Source of the DNA: Candidatus Reidiella endopervernicosa
GTDB lineage: Bacteria > Pseudomonadota > Gammaproteobacteria > GCF-013343005
NCBI RefSeq assembly: GCF_013343005.1
Contig: NZ_CP054491.1
Coordinates: forward strand, 1,532,501 to 1,596,500
DNA length: 64,000 bases
Reading direction: 5' to 3'
The notes under the pieces were generated by a model. That model ran no database searches, was not told the origin of the DNA, and worked only from the letters and a program-made list of their open reading frames with translations. Every line of letters begins with the position of its first letter. Position 1 is the stretch's first letter. Below, one piece after another: positions 1 to 64,000 of the stretch. The position numbers and the translations under genes are program-made.

Positions 1-114
1 TTCTGCTGGAAGGCTGAGCGGGTTTTTTTGTGCCCGCTTGAAAGTGATCGACAGAGCCATGCGGGGTGTTATTCGTGTGGTTGCAAAGGGCCAGAGAATG
101 GCCGGAGGTTAACG
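1..114. other. Window-edge leader, no assignable gene
   Basis: A short reading frame ends in a TGA at 15-17 and could be the tail of an upstream gene, but five codons are too few to name it. A small GC stem (AGCGGG pairing with CCCGCT, T-rich loop) follows at about 18-40. It has its T run in the loop rather than as a tail, so it is not a classical terminator. The metZ ribosome-binding site GGAGG lies at 104-108. Confidence 0.3.
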
Positions 115-1311
115 ATGTTTGAAGATGGTCTAGACGATTTTGCACTGGAGACGCTTGCAGTCCGTGCTGGGCAGCAACGCACAGCTGAAGGGGAGCATGC
201 AGAGCCGATATTCCCCACCTCCAGTTTTGTTTTTGCATCAGCCGAAGAGGCTGCAGCGCGCTTCTCGGGTGATCAACCCGGCAATATCTACTCGCGCTTC
301 ACCAATCCAACCGTGCGCACCTTTGAGCAGCGCCTGGCTGCGATGGAGGGTGGAGAGCGTTGCGTGGCGACCGCGTCGGGCATGTCGGCGATCCTCACCA
401 CCTGCATGGGGCTGCTGAAGGCGGGCGACCATGTCGTCTCCTCACGTTCGATATTTGGTACCACCACGGTGCTGTTCAACAACTACCTGACCAAGTTTGG
501 TGTTGAGACCAGTTTTGTTGCGCAGACTGACTACAGTGAGTGGGAGGCGGCGATTCGTCCAGAGACACGCCTACTGTTTCTGGAGACCCCCTCGAACCCA
601 CTCACCGAGGTAGCCGATATTGCGCGTCTCGCTGAGCTGGCACACGCCAATGGTGCGCTGCTAGTGGTCGATAACTGCTTCTGCACACCGGCGCTGCAGC
701 AGCCGTTGAAGCTGGGGGCCGATATCGTGATCCACTCCGCCACCAAGTATCTCGATGGGCAGGGACGTTGTGTCGGCGGCGCGGTAGTTGGCAGCGAGGA
801 GATTGTCGGCGGTGATGTCTATGCATTTTTGCGCTCGGCTGGCCCGACCATGAGTGCCTTTAATGCCTGGGTCTTTCTCAAAGGGTTGGAGACACTCTCA
901 ATCCGCATGCGCGCTCACTGCGAGTCGGCGGGTGAGCTGGCGCACTGGCTAGAGTCTCAGCCAACAGTGAAACGTGTCTACTATCCCGGACTCGAATCGC
1001 ATCCGCAGCATGGGCTGGCGGCGAGTCAACAGCGTGGTGCGGGTGGCATCCTCTCGTTTGAGCTCGAAGGTGGTCAGGCAGAGGCGTGGCGCTTTATCAA
1101 TGCTACCGAGCTGGTATCGATTACCGCCAACCTGGGTGATGCCAAGACCACGATTACCCATCCGGCCACTACCACACACGGCCGTCTCACTGCTGAACAG
1201 TGTGCCGAGTCGGGTATTAGTGATGGTCTGCTGCGTCTCTCGGTGGGATTGGAAGATGTCGTCGATCTGAAAAACGACCTGGCCCGCGGTCTGGCGGCTG
1301 TGGCCGGATGA
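115..1311 (+). CDS. metZ: O-succinylhomoserine sulfhydrylase
   Basis: This PLP enzyme makes homocysteine from O-succinylhomoserine and sulfide in the cytoplasmic methionine pathway. The 398-residue product is collinear with the Cys/Met metabolism PLP family. It has the aromatic/glycine stretch YSRFTNPT near the N-terminus, the GMSAI region, and the PLP-lysine motif SATKYLDGQG around residue 212, followed by GGAVVG. ATG 115 was chosen because GGAGG lies 6 nt upstream; the frame is open back to 28 but those residues do not resemble the family. The neighbouring DUF455 gene starts 37 nt later on the same strand. Direct sulfhydrylation suits an organism with abundant sulfide, which is an inference. 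A cystathionine gamma-synthase role is the main alternative. Confidence 0.9.
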   Translation: MFEDGLDDFALETLAVRAGQQRTAEGEHAEPIFPTSSFVFASAEEAAARFSGDQPGNIYSRFTNPTVRTFEQRLAAMEGGERCVATASGMSAILTTCMGLLKAGDHVVSSRSIFGTTTVLFNNYLTKFGVETSFVAQTDYSEWEAAIRPETRLLFLETPSNPLTEVADIARLAELAHANGALLVVDNCFCTPALQQPLKLGADIVIHSATKYLDGQGRCVGGAVVGSEEIVGGDVYAFLRSAGPTMSAFNAWVFLKGLETLSIRMRAHCESAGELAHWLESQPTVKRVYYPGLESHPQHGLAASQQRGAGGILSFELEGGQAEAWRFINATELVSITANLGDAKTTITHPATTTHGRLTAEQCAESGISDGLLRLSVGLEDVVDLKNDLARGLAAVAG

Positions 1312-1348
1312 GTCGTCTCCCTCAGTCCGTTGATAGAGAAGGCGATCG

Positions 1349-2167
1349 ATGATCCAGAGTATTTTTGATCTGGCACGGGGCTGTCTTGATGCTTGTGATC
1401 CCGATGAGAAGATCGCCCTGACCAACGCCGCCAGTGCGGCATGGCAGGCGGGTGAGTGTGCGCTTGATGCGACGGTTGAAGCTGAGCCGATTCCCGATCC
1501 CGGTCGTCCCGCGCGACCTCTACTAGTGCGTCCACGTGAATTGCAGCAGCGTAAACCGACCACGGTTGAGGGGCGGGCGATACTGTTTCATGCGCTGGTA
1601 CATATCGAGTTTAATGCGATCAACCTCGGTTGGGATGCGGTCTACCGTTTTCGCGATATGCCGAATGACTACTATAGCGACTGGATTCAGATCGCCTTTG
1701 AGGAGGCGTACCACTTCGGTCTGCTGCGCGACCATCTGCGTACGCTCGGTTATGAGTATGGGGATTTCCCCGCCCATAACGGCTTGTGGGAGATGGCTGA
1801 GGAGACATCCTACGATGTATTGGCGCGTATGGCGCTGGTGCCGCGCTGTCTGGAGGCGCGCGGCCTCGATGTGAGTCCGGGCATTAAGGCCAAGCTGCTG
1901 AAGGTGGGGGATAGTGAAGGCGCGGCGCTACTCGATATTATTCTGCGTGATGAGATCGGCCATGTCGGAGTCGGCAATCGCTGGTTCCACTACCTCTGTA
2001 GTGAGCGTGCGCTCGATTCTGAGCAGCAGTTCGATGCGCTGCTGGAACGGCATATGAAGGGACAGATTCGCGGCCCCTTTCATCGTGAGGCGCGACTTGA
2101 GGCGGGTTTTACCGTTGAGGAGCTCGACTACCTCGAAGGGGTGGGCGGAACGCTCAGGCCTCGATAG
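1349..2167 (+). CDS. DUF455-family ferritin-like protein
   Basis: The 272-residue protein resembles the DUF455 family, helical-bundle proteins related to ferritin-like diiron enzymes such as MiaE. Candidate metal ligands are visible in ordered carboxylate/histidine motifs: HIEFNAI near residue 85, EEAYHFGLL near 115 and DEIGHV near 200. That is the spacing expected of a four-helix diiron site. The substrate is unknown. Its stop overlaps the convergent lpxH gene by 14 nt. A tRNA-hydroxylase-like role is possible but not shown by the sequence. Confidence 0.8.
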   Translation: MIQSIFDLARGCLDACDPDEKIALTNAASAAWQAGECALDATVEAEPIPDPGRPARPLLVRPRELQQRKPTTVEGRAILFHALVHIEFNAINLGWDAVYRFRDMPNDYYSDWIQIAFEEAYHFGLLRDHLRTLGYEYGDFPAHNGLWEMAEETSYDVLARMALVPRCLEARGLDVSPGIKAKLLKVGDSEGAALLDIILRDEIGHVGVGNRWFHYLCSERALDSEQQFDALLERHMKGQIRGPFHREARLEAGFTVEELDYLEGVGGTLRPR

Positions 2168-2870
2168 GCTCGAGACTGCATCCCTCAGGAGTGCAGCGCA
2201 ACACGCTGCCCCGCTGATGCCAGTCACCGACGACCATGCGTTGTACGCTTTGGCCATCTAGCTCAAGGTCGTGAATGGCTGGGCGGTGGGTATGACCATG
2301 GATCAGCTGCTGTACCTGATGAGATCGCATTACCTGTTCGATCTCCTGCTGGTTGGCATCCATAATCGCGAGTGATTTTTCACTCATCTCGGCACGACTT
2401 TTTGCGCGCACCTCCGAGATCATCTCAATGCGTGGTCCTATCTCCAGTGAGAGCACCTGCTCAATCAGTGCGGGTGCACGAACCATGTTTCGAAATGCCT
2501 GATAGTCCTGGTCATCGGTGCAGAGGGTGTCACCGTGCATCAACAGTGTTTGTTTGCCGTAAAGCTCGATCAGGGTTGGATCTTGAAGGAGTTGTGCGCC
2601 CGTCTCGGTAAGAAACTGCGCCCCAATCAGAAAATCACGATTGCCGTGCATGAAAAAGAGTGGGGCTTGCCACGCCTTGAGCGCCGTGACGATTTGCTGT
2701 TTCCCTGGGTCGGGATCATCATCGCCAAACCAGATCTCAAACAGGTCGCCGAGAATATAGAGCGCCTCGGCCGAGGCGCTCTCTCGCTGCAAAAAGTCGA
2801 GAAAGAGGCGCGTCGTCTCGGGCCGACTCTCGTGTAGGTGGAGGTCGGCGATAAAGAGGCTCTCACCCAT
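2154..2870 (-). CDS. lpxH: UDP-2,3-diacylglucosamine diphosphatase
   Basis: LpxH hydrolyses UDP-2,3-diacylglucosamine to lipid X and UMP on the cytoplasmic face of the inner membrane during lipid A synthesis. The 238-residue product has the calcineurin-like dimetal motifs in order: DLHLHES at the N-terminus, GDLFEIWFGDD, HGNRDFLIG and a C-terminal HGHTHRP. Length matches the family (about 240). Its ATG overlaps the TGA of the upstream cyclophilin gene (TGATG), indicating translational coupling in a two-gene operon. The organism therefore makes lipid A. Confidence 0.93.
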   Translation of the reverse strand: MGESLFIADLHLHESRPETTRLFLDFLQRESASAEALYILGDLFEIWFGDDDPDPGKQQIVTALKAWQAPLFFMHGNRDFLIGAQFLTETGAQLLQDPTLIELYGKQTLLMHGDTLCTDDQDYQAFRNMVRAPALIEQVLSLEIGPRIEMISEVRAKSRAEMSEKSLAIMDANQQEIEQVMRSHQVQQLIHGHTHRPAIHDLELDGQSVQRMVVGDWHQRGSVLRCTPEGCSLEPIEA

Positions 2871-3469
2871 CAGTTCTGTGCAGCGGTACCGGTTTTGTCG
2901 TCTACCACGGAGGCGCGTTCGATGATCACAACATCTTGTGGTACGTCACGCGGGAAGGGACCGCCTGAACCGGTGCGCATCTGTTCGATCTTGTCGACCA
3001 CATCCATGCCTTTCACGACCTCACCGAAGACGGCGTAGCCCCAGCCGCGTTTGGTTTTTGCGCTGTGGTTGAGGAAGCTGTTATTGACGGTATTGATGAA
3101 AAACTGCGCGGTGGCGGAGTGGGGGATTGAGGTGCGTGCCATGGCGACGCTACCACGGCGATTCTTCAAGCCGTTATCGGCCTCGTTCTTGATCTCATCG
3201 CGAGTCGCTTTTTTGGTGTAGGTCTTGGTGAATCCACCGCCCTGGATCATGAAGTCACTAATCACGCGGTGGAAGACGGTGCCGTTATAGAAACCGCTGT
3301 TGACGTAGGTGAGGAAGTTCTCGACCGTAACCGGTGCCTTGTCGCGATGGAGCTGGATGGTGATGTTGCCGACATTGGTCTCAAGCAGTACATGTGGTGT
3401 TGGGGGCATCTCGGCCTGGGCGAGGTTGAAGGTAAGCAGCAGGAGCAGGGTGGTCAGTATGCGTTTCAT
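2870..3469 (-). CDS. ppiA: Secreted cyclophilin-type peptidyl-prolyl isomerase
   Basis: A 199-residue cyclophilin catalysing proline cis-trans isomerisation. A typical Sec signal peptide ([19 protein letters not shown]) indicates a periplasmic location. The domain begins at [14 protein letters not shown] and contains the catalytic segment [15 protein letters not shown] and the downstream GSVAMART and [10 protein letters not shown] motifs. It is the first gene of the operon with lpxH, to which it is joined by an overlapping stop/start. The long loop after the ITHP-like region is ordinary for bacterial cyclophilins. Which E. coli paralogue (PpiA or PpiB) it matches is set here only by the signal peptide. 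Confidence 0.88.
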
Positions 3470-3648
3470 GTTTTTTTTCCATGGTTGAACTGGGTTAGAT
3501 GATAAAGTGGCGCGGCTGATGGGGAAAGCCTATTTTGTCGTTGATTTGGCTTTCCGTTAACATGCCCGCCACCGGTTGCAGGGCTGGAAGATCAACACTG
3601 CCCGCTGCGCTTCCACCGGCTAATGACTATGACCTCGGAAACTTCGAT

Positions 3649-5046
3649 ATGTTGCAGATCCACAATAACCTGAGCAATCAGCTAGAGCCCTTCACTCCTA
3701 TCGACCCGCAGCGGGTACGAATCTATGTCTGCGGAATGACGGTTTACGACTACTGTCATATTGGCCACGCGCGGGTATTGGTGGTCTTTGATGTGGTCTA
3801 TCGCTATCTCTGCAAGATCTACGGCGAGCAGCAGGTCACCTATGTGCGCAACGTGACCGATATCGACGACAAGATTATCCAGCGCGCCAACGAGAACGGG
3901 GAGGATTTTTCTAACCTGACCTCCCGTTTTGTCGAGGCGATGCACGAGGATGCCGATGCGCTGGGGGTGTTACGCCCGAATGAGGAGCCACACGCCACCA
4001 CCCATATGGATCAGATTGTAGAGATGATCGCCAAGTTGGTCGAGAAGGGCTACGCCTATCCGGCTGCCAACGGTGACGTTTACTACGATGTCAGCAAGTT
4101 CGAGGGTTACGGCAAGCTCTCTGGTAAAAACCCTGAAGATCTACGCGCTGGTGAACGGGTGGCGGTCGATACCGCAAAAGACGATCCGCTCGATTTTGTC
4201 CTGTGGAAGGCGGCTAAACCGGGGGAGCCGAGCTGGGAATCACCCTGGGGAAATGGGCGTCCCGGTTGGCACATTGAGTGTTCAGCGATGTCGACCCACT
4301 GTCTCGGTAATCACTTTGATATTCACGGCGGTGGCCTCGATCTGCAATTTCCCCATCACGAAAATGAGATCGCACAGAGTGAGGCGGCGACCGGCTGCCA
4401 GTTTGTAAATGTCTGGATGCATAACGGTTTTGTGCGTGTCGACGATGAGAAGATGTCGAAGTCGCTCGGTAACTTCTTCACCATTCGCGAGGTGATGAAG
4501 CAGTACGATCCTGAGGTGATCCGTTACTTCATTCTTACCAGCCACTATCGTAGTCCGCTCAACTACTCCGATAAACACCTCGATAACGCCAAGGCAGCGC
4601 TGAGCACGCTCTATACCGCACTGAAGGGGGTTGCACTTGAGGGCGTGGAGGCTGCTGCAGGTGAGGGCTACACTGAGCGTTTTTATGCAGCATTGGATGA
4701 TGATTTCGCCACGTCAGAAGCACTGGCAGTGCTGTTCGAAATGGCCAAGGAGGTCAATCGTCTGCGTGATAGTGATGGCGTGCAAGCGGTTGAAATAGCG
4801 GCGCAGCTAAAACAGCTGGCACAGCTGTTGGGTATTCTGCAGCGCGATCCGGTTGCCTACCTACAAGGTGGAGTCGGCAGCGAAGAGGGGCTCAGCAACG
4901 AGCAGATTGAGACGCTGATCGAGGCGCGTCTGACGGCGCGCAGCAACAAGGAGTGGGCCGAGTCAGATCGCATTCGTGATGAGCTGCAAGCGGCTGGAAT
5001 CGTCCTGGAGGATGGTGCCGGCGGTACTACCTGGCGCCGCGGCTAG
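3649..5046 (+). CDS. cysS: Cysteinyl-tRNA synthetase
   Basis: This class I synthetase charges tRNA-Cys. The 465-residue product shows the zinc/HIGH region [16 protein letters not shown] near residue 28, the GWHIECSAM zinc-ligand segment, [11 protein letters not shown], and the KMSKS loop [10 protein letters not shown]. The frame is open from 3535, but ATG 3649 (MLQIHNNL) gives the N-terminus usual for the family. The upstream 38 codons are low-quality and no strong Shine-Dalgarno precedes either start. It is convergent with folD across a 42-nt gap holding a strong hairpin. Confidence 0.95.
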
Positions 5047-5056
5047 TTAGAGGCGT

Positions 5057-5082
5057 GTGGACGGAGTAGTTGCTCCGTCCAC
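5057..5082. terminator. Hairpin between convergent cysS and folD
   Basis: A perfect 10-bp stem (GTGGACGGAG with CTCCGTCCAC) with a 6-nt loop sits between the two convergent stop codons. No T run follows on either strand. It may act as a bidirectional transcript end or mRNA-stabilising hairpin rather than a classical intrinsic terminator. Confidence 0.5.
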
Positions 5083-5088
5083 GGCATG

Positions 5089-5943
5089 TTATGAGTGGAA
5101 CTGTTCCAGCGCCTCAATGGTGTTGTTGAGCAGTACAGCAACAGTCATTGGTCCAACGCCGCCCGGTACCGGAGTAATCCGGCCTGCGCGCTCACGGGCA
5201 CTCTCAAAATCGACATCACCGACCAGACGCCCGTCATCGAGACGGTTGATACCGATGTCGATGACGGTCGCCCCCGGTTTGATCCACTCGCCCTTAACCA
5301 GTCCCGGTTTGCCGGCAGCGACGACCACGATGTCGGCGCGCCTGATCTGCTCCTCGAGGTCTCGCGTCATACGGTGGCAGGTGGTGGTGGTGCAGCCAGC
5401 CAGAAGCAGTTCAAGCCCCATTGGCCGACCGACGTGGTTAGATGCACCAACGACAACCGCCTCCTGGCCCTTCAGCTCCATACCGGTGCTGCGCAGCAGC
5501 TTGATTACGCCGTAGGGGGTGCAGGAGCGTAACGTTGGCAGGCGCACCGCAAGGCGGCCGATGTTGTAGGGGTGGAAGCCATCCACATCCTTGTCGGGGC
5601 GGATGCGTTCGATCACCGTCTCGGTATCGATATGCGCTGGCAGCGGAGTCTGGACCAGGATGCCGTCCACAGTAGCGTCTTCGTTGAGCTCATCGATTAG
5701 CTTAAGCAGATCTTCCTGGCTGGTCTCAGGGGACAGATCGTGGGAGATCGAATTCACCCCGACCTCGGCGCAGGCGTTACGTTTATTGCGAACATAGACC
5801 TCGGAGGCTGGATCAGCGCCGAGCAGAATGACAGCTAGTCCCGGTGCGCGCAGTCCTTTGGCGGTACGTGCCTCCACCTTGCCCTTTATCTCTTGTCTAA
5901 GTTCGGCGGCGATCGCCTTGCCGTCAATGATCTGCGCTGTCAT
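5089..5943 (-). CDS. folD: Methylene-THF dehydrogenase/cyclohydrolase
   Basis: Bifunctional FolD interconverts 5,10-methylene-THF and 10-formyl-THF using NADP in one-carbon metabolism. The 284-residue product begins [12 protein letters not shown] and contains the [13 protein letters not shown] segment with the active-site tyrosine and lysine, the [10 protein letters not shown] motif, GRP(M)G in the Rossmann part, and the terminal GGVGPMTVA motif. The start at 5943 was preferred over 6015 because it matches the normal family N-terminus. Confidence 0.95.
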
Positions 5944-6160
5944 GGGTGTGAAATCCAGTATGAATGAACGGTGAATTCTCTCATGCAGTAGCTGCTTGCG
6001 ACAAGCGACCCTCACGCTATGTAATGTTCCATTACGATCTCTACAGACGTTTTTTTCGTGTTTTTTTCAGGAAGGAATTGACGGCATGGGGGGAGTGCGA
6101 TTATTATCGCCAGCCTTCTTGCAGTACCTTGCAGAAGTCGAGTGCCTCAAGAAGGCTACT

Positions 6161-6237
6161 CGGGGTATAGCGCAGCCTGGTAGCGCGCCTGCTTTGGGAG
6201 CAGGATGTCGGGAGTTCGAATCTCTCTACCCCGACCA
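6161..6237 (+). tRNA. tRNA-Pro (TGG)
   Basis: Cloverleaf of 77 nt with acceptor CGGGGTA/TACCCCG, encoded CCA, T-arm GTTCGAA and anticodon loop CTTTGGGA giving anticodon TGG. It is the first of four tandem tRNA genes. Confidence 0.95.
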
Positions 6238-6286
6238 ATTGTAAAGGTGAATGAGCAGTCAGGCGGCTCAGTCACAAAGGTTCAAT

Positions 6287-6363
6287 GCGCCCGTAGCTCA
6301 TCTGGATAGAGCATCGGCCTTCTAAGCCGAGGGTAGCAGGTTCGAGTCCTGTCGGGCGTACCA
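6287..6363 (+). tRNA. tRNA-Arg (TCT)
   Basis: The acceptor GCGCCCG pairs with CGGGCGT (one G-T pair). The CCA is encoded, the T-loop is GTTCGAG, and the anticodon loop CTTCTAA gives TCT, which reads AGA/AGG. Confidence 0.94.
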
Positions 6364-6407
6364 TTCGCCGGTGGTTCTCATTGCCGCAAGGTATGAAGAG
6401 TTCAGTG

Positions 6408-6483
6408 GTGAGCGTAGCTCAGTCGGTAGAGCCCCGGATTGTGATTCCGGTGGTCGTGGGTTCGATCCCCATCGTTCACCCCA
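6408..6483 (+). tRNA. tRNA-His (GTG)
   Basis: The acceptor GTGAGCG pairs with CGTTCAC; the discriminator is C and CCA is encoded. The anticodon loop TTGTGAT gives GTG. The base before the acceptor (6407) is G, as expected for the extra G-1 of tRNA-His. Confidence 0.95.
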
Positions 6484-6521
6484 TTATCTAGATCGTTTAT
6501 TATTACGATCGAAATGAGTTT

Positions 6522-6597
6522 GGGATATTAGCTCAGTTGGTAGAGCAGGAGACTCTTAATCTCTTGGTCCAAGGTTCGAATCCTTGATATCCCACCA
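6522..6597 (+). tRNA. tRNA-Lys (CTT)
   Basis: Acceptor GGGATAT/ATATCCC, encoded CCA, T-loop GTTCGAA. The seven-base loop CTCTTAA between GGAGA and TCTCT gives anticodon CTT, the AAG-reading lysine isoacceptor. Confidence 0.92.
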
Positions 6598-6710
6598 TAT
6601 TCAATGGGTTGCCGGAAACGGTAGCCCTTTTTTGTGCGCTGCTTCCAGTAAATAGACTGTGATCTGATATAATTCAGGGTATTGGGTTAAATAGCTACGA
6701 GGTTGTGGTT

Positions 6711-6941
6711 ATGAGAATCGACAGCGCGCTCGGTACATCACTGCAGGGGTTGAAACAGGGGCAGCAGCGCCTGGTTGAAAGCTCTCAACAACTCACCGCT
6801 GCGGCGACCGCTGCACCGCAGGAAAATCTTACTGCTCCTATCGCTGAGCTTCAGCGCGCACGCGATCAGGTTGAGGTCTCGGCCAGGGTTGTGCAGGCCG
6901 TCGATCAAACACTCAATAACCTCCTCAAGGCCTTTTCTTAA
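6711..6941 (+). CDS. Small hypothetical protein, possible flagellar-type C-terminus
   Basis: A 76-residue product starting MRIDSALGTSL, with a predicted helical Gln/Ala-rich middle and a C-terminal segment VSARVVQAVDQTLNNLL. That segment is reminiscent of the C-terminal helix of flagellar rod/hook proteins. No catalytic motif is visible. ATG 6711 is preferred over GTG 6705 because ACGAGG at 6697-6702 is 8 nt upstream of it. A good -10 hexamer TATAAT lies at 6667-6672. The gene is immediately upstream of the broken SprA-related gene and may be co-transcribed with it. Confidence 0.55.
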   Translation: MRIDSALGTSLQGLKQGQQRLVESSQQLTAAATAAPQENLTAPIAELQRARDQVEVSARVVQAVDQTLNNLLKAFS

Positions 6942-6945
6942 AACT

Positions 6946-7583
6946 ATGCAGATCGCATCCCAACAGATCGGTTCAGTCATTAACACTCTCTCTGGTATGA
7001 GCCAGGTGAAGCGCGATGAAGCAGCTGCGCCTGCTGCTGAAGAGGATCAGAAAGAGACTGCAAGCCAGGGAGTGGGGGCGTTGAGCAGAAAGAGAGCGCT
7101 GAGAAGGAGGGGCGCGTAGAGGCGAATGAGCCGACCGAGCAGGATCTTGCCAGAGATCGACAGCTTGCGGAGCGGGATCGCGAGGTGCGGGCGCATGAGC
7201 AGGCACATCTCTCAGTAGGTGGCCCTTATACAGGTCGCGCCAGCTTTACCTACGAACGCGGTTCTGATGGGGTGAACTACGCGGTGGCTGGGGAGGTGAG
7301 TGTTGATACTTCGGCTGTTCCCAACGATCCCCAGGCAACCTTGGAGAAGGCAGAGGTGATTCGCCGTGCAGCCCTCGCGCCCGCTGAACCCTCGGCGCAG
7401 GATCAGCGTATCGCCGCGGAGGCGGCCAGTATGGCAGCTGAGGCGCGCACAGAATTGGCCGCTGAACGGGCCGAAGAGGCCTCCAAGTCAGCGGAAGGCG
7501 AATCTCAGAGTAATGAGCTTCATTCGCGTTACCAAAGTGATGACGAGGTTGAACCGGGGGCTTCGATAGATCTCTATGCATGA
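6946..7583 (+). pseudogene. SprA-related putative metalloprotease, frameshifted
   Basis: Two reading frames together make one SprA-related protein of about 212 residues. The N-terminal part (MQIASQQIGSV..., 6946-7119) runs out of frame. The C-terminal part is open from about 7039 and encodes ...EQDLARDRQLAERDREVRAHEQAH, GPYTGRASFTYERGSDGVNYAVAGEVSVD and VIRRAALAPAEPSAQD. These match the SprA-related family, including the HEQAH metal motif. One missing G in the run GTGGGGGCG (7072-7080) would join them as ...GVGGVEQKES.... This is a 1-nt deletion, a sequence error or a slippage site; the single sequence cannot distinguish these. Confidence 0.7.
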
Positions 7584-7694
7584 GTAATGTTTCCGGCCAG
7601 ATGAGGGCTGGATAATCACTGTTTACTGCTATCTTTGTTTTATGAGGCACTGCTTCTATCCAAGTTGACCATCGGGTGCACTGGGGGAGGTTGT

Positions 7695-8003
7695 ATGGCT
7701 ACTGAGTTTGAGCCCAAGGTGGGTGAGTGGTACAAGTATTCCGAGACCGGCAAGCTGTTTGAGGTTGTCGCGTTTGATGAGGATGAAGGTGCGATCGAGA
7801 TTCAACATCTGGATGGTGAGGTTGAGGAACTTGATCTCGAAATCTGGTTTGAGGTTGATCTCGAGATGGCAGAGGCACCGGAGGATTGGAGCGCCGCCTA
7901 CGACGGCATCGATAAGGATGATCTAGGTTATAGCGACAAGGCGATTCGCCCAGAGGATTGGTCGGGACCGATGAATGAGATCGACCGGCTAGAGAGTGAT
8001 TGA
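7695..8003 (+). CDS. Small acidic protein, DUF6763-like
   Basis: A 102-residue, strongly acidic protein. It starts MATEFEPKVGEWYKY and contains a compact beta-rich stretch (LFEVVAFDEDEGAIEIQ), followed by two similar tryptophan-containing segments, APEDWSAAYDGI and RPEDWSGPMNEI. It resembles the small conserved gammaproteobacterial proteins annotated as DUF6763, from memory of the family pattern. Function is unknown. ATG 7695 follows GGGGGAGG at 7683-7690, a very strong ribosome-binding site, so the longer frame from 7635 is not used. Confidence 0.7.
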   Translation: MATEFEPKVGEWYKYSETGKLFEVVAFDEDEGAIEIQHLDGEVEELDLEIWFEVDLEMAEAPEDWSAAYDGIDKDDLGYSDKAIRPEDWSGPMNEIDRLESD

Positions 8004-8006
8004 GCC

Positions 8007-10727
8007 TTACTCTGGAGGCTGAGGTTCGCTCTCCTCCGGATCGTGTTTTCCCTTTTCGCCAAACTCGTGGCGGATTGTGGCATAGCTCTCAATCCGCTCT
8101 GCTACCAGCTGGTTAATGCTCCCTTCCGGATAGTGTTCGTCATCATCCATTTCGCCTGCATCGCAGGCCATTAGCAGGGTGGCTGCCTCGTCGATGGTGT
8201 GGATGGGGTAGATCTGGAAACTACCATTTTCGACCGCCTCTACCACATCGCGGCGTAACATCAGGTGTTTGACGTTGCTGGCGGGTATCAATACCGCATG
8301 TTCATCCAGCTCTCCGCGCCCGCGGCAGATATCGAAAAACCCTTCAATCTTCTCATTGACCCCGCCGATCGCCTGTACCTCGCCGTGTTGATTGACCGAG
8401 CCAGTAACGGCGAGTGATTGCAGAATCGGTTTGTTGGCAAGTGATGAGAGCAGGGCGCAGAGTTCTGCAATCGATGCGCTATCGCCTTCGACTCCGCCGT
8501 AGCTCTGTTCAAACACCAGGCTGGCGGAGAATGAGAGCGGGTGTTTTTGGCCGTAGCGTTCGCCCAACAGTGCGGTGAGGATCATCACCCCCTTGGAGTG
8601 AATGGCGCCACCGAGTTCGATCTCACGTTCAATGTCGATGATCTCGCCCTCACCGAGGCGTGTGGTGGCGGTAATTCGTGTCGGTTGTGCAAAACGGAAG
8701 TTTCCGAGATCGATCACCGAAAGGGCGTTGACCTGTCCTACCTTGCTGCCGGAGGTGTCGATCAGCAGGGTGCCGCGATTGATCTCTTCGTAACTATGTT
8801 CACGTAATCGATCGGCGCGCCGAATCTGTGCGTCGATGGCCTGTTGAATATCACTGTCGTTGATCGCGCTGTGGTTGTTGATGGTGGCAAATCGGGAGTC
8901 GCTATTTTGCGGGAAACTTGTTTTGGGCATCCAAGCCCAAGCAAGCGGCAAATACTTAACGCGACCGTTTATGCCTACGGCGCCCCGACCGTCCTGCGTA
9001 CGTTGCGTAATCACCTCTTCGCGGCTCTACACAACTCCCTCAGTGACTCTACGCCGACATAAAGCCGCTGCTGCATCTTCTCCGTCGTTCGCTCACGCCT
9101 CAACTACGAATAGGCAGACGGCGTCGACTATCGGGACTAACCGCCTTCGCTTCGCTATCCATGGCGGTCAGCGGTGGTCGGCCTCACACAGCAGATCGAC
9201 CAGGGTGCGGGCGTGAGTCGAGAGCTTCTCGTTATCGCCGCTACGACGTGCGCTGTATTCAATCACCCGCACCACGGCGGAGCGGTGCAGAGGAAGGAGC
9301 TTCTCTTTATGCGCCAGCATGCCGAGCAGACGTGCATAGAGTAGGCGATTCTCAGCGGTAGCCTCGATCTGCTCCTCAAAGTCGGCGGCCACCTTGAACA
9401 GTTCAGCAAAGTCGGGGTCGTACTCGAGCAGGATGTAGTAGAGCAGTCGGTCACCGATCAGGATTACCTTGATATCGAGCGGGATCGGTTCGGGTTCAAG
9501 CGAAACGGTGCTGATCAGGCTAAGCATCTGCCCCAGCGACTCAATCTTGATCTCTCCGGCGCGCAAAGCGCGTTTGAGGCCCTCCCAGGCGTAGGGCTCA
9601 GTGAGCAGTTTGCGAATATCAAGAATCAGGTATCCACCATTGGCCTGGTGCAGAGCGCCGGGTTTGATCAGGGTGAAGTCGGTGATCAGGGCGCCCATCT
9701 GTGCAATATGCTCGACGCGACCAACCATGCTCTGGAATGAGGGGTTGTCGTTGTAGATGATCGGCGCACCTTTTGAGTCACTTTGATCGATTAGCAGGTT
9801 GACGCGGTAGCGATTGAAAAGAGAATTCTGATTGTTAGCTGTGGCATTGCTCGGTTGTTTACTCTCTTTGCCGTCCGGTTTGATAAAGATCTCGGTATTC
9901 TCAACCAGATCATCGCGTACCGACTCCAGATAGGTCACCACCTTGGGCAGATTACTGAAGCGGATGGTTAACGCGTCGATCAGGTGAGCAACGGCGGTCA
10001 TAGTGACTTCGTGATTGAGCTGCTTGGTATGCTCGCGTGCCTCTTTATTCCAGAGCGGGATCTGATTGAGAATGTGGTGCAGCTTCTCCTGCAGTGTGGA
10101 GACAATCTGCTCAATGCGTGCCTGCTCCTCTTGGCCGAGCTGTTCATATTTCTCTGGTGGAATGACCTCGCCCTCTGTGGTGGGCGCGAAGGCAAAACCC
10201 GATGGGGTGCGGATCAGGGTGATCTGGTGCTGTTCCGCCTCCTGCTGTAGCTCCGCAAAGGCGCTCTCCTGGCGCTCTTTCAGTGCGTCCTGTATCTCCT
10301 GAACCCGATTCTGATACTCCTCACCTTCAAAGGCGGCGGGGATGGCGCTAAGTAACTCCTCGATCAGGTGGTCCATCTCTCGATGCAGCTCGACTCCTTC
10401 GCCAGCGGGGAGTTCGAGTGCGAGTGGCTTGTGTGTCTCTTTGAAATTGTTGACGTAGCACCAGTCGGAGGGGGTGCGGTCGTTGCTGGCCTGCTGTTCG
10501 ACAAAGTGCTGGATCAGTGTGTGACGACCGATGCCAGCGGGGCCAAGGGCGTAGATATTGTATCCTTCGCGACGTATCGCAATGCCAAAATGGACCGCCT
10601 CTTCAGCGCGGGACTGGCCAACGATCTCTTTGAGGCCATCAAGCTCATCGGTGGTTTCAAACTCAAACTGGTCCGGGTCGCAAAGGCGACAGAGCTGCTG
10701 GCTATTGAGCGGTTTGATCGGTTGCAT
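8007..10727 (-). pseudogene. Lon-type (LonB/YcbZ-like) protease split by a repeat insertion
   Basis: The N-terminal piece (9175-10727) begins MQPIKPLNSQQL. It has a variant P-loop GPAGIGRHT (Arg in place of Lys), AAA+ elements NGGYLILDIRKLL and the helical lid ending ...CEADHR. The C-terminal piece (8007-8892) resumes FATINNHSAINDSDIQQAI and contains the Lon catalytic Ser motif YGGVEGDSASIAEL and Lys motif GGVNEKIEGFFD. Both pieces are in the same frame. Removing the 276-nt repeat plus one CCG copy restores DHRFAT without a gap, for a protein of about 813 residues. The repeat supplies a TGA immediately. A start inside the repeat (9014) could still express the protease domain alone, which is an inference. 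Confidence 0.85.
8896..9171 (-). repeat. Approx. 280-nt dispersed repeat, copy A (inside Lon-like gene)
   Basis: This copy is near-identical by eye, in reverse orientation, to copies at 17216-17493 and 54165-54444. The element reads CTGACCGCC...GCGACTCC. It contains a terminal hairpin ACCGCC/GGCGGT and a second hairpin TTGGGC/GCCCAA near the other end. CCG flanks both sides (8893-8895 and 9172-9174), compatible with a 3-nt target duplication. It encodes no plausible protein and is probably non-autonomous. Confidence 0.85.
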
Positions 10728-10896
10728 GGGATACCTTTATGGCTCTCTTATTCTGATCCTAGTCCCGATTCTCGCATTTGACTGCCAAATCGTGAACCTG
10801 GGTTGTGGTGCTGCCTGAAATAGGTTGAAAAAGGGGCTTCCGCGAGGCGCCCTGATCCCGGTATAATGGCAAGTTGACCTGTTTGTTCAGGGCAAT

Positions 10897-10981
<85 letters not shown>

Positions 10982-11117
10982 TATTTTAGTTGTAGTTCTC
11001 GAAAGTCGCCCCTATCTATAGCTGGATGCGGGTTTCGAGATGAATTGGCAGCAATCGAATGCTGCCGTTAGTTAAACCATATAGACGCATGCGTTCCATG
11101 CGATGAGGTGATTTTCA

Positions 11118-12419
11118 ATGCAAGTTTCAGTCGAGACAACCGAGGGCCTTGAGCGCCGCATGACCATTGAGGTGCCCGCCGAGGAGATTGAACAGGCCAT
11201 TGAGAGCCGTCTGGAGTCGATGAAAGGTCAGGTCAAGGTTGCTGGCTTCCGTCCTGGCAAGGTGCCGCTCAAGGTGGTTAAGCGTCAGTATGGTGATCAG
11301 GTTCGCGCCGAGATTGTAGAAGAGGCGATTCGCAATGCGCTCTCCAACGCGGTTAATCAGGAAAATCTACGCCCTGCAGGCAGTCCTCTGATTGAGCCTA
11401 AGCCTCTCGAGGCGGGCAAGGCGCTGGAGTTCTCTGCAACCTTTGAGATCTATCCGGAGTTTGAGCTTGCTGCGCTTGAGGGTGCCAAGATCGAGAAGCC
11501 GGTTGTTGAGATCAGGGTGGAAGATCTTGAACAGATGCTCAACAAGCTGCGCGATCAGAAGGCAGAGTGGAACGACGTTGAGCGTGAGGCACAGAATGGC
11601 GATCGTGTAATGATCGATTTTGTCGGTGCTATCGATGGCGAAGAGTTCCCTGGTGGTACCGGCCAGCAGGTTGCCGTTGTGCTGGGTGCCAATAGCATGA
11701 TCCCCGGTTTTGAAGATGGGTTGATCGGTAGCAAGGCGGGCGAGGAACATAGCCTCGATCTGACCTTCCCCGAAGAGTACGGTGCCAAAGAGCTTGCGGG
11801 TAAGGATGTGAACTTCAAGGTCACTGTCACCACCGTTGCTGAATCTTTCCTGCCTGAGCTGGATGATGCCTTTGCTGTTGATTTTGGTGTGGCTGATGGC
11901 GGTATCGAAACGCTGCGCAATGAAGTACGTGCCAATATGGATCGTGAGCTTGAGCAGGCAGTGAAGGGCAGTGTTAAAGAGCAGGTAATGGAGCTGCTGC
12001 TGTCGAAGAACGAATTTGACGTGCCAAAGGCGCTGGTCGATCAGGAGATCGGAAATCTGATGCAGCAGTCGGGTCTGCAGATGCCGCCCGAGATGCAGAA
12101 GGATCCGGAGCCGGTTCGTGCGCTGTTTGAAGAGCAGGCGAAAAAACGCGTCAAGCTGAGCTTGATTTTGGCTAATGTCGCCAACAGAAATGAGATTAAG
12201 GTTGACCCTGATCGTGTCCGTGAGACGGTCGATAAGGTTTCGCAGACCTACGACAACCCAGAAGAGTTTGTGAAGTGGTACTACAGTAATCGCGAGGCAC
12301 TGGCGCACGTAGAGTCGCTAGTACTTGAAGAGCAGATCGTTGACTGGGCTGTTGAGCAGCTCGAAGTCAGCGAGGTAGCGAAGTCATTTGAAGAGGTCAT
12401 GGCGTCGAAAACTGCTTAA
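11118..12419 (+). CDS. tig: Trigger factor chaperone
   Basis: Ribosome-associated chaperone with prolyl isomerase activity that meets nascent chains at the exit tunnel. The 433-residue product begins MQVSVETTEGLERRMTIEV. It has the ribosome-docking signature GFRPGKVP near residue 44, an FKBP-like domain from about 150 (GDRVMIDFVGAIDG, GTGQQVAVVLG, MIPGFEDGL), and a long helical C-terminal domain. Length matches the family (about 430). The order tig-clpP-clpX-lon-hupB-ppiD is the classical proteobacterial arrangement. The start has GAGGTG 9 nt upstream. Confidence 0.97.
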   Translation: MQVSVETTEGLERRMTIEVPAEEIEQAIESRLESMKGQVKVAGFRPGKVPLKVVKRQYGDQVRAEIVEEAIRNALSNAVNQENLRPAGSPLIEPKPLEAGKALEFSATFEIYPEFELAALEGAKIEKPVVEIRVEDLEQMLNKLRDQKAEWNDVEREAQNGDRVMIDFVGAIDGEEFPGGTGQQVAVVLGANSMIPGFEDGLIGSKAGEEHSLDLTFPEEYGAKELAGKDVNFKVTVTTVAESFLPELDDAFAVDFGVADGGIETLRNEVRANMDRELEQAVKGSVKEQVMELLLSKNEFDVPKALVDQEIGNLMQQSGLQMPPEMQKDPEPVRALFEEQAKKRVKLSLILANVANRNEIKVDPDRVRETVDKVSQTYDNPEEFVKWYYSNREALAHVESLVLEEQIVDWAVEQLEVSEVAKSFEEVMASKTA

Positions 12420-12448
12420 GTAATCAAAGCCGTAGTCGAGGGGATTAA

Positions 12449-13087
12449 ATGAGCAATTTTGGTGGATTTGACGGTATTCAGGCATCAGGCCTGGTTCCGA
12501 TGGTGGTTGAGCAGACGCAGCGTGGTGAGCGTTCCTACGATATCTACTCACGACTGCTCAAAGAGCGCGTGATCTTCATGGTTGGCCAGGTCGAAGACCA
12601 TATGGCAAACCTGATTGTCGCGCAGTTGCTCTTCCTCGAGTCAGAGAATCCCGATAAAGATATCCATCTCTATATCAACTCACCGGGTGGTTCGGTCAGT
12701 GCCGGTCTCTCAATCTACGACACGATGCAATTTATCAAACCCGACGTCAGCACCATGTGCATCGGTCAGGCGGCCAGCATGGGTGCGGTGTTATTGGCGG
12801 GTGGTGCGGCAGGTAAGCGCTTTGCGCTACCTCACTCTCGCACCATGATTCATCAACCGCTGGGTGGCTTCCAGGGTCAGGCCTCAGATATTGAGCGCCA
12901 TGCCAAAGAGATCCTGTTGGTGCGTGAACGTCTCAACAAGATCCTTGCCGACCATACCGGTCAGTCGATTGAAAAGATTGCAGCCGATACCGATCGTGAT
13001 TTCTTCATGAGTGGTGAAGAGAGTGCCGAATACGGCTTGATCGATTCAGTGCTAGATAACCGCGCAGCAGTTGCTTCTGAGGAGTAA
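12449..13087 (+). CDS. clpP: ATP-dependent Clp protease proteolytic subunit
   Basis: ClpP is the serine peptidase chamber of ClpXP/ClpAP. The 212-residue product has the catalytic serine in [14 protein letters not shown] near residue 110, the catalytic histidine in [12 protein letters not shown] near 135, and an aspartate in DTDRDFFMS. The N-terminal propeptide-like stretch and [23 protein letters not shown] are typical. It starts 29 nt after tig. A small hairpin CAGTGC/GCACTG follows at 13110-13124. Confidence 0.97.
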
Positions 13088-13293
13088 GGCACGCCGCTGA
13101 GTCACGCGACAGTGCACGGCACTGCGCTGTGGCATTTCAGGCATAACCTCTTATATGACAAGGGATTGACTTGTCACAAACGTCCGAACGTAGTTGAATT
13201 GGACTCAGGGAAATCGAATAGCGGTGCTGAAACGCATCGGAGCAATATTGGGTGCTGACAGAGAGTCGGTATCTGAATGAACGAGGTAAGGTC

Positions 13294-14568
13294 ATGAACG
13301 ACGAAACTGGAAAGGGTGACGAGGGTAAGTTGCTCTATTGCTCATTCTGCGGCAAGAGTCAGCACGAGGTGCGTAAGCTGATTGCTGGACCCTCTGTCTA
13401 CGTTTGTGATGAGTGTGTGGAACTCTGTAACGATATCATTCGTGAGGAGATGCAGGAGAAGGCCGAGGGTGAAGAGAATCATCTGCCCAAGCCACACGAA
13501 ATCAAACAGATTCTTGATGAGTATGTAATCGGTCAGGAGCGTGCCAAGAAGGTGCTCTCTGTGGCTGTTTACAATCACTACAAGCGCCTTGAAGCCAGCA
13601 CCTCGAGCAAGGATGAGGTGGAGCTCTCTAAGAGTAATATTCTCCTGATCGGTCCAACCGGTTGCGGTAAGACGCTGCTGGCTGAAACGCTGGCGCGTCT
13701 GTTGAATGTTCCTTTCACCATGGCCGATGCCACCACCCTAACCGAGGCCGGTTATGTGGGTGAGGATGTTGAGAACATCATCCAGAAGCTGTTGCAGAAG
13801 TGCGACTACGATGTCGACAAGGCGCAGACCGGTATTGTCTATATCGATGAGATCGATAAGATCTCGCGTAAGTCAGATAATCCATCGATTACCCGTGATG
13901 TGTCGGGTGAGGGTGTGCAGCAGGCGCTGCTCAAACTGATCGAGGGCACCGTTGCCTCTGTACCGCCGCAGGGTGGTCGCAAACATCCGCAGCAGGAGTT
14001 TCTGCAGGTCGATACCAAGAATATCCTGTTCATTGTTGGTGGAGCCTTTGCCGGTCTCGATAAGGTGATTACCAGCCGCTCTGAGAAGGGGGGCATCGGC
14101 TTCTCTGCCGAAGTGAAGAGCAAGGAGGATGGTCGTGCATTGGGTGAGGTGCTCTACGACGTCGAGCCCGAGGATCTGATTCGCTACGGCCTGATTCCTG
14201 AGTTTGTCGGTCGTCTGCCTGTTGTGGCGACACTGGAAGAGCTCGATGAAGATGCCCTGATCAAGATTCTCAGTCAGCCGAAGAATGCCTTGACCAAACA
14301 GTATTCCAAGCTGTTCCAAATGGAGGATGTCGATCTGGAGTTCCGTGAGGATGCGCTGCGTGCGGTAGCCCGCAAGGCGATGGAGCGTAAGACCGGCGCA
14401 CGCGGTCTTCGTACCATTCTCGAGACGACGCTGCTCGATACCATGTACGATCTTCCATCAATGGACAACGTTACCAAGGTTGTTGTTGATGAGGCGGCTA
14501 TCACGGGCGATTCCAAGCCCTATCTAATCTTCGAGGGTGCTGAATCGACCGCTTCTGTCGGCGAGTAA
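13294..14568 (+). CDS. clpX: Clp protease ATP-binding subunit ClpX
   Basis: AAA+ unfoldase that recognises tagged substrates and feeds ClpP. The 424-residue product has the N-terminal zinc-binding domain CSFCGKSQ...CDECVELC, Walker A GPTGCGKT, Walker [11 protein letters not shown], the pore loop GYVGED and the ClpP-docking IGF loop (GGIGFSAE). ATG 13294 is chosen because CGAGGTAAG immediately precedes it; the frame is open from 13252. An inverted repeat TGACAAG/CTTGTCA lies at 13156-13176 in the clpP-clpX gap and could carry its own promoter or operator, though this is weak. Confidence 0.97.
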
Positions 14569-14581
14569 GTCCCTGTCTATT

Positions 14582-14619
14582 CTCCTCGAACTGGGCGGCA
14601 CGCCCTCCAGTTCGGAGGG
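14582..14619 (+). terminator. Strong hairpin after clpX
   Basis: A long near-perfect stem (CTCCTCGAACTGG with CCAGTTCGGAGG) follows the clpX stop. No T run follows, so it may be a transcript-stabilising or factor-dependent end rather than a canonical intrinsic terminator. Confidence 0.45.
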
Positions 14620-14654
14620 GATCGTGTTATCTCCAAGCCCGCATTTCTGATGGG

Positions 14655-14683
14655 CTTGAATCATTGCCCCCAAAGACCCATAT
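14655..14683 (+). promoter_or_regulatory. Sigma-32 heat-shock promoter of lon
   Basis: CTTGAAT (14655-14661), 14 nt, then ACCCATAT (14676-14683). This is very close to the heat-shock consensus CTTGAAA-N13-17-CCCCATnT and lies about 90 nt before the lon start. The match is seen in the sequence; heat induction is the known behaviour of lon and is inferred here. Confidence 0.75.
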
Positions 14684-14774
14684 TGAATACAAAGGCTGCA
14701 TTGTTGTGTGGTTCAGTTTCGAGTGGTGGCGCTCTTCTGTCGCCAGCTCACTAGCGAATTAAGAGGATCTCGTG

Positions 14775-17207
14775 ATGGAGAATAAAGATAAGGTGTCAGA
14801 AGTGGTTGATGGTCAACGACTTACGATGCCGGTGTTGCCGCTGCGCGATGTGGTGGTCTATCCGCATATGGTTATTCCGCTCTTTGTTGGTCGCGAGAAG
14901 TCTATACAGGCACTAGAGCTGGCGATGGCGAGCGACAAGCAAATCCTGTTGGTGGCGCAGACCAGTGCCGAGATTGACGACCCAACCCTCGACGATATCT
15001 ATCGCATCGGTACCCTCTCAACAATCCTGCAGCTACTCAAGCTTCCCGATGGCACCGTCAAGGTGCTGGTCGAGGGTGGTGAGCGTGCCCGTGTGGTTGA
15101 GTACATCGAAGAGGATAATCATATCGCGGCGCAGGTCGAAAGACTCGAAGCGGAGGCGATGGGTGATGTGCGTGAGGCCGACGTGCTGATGCGCTCACTG
15201 CTGACCCAGTTCGAGCAGTACGCTAAGCTGAATAAGAAGATACCTCCCGAGGTGTTGACCTCGCTCAATGGTATCGATGAGCCGGGGCGTATGGTCGATA
15301 CCATTGTTGCCCATATGTCGCTGAAGATCGATGAGAAGCAGAACATCCTCGGTATCGAGAATATCCAGGAGCGTATCGAGCATATGATGGCGCTGATCGA
15401 AGGCGAACTCGATGTGCTGCAGATCGAGAAGCGCATTCGTGGTCGCGTTAAGCAACAGATGGAGAAGAGTCAGCGCGAGTACTATCTCAATGAGCAGATG
15501 AAGGCGATCCAGAAGGAGTTGGGCGAGATGGAGGATGCGCCCAATGAGATCGAAGAGCTGACGCAGAAGATTGAGAAAGCGGGCATGAGCAAGGAGGCGA
15601 AGGATAAGGCGACCTCAGAGCTCAACAAGCTGAAGATGATGTCACCGATGTCGGCCGAGGCGACCGTGGTGCGCAACTACATCGACTGGATGGTCAGTGT
15701 GCCATGGAAAAAACGTAACAAAATCCGCAACGATCTCGCGGCGGCTGAAGATGTGCTTGAGGCTGATCACTACGGTCTGGAGAAGGTCAAGGAGCGTATC
15801 CTTGAGTATCTCGCCGTGCAGCAGCGAGTGAAGAAGCTGAAGGGACCGATTCTCTGTCTGGTTGGTCCGCCCGGTGTTGGTAAGACCTCTCTGGGGCGCT
15901 CGATTGCCCGTGCTACGAGTAGAAAATTTGTTCGTATGTCGCTCGGTGGCGTGCGAGATGAGGCAGAGATTCGTGGCCACCGTCGCACCTATATCGGTTC
16001 CATGCCGGGCAAGATCCTGCAGAACCTTTCCAAGGTTGGTACCCGTAACCCGCTCTATCTGCTTGATGAGATCGATAAGATGGCGATGGATTTCCGTGGC
16101 GACCCCTCATCAGCGCTACTCGAGGTGCTCGATCCCGAGCAGAACAACACCTTTAACGATCACTACATGGAGGTCGATTTCGATCTCTCCGATGTAATGT
16201 TTGTTGCGACCTCAAACTCGATGAATATTCCTGGGCCGTTGCTTGATCGTATGGAGGTGATTCGTATTCCCGGTTATACCGAGGATGAGAAGCTCAATAT
16301 TGCCTCTCGCTACCTGGTGCCTAAACAGATTGAGGCCAATGGCCTGAAATCGACCGAGATCGGCATCTCCGATCTGAGTCTGCGTGACATCATTCGCTAC
16401 TACACCCGTGAGGCGGGCGTGCGTAGCCTGGAGCGTGAGATCTCCAAGATCTGCCGTAAGGTGGTCAAGGAGGTGCTACTGAAGCCGCGTAAGAGCAAGC
16501 TGAACGTTACTCCGAAGAGTCTCGATAAATATCTCGGGGTGCGTCGTTTCCGTTATGGACGTGCAGAGGAGGCCGATCAGGTTGGGCAGGTCACCGGTCT
16601 GGCGTGGACTGAGGTGGGTGGTGAACTGCTCACCATTGAGGCGACCACGATGGATGGTAAGGGCAAGTTGATTCACACCGGTTCGCTCGGTGATGTGATG
16701 CAGGAATCGATTCAGGCGGCGATGACCGTGATTCGCAGCCGTGCCGATATGCTTGGTATCGATAGCGACTTTTATCAGAAGCAAGACATCCATATACACA
16801 TGCCAGAGGGCGCAACTCCTAAAGATGGACCGAGTGCGGGCGTTGGAATGTGCACTGCCTTTGCATCAATTTTGACCGGCATTCCGGTCTGTGCTGATGT
16901 GGCAATGACCGGTGAGATCACTCTGCGTGGTGAGGTATTACCAATCGGTGGTCTCAAGGAGAAGTTGCTGGCAGCTCACCGTGGCGGCATCGGTATTGTC
17001 TTGATCCCAGAAGAGAACCGTAAGGATCTGGTTGATATTCCAAAGAATGTTCTCGACGATTTAGACATTCGTCCGGTTAAGTGGATTGATGAGGTATTGG
17101 AAATTGCGCTGCAGCATATGCCGCAACCGCGCGAGGATGCGGAGGGTGGTGTGTCGCGTAAACAGGCCAGTGAGAAGAAGCGTACACGCAGAGTTCGTGC
17201 GCACTAA
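14775..17207 (+). CDS. lon: ATP-dependent Lon protease
   Basis: Cytoplasmic AAA+ serine protease degrading misfolded and regulatory proteins. The 810-residue product has the N-terminal LON domain ([15 protein letters not shown]), a coiled coil, Walker [10 protein letters not shown] near residue 360, Walker [11 protein letters not shown], and the protease domain with catalytic serine in [11 protein letters not shown] and lysine in [14 protein letters not shown]. The C-terminal tail is basic ([10 protein letters not shown]). ATG 14775 has AGAGGA 7 nt upstream; GTG 14772 is less well spaced. A sigma-32 promoter precedes it. Repeat copy B begins 9 nt after its stop. Confidence 0.97.
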
Positions 17208-17215
17208 CTCTGGCG

Positions 17216-17493
17216 CTGACCGCCATGGAGAGCGAAGTGAGGGCGGTTAGTCCCCGATAGTCGACGCCGTCTGTATATTCGTAGTTGAGAGCGCGAGCGA
17301 ACGACGGAGAAGATGCAGCAGCGGCTTTATGTCGGCGTAGAGTCACTGAGGGAGTTGTGTAGAGCCGCGAAGAGGTGATTACGCAACGAACGCAGAACGT
17401 CGGGCGCCGCAGGCATAAACGGTCGCGTGAAGTTTTGCTGTTTGCTTGGGCTTGATGCCCAAAACAAACTTTCGCAAAAATAGCGACTCCCCG
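17216..17493 (+). repeat. Approx. 280-nt dispersed repeat, copy B
   Basis: Second copy of the CTGACCGCC...GCGACTCC element, oriented with lon and beginning just after its stop. The ends match copies A and C (right end ...GACTCCCCGG). It fills most of the 445-nt lon-hupB gap. Small open frames within it are the same spurious ones seen in the other copies. Confidence 0.85.
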
Positions 17494-17523
17494 GGCAGCA
17501 GTAGTTAAGGCGTTTGTCAACGA

Positions 17524-17553
17524 TTGACAGGCTGCGAAAGCACTTGGTATAAA
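17524..17553 (+). promoter_or_regulatory. Sigma-70 promoter of hupB
   Basis: Perfect -35 TTGACA (17524-17529) and near-perfect -10 TATAAA (17548-17553), separated by 18 nt. They lie about 100 nt before hupB. The repeat inserted upstream leaves this promoter intact. Confidence 0.75.
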
Positions 17554-17652
17554 ACACCGGTCAATTTTTCACGGGTGGCAAAGGAGAGGCCACCCGTCTC
17601 TGTTTTTGTATTCTTTGATTATTAGAATTTAAGCCAAAGGGGAACATCCATA

Positions 17653-17925
17653 ATGAATAAATCCGAACTCGTTGAAGCTGTTGCTGCGTCTGCAGACCTT
17701 CCAAAAGCAACAGCTGCTAAAGCAGTAGATGCAGTACTTGACACCATCACCAATACTCTGAAAAATGGCGACCAGGTTAGCGTAGTAGGTTTCGGCACCT
17801 TCGAAGTTCGTGAGCGTGCAGCCCGTACTGGTCGTAATCCACAGACCGGTGCAGCCATCGAAATCAAGGCAAGTAAGGCGCCTGCATTTAAGGCTGGTAA
17901 AGCTCTAAAGGATGCCGTAAACTAG
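17653..17925 (+). CDS. hupB: DNA-binding protein HU-beta
   Basis: Small nucleoid protein that bends DNA as a dimer. The 90-residue product begins [19 protein letters not shown] and contains the beta-arm signature [22 protein letters not shown] with the intercalating proline, ending [11 protein letters not shown]. Length matches HU exactly. The ribosome-binding site is GGGGAA. Codon choice is A/T-richer at third positions than its neighbours, as often seen in very highly expressed genes. Two tRNA genes follow within 13 nt. Confidence 0.97.
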
Positions 17926-17937
17926 CGCGCTCTTTCG

Positions 17938-18013
17938 GGGTGCTTAGCTCAGCTGGGAGAGCATCGCCCTTACAAGGCGAGGGTCGGGGGTTCGATCCCC
18001 TCAGCACCCACCA
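17938..18013 (+). tRNA. tRNA-Val (TAC)
   Basis: Acceptor GGGTGCT/AGCACCC, encoded CCA, T-loop GTTCGAT, anticodon loop CTTACAA giving TAC. It starts 13 nt after hupB. Confidence 0.95.
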
Positions 18014-18022
18014 AGTTAATGC

Positions 18023-18099
18023 GGAGTGGTAGTTCAGTTGGTTAGAATACCGGCCTGTCACGCCGGGGGTCGCGGGTTCGAGTCCCGTCCACTCCGCCA
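18023..18099 (+). tRNA. tRNA-Asp (GTC)
   Basis: Acceptor GGAGTGG/CCACTCC, discriminator G, encoded CCA, anticodon loop CTGTCAC giving GTC. A terminator follows 11 nt later. Confidence 0.95.
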
Positions 18100-18110
18100 C
18101 TAACAAGTCA

Positions 18111-18140
18111 AAAGGCGTCCAATAGGGCGCCTTTTTTCTT
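18111..18140 (+). terminator. Intrinsic terminator after the tRNA pair
   Basis: Stem AAGGCG-CC with GG-CGCCTT followed by a T run (TTTTTTCTTTT). It ends the hupB/tRNA transcription unit before ppiD. Confidence 0.85.
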
Positions 18141-18252
18141 TTCTAATTTCTTACTTCACTTCATACGCCTCTACCGGGATAATGGGCCGTTACGTCAGGG
18201 GCTGGCCCCTAACTTGAGCAGAATAAATCTAACTTACCGGTAGCTACTAACC

Positions 18253-20157
18253 ATGTTAATGACCATCAGAGACCGTGCCACAGGCTGGATCGCCTGGGTA
18301 ATCGTTATCCTTATCTCCGTTCCATTTGCACTGTGGGGTGTTAATGAGTACTTCAGTACTGACCCGCAGGTCTATGTGGCCCAGATCGCCGAAGAGAAAA
18401 TTTCACAGCGCCAGCTGATGAATGTCTATCAACAGCGTATGGATCGCCTGCGTAGTCAGTTGGGTAGCAACTATCGTCCCGGTATGTTCAATGAAAAGCA
18501 GCTCAAGCGTCTGGTGCTTGAGGAGATGATCGAGCAGACGCTACTGTTGCAGGCCATACAGCAACAGGGATTCGCAATCAGCGACAAACATCTGGCACAA
18601 CAGATTCATGCTACCCAGAGTTTTCTGGATGAAGGGAAGTTTTCACAGGCGCGTTATGAGCGTCTGCTGAGCAGTGCTGGATTCACTGCTGTCAGCTACG
18701 AGATGGAGGAGCGTGGTCAGATGGTGATGAGTCAGCTCTCCAACGGTATTGTTGCGAGCGCACTCCCCTCGGTTGAGGAGGTTGAGGCATTGGTGAAGCT
18801 GCGTGACCAGCTGCGTAAGGTTGCCTATCTGCAGCTCTCTGCAGCAGCCTTTTCTGATGAGATCTCAATCAGTGACGCGCAGGTTGCCGAGCGCTACGAA
18901 GCGTCGAAGAGTCTCTATATGCAGCCTGAAAAGGCTAACCTCAGCTACATAGAGCTGCGTGTGCAGGATCTCGAGTCACTGATCGATGTTGATGAAGAGA
19001 CCCTTGAGCTCACCTATCAGGAGCAGCAGGTACAGTTCCTCAGTGAAGAGCAGCGTCGTGCCAGTCATATTCTGATTATGGTCAATGATGAGGCTGCTGA
19101 TGATGCAGCACGCACCAAGATCGAGTCGCTTCAAGCGCGTATCCGTGCAGGCGAGTCGTTCGAGTCGGTTGCCAAGGAGGCGTCAGATGATGTTGCCTCG
19201 GCTGCGAGTGGTGGTGATCTGGGGCTGTTTGGCAGGAATGTGATGGATCAGGCATTTGAAGAGGTCGCTTTCTCCCTCACCAAGGGCGAGGTGAGTGAGC
19301 CGGTCCGTTCAAGTTTTGGATACCACCTGATCAAGCTGGCCGAAATTCATGCACCGGAGCAGAAGTCTTTTGCTGAGGTTCGCGAACAGCTGCTCGAGAC
19401 GGTTAAACGTGAGCGTGCCGAGAAGCTCTTCTACGAGCGTGCCGAGGAGCTGGCCAATCTCGCCTATGAAAATCCTGAAAGTCTTGATCCAGCCGCAGAG
19501 ACGCTGGGCCTTACGGTGAAAAATAGTGGTTGGATGACCCGTGCGGGTGGTGGTTCGCTGCCTGAAGATCCCAAGGTTACCGATGCGGCCTTCAGTAAAG
19601 AGGTGCTCAATGAGCGCATCAATAGCGGTGTGTTAGAGGTTACTGCAGATCATATGGTGGTGCTGCGCCTCTATGAGCATAAGGAGCCCGAGCAGAAGCC
19701 TCTCGATGAAGTGCGTGGCGAGATTAAGAGCACCTTGCTAGCGGAAGCAACCAAGGCGCGTGCCGAAGAGAGCGCCGCTGAGATGTTGAAACAGGTTGCT
19801 GCAGGTGAGGCATTACAGAATATTGCCGGGCAGAAGGGCGCCAGCTTGAATGAATCGCTCTGGATCAAACGTGATGACAAGGCGCTACCGCAGAGCGTGG
19901 TTAAGGGCGCCTTTGTCCTGCCGCATCCTGACGAGGGTAGCTCCACACAGAGTGTCGTCTCGCTGCCGAAGGGTGATTCAGCCTTGGTAGTGGTAAGTGG
20001 TGTCAAACCCGGCAAGCTTGCTGGTATTGATACTGCAGCCCGTCAGGCGCTGCAGAGTCAGCAATTGAAGCGTCGTGGTGATCAGAGTCTGACAGCGATG
20101 GTTGAGCTAATGCGCAAGGCGACTGAGATTCGTATTTTTGAAGAGAATCTGGAGTAG
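18253..20157 (+). CDS. ppiD: Peptidyl-prolyl isomerase PpiD (periplasmic folding factor)
   Basis: Inner-membrane-anchored chaperone at the exit of the Sec translocon. The 634-residue product has an N-terminal anchor (GWIAWVIVILISVPFALWGV), a SurA/PpiD-like N-terminal region (QRMDRLRSQLG, LVLEEMIEQTLLLQAI), and a parvulin domain around residues 265-360 (ASHILIMVNDEA, GGDLGLFGRNVMDQAFEEVAFSL, FGYHLIKL). Length matches PpiD (about 620). Its place after lon-hupB matches E. coli. ATG 18253 or the in-frame ATG two codons on could be used. Confidence 0.94.
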   Translation: MLMTIRDRATGWIAWVIVILISVPFALWGVNEYFSTDPQVYVAQIAEEKISQRQLMNVYQQRMDRLRSQLGSNYRPGMFNEKQLKRLVLEEMIEQTLLLQAIQQQGFAISDKHLAQQIHATQSFLDEGKFSQARYERLLSSAGFTAVSYEMEERGQMVMSQLSNGIVASALPSVEEVEALVKLRDQLRKVAYLQLSAAAFSDEISISDAQVAERYEASKSLYMQPEKANLSYIELRVQDLESLIDVDEETLELTYQEQQVQFLSEEQRRASHILIMVNDEAADDAARTKIESLQARIRAGESFESVAKEASDDVASAASGGDLGLFGRNVMDQAFEEVAFSLTKGEVSEPVRSSFGYHLIKLAEIHAPEQKSFAEVREQLLETVKRERAEKLFYERAEELANLAYENPESLDPAAETLGLTVKNSGWMTRAGGGSLPEDPKVTDAAFSKEVLNERINSGVLEVTADHMVVLRLYEHKEPEQKPLDEVRGEIKSTLLAEATKARAEESAAEMLKQVAAGEALQNIAGQKGASLNESLWIKRDDKALPQSVVKGAFVLPHPDEGSSTQSVVSLPKGDSALVVVSGVKPGKLAGIDTAARQALQSQQLKRRGDQSLTAMVELMRKATEIRIFEENLE

Positions 20158-20199
20158 CGCTTAGCCAGACACGGTTTTTAGTTCCACAGGGAGAGAAAA

Positions 20200-21486
20200 A
20201 TGAAAATAAAGCTCCACTGGCAGATACTGATCGCACTGATCCTTGCCGTAATTGCCGGTCTTGTGACCGGCACCGATGGTACGCTGTTCGGTATCCACTT
20301 CTATTCGGTCTATGCATTTCTCGGTACCGCATTTCTCAATGCACTGAAAATGCTGATCGTGCCGTTGATCATCTCCTCAATCATTACTGGTATCGCCGGT
20401 ATTGGCGGTGGCGGTAATCTCGGTCGACTCGGCCTCAAAACGCTCACCTACTATATGGTGACCAGTCTGGCTGCGATCATGATCGGTCTGATGATGGTCA
20501 ACATGATCGAGCCGGGTATCGTCGATGGTACCCCTGCGGGTGAGATAATGAGTCTCGATCAGGGGGCTGCTTCCGGTGTAGCCGAGAAGGTCTCGGGCAA
20601 GAGCGGAAGTGATGTGATTGAGATCTTCCTGCGCATGATCCCGCCTAATATTGTCTCTGCTGCTGCCAATGGTCAGATGCTGGGTCTGATTTTCTTCAGC
20701 CTGCTGTTCGGTTATTTCATGACTCGCATCGAAGAGCCCTATGCAGAGGCGCAGTACAACTTCTGGCAAGGATTGTTCGAGGTGATGATGCGCATCACCG
20801 AATGGGTGATGAAATTCGCACCGATCGGTGTCTTCGCGCTGGTCGCCAAGGTGGTGGCAACCAGCGGTCTCGACGCCTTCCGTCCGCTGGCGGTCTTTTT
20901 CTTTACCGTGCTGGCGGCGCTGGCGTTCCACTTCCTGATCACCATGCCACTGCTGCTCAAGTTTGTTGCCGGGGTGAATCCGATGCGTCACTACCGCGCC
21001 ATGGCGCCGGCGCTACTGACCGCCTTCTCCACCAGCTCCTCCTCGGCGACGCTGCCGCTGACCATGGATTGTGTGGAGAAGAATGCCGGTGTCTCCAACC
21101 GCACCACCAGCTTTGTACTGCCACTCGGTGCTACGGTTAACATGGATGGTACTGCGCTCTACGAGTGTGTGGCGGCGATGTTCATCGCACAGGCCTATGG
21201 CATCACGCTCGACTTTGCGACCCAGTTCACTATTGTCACCATTGCACTGCTTACTTCTATTGGTGTCGCGGGCATACCTGCAGCATCACTGGTGGCAATC
21301 ACCATCATCCTTGCTGCGATCGGCCTGCCGGCAGAGGCGATCGGTCTGATCCTGGCGGTCGATCGAGTACTCGATATGTGTCGTACTAGTGTCAACGTCT
21401 TCAGCGACTCTTGCGGTGCGGTATTGATCGGTCGTATGGAGGGAGAGAAGAATATCCTGCTTGAGGAGGGAGAGAAGCAGACATAG
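20200..21486 (+). CDS. Dicarboxylate/amino acid:cation symporter (DAACS family)
   Basis: Inner-membrane secondary transporter of the GltP/DctA type, taking up glutamate, aspartate or C4-dicarboxylates with H+ or Na+. The 428-residue product has multiple hydrophobic segments. It carries the family signatures: the serine-rich loop STSSSSATLPLT near residue 280, the NMDGTALYE motif near 312 and the C-terminal DRVLDMCRTSVNVFSD substrate motif. The ribosome-binding site GGGAGAG lies about 6 nt before the ATG. The exact substrate cannot be read from the sequence. Confidence 0.92.
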   Translation: MKIKLHWQILIALILAVIAGLVTGTDGTLFGIHFYSVYAFLGTAFLNALKMLIVPLIISSIITGIAGIGGGGNLGRLGLKTLTYYMVTSLAAIMIGLMMVNMIEPGIVDGTPAGEIMSLDQGAASGVAEKVSGKSGSDVIEIFLRMIPPNIVSAAANGQMLGLIFFSLLFGYFMTRIEEPYAEAQYNFWQGLFEVMMRITEWVMKFAPIGVFALVAKVVATSGLDAFRPLAVFFFTVLAALAFHFLITMPLLLKFVAGVNPMRHYRAMAPALLTAFSTSSSSATLPLTMDCVEKNAGVSNRTTSFVLPLGATVNMDGTALYECVAAMFIAQAYGITLDFATQFTIVTIALLTSIGVAGIPAASLVAITIILAAIGLPAEAIGLILAVDRVLDMCRTSVNVFSDSCGAVLIGRMEGEKNILLEEGEKQT

Positions 21487-21511
21487 CTGATCTACTTGAA
21501 TGCCATGCAAT

Positions 21512-21543
21512 AAAAAAGGCGGCCCAACTGGGCCGCCTTTTTA
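21512..21543. terminator. Bidirectional intrinsic terminator
   Basis: A symmetric AAAAAAGGCGGCCC-AACT-GGGCCGCCTTTTTT hairpin between the convergent symporter gene and fabI. It can terminate transcription on both strands. Confidence 0.93.
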
Positions 21544-21554
21544 ATGTGCAGTGA

Positions 21555-22346
21555 TTACTCTACATCGGTAATCGCCATGCCAATGGTGTTGTAACCGCCA
21601 TCGACGTAGGTGATCTCACCGGTGATGCCGGAGGCGAGATCGGAGCAGAGGAAGGCGGCTGTATTACCGACCTCCTGGATGGTGACGTTACGACGCATCG
21701 GGGTAACGGCCGCAGAGGCGTCAAGCATCTTACGGAAATTACTGATGCCGGAGGCGGCCAGGGTGCGGATCGGGCCGGCCGAGACGGCGTTTACACGCAC
21801 ACCCTGCGGCCCCATGGTCGAGGCCATGTAACGCACGTTGGCCTCAAGGCTCGCCTTGGCCAGTCCCATCAGGTTGTAGTTGGTGATTACCTTTTCGGCG
21901 CCGAGATAGCTCAGGGTCAGCAGTGCTGCATTCTCTCGCAACATCGGACGTCCCGCCTTGGCCAGTGCAGTGAAACTGTAGGAGCTGATCTCGTGCGCCT
22001 GGTTGAAGGTTTCACGGGTCACGCCCTCGACAAAGTCACCCTCCAGCCCCGCCTTATCGGCAAAGGCGATTGAGTGGACGATGATATCGAGTCCGTCGGG
22101 CCAGTGGGTCTTCAGTTCGGCGAAGAGCTTTTCGATCTCTTCATCGCTGGAGACATCGCAGGGGAGTACGATGTTTGAGTCAGCCTGGGCGGCGAATTTC
22201 TCGACGCGTGCCTTGAGCTTCTCGTTCTGATAGGTGAAGGCGATCTCTGCCCCCTCGCGGTGCATCGCCTCGGCGATACCCCAGGCGATTGAACGGTTGC
22301 TGGCCACGCCAGTGATGAGTGCTCGTTTACCCTGCATGAAACCCAT
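21555..22346 (-). CDS. fabI: Enoyl-[acyl-carrier-protein] reductase (NADH)
   Basis: Last step of type II fatty-acid elongation: NADH reduction of trans-2-enoyl-ACP. The 263-residue product begins [25 protein letters not shown] (FabI-type nucleotide motif). It has the catalytic tyrosine/lysine region [21 protein letters not shown], followed by [12 protein letters not shown] and [11 protein letters not shown]. Length and motifs are diagnostic of FabI rather than FabL or FabV. Confidence 0.96.
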
Positions 22347-22417
22347 AATTTCTCCCGGAATATTCTCAATATCTTGGTTAGCTAAACAGGTGCCGATACC
22401 GCTACAATGGGCTGAGG

Positions 22418-22573
22418 AACCTCTGATTAATTCGTGTTTCAGTTGCTATGAGCGAAAAATGGTCCACTACTGCGTTGCAGATCTTGAGAATAGCCAGCTA
22501 TTCACTGCAATCTGCGCCTTGTATTGAACAATTTTTCATCTCATATCATCCTGTCCAGAATTAATCAGAGGTT
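22418..22573. mobile_element. MITE-like inverted-repeat element upstream of yejA
   Basis: A 156-bp segment bounded by identical 16-bp inverted repeats AACCTCTGATTAATTC (22418-22433 and, inverted, 22558-22573). It has no plausible coding frame. It sits alone in the roughly 300-nt fabI-yejA gap, where nothing else is seen. No clear target duplication is visible. This is likely a non-autonomous remnant of an insertion sequence. Confidence 0.6.
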
Positions 22574-22653
22574 ACCTAACTGTTAAGCGTGTAATCATAC
22601 AACCGAAGTGGGTTCCCGACTAGGTGAACCCCTGGAATAACAATAACTGCAAC

Positions 22654-24471
22654 ATGATCTCCTGGCGCCACCTGAACTATCTGCTGATGCTGCTCTCTCT
22701 GCTATCGATCCCATTCGGATTGCAGGCGGCACCCGCACAGGCGCTCGGCTATGAGCCGAAGTATCCACCCGGCTTCGATCACTTCGATTACGTCAACCCC
22801 GATGCACCCAAAACGGGCAAGCTGGTTCTCTCGGTGACGGGTAGTTTTGACTCCTTCAACCCCTACGTGCTCAAGGGGCTCTCGGCCGATGGGCTCACGC
22901 CGTTGATGATCGAGACGCTGATGGCCTCAAGCCTTGATGAGCCCTTCAGTCAGTATGGTCTGTTGGCAGAGGATGCAGCCCTGGCGGAGGATAAACGTTC
23001 AGTCACCTTCCGCCTGCGTCCCGAGGCGCGTTTTAACGACGGCTCGGTTGTCACCGCAGAGGATGTGAAGTTCTCTTTCGATTCATTGAAGGGAGAGAAG
23101 GGGCATCCGCAGTATCGCTTCTACTATGCCGACATCGAACGAGCGGTCGTGGTCGATTCACGCACGGTCCGTTTTGAGTTCACCAAGGTCAATCCCGAGC
23201 TGCATATGATCGCCGGACAGATCCCGATCTTCTCCCGCAACTGGGTGGGTGATAAGGCGTTTGATAAGGTGGCGATGGAACCACCGATCGCCAGCGGCCC
23301 CTACACGGTCGAGTCTTTCGACATTGGCAAGAACATCACCTACAGGCGTAATCCCAATTACTGGGGGCGCGATCTTAACGTGCGCCGGGGCATGTTTAAC
23401 TTCGAGCGCATCACCTACAAATATTATCGCGATGCAACAGTGGCGCTGGAGGCTTTCAAGGCCGGTGAGTTCGAATTTATCCATGAGTACAACTCGAAGA
23501 AGTGGGCGCGAGACTACATTGGACCAAAGTTCCGCGATGGACGCATCGTAAAGCAGAACCTGAAACACAGTAATAACGCCGGTATGCAGGGTTTTGTCTT
23601 TAATCTGCGTCGTCCGTTGTTCAAGGATCTTCGTGTGCGTCAGGCGATCTCACAGGCGCTCGACTTCGACTGGTCGAACCGCAAGCTCTTCTATAATCAG
23701 TATGAGCGATGCGACAGCTATTTCAGTAATAGTGAGCTGGCCGCACGGGGCTTACCAGAAGGAGACGAGTTGGCCCTGCTTGAGCCGCTTCGTGACGAGC
23801 TGCGCCCCGAGGTATTCACAGAAACGTGGCAGCCTCCCACCACAAAAGCACCCGCAAGTCTGCGCAGCAATCTGCGTAAGGCCAAGGCGCTGCTGCAGGA
23901 GGCGGGTTGGGTCTATCGTGACGGTGCACTGCGCAACGCTAAGGGTGAAAAGTTTAGCTTTGAGGTGATCCTGGCGCAGAAGGGTTTTGAGCGCATACTC
24001 GCCCCCTTTGCACGTAATCTCACTAAGCTGGGTATCGAGGTGGAGTACCGCACTGTCGATATCGCCCTCTACCAACGTCGTATCGAGTCGTTCGACTTCG
24101 ATATGGTGGTGGGTGGCTTTGGTCAGTCGCAATCACCCGGCAATGAATTGATGGGCATGTTCCACTCCTCCTCGGCGCAGCAGAAGGGGTCACGTAACAC
24201 CTTTGGCATTGAAGCCCCGGCGGTCGATGCACTGGTCGATGCACTGATCTATGCCAAGGATCGCAGCGGGCTGGTCACCGCCGCACGTGCCCTCGATCGT
24301 GTGTTACTCAATGGCTACTACCTGGTGCCACACTGGTATATCGGCAGCCACCGTATCGCCTACTGGGATCGTTTTGGCATGCCGGAGAGTCTTCCGCTCT
24401 ACTACAACGCCGATAGCTGGATGTTGGCCACCTGGTGGAAGCGTGCTGAAAAAACGGGAGCGACTAACTAG
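22654..24471 (+). CDS. yejA: Peptide/microcin C-type ABC transporter, solute-binding protein
   Basis: Periplasmic binding protein, family 5, for oligopeptides. The 605-residue product has a signal peptide (LNYLLMLLSLLSIPFGLQAAPA), then ALGYEPKYPPGFDHFDYVNPDAPK, the usual YejA N-terminus. Family motifs include FRLRPEARFNDGSVVTAEDVKFS, split by a few residues from SGPYTVESFDIG. ATG 22654 is preferred; GTG 22624 would add ten Asn-rich residues in front. It overlaps yejB by one base (TAGTG). Confidence 0.92.
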   Translation: MISWRHLNYLLMLLSLLSIPFGLQAAPAQALGYEPKYPPGFDHFDYVNPDAPKTGKLVLSVTGSFDSFNPYVLKGLSADGLTPLMIETLMASSLDEPFSQYGLLAEDAALAEDKRSVTFRLRPEARFNDGSVVTAEDVKFSFDSLKGEKGHPQYRFYYADIERAVVVDSRTVRFEFTKVNPELHMIAGQIPIFSRNWVGDKAFDKVAMEPPIASGPYTVESFDIGKNITYRRNPNYWGRDLNVRRGMFNFERITYKYYRDATVALEAFKAGEFEFIHEYNSKKWARDYIGPKFRDGRIVKQNLKHSNNAGMQGFVFNLRRPLFKDLRVRQAISQALDFDWSNRKLFYNQYERCDSYFSNSELAARGLPEGDELALLEPLRDELRPEVFTETWQPPTTKAPASLRSNLRKAKALLQEAGWVYRDGALRNAKGEKFSFEVILAQKGFERILAPFARNLTKLGIEVEYRTVDIALYQRRIESFDFDMVVGGFGQSQSPGNELMGMFHSSSAQQKGSRNTFGIEAPAVDALVDALIYAKDRSGLVTAARALDRVLLNGYYLVPHWYIGSHRIAYWDRFGMPESLPLYYNADSWMLATWWKRAEKTGATN

Positions 24472-25523
24472 TGCTCGCCTATATCCTCAAACGTCTGCTA
24501 CTGATGATCCCGACCCTGTTCGGAGTGATGCTGATCACCTTTGTCGTTATTCAGTTTGTACCGGGCGGTCCGGTTGAACAGCTGGTGGCGCAGATGAAGG
24601 GGCAGGGCGGTCATGGTGAGGCGAGTGCAGGTATCGAGGGGCTCTACCGTGGCGCCAAGGGGCTCGATGAGGAGCGCCTCAATGAGCTGAAGGCCTACTA
24701 CGGTTTTGATAAACCGGCATGGCAGCGCTTTGGTGAGATGATCGGAAACTACCTGAGCTTCAATCTGGGCGAGAGCTACTATCACCACAAGACGGTGATG
24801 GAGCTGGTGGTCGACAAGCTACCGGTCTCGATCAGCCTTGGTCTCTGGACCTTCTTTATCACTTACCTCACCTGTATCCCACTCGGTGTCGCGAAGGCGG
24901 TGCGCGAGGGTACGCCGTTTGATGTCATCACCAGCACGGTAATCCTGATCGGTTATGCGATACCGGGTTTTGTGCTCGGTATTACCCTGCTGGTGCTCTT
25001 CGGTGGAGGTAGCTTCTACGATGTTTTCCCGCTACGCGGACTGGTCTCCGATAACTGGTCTGAACTACCGTTAATCGACCAGATCCTCGACTACCTCTGG
25101 CATATGGTGCTGCCGGTGACCGCCTCGGTAGTCGGTAGCTTTGCCGTCATGACCATGCTGACCAAAAACAGCTTCCTTGAGGAGATCCGCAAGCAGTATG
25201 TGCTGACCGCACGCGCCAAGGGGCTGACCGAAAATAGCGTGCTCTACCGCCACATCTTCCGCAACGCGATGATCCCGCTGGTGACCGGTTTTCCCGCTGC
25301 CTTTATCGGTGCCTTTTTTACCGGCTCACTGCTGATTGAGACGATCTTCTCGCTTGATGGTCTGGGGCTGCTCTCCTATGAGTCGGTGTTGAAACGTGAC
25401 TATCCAGTCGTGCTCGGCACACTCTATCTCTTCACTCTGATGGGATTGATCGCCAAGCTGATAACCGATATCTGTTACGTCGTGATCGATCCGCGCATCC
25501 AGTTTGAGTCGGTTGAGCGCTGA
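24471..25523 (+). CDS. yejB: Peptide ABC transporter permease YejB
   Basis: Inner-membrane permease, 350 residues, starting at a GTG that shares a base with the yejA stop. Hydrophobic N-terminus ILKRLLLMIPTLFGVMLITFVVIQFVPGGP, the binding-protein-dependent permease EAA-like loop (TARAKGLTENSVLYRHIFRNAMIPLVT), and LLIETIFSLDGLGLLSYESVLKRDYPVVLG are all family-typical. It acts with YejE, YejF and YejA. Confidence 0.94.
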   Translation: MLAYILKRLLLMIPTLFGVMLITFVVIQFVPGGPVEQLVAQMKGQGGHGEASAGIEGLYRGAKGLDEERLNELKAYYGFDKPAWQRFGEMIGNYLSFNLGESYYHHKTVMELVVDKLPVSISLGLWTFFITYLTCIPLGVAKAVREGTPFDVITSTVILIGYAIPGFVLGITLLVLFGGGSFYDVFPLRGLVSDNWSELPLIDQILDYLWHMVLPVTASVVGSFAVMTMLTKNSFLEEIRKQYVLTARAKGLTENSVLYRHIFRNAMIPLVTGFPAAFIGAFFTGSLLIETIFSLDGLGLLSYESVLKRDYPVVLGTLYLFTLMGLIAKLITDICYVVIDPRIQFESVER

Positions 25524-25524
25524 G

Positions 25525-26553
25525 ATGGCTGCGAATCCAAACCGCATGAGCAGTCGCGCCTGGCAACGTTTCAAGGCGAATCGACGTGGCTACTACAGTC
25601 TCTGGCTCTTCTCTATCTTGTTCCTGCTGAGCCTTATTGCTGAGGTGCTGTCGAACGACAAACCCCTGATCGTTCACTATCAGGATGAGTATTTCTTCCC
25701 GTTGATTGAGACCTATCCCGAAACACGTTTTGGCGGTGACTTTGCATCTGAGACAGACTACCTGGATCCCTTTATCCGAGATCAATTGAAAGAAGGTGGA
25801 AACTGGGCAATCTATCCGCCCAACCCCTACAGCTACAACACCATCAACTACTTCTCCGAGCTACCCAACCCGGCGCCACCCAGTGATGAGAATCTGCTCG
25901 GTACCGATGACCGGGGTAGGGATGTTGTTGCACGATTGATCTACGGCTTCCGTCTCTCGGTACTGTTCGCCTTTGCCCTGACGGTGGTTGGTACCCTGGT
26001 GGGTATGCTCGCTGGGGCACTGCAAGGTTACTTTGGTGGCCGCACTGATCTATTTGCGCAGCGCTTTATCGAAATCTGGAGCTCAATGCCGGAGCTCTAT
26101 CTGTTGATTATCTTCGCCTCGATTTTCCAACCAAGTGTGGCGCTACTTATTATTCTATTGAGCCTGTTTGGCTGGATGGGACTGGCCGACTATGTGCGTG
26201 CCGAGTTCTTTCGTGGTCGTAACATGGACTACGTGGAGGCGGCGCGCAGTCTCGGTGTCTCCAACCGCACCATCATGCGTCGCCACCTGATGCCCAATGC
26301 GATGACACCCGTCATCACCTTTCTACCGTTCCGTATCAGCGGTTCGATTTTGGCGCTAACCAGTCTCGACTTTCTCGGTCTCGGTGTGCCGCCCTCGACC
26401 CCGTCACTGGGTGAACTGCTGGCGCAGGGTAAGGAGAACATCGATGCCTGGTGGCTCTCGATGACCACCTTCGGTGTATTAGTCGGGACTCTGGTACTAC
26501 TGATCTTCATCGGTGAGGCGTTACGAGAAGCGCTCGATACGCGGCGGGGCTAA
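25525..26553 (+). CDS. yejE: Peptide ABC transporter permease YejE
   Basis: Second permease of the Yej system, 342 residues. It contains an N-terminal cytoplasmic stretch (SSRAWQRFKANRRGYYSLWLF-like), a large periplasmic loop (residues about 50-130), LLGTDDRGRDVVARLIYGFRLS and the EAA loop YVEAARSLGVSNRTIMRRHLMPNAM. ATG 25525 lies one base after the yejB stop; a TTG at 25504 inside yejB is less likely. Confidence 0.94.
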   Translation: MAANPNRMSSRAWQRFKANRRGYYSLWLFSILFLLSLIAEVLSNDKPLIVHYQDEYFFPLIETYPETRFGGDFASETDYLDPFIRDQLKEGGNWAIYPPNPYSYNTINYFSELPNPAPPSDENLLGTDDRGRDVVARLIYGFRLSVLFAFALTVVGTLVGMLAGALQGYFGGRTDLFAQRFIEIWSSMPELYLLIIFASIFQPSVALLIILLSLFGWMGLADYVRAEFFRGRNMDYVEAARSLGVSNRTIMRRHLMPNAMTPVITFLPFRISGSILALTSLDFLGLGVPPSTPSLGELLAQGKENIDAWWLSMTTFGVLVGTLVLLIFIGEALREALDTRRG

Positions 26554-26573
26554 TGATTTGAAACAGCTGATGG

Positions 26574-28604
26574 ATGAATGTGTCGATGAGTGAGAGAGGT
26601 GAACCACTACTGCGTGTTGACGGGCTGCAGAGTTGTCTCGAGACAGGGCGTGGCACGCTGCGCGTAGTCGATGACGTCAGCTTTGAGATCGCGCGAGGCG
26701 AGACCTACGCACTGCTAGGTGAGTCGGGCTGTGGAAAGTCGATGACTGCACTCTCACTGCTGCGGCTGCTGCCCGAACCGGCAGGGCGAATTGTTGCTGG
26801 GCGGGTTGAGCTCGAGGGTGAGGAGTTACTCGGACACTCCGATGCAGCGATGCGTAAGGTGCGAGGTAATCGCATCGCAATGATCTTCCAGGAACCGATG
26901 ACCTCGCTCAATCCAGTGATGGCTGTGGGTGAGCAGGTGGCTGAGGTATTGCGGCTACACAAGGGGTTAAATAGTGCGCAGGCAGCAGATCAGGTTGTTG
27001 AGCTACTCGATGCAGTCGGCATTCCCGATCCAGCACGGCGATATAAGGAGTTTCCTCACCAGCTATCTGGCGGTATGAAACAACGAGTGATGATCGCGAT
27101 GGCGCTGGCGGGTGAGCCCGATCTGCTTATTGCCGATGAACCGACCACGGCACTCGATGTGACTATCCAGGCGCAGGTTCTGGAGTTGCTGCGCAAACTA
27201 CAGCGTGAGCGTGGCATGTCGATACTACTCATTACCCACGATCTGGGTGTGGTGGCGGAGAATGCCGACCGGGTAGGTGTCATGTATGCCGGGCAGCTGG
27301 TCGAAGAGGCGGGGCGCGACGAGTTCTTCGCCCATCCGCAGCACCCCTATAGCCGCAAACTCTTTGAATCGCTGCCAAGCAAAGGTAAGCGGAACCAGCC
27401 TCTAGCCGTTATCGATGGCATGGTGCCGAGTCTTGATCGTCAGTTTAACCACTGTCGCTTTGCCGATCGCTGTCCCTCGGTAATGGATGTATGCCGAGGG
27501 CGTGTGCCTGAGTGGCGGGAGCAGGCGGCGGGCCACTCTGCGCGCTGTTTCCTCGCTGAGATGGGGAGTGAGGGGGCGTCGGTTGAGGTTGAGCTTCCAC
27601 TCTCCAAGACGGATGAGAGTGTATCGGACGGCTCTCCACTGCTCGCAACAACCGATCTCAAGGTCCACTTCCCGATCCAGCGCGGTCTCTTCAAGCGCAC
27701 CGTCGGTCACGTCTACGCCGTCGACGGTATCTCACTACAGATTCCCAAGGGGCAGACCCTGGCGTTGGTGGGGGAGTCGGGGTGTGGCAAGACCACCGTC
27801 GGTAAGGGTGTCTTGCAGCTGATCCGTCCCACTGCCGGTAGTGTGCAGTTCGACCAGCTGGAGCTGACCGAGCTGAGTAGCCGTGAGCTGCGTCAGCACC
27901 GGCGCAACTTCCAGATCGTCTTTCAGGATCCCTTCTCATCAATGAACCCGCGCATGCAGATCGGTGATGTGGTTGCCGAGGGGTTGATTGCCCAGGGATT
28001 AGTTACGAGTCGCACAGAGCGTGAACAGCGTGTGGCGGAATTGCTGAGCCAGGTGGGGCTTTCGCCGGAGATGGCTGATCGCTATCCACACGAGTTCTCA
28101 GGTGGTCAGCGTCAGCGCATCTGTATTGCTCGTGCCCTGGCGGTCAATCCGAAACTGATTGTCTGTGATGAGCCAACCAGCGCACTTGATGTCTCGGTGC
28201 AGGCACAGATCCTGAATCTTCTCAAAGAGCTGCAGCAGCAGTTCGGTATCTCGTTACTCTTTATTACCCACAACCTGGCGGTTGTTGGCTATCTGGCGCA
28301 CGAGGTGGCGGTTATGTATCTGGGTAGGATCGTTGAGCAGGGGCGCGTTGATGAGGTGTTGGAGTCGCCGCAGCATCCCTATACACAGGCTCTACTGTCG
28401 GCAGTACCAGAGGTGGATGATGAGTTGCGCAGAGAGATCGTGCGTCTGGAGGGCGAGCTGCCCTCACCAGCTAATCCACCACAAGGGTGTCATTTTCATC
28501 CGCGATGCCCAAGGACGATGACGCAATGTAATGACTGCTATCCAACCGAGGTTCGCCTTGAGGGCGAACACCGGGTGGCGTGTCATCTGTTTGGTGAGGC
28601 TTAG
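26574..28604 (+). CDS. yejF: Peptide ABC transporter ATP-binding protein YejF (two domains)
   Basis: Fused double ATPase of 676 residues. Domain 1 has Walker [11 protein letters not shown]-loop [12 protein letters not shown], signature LSGGMKQR and Walker [13 protein letters not shown], then the oligopeptide-transporter C-terminal motif with cysteines ([14 protein letters not shown]). Domain 2 repeats this with [38 protein letters not shown] and a second Cys motif [14 protein letters not shown]. It completes a yejABEF operon importing peptides; in E. coli the homologue imports microcin C. Its stop overlaps the convergent hemerythrin gene by 4 nt. Confidence 0.95.
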
Positions 28605-28999
28605 GAGACTTTGTCGTACTCTGAGTAGAGCATCTTCTCTTCGGTGCTGATACGACGCTTTAGACGCGAGAAGAGTGCACCGATATCCTCTGCAAAGGCG
28701 CTGTCGGAAGTGGTGGTTGAGTAGCGGTCGAAGAAGGCGATCGCATCGGCGGTGATCTGCTCCATATCCTTGGCGAAGATCTTCAGATTGTTCTTCAGGC
28801 GGTTATCACTCTCAGCGGCCTTATTGAGTACCGGGTAGAGCTTTGCGTCCTCTTTCTGAAGATGACCAATTAGTGCGTTCTTGATGCTCATCAGGGTCTC
28901 AACCGCATCCTCAGATACGATACCCTTCCTCTTAACCTCTTCGAGTTTCTCAAGGACCCAGGCGTGGTCAGCTTTCAGTTCATCGGTCAGTGCAGACAT
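28601..28999 (-). CDS. Hemerythrin/HHE-domain protein
   Basis: A 132-residue helical protein beginning MSALTDELKADHAWVLEKLEEV, with HLQKEDAKLYPVL and a C-terminal [13 protein letters not shown]. The spaced His/Glu residues (DH, HLxKED, EE) fit an HHE-type iron-binding four-helix bundle, although some canonical ligands are replaced by Glu/Asp. The role could be oxygen or NO sensing or buffering, by family analogy only. The start at 28999 follows AAGGAAT. Confidence 0.65.
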   Translation of the reverse strand: MSALTDELKADHAWVLEKLEEVKRKGIVSEDAVETLMSIKNALIGHLQKEDAKLYPVLNKAAESDNRLKNNLKIFAKDMEQITADAIAFFDRYSTTTSDSAFAEDIGALFSRLKRRISTEEKMLYSEYDKVS

Positions 29000-29114
29000 T
29001 AACAATTCCTTATATTCACCATGATGTTAGTGTGGTTTTTATACTGGATTGGCAGCGATACGGCAAGATGAACCTTCTGCATAATTTGGTGACTATTAAC
29101 GAGGCAATGATGCA

Positions 29115-29501
29115 ATGGATAAAACGGTCAAATACAGTGCGGCTGAGACCTATCAGACCAAGGATGGGTCACTGATTCGAGAGCTGATGCATCCAGACCA
29201 GCACGGCAATCGCAACCAGAGTCTGGCCGAGGCCGAGGTCGGCCCGGGGGTGACAACGCTACTCCACTGCCATCATCAGAGCGAGGAGCTCTATCACATC
29301 ACGGCGGGGCAGGGTTTGATGACGCTGGCTAATGATCAGTTTGATGTGGTTACGGGCGATACTGTCCATATCGCTCCGGGTGTGGCGCACTGCATCAGAA
29401 GCATCGGAACGAACCCCCTGAAGATACTCTGTTGCTCATCGCCGCCTTACAGTCATGAAGATACAGAACTGCTAGAGTCGCCGTCGTCTTCCCTCTCATG
29501 A
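29115..29501 (+). CDS. Cupin-domain protein
   Basis: A 128-residue single-domain cupin. Motif 1 is visible as LLHCHHQSEELYHITAGQG (metal ligands His, His, Glu) and motif 2 as GDTVHIAPGVAHCIRSIG with the last histidine. Such proteins are sugar isomerases, dioxygenases or binding proteins; the substrate is not evident. Its 3' end overlaps the convergent PqiA-like gene by 49 nt. The start ATG 29115 has GAGGCAATG upstream. Confidence 0.82.
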   Translation: MDKTVKYSAAETYQTKDGSLIRELMHPDQHGNRNQSLAEAEVGPGVTTLLHCHHQSEELYHITAGQGLMTLANDQFDVVTGDTVHIAPGVAHCIRSIGTNPLKILCCSSPPYSHEDTELLESPSSSLS

Positions 29502-30019
29502 GCGGGCGTATCCTGGGTCAGCTTGTTGCTCAAATGGACGACCCAACCTGTTGCGATCATCGTCAAGACGACTGAAAGGGTAAAGGCGTAGAGTCCATAG
29601 CGCATATCGACGTTGGCAATTGCGCCGAGCTTGACCGAAACTACCAGTAGCGCGACGACAAAGACATCTAGCATCGACCACTTGCCGTATAGATGCATCC
29701 ATTGCAGATAGCGCTGAAGCCGCGCGCCATCACCCTCTTTCATTACTACCAATAGCATCAATACTCCAAGCTTCAGAAAAGGCATGATCACGCTGAAGAG
29801 GGTGATGATGCAGAAGAGAAATATCTGTCCCTCGCGCCAGAGTTGTTGCACCCCTGAGAGGACTGAGAAGGTGTTCTCAAACAGGTAGAACTTCTCCAGA
29901 GTGACGATGGGTGCAAGGAGGCCAAAAATCAGGGCGACAAGGGCAATGCCAATCAGTGTTTGTAGCAGAGTTGCATGGCGCGGAAAGTGGTGGGTGATAG
30001 ATAGGGGTGGAGTGTTCAT
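29453..30019 (-). CDS. Paraquat-inducible protein A-like membrane protein
   Basis: A 188-residue inner-membrane protein with four hydrophobic segments (LIGIALVALIFGLLAPIV, IFLFCIITLFSVIMPFLKLGVLMLL, LDVFVVALLVVSVKL, LYAFTLSVVLTMIATGWVV). It contains the PqiA-family stretch LYGKWSMLDVFVVALLVVSVKLG. It is one PqiA module without the zinc-like cysteine motif, and no PqiB/MCE partner is adjacent. The acidic/Ser-rich C-terminus overlaps the cupin gene. Confidence 0.8.
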   Translation of the reverse strand: MNTPPLSITHHFPRHATLLQTLIGIALVALIFGLLAPIVTLEKFYLFENTFSVLSGVQQLWREGQIFLFCIITLFSVIMPFLKLGVLMLLVVMKEGDGARLQRYLQWMHLYGKWSMLDVFVVALLVVSVKLGAIANVDMRYGLYAFTLSVVLTMIATGWVVHLSNKLTQDTPAHEREDDGDSSSSVSS

Positions 30020-30142
30020 CGGGCCTATGTTACCGCAGAAGCCGTTGGGCTGAAGCTCGGATCGAGAGTGGTGTAGGCCTACTAATGAGCGTGACAGAGA
30101 AGAGGCGGAAAACCCGCTTTGTTTGTTATATGTAGTTAGGTG

Positions 30143-30340
30143 CTAAGCCCTTACATTGATGTTGTGACCGATGCGCGAGGTGGGATCGGGTGCAGCTGAG
30201 TTCTGCGCACTCGCGGCAGCCTGCGGTTTAGGCAGCGATGCGATCAGACTGAGTGCGGTGATGCCCTGTGACTGTATGGCGAGCTTTTTGGCCTGCGCTG
30301 CTGCGATGTCGTTACCGGGAATACTGATACTGTTCATCAA
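30143..30340 (-). CDS. Small protein, possible YjfB-like motility protein
   Basis: A 65-residue product with N-terminus MMNSISIPGNDIAAAQAKK, an Ala/Gln-rich helix, and C-terminus GHNINVRA. The overall pattern resembles short putative motility proteins (YjfB type), whose C-terminus ends G..INTxA. No flagellar genes are near. Identification is by general pattern only. Confidence 0.4.
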   Translation of the reverse strand: MMNSISIPGNDIAAAQAKKLAIQSQGITALSLIASLPKPQAAASAQNSAAPDPTSRIGHNINVRA

Positions 30341-30371
30341 GCTACTCCAACACTATCTGCTGTACATATAA

Positions 30372-30742
30372 CTATTAGCACACCTACCTTTGAGTGACAC
30401 ATTTACCATTCGATTCTGTGAAGATGCTCACAAAAGGGAGTTGATAGCTTATGAAGTGGAGCTGGGGTAGTCGTGAATAGGCCTGGCGTAGAGTCTCAAT
30501 TTGTCCTCTCCTGGTATGACTCGCCTCACTCAGCTCTCTCGTAGCAACAGGATTACATTGCAGCGCTCGGTAGATGTGAAACAGCGAGAAGGCTATTGAA
30601 GGTTATTGTGCGGGACGGATAGGTAATTGAATAACATAACTATTGTTTCGAGTAGGGCTTGCTGAAGAACGATGCGCAGGCGTATATAAGGCAAAAATCT
30701 GCTAGAGTGCGCCCACTCTCCAACCGCTCGAGGGCTCTGCCG
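30372..30742. other. Intergenic region before the helicase, nothing identified
   Basis: About 370 nt without a convincing gene, repeat or RNA. The AT-rich segment 30620-30660 could carry the helicase promoter. No clear -35/-10 pair, terminator or riboswitch-like structure was recognised. Confidence 0.4.
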
Positions 30743-32014
30743 TTGTTCTCCAATCTCCCACTCAATGCGCGTCTACTCAAGGCGCTCAAGGCTCTCGACT
30801 ACCAGAGCGCCACACCGGTACAGCTCAACGCGATACCTCCTGCACTAAAAGCGCAGGATCTGCTGGTAAGTGCCGAGACCGGTAGCGGTAAGACCGCAGC
30901 CTTCCTGTTACCAACCCTGCATCAACTGTTAGCCAATCGAGCACGTCGTGCGGGGGTGCGAGCACTGGTATTGGTGCCAACCCGTGAATTGGGCCGACAG
31001 GTCTATGTGCAGTGTCAGAAACTGTGCGAATTTACCGACCTGCAGACGCTGCTGATTACCGGTGGGGATGACTACAAAGAGCAGGTTAAGCAGCTGGAAG
31101 AGGGGCCTGCTGTGGTAATCGCTACCCCTGGCCGACTCTTCGATCACCTGAAGAAAGGCACCGCCAAGCTCAATGATCTTGAGGTGTTAATACTCGATGA
31201 GGCCGATCGCATGCTCGATATGGGCTTTGGCGATACGGTGATGAGTATCGCCAAGCGGAGTAGAAGAGAGCGTCAGACGCTGCTCTTCTCCGCCACTATC
31301 GAAAGGGGAGAGGTGGCAGCCATGGCCAGGCTACTGCTCGATGAGCCACAGATCATCACACTCGCCACCTCGCAGGATAAACACACCAACATCGAACAGC
31401 AGATGGTGTTGGCCGACGATGTGGCACATAAGGAACGGTTACTGCAGAGGCTGCTCTCTAATGATGAATACGGCAAGGCGCTGGTCTTTACCAACACCCG
31501 TGTTCAGGCCGACCGACTCGGCGGATTGCTGCGCAGCAGTGAGATCCGGACTGGCGTGTTACACGGTGATATGGATCAGGAGAAGCGCAACCTGGTAATG
31601 GATATGATCCGTCGCGGCAATGTTCAGGTGATGGTTGCCACCGACCTGGCGGCACGCGGTCTCGATGTGAAAGGGATCGATCTGGTTATCAATTTCGAAA
31701 TGGCGCGTAGCGGTGATGACTATGTACACCGAATCGGCCGTACTGGACGGGCCGGTGAAAAGGGCGTGGCTATATCGTTAATTGACCATAACGAGTGGAA
31801 TCGAACCGCCGGTATCGAACGCTACCTCAAACAACGTTTTGAGCGCCGTGAGATCGAGGGGTTAGTAGCGACCTATAAGGGCCCGAAAAAACAGAAGGCC
31901 TCCGGTAAGGCGGCTGGTAGTAAAAAACAGAAGCTGGCTCGTAAAAAGAGCAAGGTGAAAAAACGTCTGCGCGATAAGAAGAGTGTTGGCAAACGACGTA
32001 AACCAAACAAGTGA
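30743..32014 (+). CDS. DEAD-box ATP-dependent RNA helicase (SrmB/RhlE-like)
   Basis: Remodels RNA, probably in ribosome assembly. Motifs appear in order: Q-motif (SATPVQLNAIPPAL), I AETGSGKTAA, Ia PTRELGRQ, II VLILDEADRML, III LFSATIE, then GVLHGDMDQEKR, ATDLAARGLDVKG and HRIGRTGRAGEKG. The C-terminus is a Lys/Arg-rich tail (KKQK, KKSKVKKRLRDKK) for RNA binding. The frame opens at TTG 30659; TTG 30743 is preferred because GAGGG lies 9 nt before it and LFSNLPLNARLLKAL is the family-like N-terminus. The start is therefore uncertain. Confidence 0.9.
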   Translation: MFSNLPLNARLLKALKALDYQSATPVQLNAIPPALKAQDLLVSAETGSGKTAAFLLPTLHQLLANRARRAGVRALVLVPTRELGRQVYVQCQKLCEFTDLQTLLITGGDDYKEQVKQLEEGPAVVIATPGRLFDHLKKGTAKLNDLEVLILDEADRMLDMGFGDTVMSIAKRSRRERQTLLFSATIERGEVAAMARLLLDEPQIITLATSQDKHTNIEQQMVLADDVAHKERLLQRLLSNDEYGKALVFTNTRVQADRLGGLLRSSEIRTGVLHGDMDQEKRNLVMDMIRRGNVQVMVATDLAARGLDVKGIDLVINFEMARSGDDYVHRIGRTGRAGEKGVAISLIDHNEWNRTAGIERYLKQRFERREIEGLVATYKGPKKQKASGKAAGSKKQKLARKKSKVKKRLRDKKSVGKRRKPNK

Positions 32015-32090
32015 GTATGACCCAGGAGTTTGCTAGTTCCTCACTGATACTGCCATACGGCGGCTATCCTTGATCCGTCGCTTTGTACGA

Positions 32091-33913
32091 TCACAATGGG
32101 GTGGTGGTGATAAGATATGAGCTTAAGAGGGTGTTCAGCATTTTCCTGCGCTCATTATCAATAGGTGAGTTGTTGGATTGCCACTCTGAAATAACTCCGC
32201 CTGTCTGTGTGATGTGGCGGATACGATCAACGGGTAGGCCAGTCTGGATGAACTCGTCGGTCTGAATAAGAAGTACGACTGATTCAACTTTACGGTTCAT
32301 GAGTAGTGCAATCGTACGTGTAAACAGTGATATAGAAGGAAACGGCATCTCCTGCAGAGACGGGGTGATAGTCAGATAATGACTAGTTAGGTAACAAGCA
32401 GTGCCGCCATCGACCTGTAGCTGCTGAATCTTTCGGGCCGTTTTTTCCGCCTCGCTGCCTCCTATTACGACCTCTACCGGTATTCGTCCATCACCTTCAA
32501 TAAAATTCTCAAAATAGTGCGGAAGTCGCGCCCTTGCAGTGGGGTGGCCGCCAAAGTATGGAGCGAAATTGACTTCGTTTATAATCGCTCCGTTTTGATG
32601 CCATGGTATAGATATATCGCTAGAGATGATGTCGATGCCAGCATTCGAGAGTTGAAAGAGTTCTGCCGCGCGAAGAGCAATAGCTCTGTTGTCAGGGTGA
32701 ACTTGATCGCTTGCGTCGGTGATGTCACCACTCCACTCGGATGATTCGATCTTTCTGATTGGAACTGTTGTTCCAGGTTCAGGAATTGTCTCCGGTGAAA
32801 AACCATTTTCGGTGATTGAGTCTAATGCCAGCTCATCAAGCGGAATAGCCTTGCTGCGTTTCCAGGGTGGGGTTGCCAGTAGTTTTTTATTTGCGAGTTC
32901 AATGAGTTCGGAGACTGTATGTTCTCCATCGCCTATGACCGCTCTCGGACCACGTCGTAGGGCATAGAGCATCTCGTTATTGGCGATAAAGATACGATAA
33001 CAGACGCCAGGTACCTCTTTCTCGATGAGTATCTTTTTTGAATGCTTGGATGCTGTATTGAATGCGCCAGCAAGTTGTTTAAGGTTATGAATGCCAACAG
33101 TGACCCCTTCGCCACGATCTAGATCCGCCGGTTTTACAACCAGTGGCCAGCCTAGCTTTAGCGCTGCCTGTTGTGCCTGTTTAGGTGAATAGGTAAGTAT
33201 ATGTGGGTTGGAGAGGGAAGTCCTGCGCTACGGGTCAGTGTTGAGGTCCATGCTTTGTTTTGTGACACCTTTGAGCCAAAGGCTGAGTCGGATTCGACAG
33301 AGCTTCTATCTATTAGCCGTGCCCTACTACCCCAACCCAGCTGATAAAGACCGCTGCCAAGATGGCGAAAGGGAATGTCAAGATCGTAGGCAGCCTTTAG
33401 AATATGTGTTGTGGATATCCCGGCAACCACTCTGGCGCGTATAGGCTGAACTGTCTTTTTACTAATGGCACTTTGTATTGCCGATAGGTTGAGTGGTTCC
33501 TGTGGCATATATATACACTGCCGCAATACTCTGAGTGCACTTCGGTAAGCCTTAATTAATAATTTCAGCGAAACGTGATCGATTGCAGGTATCGCGATCT
33601 GGATATGCCATTTTTGAGTGTTTTCTTCGCTCCTGTCTGTGTTGAGAATAACGCCAAGATCGAAAATTGGGAGTCGTGCATCCTGCAAGATTGATCGAGC
33701 AATTATCATTGCTCGTTCTGAAAACGTTTCGGCAGTGGAGTGTGGGCGAGAGGTTTCCGTTGACCACTCATCTATTTGAAGACCGTAAATTTTCTGAATT
33801 ACTTTATCGACTGCTGTGAAATCGACCGTCTCCGGACAATCGAAAGAGAGAAAGATCTGGGTTTCGAGTTGACGTAAACCGGACTTGTAGCCGTGGACAC
33901 TCTGGTTAACCAT
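32091..33913 (-). pseudogene. Cyanophycin-synthetase-like ATP-grasp enzyme of the RiPP locus (frame-broken)
   Basis: Two frames make one protein of about 607 residues. The first (33158-33913) holds the CphA-type N-terminal domain and the ATP-grasp entry HLGSGLYQLGWGSRARLID. The continuous frame after about 33205 reads ILTYSPKQAQQAALKLGWPLVVKPAD, split here by family spacing, then DRGEGVTVGI, EVPGVCYRIF, RRGPRAVIGDG and the ATP-grasp end NGAIINEVNFAP. A deletion of one base near ACCC (33203-33212) explains the break. The C-terminus keeps a short relic of the Mur-ligase domain (IPVEVVIGGSEAEKTARKI) whose P-loop glycine is Glu. It is divergent from the precursor gene. ATP-dependent peptide ligation is inferred. 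Confidence 0.8.
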
Positions 33914-33978
33914 GGTTTTGTGTTTTCAAGAGGGAAAAAGCCTATAAATAGTAGCGTGCATGTGGTGTGGTGATGAAA

Positions 33979-34033
33979 TTGACATGTTCTGGCTAATTTG
34001 TTCATATGCTAACCTGATTTGCCTAATTACAAT
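33979..34033 (+). promoter_or_regulatory. Candidate promoter region of the precursor gene
   Basis: The AT-rich divergent gap contains a perfect TTGACA (33979-33984) with only weak -10 candidates about 17-20 nt downstream, and a separate TACAAT at 34028-34033. No fully convincing pair is present. The gap must serve both the precursor and the divergent ATP-grasp gene. Confidence 0.3.
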
Positions 34034-34055
34034 AGTTTTTACCAAGGGGGAATGT

Positions 34056-34295
34056 ATGGTCAAGGATGTTATTCTGGATTCAAATAAATTACTGGGTTTT
34101 AAAATCTTGGGAAAGAGGGATTCGCTCGACGCTGTCGAATTTGGAGCCAAGATTGCAAAACCAGTCACTGCTAAAACCGCAATGGGCGCGAAGATCGGAA
34201 AGGCGCCACCAGCCCCTCAGCTTGGCGCAAAGATTGGTAAGGCTCCATCTTCAACCACTCTGCTCGGAGCGAAAATTGGTAAGGCACCTCTCTAG
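34056..34295 (+). CDS. Candidate RiPP precursor peptide with GAKIGKAP repeats
   Basis: A 79-residue peptide with a leader-like N-terminal half (MVKDVILDSNKLLGFKILGK, then RDSLDAVE) and a C-terminal half of four repeats: FGAKIAKP, MGAKIGKAP, LGAKIGKAP and LGAKIGKAP, spaced 13-14 residues, ending in Leu. Acidic residues are confined to the leader; the repeats have only Lys, Ser and Thr side chains that could react. AAGGGGGAA at 34043-34051 is an excellent ribosome-binding site for ATG 34056. It is flanked by an ATP-grasp gene and an HExxH gene, and followed by a strong terminator. It matches no family I can name. Confidence 0.8.
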   Translation: MVKDVILDSNKLLGFKILGKRDSLDAVEFGAKIAKPVTAKTAMGAKIGKAPPAPQLGAKIGKAPSSTTLLGAKIGKAPL

Positions 34296-34386
34296 CAATT
34301 AAATTGGAAACAGTGTCAGAAATTGGCGTGCTACTTAATTAGCGGCTTATTACGGTAAGCACACAATAGTCGTCGTGATAGAGTAG

Positions 34387-34418
34387 GAACCGATCGCCTT
34401 ACTGCGGTCGGTTTTTTT
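34387..34418 (+). terminator. Intrinsic terminator between precursor and HExxH gene
   Basis: Stem ACCGA-CGC with GCG-TCGGT, followed by seven T (34412-34418). The HExxH gene begins 15 nt later with no obvious separate promoter. It probably acts as a partial terminator that keeps precursor mRNA in excess of enzyme mRNA. Confidence 0.85.
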
Positions 34419-34432
34419 ATGGTGAATGACTA

Positions 34433-35425
34433 ATGACTATCCACTTCTCCTTCCTGCCCGATCCCATACGCGCCAGGGCTATTGACAGCAGAATGCGTCA
34501 AGGTTTGGCAGATAGCCTTAATTATGTCTCCGGTGAACTTGGCAAGCAGGTTGGAAAATCGCTCGATGGCGTGGATGAGTTGGTTGCTGCAACCAGTCGT
34601 GGTGCAGTCTATCCACCCTCTACTTTTGGACTCTATTACGAAATAGTTTCGGCTGTGATGGAGGATGGACATCAAGCGGCGGAAACTCTGATCAATGAGT
34701 TGCAGTCAGAACGTAAGCTGGACGGCAATGAATTAAATGTGACCACTCTGGGTGGGATTGAATCTATCTCAGTTCAGAAACGCTATCAGCGGTTAATGGA
34801 TACTGATCCCAATACTCCCTTTACGATACTTTCACCTGCTGGTGAGGAGGCTGATGACCTTGTTTCTCAGTTCAAGTCTGGTCATAGACGGCTTCGTGAG
34901 ACCATTCCAGTGCTGGCAGATGAGTTCGAGTCGTTGGTGAAAGAGGTGGTTCTGGTTGTCGGTGATGTCGAATCGAATGGGTATGACTTTGCCGGTGGTT
35001 CCAGTTATATGCTTTGGGGGGCGCTCTTTATCAATGCCGAGCGACATAAGAGCGATGTGGCCTTGATTGAAGCGATTGCACATGAGAGTGCGCATAGCTT
35101 TCTGTTTGGTATGACCTACGACGAACCGTTGGTCCTAAATGCGGATGACGAACTTCTTCAGTCGCCACTTCGCGATGATCCCCGACCAATGGATGGAATT
35201 TACCACGCGACCTTTGTATTGGCGCGCATGCACTGGGCAATGTCGGCATTGATCGATTCCGGGAAGCTACAAGGTATCGAATTGGATGAAGCAAAAGCGG
35301 CGCGGGAGCGTGATCGCATTAGCTTCTTTGATGGATACGGAACTGTTAGCGAATTCGCAAAGATGAGTGAGACAGGTCATGCGTTGATGGAAGGTGCGTA
35401 CAGTTACATGGAGCCCTTCCAGTAG
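34433..35425 (+). CDS. HExxH-motif putative peptide-modifying enzyme (aKG-HExxH hydroxylase type)
   Basis: A 330-residue protein resembling the HEXXH-motif putative peptide-modification family, some members of which are described as alpha-ketoglutarate-dependent peptide beta-hydroxylases. Its centre reads ALFINAERHKSDVALIEA, then IAHESAHSFLFGM (HESAH metal motif near residue 222). A further histidine follows in DGIYHATFVLARMHWAM, a plausible third ligand. The upstream part is helical and variable. The position directly after the precursor gene suggests it acts on the GAKIGKAP peptide. Metallopeptidase activity is the alternative reading of HExxH. No strong ribosome-binding site is seen. Confidence 0.75.
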   Translation: MTIHFSFLPDPIRARAIDSRMRQGLADSLNYVSGELGKQVGKSLDGVDELVAATSRGAVYPPSTFGLYYEIVSAVMEDGHQAAETLINELQSERKLDGNELNVTTLGGIESISVQKRYQRLMDTDPNTPFTILSPAGEEADDLVSQFKSGHRRLRETIPVLADEFESLVKEVVLVVGDVESNGYDFAGGSSYMLWGALFINAERHKSDVALIEAIAHESAHSFLFGMTYDEPLVLNADDELLQSPLRDDPRPMDGIYHATFVLARMHWAMSALIDSGKLQGIELDEAKAARERDRISFFDGYGTVSEFAKMSETGHALMEGAYSYMEPFQ

Positions 35426-35484
35426 GATTGGTTGTTCAATGGGCAAACAGCGAATGTTGTGGAGAAACGGCCTGCCGTCGTTGC

Positions 35485-36615
35485 TTACCCGGCTGAAATA
35501 ATGATGTGGCTGATCTCGCTAGGAGCGAGTACACGCAGTGGCGGTCCCCAGTAACCGGTTCCCCGACTGACAAAAATCTGTCTGCGTGCATCGTGTCGGT
35601 GCAGTCCGGCCAGATAGGGTTGATCGATCATCACCAGAAAGCCGAAGGGAAAGATCTGGCCTCCATGGGTGTGGCCGCTGAGCATCAGATCGAATTGATG
35701 CTCTTTGATCAGGTTAATCCCTTTGGGCTGGTGACAGAGCAGGATGGTCGGAATATTCGTATCAACACCATCAAACGCCCTATCAAAATCTAATGGCAGT
35801 GAACCAATGCGTTCGCCAATGACATCGTTTACCCCTACCAGATTAAACTGCTGGCCACTCTTCTCAATCACTTCGCTCTCATTAAGTAGCGGCCTGATGC
35901 CGAGTGTGCGTAGATATTCGATAACGGGTTCAGCGCCGTGGAAATATTCGTGGTTGCCGAGAATAAAGTAGCAGGGGCACTGTAGGCGTTGCAGCGGCTC
36001 AAGGTCCTGTCGGATATCCTCAAGTGGCAGATCGATTAGATCGCCGGTTATTACAACCATGTCGGGATGCAGTGCGTTGGTGCGCGCTACGGTCTCCTCT
36101 ATAAAGCCCCGTTTTATCGTCCGTCCTACGTGTACGTCACTGAGTTGCACAATAGAGTAGTTGTCGATTGGGAAGTCTTTGATCTTTACCTCAACGCTGT
36201 TAATTCCTGGTGCCTTGATGCCCTGTGAAAATCCGCGTAACAGATAAGCAGTAGCGGCTATTAACATGGTGATGTCGAAGAGTATTTTGATGGTGCGACG
36301 GCGGCCCTGGTCGAAGGGAACCCGTCTCGAGGTGGTGATGGTCAGATCGTAGATCGTCGCGATGACAAAGAGCATGAAGGTGATGCCGATGAAGGCGCTG
36401 TTGATCATGTAGAGTAGAGGTGACTGGGCCAACAGGTCGAGTACACGGTCGAGCATGAAGAAAATTTCACCCGCCATCAGGGTGATGGGGATAATGGCAG
36501 CATATTGGCTGAAGTGGGGTGAGAGTTTTTTGAAAAAACGTCGATAGATATAGAAGTTAGCCGCTGCCATGACCAGCAGAAAGATAGAGGCAAAAATGAT
36601 AAGTCGTAGTGGCAT
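35485..36615 (-). CDS. Membrane-anchored metallophosphoesterase (YkuE-like)
   Basis: A 376-residue protein with four N-terminal membrane segments (residues about 5-135) and a calcineurin-like phosphoesterase domain. Motifs: QLSDVHVGRT near 158, VITGDLIDLP, ILGNHEYFHG, LLCHQPKG and SGHTHGGQIFPFG. This is the YkuE/YaeI type. Family members act on phosphorylated lipids or nucleotides; the substrate here is unknown. The active site most likely faces the cytoplasm or periplasm near the membrane; topology is not settled by the sequence. Confidence 0.87.
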   Translation of the reverse strand: MPLRLIIFASIFLLVMAAANFYIYRRFFKKLSPHFSQYAAIIPITLMAGEIFFMLDRVLDLLAQSPLLYMINSAFIGITFMLFVIATIYDLTITTSRRVPFDQGRRRTIKILFDITMLIAATAYLLRGFSQGIKAPGINSVEVKIKDFPIDNYSIVQLSDVHVGRTIKRGFIEETVARTNALHPDMVVITGDLIDLPLEDIRQDLEPLQRLQCPCYFILGNHEYFHGAEPVIEYLRTLGIRPLLNESEVIEKSGQQFNLVGVNDVIGERIGSLPLDFDRAFDGVDTNIPTILLCHQPKGINLIKEHQFDLMLSGHTHGGQIFPFGFLVMIDQPYLAGLHRHDARRQIFVSRGTGYWGPPLRVLAPSEISHIIISAG

Positions 36616-36719
36616 GGCGTGATTGGAGTCTTTTGTTGATTGGAGTGGGCGTGCTAGTTGTAGGGCGTTTGATCGGTGTCAGGTTCTACACCCGATGGTG
36701 ACATTGGCGCAGTTGTCGA

Positions 36720-37088
36720 CTAGCAGCCACCATCCCCGCCACCTCCACAGTCGCCACCACCCTCTCCGCCAGTGCTATCGCCGCCACCAAAGACAGAATC
36801 ACTGCTAATAATGCCGTTGGCGTGGAGCCACCAGAAGAGATAGATAATGGAGGCGAGAAGTAAGAGCGGTGGCATAAGAGCCTTAAAGAGTGAGGTGCTA
36901 CCGAGATCAAAAAAGTGGATGGTGGTGTAGCCAGCAGCAATGGCGATAAAACCCTGGAACCAGAAAAGATAGAGCAGACCGCCCAGAGCAGCCAGCGGGA
37001 TCAGTAATGAGTAGAGCGGGTTGTCGGCACTAAAATCGCCATATATTGCAGCGACAACAATAAAAAAAATGGCCCAGAACTGTTTCAT
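36720..37088 (-). CDS. Small membrane protein with Gly/Cys-rich C-terminal tail
   Basis: A 122-residue protein with three hydrophobic segments (FWAIFFIVVAAIYGDF, LLIPLAALGGLLYLFWF, LMPPLLLLASIIYLFWWL) and a glycine-rich tail GGGDSTGGEGGGDCGGGGD ending GGC. Gly-rich GGxGGG tails occur on TPM/YgcG-like membrane proteins, but the two cysteines here are distinctive. It is not recognised. It follows the cNMP-binding gene by 8 nt on the same strand, so co-transcription is likely. Confidence 0.6.
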   Translation of the reverse strand: MKQFWAIFFIVVAAIYGDFSADNPLYSLLIPLAALGGLLYLFWFQGFIAIAAGYTTIHFFDLGSTSLFKALMPPLLLLASIIYLFWWLHANGIISSDSVFGGGDSTGGEGGGDCGGGGDGGC

Positions 37089-37096
37089 GATATCGG

Positions 37097-37558
37097 CTAG
37101 ATATTGGTGTTCCAGAGCAGCTGTTTGATCAGGCTGTCAGACTGTTCTAGTCGTTGTGCGAGGATAAGTGCAATACGATGTAGTACCTTGAAGCCGATCT
37201 CTGCATCCTTAGTCAATATATTCATCAATGCTTCACCATTGATGCGAATCGCATCAACATCACCACGACATCTGACCGAGGCGGTACGTTTGCATCCGGT
37301 CAGTAGGGCAAGTTCACCGTAGAGGTCTTTATCTTCCTTTGAGAGCACCACCTCGCCGCTAATCATGTTGGTGTCGTTGGAGACGATCTCAACAGTGCCG
37401 GAGAGCAGCAGATAGAAGTCGCGGTCGATGTGCTCCCCTTCACAGATAAGGAACTCACCGTCGTTGAGTGCAACGATCGAGCAGCAAGGCATGATGCTTG
37501 CGATCTGGTCGGCGGATAGATCCTGAAAACAGCTCGAGTGCTCCAGCTCTTCAAACAT
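37097..37558 (-). CDS. Cyclic nucleotide-binding domain protein
   Basis: A 153-residue single-domain protein with the CRP-type cNMP-binding beta roll: LNDGEFLICEGEHIDRDFYLLLSGTVEIV, then LYGELALLTGCKRTASVRC, the phosphate-binding cassette equivalent (GELALLxxxxRxASV). There is no helix-turn-helix, so it is not a transcription factor by itself. It probably acts as a sensory subunit together with the following membrane protein; this is inferred from the operon arrangement. Confidence 0.85.
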   Translation of the reverse strand: MFEELEHSSCFQDLSADQIASIMPCCSIVALNDGEFLICEGEHIDRDFYLLLSGTVEIVSNDTNMISGEVVLSKEDKDLYGELALLTGCKRTASVRCRGDVDAIRINGEALMNILTKDAEIGFKVLHRIALILAQRLEQSDSLIKQLLWNTNI

Positions 37559-37632
37559 GATCGACTCTCCCTCTGGTACATGACAATGGCTCGTGCTGCG
37601 AGCGCTTGTTGAATGGATGACTATAGCCGCGA

Positions 37633-37992
37633 TTATCTAACCGTGCCTCCGCGAGATTTCAGGTAGCGGATCATTTCGGTTTTTTCGTGAGTGGTTGCCA
37701 GTCGTAGTGGGGTGGAACCCTTCTTGGTCAGTGCGTTTACATCGGCTCCGCGGGCGACCAGTAGCTTAGCGACATCGACATGGCCCTTAAACGCGGCCCA
37801 GTGGAGAGGGGTTGCACCTTCACTGTTGCGCGCATCGACCGGTTCTCCCGCTTTAATCAGGGCGATCACCTTGTTTGCATCGCCGCGCATGGCCGCATCG
37901 TGCAGTGGCGGCTCATCGTAGGGGCTAGGACCACAGGCGCTAAGCACCAGTGTTGTAAGCGTTATTAACAGGGTGCGAAGGACTCCCTGCAT
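37633..37992 (-). CDS. Ankyrin-repeat lipoprotein
   Basis: A 119-residue product with lipoprotein signal MQGVLRTLLITLTTLVLSACGPS (lipobox LSAC) and about three ankyrin repeats (PPLHDAAMRGDANKVIALIKAG, split from DARNSEGATPLHWAAFKGHVD and KKGSTPLRLATTHEK). It is probably a periplasmic protein-interaction module. The start at 37992 lies 4 nt after the mltD stop, implying coupling. The longer frame from 38028 lies inside mltD and spoils the signal peptide. Confidence 0.82.
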   Translation of the reverse strand: MQGVLRTLLITLTTLVLSACGPSPYDEPPLHDAAMRGDANKVIALIKAGEPVDARNSEGATPLHWAAFKGHVDVAKLLVARGADVNALTKKGSTPLRLATTHEKTEMIRYLKSRGGTVR

Positions 37993-37996
37993 CGGT

Positions 37997-39676
37997 TTAG
38001 ATGTTGCCTGACTGTTGGGTGACATCAACGTAGAGGGTCAACTTCTGCCCAGGCTGCAAATACTTCTTCTTGTTGATCTTATTCCAGCGCAGCAGATCCT
38101 TCACTGAGACGTTGAACTTGTTGGAGATGCGAGCCAGAGAGTCGCCACTTCGCACGGTATAACGTACCGAGCGGATGCTGGCTGGAGGGCGACCGTTGCT
38201 GCTGGCTACCTTGTTTGATGATTTTGGCTTAACCCAGACCACCAGCTTCTGGCCGAGACGCAGGGTGTCTCTGGGTGCCATGTTGTTCCACTTCGCCAGC
38301 GCACCTGAACTCACTCCATACTTGCGAGAGATGTCCCACAGAGTGTCACCCTTGCGAACGATATGGTGCTGCTTGGAACCTTTGCGTGGCCGATTTTGTT
38401 TACTTGCCAGACGCTGTTGGGCGCTGAGGGTGTAGTTGTTGAGTGAACGGGTAGCGACGGGAATGATCAGGTACTTGCCGGCGCGAATGTTGTTACCCTT
38501 GATGTCATTGACCTTGCGAATTAGGTCGACGCTGGTCGAGTGGCGTTTGGCGACCTTGCCCAGTACGTCGCCATTGGCGATCTTGTAACGTTTCCACTTG
38601 ATCCGTTTCTCTTTCGGTAGCTTGGCCAGCTTGTCGCTGAACTGCGCGGCGCGATTGCTTGGAATCAGTAATTGATGGGGACCACTTGGGTCGGTTGCCC
38701 ACTGGTTGTAGGCGGGATTGAACCAGTAGAGCTCATCCATGCTGAGTCCGGCGAGGTCGGCAGCGAGTGCCAGATCGATTTGACCACCCGTCTCGATAAT
38801 CTCGAAGGCGGGTTTGTTGGCGACATTGGGCAGATCGATGTTGTAACGACTGGGGTTCTTGAGTACCGCACTGATAGCAAGCAGTTTGGGTACATAACCA
38901 CGCGTCTCTTTCGGCAGGTCGAGGTTCCAGAAGTCGATCGGTTTACCTGCCTTGCGGTTCTTGCGTACCGCCTTATTCACGGTTCCGCCACCAGAGTTGT
39001 AGGCAGCGAGTGCTAGCAGCCAGTCGCCATCAAAGCGTCTGTGCAGCGACTGCAGGTAGTTGAGTGCGGCATCGGTTGAGGCGATGACGTCACGACGACC
39101 GTCGTACCACCAGTTCTGTTTCAGACCGAAGTGCTTGCCGGTGCCGGGGATGAACTGCCAGAGTCCGGCGGCACGACCGTGGGAGTAGGCAAAGGGATGG
39201 AAGGCGCTCTCGACAATGGGTAACAGTGCGATCTCATTCGGTATGCCGCGCTTTTCGGTCTGCTCCAGGATGTAGTGGAGATAACGATCGCCGCGATCGA
39301 GCACACGTTTGATATAGCTGGGGTGGCGCTGGTAGTAGCTAATTTCACTGCGCACACGTGACTGTTTCATGCTCGCATTGAGTGCGTAGCCGCTACGCAG
39401 GCGCGGCCAGATCGAAGGGCCACTGCGGGTAGCCTGTTTATATCGTGGCCTCGTCTCTGTTTTGAAAGCGGTGGTTGCAGGGATCTCGGTGCTGACGATC
39501 GGCTCACCCCTGGTCACCTGAAGTGCGGCGATCACCTCTTCGGAGAGGGGGATGGCACGGGTCTCGTTGCTGTTGGTCTGCGACTTGGAAGCGGCAACGG
39601 ATGATTTCTGTTGTTGGCTGGCGCAGGCGGTAAGGAGCAGGGTGCTGAGCACCAGCAGGGTAATATTCTTGTTCAT
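37997..39676 (-). CDS. mltD: Membrane-bound lytic murein transglycosylase D
   Basis: Cleaves peptidoglycan glycan strands. The 559-residue lipoprotein begins MNKNITLLVLSTLLLTACAS (lipobox LTAC). It has an SLT domain with catalytic glutamate in LLPIVESAFHPFAYSHGRAAG, followed by GLWQFIPGTGKHFGL and LLALAAYNSGGGTVNKAV. Three LysM repeats follow: YKIANGDVLGKVAKRHS, HIVRKGDTLWDISRKYG and YTVRSGDSLARISNKFN. The start at 39676 gives the lipoprotein signal; the longer frame to 39733 does not. It lies between gloB (7 nt upstream) and the ankyrin lipoprotein gene. Confidence 0.93.
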   Translation of the reverse strand: MNKNITLLVLSTLLLTACASQQQKSSVAASKSQTNSNETRAIPLSEEVIAALQVTRGEPIVSTEIPATTAFKTETRPRYKQATRSGPSIWPRLRSGYALNASMKQSRVRSEISYYQRHPSYIKRVLDRGDRYLHYILEQTEKRGIPNEIALLPIVESAFHPFAYSHGRAAGLWQFIPGTGKHFGLKQNWWYDGRRDVIASTDAALNYLQSLHRRFDGDWLLALAAYNSGGGTVNKAVRKNRKAGKPIDFWNLDLPKETRGYVPKLLAISAVLKNPSRYNIDLPNVANKPAFEIIETGGQIDLALAADLAGLSMDELYWFNPAYNQWATDPSGPHQLLIPSNRAAQFSDKLAKLPKEKRIKWKRYKIANGDVLGKVAKRHSTSVDLIRKVNDIKGNNIRAGKYLIIPVATRSLNNYTLSAQQRLASKQNRPRKGSKQHHIVRKGDTLWDISRKYGVSSGALAKWNNMAPRDTLRLGQKLVVWVKPKSSNKVASSNGRPPASIRSVRYTVRSGDSLARISNKFNVSVKDLLRWNKINKKKYLQPGQKLTLYVDVTQQSGNI

Positions 39677-39683
39677 TGTTCTC

Positions 39684-40457
39684 TTAATCCAGTTCATCTT
39701 TCCATTGGCGCACAGTGGCAAAGACCTCAGCACCCGATTGTAACGAATGACCGGCGTGCTGTTCTGCGGCGGCGATCACAGTGTCGACATCGCTGCGCAG
39801 GAACGGGTTGGTCCGCTTCTCCAGGCCGATGGTCGAGGGGACTGTTGCCAAATCGTCGCTGCGTAGTCTATCAGTCTCGGCAACGCGTTGTTGCAGTTCG
39901 CTATTTTCTGGCTCGGCAACCAGGGCAAACTTGAGGTTGGCCTGGGTATATTCATGGGCGCAGTAGACCCGCGTCTCTTCGGGCAACGCAGCAAATCGAC
40001 TCAGGGCCCGGTGCATCTGTTCAAAGGTGCCCTCGAAGAGGCGACCACAACCGCCGGTGAAGAGAGTGTCACCGCAGAAGAGCGCGTCGTGGCCGTAGTA
40101 GGCGATGTGCCCTCGGGTGTGACCGGGCACGTCCATAACGTTCAATGTGGTGTCGATCTGCTCGAGTATGACGTTGTCACCCTCACTCAGCGGCTGGGTG
40201 AGAGCGGGTATCCGTTCTCCCGCTGGGCCGTAGACCGGGATCTGATAGCGACTGACCAGCTCGGTGACCCCCCCGGTGTGGTCACCGTGGTGATGGGTGA
40301 TCAGGATCGCAATCGGTTGAATGTTATGTGATTCCAGATGATCGATGACAGGATCTTCGTCACCGGGATCGACGATCGTCGCAAAACGGCGCTTCTCGTC
40401 CTGAATCAGCCAGATGTAGTTATCTTCAAAGGCGGAGATGGCATCAATTATGGGCAT
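39684..40457 (-). CDS. gloB: Hydroxyacylglutathione hydrolase (glyoxalase II)
   Basis: Hydrolyses S-D-lactoylglutathione to lactate and glutathione. The 257-residue metallo-beta-lactamase-fold product begins MPIIDAISAFEDNYIWLIQ. It has the metal motif ITHHHGDHTGG, DVPGHTRGHIAYY, LFCGDTLFTGGCGRLFEGT and YCAHEYTQANLKFA. The C-terminal glyoxalase II domain (KRTNPFLR) is complete. The start at 40457 matches the family; the extension to 40496 does not. Confidence 0.95.
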   Translation of the reverse strand: MPIIDAISAFEDNYIWLIQDEKRRFATIVDPGDEDPVIDHLESHNIQPIAILITHHHGDHTGGVTELVSRYQIPVYGPAGERIPALTQPLSEGDNVILEQIDTTLNVMDVPGHTRGHIAYYGHDALFCGDTLFTGGCGRLFEGTFEQMHRALSRFAALPEETRVYCAHEYTQANLKFALVAEPENSELQQRVAETDRLRSDDLATVPSTIGLEKRTNPFLRSDVDTVIAAAEQHAGHSLQSGAEVFATVRQWKDELD

Positions 40458-40549
40458 CCGGGTATGGTGACAGCGCACCCGAAATGGGTCAATCAATGTC
40501 CGACTGTTTTGCTATCCAGTTTGAGCCTCTGATCAGTTATTCTTGCCCT

Positions 40550-41290
40550 ATGAGTAGAACGCGACTTGCCGAGTGGTTTCGTGGAGTACCGGGCCGTTTT
40601 GTGCGGGCCGAAGAGCGCCATCATCTCGATCAGCTGTTACCCAATCTGTTTGGTTACCACCTCGCCCTGATCGGTTCGGTTGGGGATGATGATGAGCTGT
40701 TACTGACTAGCCGCGTGGCACATCATATCGTGGTCGATCCACTATCCGATGGTGATGACCGCTCTGCGGTTCACGCCGCTGCCGATGCGCTCCCCTTTGG
40801 TGAGGGGAGTCTCGATGTGGTACTGCTGCTGCACACCCTGGAGCTGGAAGAGAATCCGCATGAGGTGCTACGCGAAGTACTACGGGTGCTGGTTCCAGAG
40901 GGTCATGTGGTGATCACCGGCTTCAATCCCTGGAGCTGGTGGGGCGTGTGGCGTCTGCTGCGCCGCCACCGTGGCGAGGTGCCGTGGAGTGGACGCTTTA
41001 TCAGTCAGACGCGGATTCGTGACTGGTTGGCGCTGGTCGGTTTCGAGACGGTCGATACCCGCTGCTTCTTTTTCCGCATGCCGCTTGGTAGCGAGCGTAT
41101 AATGGCGCGCACAAATTTTCTGGAACGGTTCGGACCGCGCTGGTGGCCGATATTCTGTGGCGTCTATGTGGTGGTGGCGCGTAAACGTGTCTCGACCCTG
41201 ACGCCGATTCGTCCCCGCTGGCGCTCACGACGACGCATGCTCGGCGGAGTGGTCGAACCGACAACACGTGGAGTACAACGTGGCAAATAG
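40550..41290 (+). CDS. SAM-dependent methyltransferase (class I)
   Basis: A 246-residue type-11 methyltransferase with the usual order: a nucleotide-binding region ([13 protein letters not shown]), [24 protein letters not shown] (motif II/III) and [29 protein letters not shown]. It resembles the methyltransferase commonly found beside gloB, rnhA and dnaQ in gammaproteobacteria. The substrate is unknown. The terminal 11 nt overlap the rnhA start. The basic C-terminus ([10 protein letters not shown]) is typical of this group. Confidence 0.85.
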
Positions 41291-41726
41291 AGTAGAGATC
41301 TACACCGACGGCGCCTGTCGTGGTAATCCGGGCCCGGGTGGCTGGGGCGCACTGCTGCGATTTGATGGCAATGAGAAACGTCTGCACGGTGGTGAGCGTG
41401 AGACGACCAATAATCGTATGGAGATGATGGCCGCGATTATGGCATTGGAGACGCTGACACGTTCCTGTGAAGTGTTGCTGACCACCGATTCTCAGTATGT
41501 AATGAAAGGCATCAACGAGTGGATGGTTGGCTGGAAAAAGCGCGGCTGGAAGACGGCGGCTAAAAAACCAGTAAAAAATGTCGATCTTTGGAAACGACTC
41601 GATGCTGCACTCGCTGCTCATCAGGTGGAGTGGCAGTGGGTGCGGGGTCACACCGGTCATCCCGAGAACGAGCTGGCCGATGATCTGGCCAATCTGGGTA
41701 TCGATGAGATGTTGGCAAAGGGCTAG
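41280..41726 (+). CDS. rnhA: Ribonuclease HI
   Basis: Degrades RNA in RNA-DNA hybrids. The 148-residue product has catalytic residues in [19 protein letters not shown] (Asp), [15 protein letters not shown] (Glu), [12 protein letters not shown] (Asp) and [17 protein letters not shown] (His/Asp). GTG 41280 is chosen because GTGGAG precedes it by 6 nt and it gives the family-length N-terminus; an in-frame GTG at 41268 is the alternative. Confidence 0.96.
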
Positions 41727-41736
41727 GAGAGCATTA

Positions 41737-42444
41737 GTGAGACAGATCGTACTCGACACCGAGACCACCGGCCTTGAGCCGAGCCAGGGACACCGCATTA
41801 TTGAGATCGGCTGTGTGGAGCTGGTCAGTCGTCGCCTCACCGGTAATAACTACCATCGCTACCTGCAGCCCGACCGTGAGATCGACGCGGGTGCGATCGA
41901 GGTGCACGGTATTACCAATGAATTCCTGGATGACAAGCCGCGCTTTCAAGATGTGGTTGAGGAGTTTGTCGACTATATCCGTGGCGCCGAACTGGTGATC
42001 CACAATGCAGCCTTCGACGTCGGCTTTCTCAATGCGGAGTTGAACAGGCTCGATGGCGATTGGCCGACGGTTGAATCCGTCAGTGGTGTACTCGACACGT
42101 TGAAGATGGCGCGTGACATGCATCCAGGGCAGCGCAACAGCCTCGATGCGCTCTGCAAGCGCTACGATATCGATAGCTCGCAGCGTACCCTGCACGGCGC
42201 GCTGCTTGATGCCGAGATCCTCGCCGATGTCTATCTGGCGATGACCGGTGGTCAGGTGACTCTGATGCTGGATGGGCAGAGCGAGAGTAGTGAGCAGGGC
42301 GGTGGAGAGGCGATTCGTCGTCTGGCTGCTGACCGTGAACCGCTAACGATACTCAAACCGACCGAAGCGGAGATGGAGGCGCATACAGCTTATCTCGATC
42401 TGATTCGAAAAAAGGCTGATGGTACCTGTCTCTGGGAGGATTGA
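41737..42444 (+). CDS. dnaQ: DNA polymerase III epsilon subunit (3'-5' exonuclease)
   Basis: Proofreading exonuclease of the replicase. The 235-residue product begins with GTG (VRQIVLDTETTGLEP), preceded by AGGAGA. Exonuclease motifs: I LDTETTGL, II HNAAFDVGFLNAEL, III-epsilon HGALLDAEILADVYLAM. The C-terminal region that binds the alpha subunit is present (EREPL-like linker, HTAYLDLI). It is 10 nt after rnhA, the usual pairing. Confidence 0.96.
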   Translation: MRQIVLDTETTGLEPSQGHRIIEIGCVELVSRRLTGNNYHRYLQPDREIDAGAIEVHGITNEFLDDKPRFQDVVEEFVDYIRGAELVIHNAAFDVGFLNAELNRLDGDWPTVESVSGVLDTLKMARDMHPGQRNSLDALCKRYDIDSSQRTLHGALLDAEILADVYLAMTGGQVTLMLDGQSESSEQGGGEAIRRLAADREPLTILKPTEAEMEAHTAYLDLIRKKADGTCLWED

Positions 42445-42446
42445 GC

Positions 42447-43787
42447 CTACTTAATCCCCAGGCGCTGCATGCGTCTCCACAGCGTGGTGCGGTCGATATC
42501 GAGAATTTTTGCCGCCATCGCCTTGCTGCCGTTGGCGTGTTTCAGCGCCACCTCAATCTCACGACGTAGATTGGCCTGTTCCTGATCTTCTTCTGAAAGC
42601 AACGGTGTGCCAGCATAGTCACGAATATCCTGTGGCAGGCTCTCGATGGTGACCTCGTGGTCGAAGGAGCAGATGATGCCGTGCTCGACCGCGTTCTCCA
42701 GTTCACGAACATTACCTGGCCAGGGGTAATCCATCATCATGCGCATCGCATCGGGATTGCACTTCATATCAGCAGGGTAGCCGCGTGCCTCCATCTTTTT
42801 ACAGAAGCTGACAAGCAGTAATGAGATATCACCTGGGCGATCACGCAGTGGTGGAACGCTAAGTGGAATGACTGCGAGGCGGTAATAGAGGTCGGCACGA
42901 AAGGTGCCATCGTCGACCATGTCACGCAGATTGCGGTTGGAGGCGGCCATGATACGCACATCGACCTTGACCGGGTGGTCGGCACCGACCATCTCAAACT
43001 CCTGTTCCTGGATCGCCTTCAACAGCTTTGCCTGCAGGTGGATCGGTATTTCGCTGACCTCGTCGAGGAAGAGGGTACCGTGGTTTGCCGATTGGAAACG
43101 CCCCGGGCGATCCTGATTGGCGCCAGTAAAGGCGCCTTTCACATGTCCAAAGAGTTCCGACTCGATCAGGCTTTCAGGTATGGCTGCACAGTTGAGTTCA
43201 ATAAATGGTTGGTTGTGACGTTTGCTTAGGCGATGGATGCGACGTGCCAGTTCTGTTTTCCCGGTCCCCGATTCACCCTGGATCAGTACCGAGGCGTTGG
43301 TTGGGGCGATCTGTTCAATGCGCGCCAGGATTTCCAGCATCTGCGTGTCGCGGGTGACCATCTCATTATTGCCAGGATTAAAAACCGCCTGCAGGCGATG
43401 GTAGTCGGTGTGGTCGTGGATGATGGTCAGGCGTAGCTTCTCTTCGTGTCCAGTGGCGAAAACCATGCCACTGTTGATTTTAAGATGGCGCTCACCGCCC
43501 TCTTTGGCCTGGATCTTCTGATCGAATTCGACGAAGTTGCCACTCGGGCGACCGGCAGCGTCAGCCTCGCCCGAATCAATGGCTGCTTTAATCAGTGCGC
43601 GTTGTAGATTAATGCCGCCAATCTCCTTCAACTTTTCAATAGGCTCATTGGAGGCGAGGCCGAGCAGTTGTCCAGCGGCGGGATTTTGGTAAATCACGTG
43701 ACCCATTGGATCTGAGATGATGACACCTTCATCGATATATGAAACGACTGATTCGAACAGAGCACCCAGGGTATCCTTCACGTTCAT
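42447..43787 (-). CDS. Sigma-54-dependent transcriptional activator with PAS domain
   Basis: A 446-residue activator. An N-terminal PAS domain ([22 protein letters not shown], about residues 15-120) is followed by an AAA+ domain with Walker [12 protein letters not shown], the sigma-54-contact loop GAFTGA in [15 protein letters not shown], Walker [12 protein letters not shown], and a Fis-type C-terminal helix-turn-helix ([22 protein letters not shown]). There is no receiver domain, so the PAS likely senses a ligand or redox state directly. It is divergent from an SCP2-like gene with a -24/-12 promoter and palindromic sites between, so it probably regulates the downstream island. Confidence 0.92.
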
Positions 43788-43826
43788 TTTTTATGGGGTC
43801 TCATTTGCTGGTGGCGGGTGGAAGAG

Positions 43827-43952
43827 TGTTGCATTGTCATCGGTGTTGCGCAACATTGCATAAGGGGTTCTGTTTGAATAATAAGCAAATAAATCATAAT
43901 GATAGGGTTGATTATTAAATATAATCTGGAAAATTTGACTGCAACATTGCAG
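43827..43952 (+). promoter_or_regulatory. Candidate upstream activator sites
   Basis: Three related motifs: TGTTGCATTG (43827-43836), the perfect palindrome TGTTGCGCAACA (43844-43855) and CTGCAACATTGCAG (43939-43952). They share the half-site TGTTGC/GCAACA and lie 50-170 nt upstream of the -24 box, where sigma-54 enhancers are usually found. Binding by the adjacent activator is inferred. Confidence 0.6.
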
Positions 43953-43998
43953 CACAAGCAGATAGCTTAATGTTAATATTAACAATGACTTACGTATA

Positions 43999-44014
43999 TG
44001 GCAGAGAATTTGCT
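43999..44014 (+). promoter_or_regulatory. Sigma-54 (-24/-12) promoter
   Basis: TGGCA-GAGAAT-TTGCT matches the consensus TGGCAC-N5-TTGCA with correct GG/GC spacing. It lies 75 nt before the SCP2-like gene and next to the divergent sigma-54 activator gene. Confidence 0.8.
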
Positions 44015-44088
44015 ATAAGTTGGTACCGGTATTTGTTATAAAGTCAGTCCGGGGAAAGATTAACTAATTACAATGGGGGTTTGATCAG

Positions 44089-44484
44089 ATGTCTGAAATG
44101 TTCTCTGAAGAGTGGATGGGTAAGTTCATGGAAGAGTGGAATAAAGAGCCGGATCTCTCTGATGCGCTTGCAAAAATTGGTTTTAATTCTGTCATAGCGT
44201 ATGGTTTCGATGGTGATGATGCACCCAAGGGGTATATCTCCATAGAGAATGGCAAGGCGACAGCCGCCGGCGCATTTGATGGTCAGGATATAAATTGGGA
44301 TCTTCGCGCAACCCCCGAGAATTGGGGAAAATGGATGAAGAAGCCACCGGGCATGATGGGGCTGGGAGTTGCCTACACTTCAAGAAAACTGAAATTCAAC
44401 GTGGGTGATTACAGCGCCATGGTGAAAGATCCCCGTATGGCGACCCCCTTTATAAAGAGCTTTACAGTGATGGGCCGTGCCTGA
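44089..44484 (+). CDS. SCP2 sterol/lipid-transfer-like protein
   Basis: A 131-residue soluble protein without a signal peptide. It contains a pattern resembling the SCP-2 fold (KGYISIENGKATAAGAFDG, then DINWDLRATPENWGKW and KLKFNVGDYSAMVKDPRM, ending FIKSFTVMGRA). The expected role is binding of a lipid or other hydrophobic molecule. It is the first gene after the sigma-54 promoter, and 52 nt precede the RND adaptor. An obvious possibility, not shown, is handling of hydrophobic sulfur or lipid in globule formation. Confidence 0.6.
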   Translation: MSEMFSEEWMGKFMEEWNKEPDLSDALAKIGFNSVIAYGFDGDDAPKGYISIENGKATAAGAFDGQDINWDLRATPENWGKWMKKPPGMMGLGVAYTSRKLKFNVGDYSAMVKDPRMATPFIKSFTVMGRA

Positions 44485-44536
44485 TCTGACTGAGCTGTCG
44501 CAGGGTTAATGCAAAGCAACGGAAACCACAATTAAG

Positions 44537-45985
44537 ATGAAACTGAATCGATTTGTAATAAGTGCGCTGTTGGCAACTGTCACTTCGGCGCCTGCCACAT
44601 TTGCGGCTGATGGTTATCAGTCTCGGTATGCGCCGGTAAGTGACAATCAGTCGACGGCACCACAATCTTCGTACAATACGCAGGGCTTTTACCAGACCCA
44701 AAGTGGTGCGGGGCAGGTGGGTGGTTATCGACCGCAGGCTGAGCAGACAGCTGCCAGTGGTACAAGCTATCCGGCGCAGACTCAGCAGACAAATGGATAT
44801 CAGTTCCCATCGGCGCAGGCTGCCGCACCTGCTCAGGCGGCTGTGGCGGCTCCAGCCTATAACGCCGCGCCAGCCACAATCAGTAACGGCGTCGGCGGTG
44901 TGGTGGTTGTTGAAACGACCCAGACTGGGCCGACCGTGGTGCTAGGTGGCACGGTCGTTCCATATAAAGAAGTTACACTCGCAGCCCAGATTCCAGGGCG
45001 CGTAGAATTTATTGCCGGTGCCGAGGGCGACTGGTTCGAAGAGGAGCAGGTGCTGGTAGCGATCGATGATGACGATCTGCTGGCTCAGCGTCGACAGGTA
45101 CTGGCGGAGATCGCCAATGCCGATGCGGCAATGCGTAATGCAAGAGTTCAGTACTCGCGTGAGCTCTGGTCGCCACAGTCGAAAAATATCAATCGTTCAC
45201 CGGGCATGGGTATGCCTTCGATGTTCGACCAATTCTTCACTCGTCAGATGGGTAGCATGGCTGGATACGGTAATCCTGCTCTGGATCGTCAAGCCGATCT
45301 GCATACCTTCGGTACCAACATCAATCAGACTCAGAATCAGGCACTGCAGGCTCGTTCCAAGCTGGAAGAGGTTGATGCCAAGCTGCGTGATACTCGTGCC
45401 GTTGCACCGTTCTCCGGTGTGATCGTTAAGAAGCTGGTAGAGAGTGGTGACACAGTACAGCCAGGTAAACCGCTGCTGGTCTTCGCCGATACACGCTATC
45501 TGCAAATTCAGGCCGAGGTTCCTGCGCGACTGATGCCCGGGTTAAGTAAAGGCATGATGGTACCGGCGAAACTCGATGTGGGTAACACCCAGATCGAGGC
45601 ACGTGTGGCTCAGATTTCCCCAATGGCCGATGTGCAGCGCCACACCGTGACCGTAAAGTTTGATCTGCCTGAGGGTGTGCCGGGTGGACCGGGTATGTAT
45701 GCCGAGGTGCTGATTCCTGATGTGAACGTACCGACGCGAGAGCTGCCGATTATTCCTGCCACTTCCGTGGTTTACCGTGGCAGTCTGCCAGCGGTATTTG
45801 TAGTTAATCAGGAGAACCGGACCGAGCTAAGACTAGTACGTCTGGGTGAGTCGCTCGATAACCACACGGTAACGGTACTGTCAGGTATCAAAGAGGGTGA
45901 GATGGTATTGGTTAATCCACCTGCCGGAATGGCTTCGGGTTGGTCTCCAGCATCGCCTGCGCCTGGGCAGGAATCGCCACGTTAA
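44537..45985 (+). CDS. RND efflux periplasmic adaptor (HlyD/MFP family)
   Basis: A 482-residue adaptor. It has a signal peptide (MKLNRFVISALLATVTSAPATFA) and a Gln/Ala/Tyr-rich low-complexity segment (residues about 25-115) absent from ordinary adaptors. Then come the lipoyl/hairpin domains: VVLGGTVVPYKEVTLAAQIPG, AIDDDDLLAQRRQVLAEI, and VAPFSGVIVKKLVESGDTVQPG, split here. The membrane-proximal part (VNPPAGMASG) ends the protein. It pairs with the permease 121 nt downstream. A 60-residue insert with Met/Gly (SPGMGMPSMFDQFFTRQMGSM) interrupts the hairpin. Confidence 0.88.
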   Translation: MKLNRFVISALLATVTSAPATFAADGYQSRYAPVSDNQSTAPQSSYNTQGFYQTQSGAGQVGGYRPQAEQTAASGTSYPAQTQQTNGYQFPSAQAAAPAQAAVAAPAYNAAPATISNGVGGVVVVETTQTGPTVVLGGTVVPYKEVTLAAQIPGRVEFIAGAEGDWFEEEQVLVAIDDDDLLAQRRQVLAEIANADAAMRNARVQYSRELWSPQSKNINRSPGMGMPSMFDQFFTRQMGSMAGYGNPALDRQADLHTFGTNINQTQNQALQARSKLEEVDAKLRDTRAVAPFSGVIVKKLVESGDTVQPGKPLLVFADTRYLQIQAEVPARLMPGLSKGMMVPAKLDVGNTQIEARVAQISPMADVQRHTVTVKFDLPEGVPGGPGMYAEVLIPDVNVPTRELPIIPATSVVYRGSLPAVFVVNQENRTELRLVRLGESLDNHTVTVLSGIKEGEMVLVNPPAGMASGWSPASPAPGQESPR

Positions 45986-46106
45986 TTTGAGTTAATTGAG
46001 GTACAGCAGCCACGAAACACCTTGATATGGGGTGGTTTCACGACGGTGGGGGATTTGTTGTCGGGCGCTGTATTGGGTCGAACAATCAGAATAAAGCTGT
46101 GTAACG

Positions 46107-49100
46107 ATGACTGAACAAGACGATAAAAACGTGTCACCGCCGGTATCACCGGTCGGCACTGAAGAGCATGTCGATCTCGGTATTGCGGGGCGAATGACCA
46201 AGGCGTTTATCCATTCGCCGCTCTCCCCACTGTTCCTGATCGCCTGTTTTGCTATAGGCATTATGGGGATATTCCTGACGCCGCGTCAGGAGGATCCGCA
46301 GATATCCGTGCCGATGGTAGACATCTTTTTTTCCTACCCCGGTGCGTCTGCTGAGCAGGTAGCGAGCCTCGCGACCGATCCACTGGAACGGATCATGAGT
46401 GAGATTACCGGCGTCAAGCATGTCTACTCCGCCTCGCAGCGTGGTCAGGGCATGGTCACCGTTGAGTTCGATGTTGGTCAGCAGATGGAGTCCTCGCTGG
46501 TCAAGCTCTACGACAGGCTTAACTCCAATCTCGATCGTATTCCTCCAGGCGTTTCCCAGCCGATGGTCAAGCCAAAGGCCGTTGACGATGTGCCTGTTGT
46601 CGCCCTCACGCTCTGGTCGGAAGATGTCGATGACAATCAGCTTCGACTGCTCGCACTGGATGTTTTGCAGCGCCTTAAAGAGGTGCCAGAGACCAGTCAG
46701 GGTCTTATTGTCGGCGGTCGTAGTGCGCAAATCCGTATTGAAGTATTACCTGAGCGTCTGGCCGGCTTTGGCATCAGCTTTGATCAGGTCGCCAATACGA
46801 TTCGAACCTCTAACAGTGAGCAGGATGTTGGTGATACCGAAACGGGTGGACAGGTATTCCAGGTCTACTCCGGTTCTTTCCTGCGCAATGCAGAGGATGT
46901 TGCACAGCTAGTAGTAGGCACTCAGGGTGAGGCGCCGATCTATGTGCGCGACATAGCCAAGGTCACTGATGGTCCCGAAGAGACACGGCAACTGGTTAAC
47001 TATTTCACCGGTCCTGCGGTAGCTGAGGGTGCGCCGATTGCCAATGGTGAGGCTGCAGTTACCCTTGCGGTGGCGAAAAAAGAGGGCTCCAACGGCGTAA
47101 CAGTCGCCAATAGGGTGTTGAGTAAGGTTGAGGAGCTGAAGGGATCGTTAATCCCCGATAACGTTCACGTCGCTGTTACTCGCAATTACGGTGAGACCGC
47201 CAACGACAAGGTCAATGAGCTGATATTCAAGCTCTTTGTTGCAACGGGTGCCGTAACGGTTTTGATCTGGTTCTTCCTTGGCTGGCGTGCTGCCACCGTG
47301 GTGCTGGTGGTCATCCCGGTCGTCATTCTGGTAACCGTCTTCGGCGCCTATCTGCTCGGCTACACCATCGATCGTGTCTCACTCTTTGCGCTGATCTTCT
47401 CGATCGGCATTCTGGTCGACGATGCGATTGTTGTTATTGAGAATATCTATCGTCGCTGGCTGATGAATGGTGAGATAGACACCGATACAGCGGTCGACGC
47501 GGTACGCGAAGTCGGTAACCCCACCATTCTAGCAACCTTTACCGTGATCGCGGCACTGCTGCCGATGGGTGCAGTGAGTGGCATGATGGGACCCTACATG
47601 GCGCCGATTCCGGCACTCGGTTCGGTTGCGATCCTCTTCTCGCTGTTTGCCGCATTCATCTTTACCCCTTGGTTGGCAATGCGTATTCGCCCCTCTCTGG
47701 AGTACCTGCACGCTGCTCAGGAGCGTGAGCACAAGGGGAGCGAGCGTCTAGGCCGTCTCTATCACAAGATGATCGAGCCACTGACTACCAGTAAAACCAA
47801 GGGGCGTCTCTTCCTCTTCTCGATTATCGCGGTCTTTTTCCTCTGTTGTGCGCTCTTCTATACCAAGGGTGTGACGGTGAAGATGATGCCCTTCGACAAC
47901 AAGTCGGAGTTCAACGTTGTTATCAATATGCCTGAAGGTACGGCGCTGCCCGTAACGGCCAATGTCACCTGGCGTCTGGCGGAGGCGCTACGTTCCATTC
48001 CTGAGGTAACGGCACTGCAGACCTACACGGGTACCGCTTCACCGTTTAACTTTAACGGTCTGGTACGTCACTACTACCTGCGTAAGAACCCGTGGGAAGC
48101 AGATATACAGGTAGAGCTACTTCACAAGCGCGATCGTGAACGCAGCAGTCATGAGCTGGCGCAGGTGGTTCGTGAGCTACTCACACCGCTTTCCACTGAA
48201 CTGGGCGCACGGATACAGATCGTAGAGATGCCGCCAGGACCTCCAGTACTGCAATCTGTTGTCGCCGAGGTCTACGGTCCCGATGCAACTACCCGTCGTC
48301 AGGTGGCTGCCGATCTGACCCAGATCTTTGAACGTGCCAACAACGTTACTGATGTCGATAACTATATGCAGAACCCCTATGAAGTACTGCGTTTTGAGGT
48401 CGATACCGAGAAGGCAGTGCGCCGAGGTGTGTCGGTTGATGTAATTAATCGAAATCTGTCGATGGCTTTGGGCGGTTACAAGCTGGGTGATATTAAACAG
48501 CGCACAGTACTGGAGCCGACCTACATCGTCATGCAGGTACCGCTGGAGGCGCGTTCGCAGATGGGGCGTTTGGCCAATCTGCCTATCCCAACACAAGGTG
48601 GTAAGACGCTTCCGCTAGCAGAGCTGGGACGTTTTGTTCCGATCTACCAGGATCAGCCAATCTTCCACAAGGATCTGCGTGCGGTTGAGTACGTGACGGG
48701 TGAAGGCCAGGGGCGTCTTGGTGCGCCTATCTATGGCATGTTTGAGATTGAAGACCTGCTCAATGACTATGTCTCTCCTGATGGCGTGAAGGTGCAAAGC
48801 AACTACTTTGGTCCTCCCTCGAGCGATAAAAGCTCCGCGTTTGAATGGGGTGGTGAGTGGACTGTTACCTTTGAAACCTTCCGCGATATGGGGCTCGCAT
48901 TTGGTGTCGCACTGGTGTTGATCTACATGTTGGTGGTGTGGGAGTTCGGCAACTTTACCCTGCCTGCTATCGTCATGGCGCCGATCCCGCTAACGCTGAT
49001 CGGTATCATTCCAGGTCACTGGATCATGGGCGCTGAATTTACTGCCACCTCAATGATCGGCTTTATAGCACTAGCGGGTATTATCGTGCGTAACTCGATT

Positions 49101-50300
49101 CTGCTAGTCGACTTCACTAAGCATGAGATTCAGCGTGGTGTGCCGGTAATTGATGCGCTGGTCGAGTCGTGCCGTGTCAGAACACGTCCGATTGTTATTA
49201 CCGCGCTGGCGCTGGTGGGCGGTTCATTCGTTATCCTATTCGATCCGATCTTCCAGGGTATGGCGGTCTCGCTATTGTTTGGTGTGCTGGTATCGACTCT
49301 GCTGACCCTGCTAATTATCCCATTAGGTTGTTATTCCGGTCGCAAGGCCTTCTGTCCTGTTGGCGCTGATGGTGCCAATGTCTCTTGTGATAATACTGAG
49401 GCGACTGAGGAAAAAGAGGAGCGTGGTGAGAGCCTCTTTATGAAGATCTGGCCTATTGTGGTCATGGCGATCTTTGCAATCAGAGCAGTATTTATCTTCA
49501 TCTGGATGGGGTTGCAGTCACTCTTCTCTATGGTGATGGGACTGTTCCGAAGTAAAAAGAACGAGTCGGGTGGTAGTGAACCTCCACCATCAACACCATC
49601 TCCTTCTACACCAAGTGGCGGTGGCGGATCAGCTGATGTAGACATCTCAGTGACTGAGAAGGCAGCAGCAGAGAAGGCTGAAGCAGAGAAGGCTGAAGCA
49701 GAGAAGGCTGAAGCAGAGAAGGCTGAAGCAGAGAAGGCTGAAGCAGAGAAGGCTGAAGCAGAGAAGGCTGAAGCAGAGAAGGCTGCGGCAGAGAAGGCTG
49801 CGGCAGAGAAGGCTGAGGCAGAGAAGGCAGCAGCAGAGAAGGCTGAGGCAGAGAAGGCTGAGGCAGAGAAGGCTGAGGCAGAGAAGGCAGCGGCAGAGAA
49901 GGCAGCAGCAGAGAAGGCTGCGGCAGAGAAGGCTGCAGCAGAGAAGGCTGCAGCAGAGAAGGCTGCAGCAGAGAAGGCTGCAGCAGAGAAGGCTGCAGCA
50001 GAGAAGGCTGCAGCAGAGAAGGCTGCAGCAGAGAAGGCTGCAGCAGAGAAGGCCGAAGCAGAGAAAGCGGAAGCGGACAAGGTAGCTACTGAATCAGTCG
50101 AAATTGCAAAGCCCGCTATCAAGAAGGCCGCTCCGAAGAAAGCTGCTCCGAAGAAGAGTGCTGCCAAGAAGACACCGGTTAAAAAAGCAGCTGCAAAGAA
50201 GGCTCCAGCCAAAAAAGCCCCAGCCAAAAAGGCGGCACCAAAGAAGAGTGAAACAAAGTCGGCCGGGCAGAGGAGAAGACGTGGTATCCGTCTCAAATAA
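46107..50300 (+). CDS. RND efflux permease with EKAxA helix and histone-H1-like C-terminal tail
   Basis: A 1397-residue protein. Residues 1-1140 form an AcrB-family RND permease with 12 membrane segments and the paired aspartates of the proton relay in GILVDDAIVVIENIYRR. Residues about 1184-1323 are 28 tandem pentads EKA(E/A)A, predicted to form one long helix. The last 60-odd residues are a Lys/Ala/Pro tail (KKAAPKKAAPKKSAAKK, ending RRRRGIRLK) like histone H1. RND C-termini are cytoplasmic, so the tail would face DNA, RNA or polyanions. Family permeases end near residue 1050, so the extension adds over 200 residues. The transported substrate is unknown; context suggests a sulfur-globule-related role. 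Confidence 0.88.
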   Translation: MTEQDDKNVSPPVSPVGTEEHVDLGIAGRMTKAFIHSPLSPLFLIACFAIGIMGIFLTPRQEDPQISVPMVDIFFSYPGASAEQVASLATDPLERIMSEITGVKHVYSASQRGQGMVTVEFDVGQQMESSLVKLYDRLNSNLDRIPPGVSQPMVKPKAVDDVPVVALTLWSEDVDDNQLRLLALDVLQRLKEVPETSQGLIVGGRSAQIRIEVLPERLAGFGISFDQVANTIRTSNSEQDVGDTETGGQVFQVYSGSFLRNAEDVAQLVVGTQGEAPIYVRDIAKVTDGPEETRQLVNYFTGPAVAEGAPIANGEAAVTLAVAKKEGSNGVTVANRVLSKVEELKGSLIPDNVHVAVTRNYGETANDKVNELIFKLFVATGAVTVLIWFFLGWRAATVVLVVIPVVILVTVFGAYLLGYTIDRVSLFALIFSIGILVDDAIVVIENIYRRWLMNGEIDTDTAVDAVREVGNPTILATFTVIAALLPMGAVSGMMGPYMAPIPALGSVAILFSLFAAFIFTPWLAMRIRPSLEYLHAAQEREHKGSERLGRLYHKMIEPLTTSKTKGRLFLFSIIAVFFLCCALFYTKGVTVKMMPFDNKSEFNVVINMPEGTALPVTANVTWRLAEALRSIPEVTALQTYTGTASPFNFNGLVRHYYLRKNPWEADIQVELLHKRDRERSSHELAQVVRELLTPLSTELGARIQIVEMPPGPPVLQSVVAEVYGPDATTRRQVAADLTQIFERANNVTDVDNYMQNPYEVLRFEVDTEKAVRRGVSVDVINRNLSMALGGYKLGDIKQRTVLEPTYIVMQVPLEARSQMGRLANLPIPTQGGKTLPLAELGRFVPIYQDQPIFHKDLRAVEYVTGEGQGRLGAPIYGMFEIEDLLNDYVSPDGVKVQSNYFGPPSSDKSSAFEWGGEWTVTFETFRDMGLAFGVALVLIYMLVVWEFGNFTLPAIVMAPIPLTLIGIIPGHWIMGAEFTATSMIGFIALAGIIVRNSILLVDFTKHEIQRGVPVIDALVESCRVRTRPIVITALALVGGSFVILFDPIFQGMAVSLLFGVLVSTLLTLLIIPLGCYSGRKAFCPVGADGANVSCDNTEATEEKEERGESLFMKIWPIVVMAIFAIRAVFIFIWMGLQSLFSMVMGLFRSKKNESGGSEPPPSTPSPSTPSGGGGSADVDISVTEKAAAEKAEAEKAEAEKAEAEKAEAEKAEAEKAEAEKAEAEKAAAEKAAAEKAEAEKAAAEKAEAEKAEAEKAEAEKAAAEKAAAEKAAAEKAAAEKAAAEKAAAEKAAAEKAAAEKAAAEKAAAEKAAAEKAEAEKAEADKVATESVEIAKPAIKKAAPKKAAPKKSAAKKTPVKKAAAKKAPAKKAPAKKAAPKKSETKSAGQRRRRGIRLK
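49656..50075 (+). repeat. 28 tandem 15-bp units encoding EKA(E/A)A
   Basis: The unit GAGAAGGCTGAAGCA and close variants repeat 28 times with no interruption in the RND permease gene. Blocks of GAA-type and GCA-type variants suggest recent local duplication of units. Copy number is likely to vary between strains. Confidence 0.95.
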
Positions 50301-50357
50301 TTCTGGTTTACGGACTCTTCTTCTGGACGATGCAAGGGGCTGTTGGGTGGTGCTGTT

Positions 50358-50960
50358 ATGACGCTTAATAGAATAAAGAGGATTGTGATTGCTGCAGCGA
50401 TGGTTTCACTTTCGCTACCCCTCTCTGCGGCGGTTGATGGCACACCGGTTAGCTCGGATGCTGTGGATGGGCATTCAGATGCCTCGACTCAATACGATGG
50501 GGTCATGCCTCCTCCAGGACCCTATCGTTCCATTTCTCTTGGCGGTGAAGCTGTTCCCAGCGCTACGTATCGCCCACTGGATGTGCCCTCTGGCTATGTG
50601 CCAGAAGCGCAGTCTCCAGGTGTAGTTGCTAACCGTGCCGCTCCAGCCACATCACCTGTGACGACTGCTGGTGAAAGAGCAGGGGAGGGTATGAGTCAGG
50701 CAGTACAAGAGGAGGGTGTGATTCCTCAGTGTGGAGGTTATCGAACGCCAGCTAGAGAGATCGCCCGCTATAATCGGGGGGTGGCCCCCGATCCACGTTG
50801 GATGCGCTATCCGCCAATGTGGAGTGGTCCGCGTCCGTCCTATGTTATCCCTAATCAGTGGGGAGCTGTGCGTAGGGCAATGCCAGCTAGAAACTATATG
50901 ATGCCGCCGATGCCGTATGGCTATCGTATTCCTCAGAGAGGGTATGGGAACGGTTATTAA
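50358..50960 (+). CDS. Secreted Pro/Tyr/Arg-rich protein, globule-island
   Basis: A 200-residue protein with a signal peptide (MTLNRIKRIVIAAAMVSLSLPLSA). The mature part is low in regular structure and ends in an aromatic/Gly/Pro-rich stretch (RYPPMWSGPRPSYVIPNQWG, split; YGYRIPQRGYGNGY). One cysteine is visible (IPQCGGY). It matches no family I can name. It starts 58 nt after the permease gene and precedes other secreted aromatic-rich genes. Confidence 0.65.
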   Translation: MTLNRIKRIVIAAAMVSLSLPLSAAVDGTPVSSDAVDGHSDASTQYDGVMPPPGPYRSISLGGEAVPSATYRPLDVPSGYVPEAQSPGVVANRAAPATSPVTTAGERAGEGMSQAVQEEGVIPQCGGYRTPAREIARYNRGVAPDPRWMRYPPMWSGPRPSYVIPNQWGAVRRAMPARNYMMPPMPYGYRIPQRGYGNGY

Positions 50961-50985
50961 TCTTAATTGATTTGCCGACTACTAG

Positions 50986-51615
50986 ATGATGAACGGAGAA
51001 CTGATCAAAAAGAGAGGCGTTGGATTGCTGGCCATTATTGGCTCGTTCTTCATCGTCGATACGGTACTGGGTTGGGGTAGCGAGCCGGAGCCTGAGAAAA
51101 AGGCTGCGCCTAAGCAGGCACAGCCTGCGCCGGTTTGGCAGGTCATCGGTGGAACTCGCGGCTGGAAGGGGGTGCCCGTTGAGCGACCAAGCCAGTATCA
51201 GCCTAAACAGCCTCAGTCTGCCCCATATTTCCCTCAAGAGCTGGATGAAACAGGCGTGAACCCCTGGTCTGTAAAGAGGCGTCCTGTTGAGTCTCAGCAA
51301 CCGAAACAGTCACGTCCCTGGGGAGAGCTCCCTCCAACACCCAAAAGTGATTGGCGTGATGAAAAGCGGACCGAGCGTAGCGTTCCTGAGAGATCCCAAC
51401 CCAGAGTGATGCAAAATTACAATCCGGCTCCAAGTTGGGGCTATGCAAACCGAGGCTATTCAAATCCAGGTTATGCAATGCAGTACCCCTATTCAGGAAA
51501 TAGTTGGGAGACGGGGAACCCATTCTCCAACGGAATGTGGTCGCCCTGGAGTGGTTCTGGAAATAGTTTCCCCTGGGGTAATGGAAACGGCGATTGGCCG
51601 TTTATGGGTTTTTGA
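50986..51615 (+). CDS. Secreted Trp/Pro/Asn-rich protein, globule-island
   Basis: A 209-residue product whose N-terminal hydrophobic stretch (GVGLLAIIGSFFIVDTVLGWG) is a signal peptide or anchor. A Lys/Pro/Gln-rich middle follows, then a C-terminus rich in Trp, Asn, Gly and Tyr (SWGYANRGYSNPGYAMQYPY; WSPWSGSGNSFPWGNGNGDW). The tail resembles sulfur globule protein composition. It starts 25 nt after the preceding secreted gene. Not recognised otherwise. Confidence 0.65.
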   Translation: MMNGELIKKRGVGLLAIIGSFFIVDTVLGWGSEPEPEKKAAPKQAQPAPVWQVIGGTRGWKGVPVERPSQYQPKQPQSAPYFPQELDETGVNPWSVKRRPVESQQPKQSRPWGELPPTPKSDWRDEKRTERSVPERSQPRVMQNYNPAPSWGYANRGYSNPGYAMQYPYSGNSWETGNPFSNGMWSPWSGSGNSFPWGNGNGDWPFMGF

Positions 51616-51664
51616 TGCTCTTGTTTGCAAAGTAATGGGTTTAACAGGAGTTTGAGTAGGATTT

Positions 51665-51697
51665 GGATAAGTGTCGTGTTTATTTCACGGCTTATCC
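51665..51697. other. Imperfect hairpin before the sulfur globule gene
   Basis: GGATAAG (51665-51671) pairs with CTTATCC (51691-51697), with an inner CGTG/CACG stem. It has no T run, so it is not a clear terminator. It lies in the 194-nt gap ahead of the sulfur globule protein gene and might affect mRNA processing or stability. Confidence 0.4.
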
Positions 51698-51809
51698 TGA
51701 TGATGATGAGCGAGAGGCCTCCTGCGTTCATTAGCTTTAAGCACGATAGGGGGTAGGTAGAGACAGGATGATCCTGTTAAAACTCAACTTATATGTTTGG
51801 AGAATGGAA

Positions 51810-52205
51810 ATGAAAAACCTGACTAAAGCACTCGTCCTGGCGGGTCTGATCGGCGCAGCTGCTGCCCCTCTTTCATCTGCGAATGCATGGTGGGGCGGTG
51901 GTCCATGGAATAACAACGGCTGGGGTAACAACGGCTGGAACAACAATAACAATGGCTGGGGCAACGGTAACGGCTATGGTGATGGTTCCGGTAGTGGTGA
52001 CATGTCATTCTCAATGAGTGGCAGCGGTCGTGGTAATAGCAATATGTATAACGGCTATAACGGTTATAACGGTTATAACGGTTATAACGGTGGTTATGCT
52101 CCTTATGGCTATGGTGCTCCTTACGGTTATGGCGCTCCATATGGTGCTCCTTACGGCTACGGCGCTCCTGTCGCGGCTGCTGCACCGGCAGCGCCTGCAC
52201 AATAA
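51810..52205 (+). CDS. Sulfur globule protein (SgpA/B/C-like)
   Basis: A 131-residue secreted structural protein like the Chromatiaceae sulfur globule envelope proteins. The signal peptide [20 protein letters not shown]...NA is followed by [17 protein letters not shown], five tandem YNG units and [19 protein letters not shown], with the Gly/Asn/Tyr/Trp composition and FSMSGSGRG box typical of those proteins. ATG 51810 is preferred because TTGGAG is 7 nt upstream; ATG 51804 is possible. Such proteins coat intracellular but extracytoplasmic sulfur globules. This is the main indicator of sulfur storage in the organism. Confidence 0.87.
52047..52091 (+). repeat. Five 9-bp tandem units encoding YNG
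   Basis: TATAACGGT (first copy TATAACGGC) repeats five times in the sulfur globule gene. The perfect nucleotide identity suggests recent unit duplication. Confidence 0.95.
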
Positions 52206-52310
52206 GTGGCCTGAAGCTGCATCGCATCTAGGTGCGATGCAGTCATTCTAATCTCCTGGTCTGACCGGGACCCTGTTTTTGAAGAAAATTCACCCTGTAA
52301 GCAGGTTGAG

Positions 52311-53093
52311 ATGAATATCGAAAAGTTATCAAAAAGTTTATTGGCGGGTGTTCTGCAGTGTGTTGCACCGCTACTTTTCTGGTCTGTTTCAGGCCCCCTA
52401 TTTGCGGCGGAGAGCATTGAGTTCTCGGCCGAGGCGGTACAGGTAATACCGCAGCGTCCCGAGATGCGGGCGAAGATGTATGTTGGCAGTGATAAGGTTC
52501 GAAGCGAGTATCTCTCCGCAAGCGGTGAGAGTGTTGCTGATATCTCCTATGTGAAGGAGGGGCGCAGGGTTATGTTGCTTACTGCGCAGAAGTCCTACAT
52601 GGAACGCAAGGGTGGAAATGTTCCCTCAGCGATCGCGCAGCGCTCTTCAAATGATAATCCGTGTCAGGATGTTGAGAATGTTGCTTGTAAGCCATTAGGC
52701 CGCGAGTCGGTGCATGGACGTAGTAGTGTCAAGTGGGAGCTGATTTCAAACAATAAAGGGACCGTCGAACGTACACTGATGTGGCTAGATGAGTTGCGAA
52801 TGATGCCGTTACGCCAGATCTATCCGGATGGTACAGTCTCTGAACTTCGGCTGCTCAAAAACGAGGATCTAAATGGTCGTGAAACTGAGAAGTGGAAGCT
52901 GACCGTGACCCGTTCTGACGGCCAGACGAGTCACTCCTTTCAGTGGTTCGATCTCGAATTAAAGATTTCTATCCGTGAGGAGATGGAGGGGGGTTACATA
53001 CGTGAACTCCGCGACATCAAGGTTGGGCCGCAGCCAGTTGAGCTGTTTGAGATTCCAGCAGGATTTACGAAGATTACAAAGCCAAAGTCGTGA
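52311..53093 (+). CDS. Secreted DUF4412/LolA-like protein
   Basis: A 260-residue exported protein. It has an N-terminal signal (LLAGVLQCVAPLLFWSVSGPLFA), then a beta-rich domain (IEFSAEAVQVIPQRPEMRAKMYVG, split; VKEGRRVMLLTAQKSYM; RTLMWLDELRMMPLRQIYPDG; ELFEIPAGFTKI). The pattern of a repeated strand order ending in a short IPAGF motif resembles DUF4412 or LolA-like lipid/ligand-carrier folds. Two cysteines (NPCQDVENVACKPL) could form a disulfide. It lies between the sulfur globule gene and another secreted gene. Confidence 0.6.
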   Translation: MNIEKLSKSLLAGVLQCVAPLLFWSVSGPLFAAESIEFSAEAVQVIPQRPEMRAKMYVGSDKVRSEYLSASGESVADISYVKEGRRVMLLTAQKSYMERKGGNVPSAIAQRSSNDNPCQDVENVACKPLGRESVHGRSSVKWELISNNKGTVERTLMWLDELRMMPLRQIYPDGTVSELRLLKNEDLNGRETEKWKLTVTRSDGQTSHSFQWFDLELKISIREEMEGGYIRELRDIKVGPQPVELFEIPAGFTKITKPKS

Positions 53094-53146
53094 TAACGAG
53101 TTTGCGCATGTCGCAACCAGCGACAGATAACGAGGAAATATTTGAA

Positions 53147-54151
53147 GTGAAAAGCTTAATAGTCAAGGTGATGGGTGCAGTAGCGGTACTTCCCATTCTC
53201 TGCTCGGTTGAAGCCGCTGCATCGGGTTACCCACCCGTACCGCCGATGCCGCATACCTACCAAATGCAACCACCACCTCCTCCGATGCCTCCACGTTTCA
53301 TGACGCCACAGATTAGTGCGCCAGCCCCTTTTGCAGCACCTATGATGCATAACCCCATCGCCTTTCGTGCACCCCAGTGGGTACAGCAGCCGATGCCGCG
53401 TTACCGATCGCGTTTTTCACAACCTCCTCGTGGCAGCTATATGGCTCAGGGTCGGCCCTCGCATTCATACGGCCGTGTGAACTACCCACCTACCTCCTAT
53501 CAGAAAGCGCCATGGCCGGTGCGTCCTGCACCGCAGATGGCACAGATGCCTCCGCAGCCCATGCACTTCTTCGGTGCGCCTCCGGTATCAAGAATGGCCA
53601 AATATCCACCGGCACAGCCTAATCGCACTGTGAGCGGCTGGAATCGTCCCGCCTGGCAGAGGCAGGCAAGAGCTCCTCTGGCCCAGCCGCGCTATGCCAA
53701 CCCTTGGCAGAGGGCGAATCGCTACCCGGCACCTGCTCAGCAAGCGGTCTATCGTCCCTTGCAGAGAAGTAGTTTTCAGCAGGCCCGCTTCTCGCAGCCG
53801 AGTAGAAATTGGGGTATGAATAATCCGTACCCACGTCCTGCAGGACAACGATATGCACCTTGGCCAGTCTCTCAGCCACGCTATATTGCAGCGCCTCAAC
53901 CGACTTGGCGCCAACCCGCTATGACAGCCTACCGCCGGCCGCTGCCCCCCCGTTGGCAGCAGAATCGTGCCTCTGCACCAAGCCAATGGCGCCGCACGGC
54001 AGCAGTTCATCAGAGAAAACCGGTTGTCGAACAGGTAAATCGTTATCAGCCCACGTTGGTAGCTGCAAATACTAATAGTTATGCACCAAGATCATTTCCG
54101 ACGATTAGTCGCTGGAATCGCAACCCTTATAGCGGTTGGGGTGGTAATTAA
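53147..54151 (+). CDS. Secreted Pro/Arg/Met/Gln-rich protein, globule-island
   Basis: A 334-residue product with signal peptide VKSLIVKVMGAVAVLPILCSVEAAA and a disordered Pro, Arg, Gln, Met and Trp-rich body without regular repeats (YPPVPPMPHTYQMQPPPPPMP; RWQQNRASAPSQWRR; NRNPYSGWGG at the end). The composition suggests a matrix or coat protein. GTG 53147 with GAGG 11 nt upstream is chosen; the longer frame from 53090 overlaps the previous gene. Repeat copy C begins 14 nt after the stop. Confidence 0.6.
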   Translation: MKSLIVKVMGAVAVLPILCSVEAAASGYPPVPPMPHTYQMQPPPPPMPPRFMTPQISAPAPFAAPMMHNPIAFRAPQWVQQPMPRYRSRFSQPPRGSYMAQGRPSHSYGRVNYPPTSYQKAPWPVRPAPQMAQMPPQPMHFFGAPPVSRMAKYPPAQPNRTVSGWNRPAWQRQARAPLAQPRYANPWQRANRYPAPAQQAVYRPLQRSSFQQARFSQPSRNWGMNNPYPRPAGQRYAPWPVSQPRYIAAPQPTWRQPAMTAYRRPLPPRWQQNRASAPSQWRRTAAVHQRKPVVEQVNRYQPTLVAANTNSYAPRSFPTISRWNRNPYSGWGGN

Positions 54152-54164
54152 GGGCAAACTTCCG

Positions 54165-54444
54165 CTGACCGCCATGGAGAGCGAAGTGAGGGCGGTTAGT
54201 CCCGATAGTCGACGCCGTCTGCCTATTCGTAGTTGAGAGCGCGAGCGGACGACGAAGAAGATGCAGCAGCGGCTTTATGTCGGCGTAGAGTCACTGAGGG
54301 AGTTGTGTAGAGCCGCGAAGAGGTGATTACGCAACGTACGCAGGACGGTCGGAGCGCCGTAGGCATAAACGGTCGCGTTAGTATTTGCCGCTTGCTTGGG
54401 CTTGATGCCCAAAACAAGCTTCCGCAAAAATAGCGACTCCCCGG
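54165..54444 (+). repeat. Approx. 280-nt dispersed repeat, copy C
   Basis: Third copy of the CTGACCGCC...GCGACTCC element, in the orientation of the upstream gene. It fills most of the 316-nt gap before the next secreted protein and contains only the spurious short frames shared by all copies. It begins just downstream of a stop codon, as copy B does. Confidence 0.85.
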
Positions 54445-54467
54445 TGATGTTGTAGTGGGGGAGAGGA

Positions 54468-54815
54468 TTGAGGCGCTGGCGAATTAACTTGTTGGGTCTT
54501 TTGTTGCTTCTTTCGACGGGTGTTGAAGCCTGGCAGGGGGTGCCGAACTACCCCTACATGCCCGCCTATAGAGGGGGGGTGGTGAATCCCTACCCGGCGC
54601 AGATGGGTTATCCGCGTTGGGGGTATCCGAACAGTGTCAGGGGTATGAGTCCGTGGCGACAGCCTTGGAGTCCAGTGAACTATTACGGACCGTGGGGATC
54701 GATGCGCGGCGCGGTAAATCCCAACGGTGATTTCTGGGTGAATATCACGGTGAGTGGTTCGCTTTCGACGTTGATGAATGAGTTGATGCTCTACTCAGCG
54801 CTACAAGGTTATTAA
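54468..54815 (+). CDS. Small secreted Tyr/Pro/Trp-rich protein, globule-island
   Basis: A 115-residue product with signal peptide (LLGLLLLLSTGVEA) and a mature part rich in Tyr, Pro, Trp and Gly (WQGVPNYPYMPAYRGGVVNPYP, split; WGYPNSVRGMSPWRQPWSPVNYYGPWG). The C-terminus is regular (FWVNITVSGSLSTLMNELML). The start is a TTG with GGGGGAGAGG just upstream (54456-54465). Repeat copy C ends 23 nt before it and may have displaced its original leader. It is in composition like a sulfur globule protein. Confidence 0.6.
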   Translation: MRRWRINLLGLLLLLSTGVEAWQGVPNYPYMPAYRGGVVNPYPAQMGYPRWGYPNSVRGMSPWRQPWSPVNYYGPWGSMRGAVNPNGDFWVNITVSGSLSTLMNELMLYSALQGY

Positions 54816-54890
54816 GTTACAGCAGTTTGGTGGGGTTTGGATGGATGGAGTCGAAGCCCTAAGGCTTGAGGAAAAAGGTAGCAAACGATA

Positions 54891-55523
54891 ATGATAACGG
54901 TAATTGCTAATCTTAAAGGCGGCTCTGGTAAGAGCACGATCACATTTAATCTTGGTATCTGGCTGGCTACCAAGGGACAGCCAGTGGTTGCATATGATCT
55001 AGACCCTCAATGTACCTTGCTGGATGTGGCAGAGGTGCGGCGTGAAGATGGCCATGCACCACCCTTTCAGGTCTACCAGACAGAGAGCAACATCACTGAC
55101 AACCTTCGTCACCACAATGGTGAGGTGCTGGTCGATGTGGGTGCCGCCAATCTTGATGCGATGAAAGAGGCGCTGATCACTGCTAACAGAATTGTGATTC
55201 CGGTACCGCCGAGTCAGGCCGATGTCTGGGCCACGCAGCGTTTTCTCAATATTTTGAATGAGACTGAGGCAAACCACGCCACGGAGATTCTCGCCTTTGT
55301 TAACCGCGCCGATACCCACCATGCGGTACGAGAGTCGGATGAGACGGCTGAGGCGTTGAGAATGCTCCCGGGTATTGAGGTGATGGAGCACCGCTTGAGG
55401 CAGCGTACGATCTTCCGCCGCTCCTTCAGTGAAGGATTGGCAGTGTTTGAATTGATGCCTGGTTGTAAATCAGCCGTTGAGTTTGAGGAGCTGGCGACCG
55501 CACTCTACCCGCAGTTTGCCTGA
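54891..55523 (+). CDS. ParA/MinD-family ATPase
   Basis: A 210-residue ATPase of the ParA/MipZ/McdA superfamily. It has the deviant Walker A motif NLKGGSGKST with the signature lysine, Walker A' in VVAYDLDPQC, and a VDVGAANLDAMK segment in place of a longer Walker B. No DNA-binding N-terminal extension is present. Members position plasmids, division proteins or organelles (McdA for carboxysomes). No ParB neighbour is seen; the TPR and coiled-coil membrane proteins downstream are the likely partners. A role in positioning sulfur globules is inferred. Confidence 0.87.
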   Translation: MITVIANLKGGSGKSTITFNLGIWLATKGQPVVAYDLDPQCTLLDVAEVRREDGHAPPFQVYQTESNITDNLRHHNGEVLVDVGAANLDAMKEALITANRIVIPVPPSQADVWATQRFLNILNETEANHATEILAFVNRADTHHAVRESDETAEALRMLPGIEVMEHRLRQRTIFRRSFSEGLAVFELMPGCKSAVEFEELATALYPQFA

Positions 55524-55542
55524 TAGAGAGAAAGAGCCCCAA

Positions 55543-56421
55543 ATGATGAAATTTTTTCGCTATATGTTGAATTATACTTTTCTTGCGGCACTGCTAATTG
55601 CAGGCATTGTGGGCTATTTCTATCGTGAAGAGCTCTATCCCGAGCTACAAAAGGGATTTGAGGCGATAGATGAGCAGGTACAACAGCAGGTAGAGGCGCT
55701 CAATGAGGTGGCAGGGGAGTCTGATAGCTCTGAGACCGTAATAACGGGTAGTGAAGGGGTAGATAAGGTATCATCTGAAAAGGTATCCGCCTCAAATGAA
55801 GTTAAAGCGACGGCAGTGACGCTGCTTGAGCAACCGGCAGTTCCTGAGGTGGCAAACGTTGAAGAGGTCAGCAGTGATCTGAAACCAGCGGCGACTGAGA
55901 CTGTTACAGATGAGCCTGATGTTGAACCGCCTGTTATTGAGGTAAAGAGCCCAGTAGATCAGCTGGTTGAGTCTCAATCCGAGGCGCAAGCCACACCTCT
56001 GATCGAGGCGTCATCTGAGGCAAAGGTCGATGATGCAGTCGTGTCGACGGTAGAGATTGAGAGCGTTCCCGGTGGTGAGGAGAAGCAAAATACGCAACCA
56101 GGGATAGCCTCCTTGCAGGGTGCTCGGAACGCCTTCTGGCAGGGTGAATATGAACAGGCTGAAGAGAGTTACAGACGCCTTGCAGAACAGCAACCGAGAA
56201 ACCCAGATGCTATCGGCGAACTGGGTAATCTATACTTCGCACAAGGGCGCTATGAAGAGGAGGCAGCTGCTTACAGTAAGGCGGCCGATCGACTGGCAGA
56301 GATAGGACACATGGGACAGGCCATGCACTTGGTGAAAGTGCTGTATGGGTTGGCCCCTGAAAAGGCGAAGGATCTCGAACAGCGGCTCATGGATCGGGTC
56401 AAGAAGGGTGATAATAATTAG
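55543..56421 (+). CDS. Single-pass membrane protein with TPR domain
   Basis: A 292-residue protein with one N-terminal membrane segment (FLAALLIAGIVGYFYREEL), a long acidic Ser/Val/Glu-rich linker (residues about 60-185) and C-terminal TPRs (GARNAFWQGEYEQAEESYRRLAEQQP; GELGNLYFAQGRYEEEAAAYSKA). It probably connects the membrane to other proteins across the acidic linker. It starts 20 nt after the ParA-type gene, so the two are most likely co-transcribed. ATG 55543 or 55546 could be used. Confidence 0.78.
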   Translation: MMKFFRYMLNYTFLAALLIAGIVGYFYREELYPELQKGFEAIDEQVQQQVEALNEVAGESDSSETVITGSEGVDKVSSEKVSASNEVKATAVTLLEQPAVPEVANVEEVSSDLKPAATETVTDEPDVEPPVIEVKSPVDQLVESQSEAQATPLIEASSEAKVDDAVVSTVEIESVPGGEEKQNTQPGIASLQGARNAFWQGEYEQAEESYRRLAEQQPRNPDAIGELGNLYFAQGRYEEEAAAYSKAADRLAEIGHMGQAMHLVKVLYGLAPEKAKDLEQRLMDRVKKGDNN

Positions 56422-56518
56422 CGCTTAACCGGACTGCATTGAGTCGGAGCGCACGGGGCGAGGCTCTGTATTGAGCAATAAAGTGATAAACGAACGAATT
56501 TTTTAGGGGTAGATACCC

Positions 56519-57016
56519 ATGGCCAATGAGCTAGCAGAAGGCGTAGAGGTAGATGTACCGGGACCCGCACTGAAAGGACCGGCGGATTGTGAAAACTGTA
56601 TGGCAACCAGTGTTGAAAGACTCACTGGTATATTCGAGGCAAGTGCACATCGCTGGGAGGTCATCGTCTATCCAGCACTGATCGCCTTTGTGATTCTTGC
56701 AGGTTATGGCTTCTACCTGATTTATAGTCTGACGCGTGATGTACAGACTGTTGCTGCTAACATGAATGCGATTTCAAATAACATGAAGGTTGTGACCGTG
56801 CACATGCAGGCAGTTTCCGACAATATGCATGAAATCCGCGGCACAATTGATCGTCAGGCGAATTCAATGGACGATGTGGTAACGCATATGTCGCAGATGA
56901 ATCATACGATGCGGTTAATGACCGGCTCGGTTGATCTAATGCGTCGTGATATCGGCTCAATGAATTACAATGTATCTAAGCCCATGAACTTTATGAATAA
57001 CTTTGTTCCCTGGTAG
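56519..57016 (+). CDS. Membrane coiled-coil protein of unknown function
   Basis: A 165-residue protein with an N-terminal soluble part carrying a Cys pair (DCENCMATS), one membrane segment (VIVYPALIAFVILAGYGFYLIY) and a coiled coil of heptad-like Asn/Met-rich repeats (VQTVAANMNAISNNMKVVTVH, split). The pattern recalls methyl-accepting or tether proteins but lacks the hairpin tip. The CxxC could bind metal or form a disulfide. It lies between the TPR and GTPase genes. Not recognised. Confidence 0.65.
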   Translation: MANELAEGVEVDVPGPALKGPADCENCMATSVERLTGIFEASAHRWEVIVYPALIAFVILAGYGFYLIYSLTRDVQTVAANMNAISNNMKVVTVHMQAVSDNMHEIRGTIDRQANSMDDVVTHMSQMNHTMRLMTGSVDLMRRDIGSMNYNVSKPMNFMNNFVPW

Positions 57017-57062
57017 CAGGTGACAGTTAGATTCGTAGTTATTAACGGCGGGGATATTGCGC

Positions 57063-58511
57063 ATGTTTGGTGCGAGTAAGAAAGTCAGAAAACGTCTCAA
57101 GAGCCTCGAGCAACACCTTAAGCAAGAAAATCCAATGTTGGTCTCGGCGGTCAAGAGTTACCGCCAGCTCGACAGTGTTGGTTATGCGATGGGGCTGCTT
57201 GATGCCGATGACTCCTTCACTACCCAGATTCCCTGGTGGCCGCTGATCTCGATCCTCGGTACCTTCTCGGCTGGCAAATCGACTTTCATCAACCACTATC
57301 TAGGTCATCGCCTGCAGTCGACTGGTAATCAGGCAGTTGATGATCGTTTTACGGTTATCTGCTACAGCCGTGATAACGCCTCACATGAGCTACCAGGTGT
57401 CGCACTCGATGCCGATCCGCGTTTCCCCTTCTATCAGTTCAGCGAAGAGCTCGATAAGGTTGAAGAGGGCGAGGGGCGCCGCGTTGATGCCTATCTGCAG
57501 CTCAAGACCTCGCCTGCCGATGTAATGAATGGCATGATTCTGATCGATTCACCCGGATTTGATGCCGATGCGCAGCGCACCGGCATCCTGCGCATCACTG
57601 ATCACATCGTCAGTCTCTCCGATCTGGTGCTGGTCTTTTTTGATGCCCGTCATCCTGAGCCCGGTGCGATGCGTGACACGCTAAAACATCTGGTTGCCAG
57701 TACGGTTAATCGTGCCGATTCAAGTAAGTTTGTCTATGTGCTCAACCAGATTGATGCCACTGCGCGTGAGGATAACCCTGAAGAGGTGGTCGCTTCCTGG
57801 CAGCGCGCGCTGGCTACGGAAGGTCTGACCGCCGGTCGCTTCTTTACCATCTACAATCCCGATGCAGCGGTTGCTATCGAGGATGACGATACACGCAAAC
57901 GCTTTGAAGAGAAGCGAGACCATGATCTGGCCGATATGCATGAAAGAATGCGTCAGGTTGGTGTTGAGCGTGCCTATCGAATTATCGGTGCGCTTGAGAA
58001 CACTGCCTACGAGATCGAAGATACGGTGGTGCCTAAACTGCGTGAGCAGATCAAACTCTGGGCGCGACATGTGCTGTGGTGGGATCTTGGTCTCTATCTC
58101 ACGACGATTGCGATACTCCTGAGTGGCACCATTAAGGCGGGTTACTGGAATGGTTTCACGTTTGCACCGCCGTGGCTGGAATCGTTCACGACTTCGACTG
58201 CCTGGCAGATCGTCGTCTTTGCGCTGGGCGTCACTGTCGTGGTTGGCACGCACTTCCTATCGCGTCACCTCTCATTCAAATACCTCTATAAACGTTTTGC
58301 ACGTAAGCTCGGCAGCGGTATCTCCAGTGAACGGCTGCTGCGTGCCTTCCGTGCAAACACCCGTCCCTGGCGTAGTATCTTCTCGCCTGAGCCGATGGGG
58401 TGGGGCTGGTTAAGCAAAAAACGGATGCGCACCATTCATGAAGAGGCTGATCGCTACGTACAGAGCCTTAACGATCGCTTTACCAATCCCTCAGGTGGCG
58501 ATCGCGACTGA
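57063..58511 (+). CDS. Dynamin-like/EngB-type large GTPase with membrane domain
   Basis: A 482-residue GTPase. An N-terminal P-loop GTFSAGKST near residue 72 is followed by switch region DRFTVICYS, DSPGFDADAQ (DxxG), and NQID (base recognition NKxD-like). A C-terminal part contains two hydrophobic segments (LGLYLTTIAILLSGTI, WQIVVFALGVTVVVGTHFL) near residues 350-410. This order resembles bacterial dynamin-like and EHD-type membrane-remodelling GTPases. It is the last gene of the island. ATG 57063 with GGGGAT upstream is preferred. Remodelling of globule membranes is inferred from context. Confidence 0.82.
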   Translation: MFGASKKVRKRLKSLEQHLKQENPMLVSAVKSYRQLDSVGYAMGLLDADDSFTTQIPWWPLISILGTFSAGKSTFINHYLGHRLQSTGNQAVDDRFTVICYSRDNASHELPGVALDADPRFPFYQFSEELDKVEEGEGRRVDAYLQLKTSPADVMNGMILIDSPGFDADAQRTGILRITDHIVSLSDLVLVFFDARHPEPGAMRDTLKHLVASTVNRADSSKFVYVLNQIDATAREDNPEEVVASWQRALATEGLTAGRFFTIYNPDAAVAIEDDDTRKRFEEKRDHDLADMHERMRQVGVERAYRIIGALENTAYEIEDTVVPKLREQIKLWARHVLWWDLGLYLTTIAILLSGTIKAGYWNGFTFAPPWLESFTTSTAWQIVVFALGVTVVVGTHFLSRHLSFKYLYKRFARKLGSGISSERLLRAFRANTRPWRSIFSPEPMGWGWLSKKRMRTIHEEADRYVQSLNDRFTNPSGGDRD

Positions 58512-58631
58512 GTCGAAAGGTGTGCTGTTTCCTTCTGAGTTAGTGCCTTCCCCCTGTGTCAGGTGCGTGAAATGGACATGCCTCAGTGCGCATGTAGAAT
58601 GACGACTCCATTTCTTTTTGAGTAGCAAGCA

Positions 58632-58886
58632 ATGAGCGATATCCCTCTCCAAATCTCTTCTCAGCTGGTCAACGATGTTCAGTCCGTGATTTCCAAGGCC
58701 GACCCTCGTGCGCACGATCCGAGTGCAACCATGCAGTATCTGGCCGCTATTATTGGCATTATCCTCGGCAACCGCCCCGCCACCGAAGAGGAGAAGCAGG
58801 CCTATATTGACCAGCTCAGCGGCTTCATTAAGCGCGTTGTTGATGATGTTGATGGTCAGCGTCAGGAACCAGCTGCAGAGGAGTAA
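58632..58886 (+). CDS. Small conserved-looking protein of unknown function
   Basis: An 84-residue soluble helical protein, MSDIPLQISSQLVNDVQSVIS, ending in an acidic tail (QEPAAEE). It has a short hydrophobic segment (YLAAIIGIILG) flanked by an Arg/Pro/Glu stretch. Its spacing and codon use are gene-like, with the ATG after GTAGCAAGCA. No motif or family is recognised. It lies between the GTPase gene and gltX. Confidence 0.55.
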   Translation: MSDIPLQISSQLVNDVQSVISKADPRAHDPSATMQYLAAIIGIILGNRPATEEEKQAYIDQLSGFIKRVVDDVDGQRQEPAAEE

Positions 58887-59001
58887 GCTCTACTCATGCG
58901 GCGGTGGTGAAATTATCGCTGTAGGAGGACTCTAACTGCCGGAATGTCGCGGCAGTTCTGCTAGAATAGCCGCTTTTACCAGATTGGAAATTGCAGCTGT
59001 T

Positions 59002-60417
59002 ATGAGCGTCAAAACCCGTTTTGCCCCCAGCCCAACCGGCTACCTCCACGTCGGTGGTGCCCGCACAGCACTCTTCTCCTGGCTCCATGCGCGCAAGCAT
59101 GGTGGCCGCTTTGTGTTGCGTATCGAAGATACCGATCTGGAGCGCTCTACCATCGAGTCGGTCAATGCGATCCTTGAGGGGATGACCTGGCTCGGTCTTG
59201 AGTATGATGAAGGGCCGATTCATCAGACCCACCGCTTTGAACGCTACGAAGAGGTGATTCAGGGCTTGATGGATAAGGGGCTCGCCTACCGATGTAACTG
59301 TTCGCGTGAACGTATCGATGCGATTCGCGAAGAGCAGATGCGGCTCAAGGAGAAGCCTCGTTACGACGGTCACTGCCGCGATAAAACTATCGATCCCAAC
59401 GAGCCACACGTTATCCGTTTCCGTAATCCCGATGACGGAGATGTGGTGGTTAATGATCTGATTCGTGGTCGGGTGGTCTATAGCAATACTGAGCTTGATG
59501 ATCTGATTATCAGACGTACCGACGGTTCTCCCACCTACAACATGACAGTAGTGGTCGACGATCTCGATATGGGCATCACACAGGTGATTCGCGGTGATGA
59601 TCACCTCAATAATACCCCGCGCCAGATCAATATCCTCAACGCTTTGGATGCAGAGCCTCCTCAGTACGCCCACGTGCCGATGATTCTCGGTGATGATGGC
59701 GCACGTCTCTCCAAGCGCCACGGTGCCGTAAGTGTGATGCAATATCGCGAGATGGGCATCCTCCCCGAGGCGCTGCTCAACTATCTGGTACGTCTTGGTT
59801 GGTCGCATGGTGATGAGGAGCTTTTCAGCATTGATCAGATGGTTGAGCTGTTCAATATCGAAGATGTTAACAAGTCCGCTTCCAGCTTCAATACCGACAA
59901 GCTGTTGTGGATCAACCAGCACTATATAAAAAATGATGATCCCGCCCGCATCGCTCATCTGCTCAGCTACCATATGGGTGAGATCGGCATCGACCCGACT
60001 ACAGGCCCCTCGCTGGTCGAAGTGGTGAAGGCGCAGCAGGAGCGAGCCAATACACTGGTTGAGATGGCGGAGATCAGCGCCTTTATCTATCGTGACTTCG
60101 ATGAGTACGAGGAGAAGGCGGCAAAGAAACATCTACGCCCCGTGGCTGCGGAGCCGCTACGCAAGGTACGTGAGTTACTAGCAGCACAACAGGAGTGGCA
60201 GGGCGAGGCGCTGCACGCCTGTGTTGAGCAGGCCTCGGAAGCGCTTGAACTGAAGATGGGTAAGGTGGCGCAGCCACTGCGAGTGGCGGTGGTGGGTCGT
60301 GCTGCATCGCCGGGTATCGATGTGACGCTGGAACTGGTCGGCAAAGCGGCGACCCTGCGTCGTATCGATCGTGCGCTTGAGTTTATTGCGCAGCGTGCCG
60401 CTGAAACTCAGGGTTAG
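59002..60417 (+). CDS. gltX: Glutamyl-tRNA synthetase
   Basis: Class I synthetase charging tRNA-Glu. The 471-residue product has the HIGH-type motif [17 protein letters not shown], the zinc-like [33 protein letters not shown] and the KMSKS-type loop [15 protein letters not shown] 59002 gives the normal N-terminus [13 protein letters not shown]. glnS follows 12 nt later, so the two form an operon. Confidence 0.96.
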
Positions 60418-60429
60418 GAGACGAGTAAG

Positions 60430-62130
60430 ATGAGCAGTAGTGAAACCTCGACACCGAGCAACTTTATTCGCCATATCATAGATGACGATATCACCGCCGG
60501 TAAAAATGGTGGCAAGGTTGTTACCCGTTTTCCACCCGAGCCAAACGGCTATCTCCATATCGGGCACGCCAAGTCGATCTGTCTCAACTTTGGTGTGGCT
60601 GAAGATTATCAGGGGCGTTGCAACCTGCGCTTCGACGACACCAATCCACACAAAGAGAATATCGAGTTCGTTGAGTCGATCCAGAAGGATGTGCGCTGGC
60701 TCGGTTTCGAGTGGGGTGAGCAGCACTACTACGCCTCCGACTATTTCGAGAAGCTCTACGAATTCGCGGTTGAGCTGATCAAGGTGGGTAAGGCCTATGT
60801 TTGTGATCAGAATGCTGAAGAGATGCGTGAGTATCGCGGCAACCTGAAAGAGCCGGGTCGTGAGAGTCCATACCGTGATCGCACAGTGGATGAGAGTCTT
60901 GATCTGTTTGTCCGTATGCGTGCGGGCGAGTTTGAAGATGGTAGTAAGGTGCTGCGTGCCAAGATCGATATGGCATCGCCCAATATGAATATGCGTGATC
61001 CGACTCTTTACCGGATTCGCCACGGTGTCGTGCACCACCAGACCGGTAGTGAGTGGTGTCTCTATCCAATGTACGACTACACCCACCCGATCTCCGATGC
61101 ACTGGAGGGAATTACCCACTCACTCTGTACACTGGAGTTTGAGGACCACCGTCCGCTTTACGACTGGGTGCTTGATAACATCTCGATCGAGTGCCATCCA
61201 CAGCAGATCGAATTCTCACGCCTGAATCTGCAGTACTGTGTTATGAGTAAGCGCAAGCTGACACAGCTGGTCGATGAAGGATTTGTGGAGGGGTGGGACG
61301 ATCCGCGTATGCCGACTATTGCTGGTATGCGTCGCCGTGGTTTTACCCCGATATCGATTCGTGACTTCTGCGACCGTATCGGCATCACCAAGTCCGATAA
61401 CAGCGTTGAAATGGGGGTGCTGGAGAGCTGCATCCGCGACGACCTCAACACCAATGCCGAGCGCCGCATGGCAGTGCTACATCCGCTCAAGGTGGTGATC
61501 GAGAATCTTGCCGAGGGGCAGGAGGAGCAGATGGAGGCAGCCAACCATCCACAAAACGAGGCGAAAGGCAGTCGTAAGATTCCCTTTACCCGTGAACTCT
61601 ATATCGACCGCAACGACTTTCTCGAGGTTGCACCCAACAAGAAGTTTAAACGCCTGGTGACAGGCGGTGAGGTGCGTCTGCGTAACGCCTACGTGATCCG
61701 TTGTGATGAGGTGATCAAGGATGATGCAGGTGAGATCATTGAACTGCGTTGTAGTTACGACCCCGATACTCTTGGTGCCAACCCCGAGGGGCGCAAGGTG
61801 AAGGGCGTGATCCACTGGGTTTCGGCCACTCATGGCGTACCGGCGGAGATTCGCCTCTATGATCGTCTCTTTAGTCATCCGACACCTGACAGCAGCAAGG
61901 AGGAGGGTAAGTCCTTCACCGACTACCTCAACGCCGATTCATTGCGTACCTTGACCCACTGCTATGTTGAACCCAGCCTTGCAGAGTCCGAAGCTGGTGT
62001 TCCCGTGCAGTTTGAACGCGAGGGTTACTACTGTCTCGATACGCAACAATCAGCCAATGGTGGTCTGGTATTTAACCGCACCGTCACGCTGCGTGACTCG
62101 TGGGCGAAGATTGAGGGGCAGGGAAGATAA
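60430..62130 (+). CDS. glnS: Glutaminyl-tRNA synthetase
   Basis: Charges tRNA-Gln directly. The 566-residue product shows the HIGH-type motif [35 protein letters not shown], and the KMSKS-type [13 protein letters not shown]. The C-terminal anticodon-binding beta barrels are complete. Presence of GlnS, together with a gltX on the same transcript, indicates the direct Gln pathway rather than amidation. Confidence 0.97.
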
Positions 62131-62190
62131 ACGGGTTGTGAATTACGCTTGACATGGACGCCGCTTTTCCGCAGAATTCCCGCTCCGTTT

Positions 62191-62266
62191 GGGGCTATAG
62201 CTCAGCTGGGAGAGCACTTGCATGGCATGCAAGGGGTCGGCGGTTCGATCCCGCCTAGCTCCACCA
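62191..62266 (+). tRNA. tRNA-Ala (GGC)
   Basis: Acceptor GGGGCTA/TAGCTCC, encoded CCA, T-loop GTTCGAT, anticodon loop ATGGCAT giving GGC. It lies 60 nt after glnS. Confidence 0.95.
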
Positions 62267-62298
62267 AACGAAGCAACAAGGCAGTGCCAGAAGGATTC

Positions 62299-62374
62299 GT
62301 CCCCTTCGTCTAGAGGCCTAGGACATCGCCCTTTCACGGCGACGACAGGGGTTCGACTCCCCTAGGGGACGCCA
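62299..62374 (+). tRNA. tRNA-Glu (TTC)
   Basis: Acceptor GTCCCCT/AGGGGAC, encoded CCA, T-loop GTTCGAC, anticodon loop CTTTCAC giving TTC. It lies just upstream of a strong terminator. Confidence 0.95.
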
Positions 62375-62381
62375 TACAAAA

Positions 62382-62411
62382 AAGGGCTACGCATCTGCGT
62401 AGCCCTTTTTC
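62382..62411 (+). terminator. Intrinsic terminator after tRNA-Glu
   Basis: Stem AGGGCTACGCA with TGCGTAGCCCT and a run of five T. The A run before the stem makes it usable for narL transcription from the opposite strand too. Confidence 0.92.
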
Positions 62412-62437
62412 TTTGCCTCAAATAAACTGCCCTCAGT

Positions 62438-63097
62438 TCAGGGCTTCTTACGATTGTTTTCGACTGCCCAGACCGCCGCTTCAACTCGTGAGCGCAGGTT
62501 GAGCTTTTTCAGTAGATGTTTGACGTGCACCTTGACGGTGCCATCGGTGATGCCGAGCTCACGGGCGATCAGCTTGTTACTCAGCCCCTTGGCAATCAGC
62601 TCCAGAATCTCCTTTTCGCGCTCAGTCAGTCCCGCCTCGTTGGGATCGTTGGGTTGGGTGTCTTCGCGCAGTGCCTGGGCGAGCAGCTCAGTAAGTTGGG
62701 GGCTGATTGCCAGACGTCCCTGACCCGCCACACTGAGCTGCTTGAGGATGTCCTCCGGCTCCATGTCCTTTAGTAGATAACCGTCTGCACCAGCCCTTAG
62801 GGCAGCGACCACGTTATCTTCATGATCGGAAACGGTCAGCATCACCACGCGGGTATCAAGAGACTCATCCGCCTTGATCGCCTTTAGGGTCATGATGCCG
62901 TCCATTCCCTTCATATTCAGGTCGAGCAGAATCAGCTCTGGTTGTAAGGCTCTGGCCTTCTCCAAACCCTCCTCACCAGAGGCTGCCTCACCGATCAACT
63001 CCAGGGAGTCATCCATTGAGATCAGATCGGCGACGCCCTGCCTGAAGAGCGGGTGGTCGTCGATGGTCAGAATAGTGTGGAGGCCGTTTTCACTCAT
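62438..63097 (-). CDS. narL: Nitrate/nitrite response regulator NarL
   Basis: A 219-residue response regulator. The receiver domain has the acidic pair in LTIDDHPLF, phospho-acceptor Asp in LILLDLNMKGMDG, and Lys in YLLKDMEPE. A LuxR-type helix-turn-helix follows (LTEREKEILELIAKGLSNKLIARELGI, split; GTVKVHVKHLLKKLNLRSR). Length and the NarL-like helix-turn-helix spacing fit. It overlaps the sensor gene by 8 nt. Confidence 0.92.
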   Translation of the reverse strand: MSENGLHTILTIDDHPLFRQGVADLISMDDSLELIGEAASGEEGLEKARALQPELILLDLNMKGMDGIMTLKAIKADESLDTRVVMLTVSDHEDNVVAALRAGADGYLLKDMEPEDILKQLSVAGQGRLAISPQLTELLAQALREDTQPNDPNEAGLTEREKEILELIAKGLSNKLIARELGITDGTVKVHVKHLLKKLNLRSRVEAAVWAVENNRKKP

Positions 63098-64000
63098 AGT
63101 TGGATACCTGATTTGCTGTGGCTCGATGTGATGGGGTGAATATTAGCTCAACGCGAGTACCGCCGCTGCCGCGTGGAATAATGCGTAGTTTACCGCCGAG
63201 GCTGCGTGCACGTTCTTTCATGATCGCAAGGCCGTAGTGGTGGCGTTTGCCCGAGGCGTTAATACCGACGCCGTTGTCGTTGATCTGTACTGTAACGTAA
63301 CCGTAGGTGTCGTGCTGTAGATTAACATCGGCATGGCTGGCATTGGCGTGCTGTACGACATTAGAGAGTGCCTCACGAATAATCTGCAGCAGGTTGACCT
63401 CTTCATTGGCGGTGAGGCTGCAGCCGCCGAGCTGGTTGTTGAGCATGATGGAGGTAGCGCCACGCTCAGAGAACTCATTGGTCGTATCCTCCAGCGCGTG
63501 TGCGAGATCGGTGTCGACAATGCTGAGTCGGAAAGTGGTCAGGAGTTCACGCAGTTCTCGATAGGCGCTATTGAGTCCCTGACGCAGTTCACTAACGATT
63601 TTTCCCTGTGATTCACCCGAGCTGTTATTACTGATCTCATGATCAAGACGGCTGACCTGGATTTTCATATAGGAGAGCGACTGTGCCAGTGAGTCATGTA
63701 GCTCGCGGGCGATAACGGTGCGCTCTTCCAGTAGCGAGAGACGACGATCCTGATTAGTGCTGCGTGCGATATTGATCGCGATGGCGATATGGCTGGCGAT
63801 CGACTCGAGCAGGCGTTTCTCCCACTCTTCAACATGTTTCTCTTTTGGGATCTCGAACAGCAGTACGCCGTATTGAGTGCCCTTGTCGAGAATGGGGATA
63901 GAGATGATGTTGTCGCTCTGCGGGTTCTCTTTGGCCAGTTCAATAAAGTGGGTGTCACAGTTGCCAAAACAGGAGCCGCAGTTGGGAGGGGTACAGGTAC
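63090..64000 (-). CDS. narX: NarX-type sensor kinase, N-terminus beyond the window
   Basis: The frame is open to the right edge, so only about 303 C-terminal residues are present. They include a GAF-like region with a cysteine cluster CTPPNCGSCFGNC near the cut edge, the H-box IARELHDSLAQSLSYMK (histidine kinase subfamily HisKA_3), the N-box, and the catalytic G-boxes (DNGVGINAS, YGLAIMKERARSLGG). This order matches NarX/NarQ and the neighbouring narL supports it. The periplasmic nitrate-sensing part is missing from this window. Confidence 0.9.
   Translation of the reverse strand, partial: TCTPPNCGSCFGNCDTHFIELAKENPQSDNIISIPILDKGTQYGVLLFEIPKEKHVEEWEKRLLESIASHIAIAINIARSTNQDRRLSLLEERTVIARELHDSLAQSLSYMKIQVSRLDHEISNNSSGESQGKIVSELRQGLNSAYRELRELLTTFRLSIVDTDLAHALEDTTNEFSERGATSIMLNNQLGGCSLTANEEVNLLQIIREALSNVVQHANASHADVNLQHDTYGYVTVQINDNGVGINASGKRHHYGLAIMKERARSLGGKLRIIPRGSGGTRVELIFTPSHRATANQVSNYE

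Follow-up and report, generated by a model that had tools for sequence, protein, structure and literature searches.

A compact three-gene locus, found in a window of 64,000 nucleotides (positions 1,532,501-1,596,500 of a complete genome of 3.45 Mb in one contig), is very likely a RiPP-type cassette. As predicted from the sequence, it combines a small encoded precursor, a conserved leader, a putatively modifiable core and adjoining enzymes, namely an HExxH oxygenase and an ATP-grasp ligase. On balance, we favor reading it as a lysine-centred cassette, in which the HExxH enzyme would be recruited by the leader for hydroxylation and the ATP-grasp enzyme would form amides at the lysines of the core. 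The preliminary description of this DNA had also proposed a modification locus, a reading that is supported overall: the precursor, the HExxH gene and the CphA-like ATP-grasp are all present, but the last is not one open frame.

The locus is located between a DEAD-box helicase-like and a metallophosphatase-like gene, and all three of its genes are low in G+C. The features, in window coordinates, are as follows:

30659-32014: DEAD-box helicase-like gene (name read off the translation)
32090-33913, minus strand: CphA-like ATP-grasp ligase gene, type 1, frame-broken (~605 aa in intact relatives)
33195-33208, minus strand: frame break, net +2 nt, placed by alignment with relatives of equal local length
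34044-34050, plus strand: probable ribosome-binding site AAGGGGG, shortly upstream of the ATG at 34056
34056 (ATG)-34295 (stop), plus strand: precursor peptide gene, 79 aa, with the leader LDSNKLLGFK followed by a lysine-repeat core
34143-34166, plus strand: repeat 1, GAKIAKPV
34185-34208, plus strand: repeat 2, GAKIGKAP
34224-34247, plus strand: repeat 3, GAKIGKAP
34266-34289, plus strand: repeat 4, GAKIGKAP
34385-34416, plus strand: intrinsic-terminator-like hairpin with a T run, between the precursor and the HExxH gene (-17.7 kcal/mol, z -3.8)
34433-35425, plus strand: aKG-HExxH peptide oxygenase gene, 330 aa (TIGR04267 profile and fold)
35485-36615: metallophosphatase-like gene (name read off the translation)

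The G+C content of the locus was 47.4% vs. 54.2% elsewhere in the window (~7% lower), and only 2 out of 304 equal-sized windows were as low, confirming the AT-richness that had been noticed by eye. The remainder of the window shows long uninterrupted reading frames. Structured RNAs were without match in an Rfam scan of 28-40 kb of the window, and the hairpin at 34385-34416 was absent from the output of a separate consensus scan. Phage or plasmid cargo was also considered and rejected, as phage records gave no match and plasmid matches were only partial and distant.

The precursor translation is MVKDVILDSNKLLGFKILGKRDSLDAVEFGAKIAKPVTAKTAMGAKIGKAPPAPQLGAKIGKAPSSTTLLGAKIGKAPL. Its previously reported length of 79 residues and its four units hold, although three units are exact GAKIGKAP copies and one is the variant GAKIAKPV. 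In pairwise comparisons, the exact copies show 4-6 synonymous changes and not a single nonsynonymous one, a pattern not expected from chance or recent DNA duplication and indicating that the repeat is kept at the protein level. No Asp or Glu is found in the repeat region (residues 30-79).

The HExxH protein reached 94.9 bits against TIGR04267 (curated cut-off 40). Among 14 homologues, H217, E218, H221, and H258 were invariant, and the HExxH, SPLR.D.RP, and the following His were invariant or nearly so, while the AlphaFold2 model (pLDDT 82, pTM 0.85) matched the HExxH domain of ChlB (8s5f) with an E-value of 6e-9. By profile, motif, and predicted fold, the protein is thus assigned to the aKG-HExxH peptide beta-hydroxylases, and the likeness to these enzymes recorded earlier is upheld by both TIGR04267 and the 8s5f fold. 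In characterised members of the family, the hydroxylated position is the beta carbon of Asp, His, Gln, Phe, or Pro, and two of these enzymes can also cut the peptide backbone (PMC12636437, PMC13060819). Oxidation of the precursor by the HExxH enzyme is likely. It is improbable that the enzyme instead cuts the repeats by oxidative backbone cleavage, with the short amidated peptides being coupled afterwards by the ligase: several short products would fit a multi-unit precursor and the same-family PflC and PosC do cleave oxidatively at ARMD (PMC12636437), but these two cut only near the C terminus and the precursor carries no ARMD-like site. Hydroxylation within the repeats is the preferred reading.

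The divergent ATP-grasp gene had been correctly described as present and CphA-like, but its frame break near 33.2 kb was missed. The N part (33203-33913, P0004) and the C part (32090-33227, P0003) are in different frames, with the first 237 codons separated from the last 378, and profile A4 matches positions 2-235 and 234-601 in these two frames. The C part is 46% identical to its counterpart at locus L010, and intact ligases of ~605 aa were found at other loci once relatives were looked for, as had been recommended. Profile and structure-based searches relate this type 1 ligase to cyanophycin synthetase, namely to its N and ATP-grasp domains (E 4e-61 for the CphA ATP-grasp domain). A cyanophycin synthetase proper was rejected, since the intact relatives score 203-229 bits vs. 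cut-offs of 850-877, are only ~605 aa long, and the Mur-ligase domain is without match.

Given the broken ligase frame, the low G+C, and the patchy distribution, the window locus could be an acquired fragment in decay that yields no active ligase, a possibility that we take seriously without favoring it. Against decay, both ligase halves retain the family motifs, the oxygenase gene is uninterrupted, and the repeats are conserved as protein, which argues for a break that is either recent or a sequencing error; moreover, a second, intact cassette with a type 2 ligase, a different precursor, and an HExxH gene is present in the same genome (~2,613,878-2,616,278, L023). The ligase step may have been lost at the window locus or be supplied from the second cassette (2.61 Mb); alternatively, the break may be an error of sequencing. 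As a separate observation, a dispersed repeat of ~285 bp (91-98% identical) occurs in the window at 8894-9174, 17208-17494, and 54162-54447, with a fourth copy immediately downstream of this second cassette (G000:C1, ~2616462-2616751); it is possibly a small mobile or regulatory repeat.

The preliminary description had suggested a search for the precursor next to ATP-grasp and HExxH genes in other genomes, and would have been contradicted by an absence of such linkage together with an unconserved precursor. Neither was the case, as the precursor is under purifying selection (see below) and a leader-type precursor, an HExxH gene, and an ATP-grasp gene were found together at 22 loci beyond the window (L009, L010, L011, L012, L013, L023, L024, L025, L031, L047, L048, L049, L051, L052, L053, and seven in one genus), of which those sharing a common ancestry are not independent observations. 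Relatives were gathered by a genome-contig scan with the HExxH protein (five loci) and, for the others, by whole-genome searches. Cassette hosts belong to gamma-, beta-, and alphaproteobacteria, the last being deduced from a 'same phylum, other class' label. The cassette was kept in 7 out of 7 genomes of one genus, and only 6 of the 369 sampled genomes of the window's class held an HExxH homologue; this uneven distribution suggests transfer. Neither a dedicated protease nor a dedicated exporter is consistently found next to the cassettes.

Some loci depart from this layout. At L030 the enzymes are present and the precursor would fall beyond the contig end, while L050 has a precursor and an HExxH gene with no local ligase. 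L049 (G808:C8:185000-195000) contains five tandem precursor genes, two type 2 ATP-grasp genes, and one HExxH gene. At L028 (G555, 7997-8206 and neighbours), a leader-like precursor with two copies of the core LGRLFSKRG lies next to a divergent HExxH gene, and the place of the ATP-grasp is taken by an AMP-ligase/thioesterase-like gene. Among the leader-bearing loci, it is the only one to lack both an ATP-grasp ligase on site and a known ligase locus elsewhere, and the GxKxGxK core is absent as well, a contrast given by a single, divergent locus; it is possible that L028 represents a sister pathway.

The leader consensus of 25 precursors is LDxSKLLGF[KR], with the glycine G14 invariant in the first 13 that were aligned, and the cores share the unit GxKxGxK, with variable core lengths and unit numbers. 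GAKIGKAP, initially taken as the repeat, is real in the window but represents one form of this wider core. K.G.K occurred 39 times vs. 2.7 ± 1.5 in composition-matched shuffles and K.G 69 times vs. 22.7 in shuffles, while I, V, M, T, Q, K, P, and E all occur between K and G, so that the constrained positions are K and G themselves. In five closer members of one genus the dN/dS of the precursor was 0.12-0.18, and one pair in the same genus differed by 7 synonymous and 0 nonsynonymous changes; between close pairs, the precursor is under strong purifying selection. None of the 13 precursors searched against NCBIfam matched a family, even at an E-value of 10.

These cores bear on where the ligase would act. 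The type 1 ligase is nearest to CphA, N-acetylglutaminylglutamine synthetase, and GshAB, enzymes that join amines to carboxylates of a peptide or amino acid, and it could accordingly extend or amidate the C terminus of the precursor, much as a C-terminal carboxylate is lengthened by CphA and glutathione-type ligases, leaving the repeats to the HExxH enzyme alone. We regard this as unlikely, because constraint falls on the internal lysine units, whereas the C-terminal residues are free to vary (KAPL, PPP, VGN, SPA, KNV, and others). Graspetide-like macrocycles, in which the ATP-grasp would cross-link the amines of lysines with acidic side chains of the same peptide, are brought to mind by an ATP-grasp adjoining a lysine-rich multi-core precursor, but are very unlikely here. 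The whole cores of L010, L012, and L031 contain zero acidic residues, as does the repeat region of the window precursor, and acids occupy no conserved core position in the family, so the usual graspetide chemistry is excluded for several members, the window repeat region included. Assignment as a graspetide was therefore rejected for want of conserved Asp/Glu partners in the core, and a graspetide synthetase was rejected too: by sequence the ligases match CphA or D-Ala-D-Ala ligase rather than graspetide synthetases, and the solved-structure matches were CphA, GshAB, Ddl, and other ATP-grasp proteins, with no graspetide synthetase named. Modification of the lysines is our preferred reading of the ligase step, with the action of the ATP-grasp on the precursor being fairly probable and the lysine side chain as its site a tentative choice, held at slightly less than even confidence.

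Cassettes with the second ligase type provide a further view of this step. The type 2 ligase (~320 aa) carries the ATP-grasp-like signature EINTNP and matches D-Ala-D-Ala ligase weakly and nothing in NCBIfam; its AlphaFold2 model, built from two sequences, reached a pLDDT of only 41, too low for any use. In a profile-profile alignment, type 1 and type 2 covered ≤ 29 columns with a probability of 0.4%, i.e., at the profile level they are without detectable relation to each other. Five of the six type 2 matches above 200 bits in the class sample adjoin an HExxH gene, while type 1 is less exclusive to the cassette, with two 600-bit relatives having no HExxH gene nearby. In the HExxH tree, where several rows have long branches, the two types are intermixed alongside a single oxygenase clade, and a minimum of three changes between them is required by supported branches. 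One leader and core design is thus paired with either ligase. Judging from gene position, this argues for a ligase step within the pathway and for equivalent work by both types; the step seems to be needed and the ligase lineage exchangeable.

At L103 (G161:C11:80500-90500), a type 1 relative is found beside an apparent PKHD-type 2-oxoglutarate oxygenase and perhaps an outer-membrane receptor gene, the latter judged from length and start only, and a precursor was not seen at this locus. Near the L010 cassette, at 8969-9670 and 11712-13574, there are a 2-oxoglutarate oxygenase-like gene and a second, divergent CphA-like ligase.

In the proposed pathway, the ribosome would make a precursor with a recognition leader on its N-terminal side (LDxSKLLGF[KR]) and a GxKxGxK array on its C-terminal side, and the leader would bind or recruit the Fe(II)/2-oxoglutarate HExxH oxygenase, which would hydroxylate residues in each unit, most likely the lysines. 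The ATP-grasp would then make ATP-dependent amides in the same units, most likely by acylating the side-chain amines of lysine with an amino acid or a small carboxylic acid. We infer the order of the enzymatic steps and the second substrate of the ligase, which could alternatively act on the C terminus of the precursor or on a small molecule apart from it. Somewhat short of even confidence, we also put forward the broader proposal of an undescribed RiPP class, in which an HExxH oxygenase and an ATP-grasp would jointly modify GxKxGxK lysines and two independently recruited ATP-grasp lineages would perform the same peptide-directed step.

If true, a compact three-gene RiPP cassette would extend across several proteobacterial classes. 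The aKG-HExxH oxygenases, so far little explored, would probably gain a new substrate, and ATP-grasp enzymes a reaction on peptides that dispenses with acidic side chains. The two ligase lineages swapped beside one oxygenase and precursor design represent a natural experiment on which part sets the chemistry, and the cassettes are small enough for direct expression, making the question testable at once.

The preliminary description knew of no product with this combination of precursor and enzymes, and likewise no description of an HExxH plus ATP-grasp RiPP locus was found in open-access full text; the subscription literature, mostly outside this scope, possibly holds an account. Several known systems share parts of the design. 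The ATP-grasp domain of CphA (7lg5, 7txv) aligns with the type 1 ligase, but CphA has ~870 aa vs. ~605 aa and the type 1 partner would be a ribosomal peptide. Graspetides of the microviridin type have an ATP-grasp and multi-core precursors as well, and differ in their acidic partners and, by sequence, in the ligase family. The pfl/pos clusters of Pseudomonas (PflC, PosC) likewise direct an aKG-HExxH oxygenase to a small precursor by means of a leader; they have GNAT and MNIO-nitroreductase partners, a nitrile-hydratase-like leader, and Gln and ARMD sites (PMC12636437), in contrast to the ATP-grasp partner, the short LDxSKLLGF leader, and the GxKxGxK core of the present cassette. The pes cluster of Peribacillus (PesO, nitrilobacillins) similarly modifies a RiPP precursor with an aKG-HExxH and an enzyme that forms amides at the expense of ATP, but the latter is an asparagine-synthetase-like enzyme working at the C terminus, alongside an MNIO and Pro hydroxylation (PMC13060819). 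ChlB (8s5f) shares the HExxH fold and the SPxRxDxRP..H signature, whereas in the account of Morishita et al. (2024), as relayed in PMC13060819, it is fused to a radical SAM domain and acts on cyclophane peptides, with no ATP-grasp. A RiPP lysine carrying both an amine modification and a side-chain hydroxylation has a precedent in the std cluster (StdF and MNIO), whose enzymes are a carbamoyltransferase and an MNIO rather than an ATP-grasp and an HExxH protein (PMC13174530). RiPP loci with aKG-HExxH enzymes are thus already known, and the cassette described here is possibly a new RiPP class among them.
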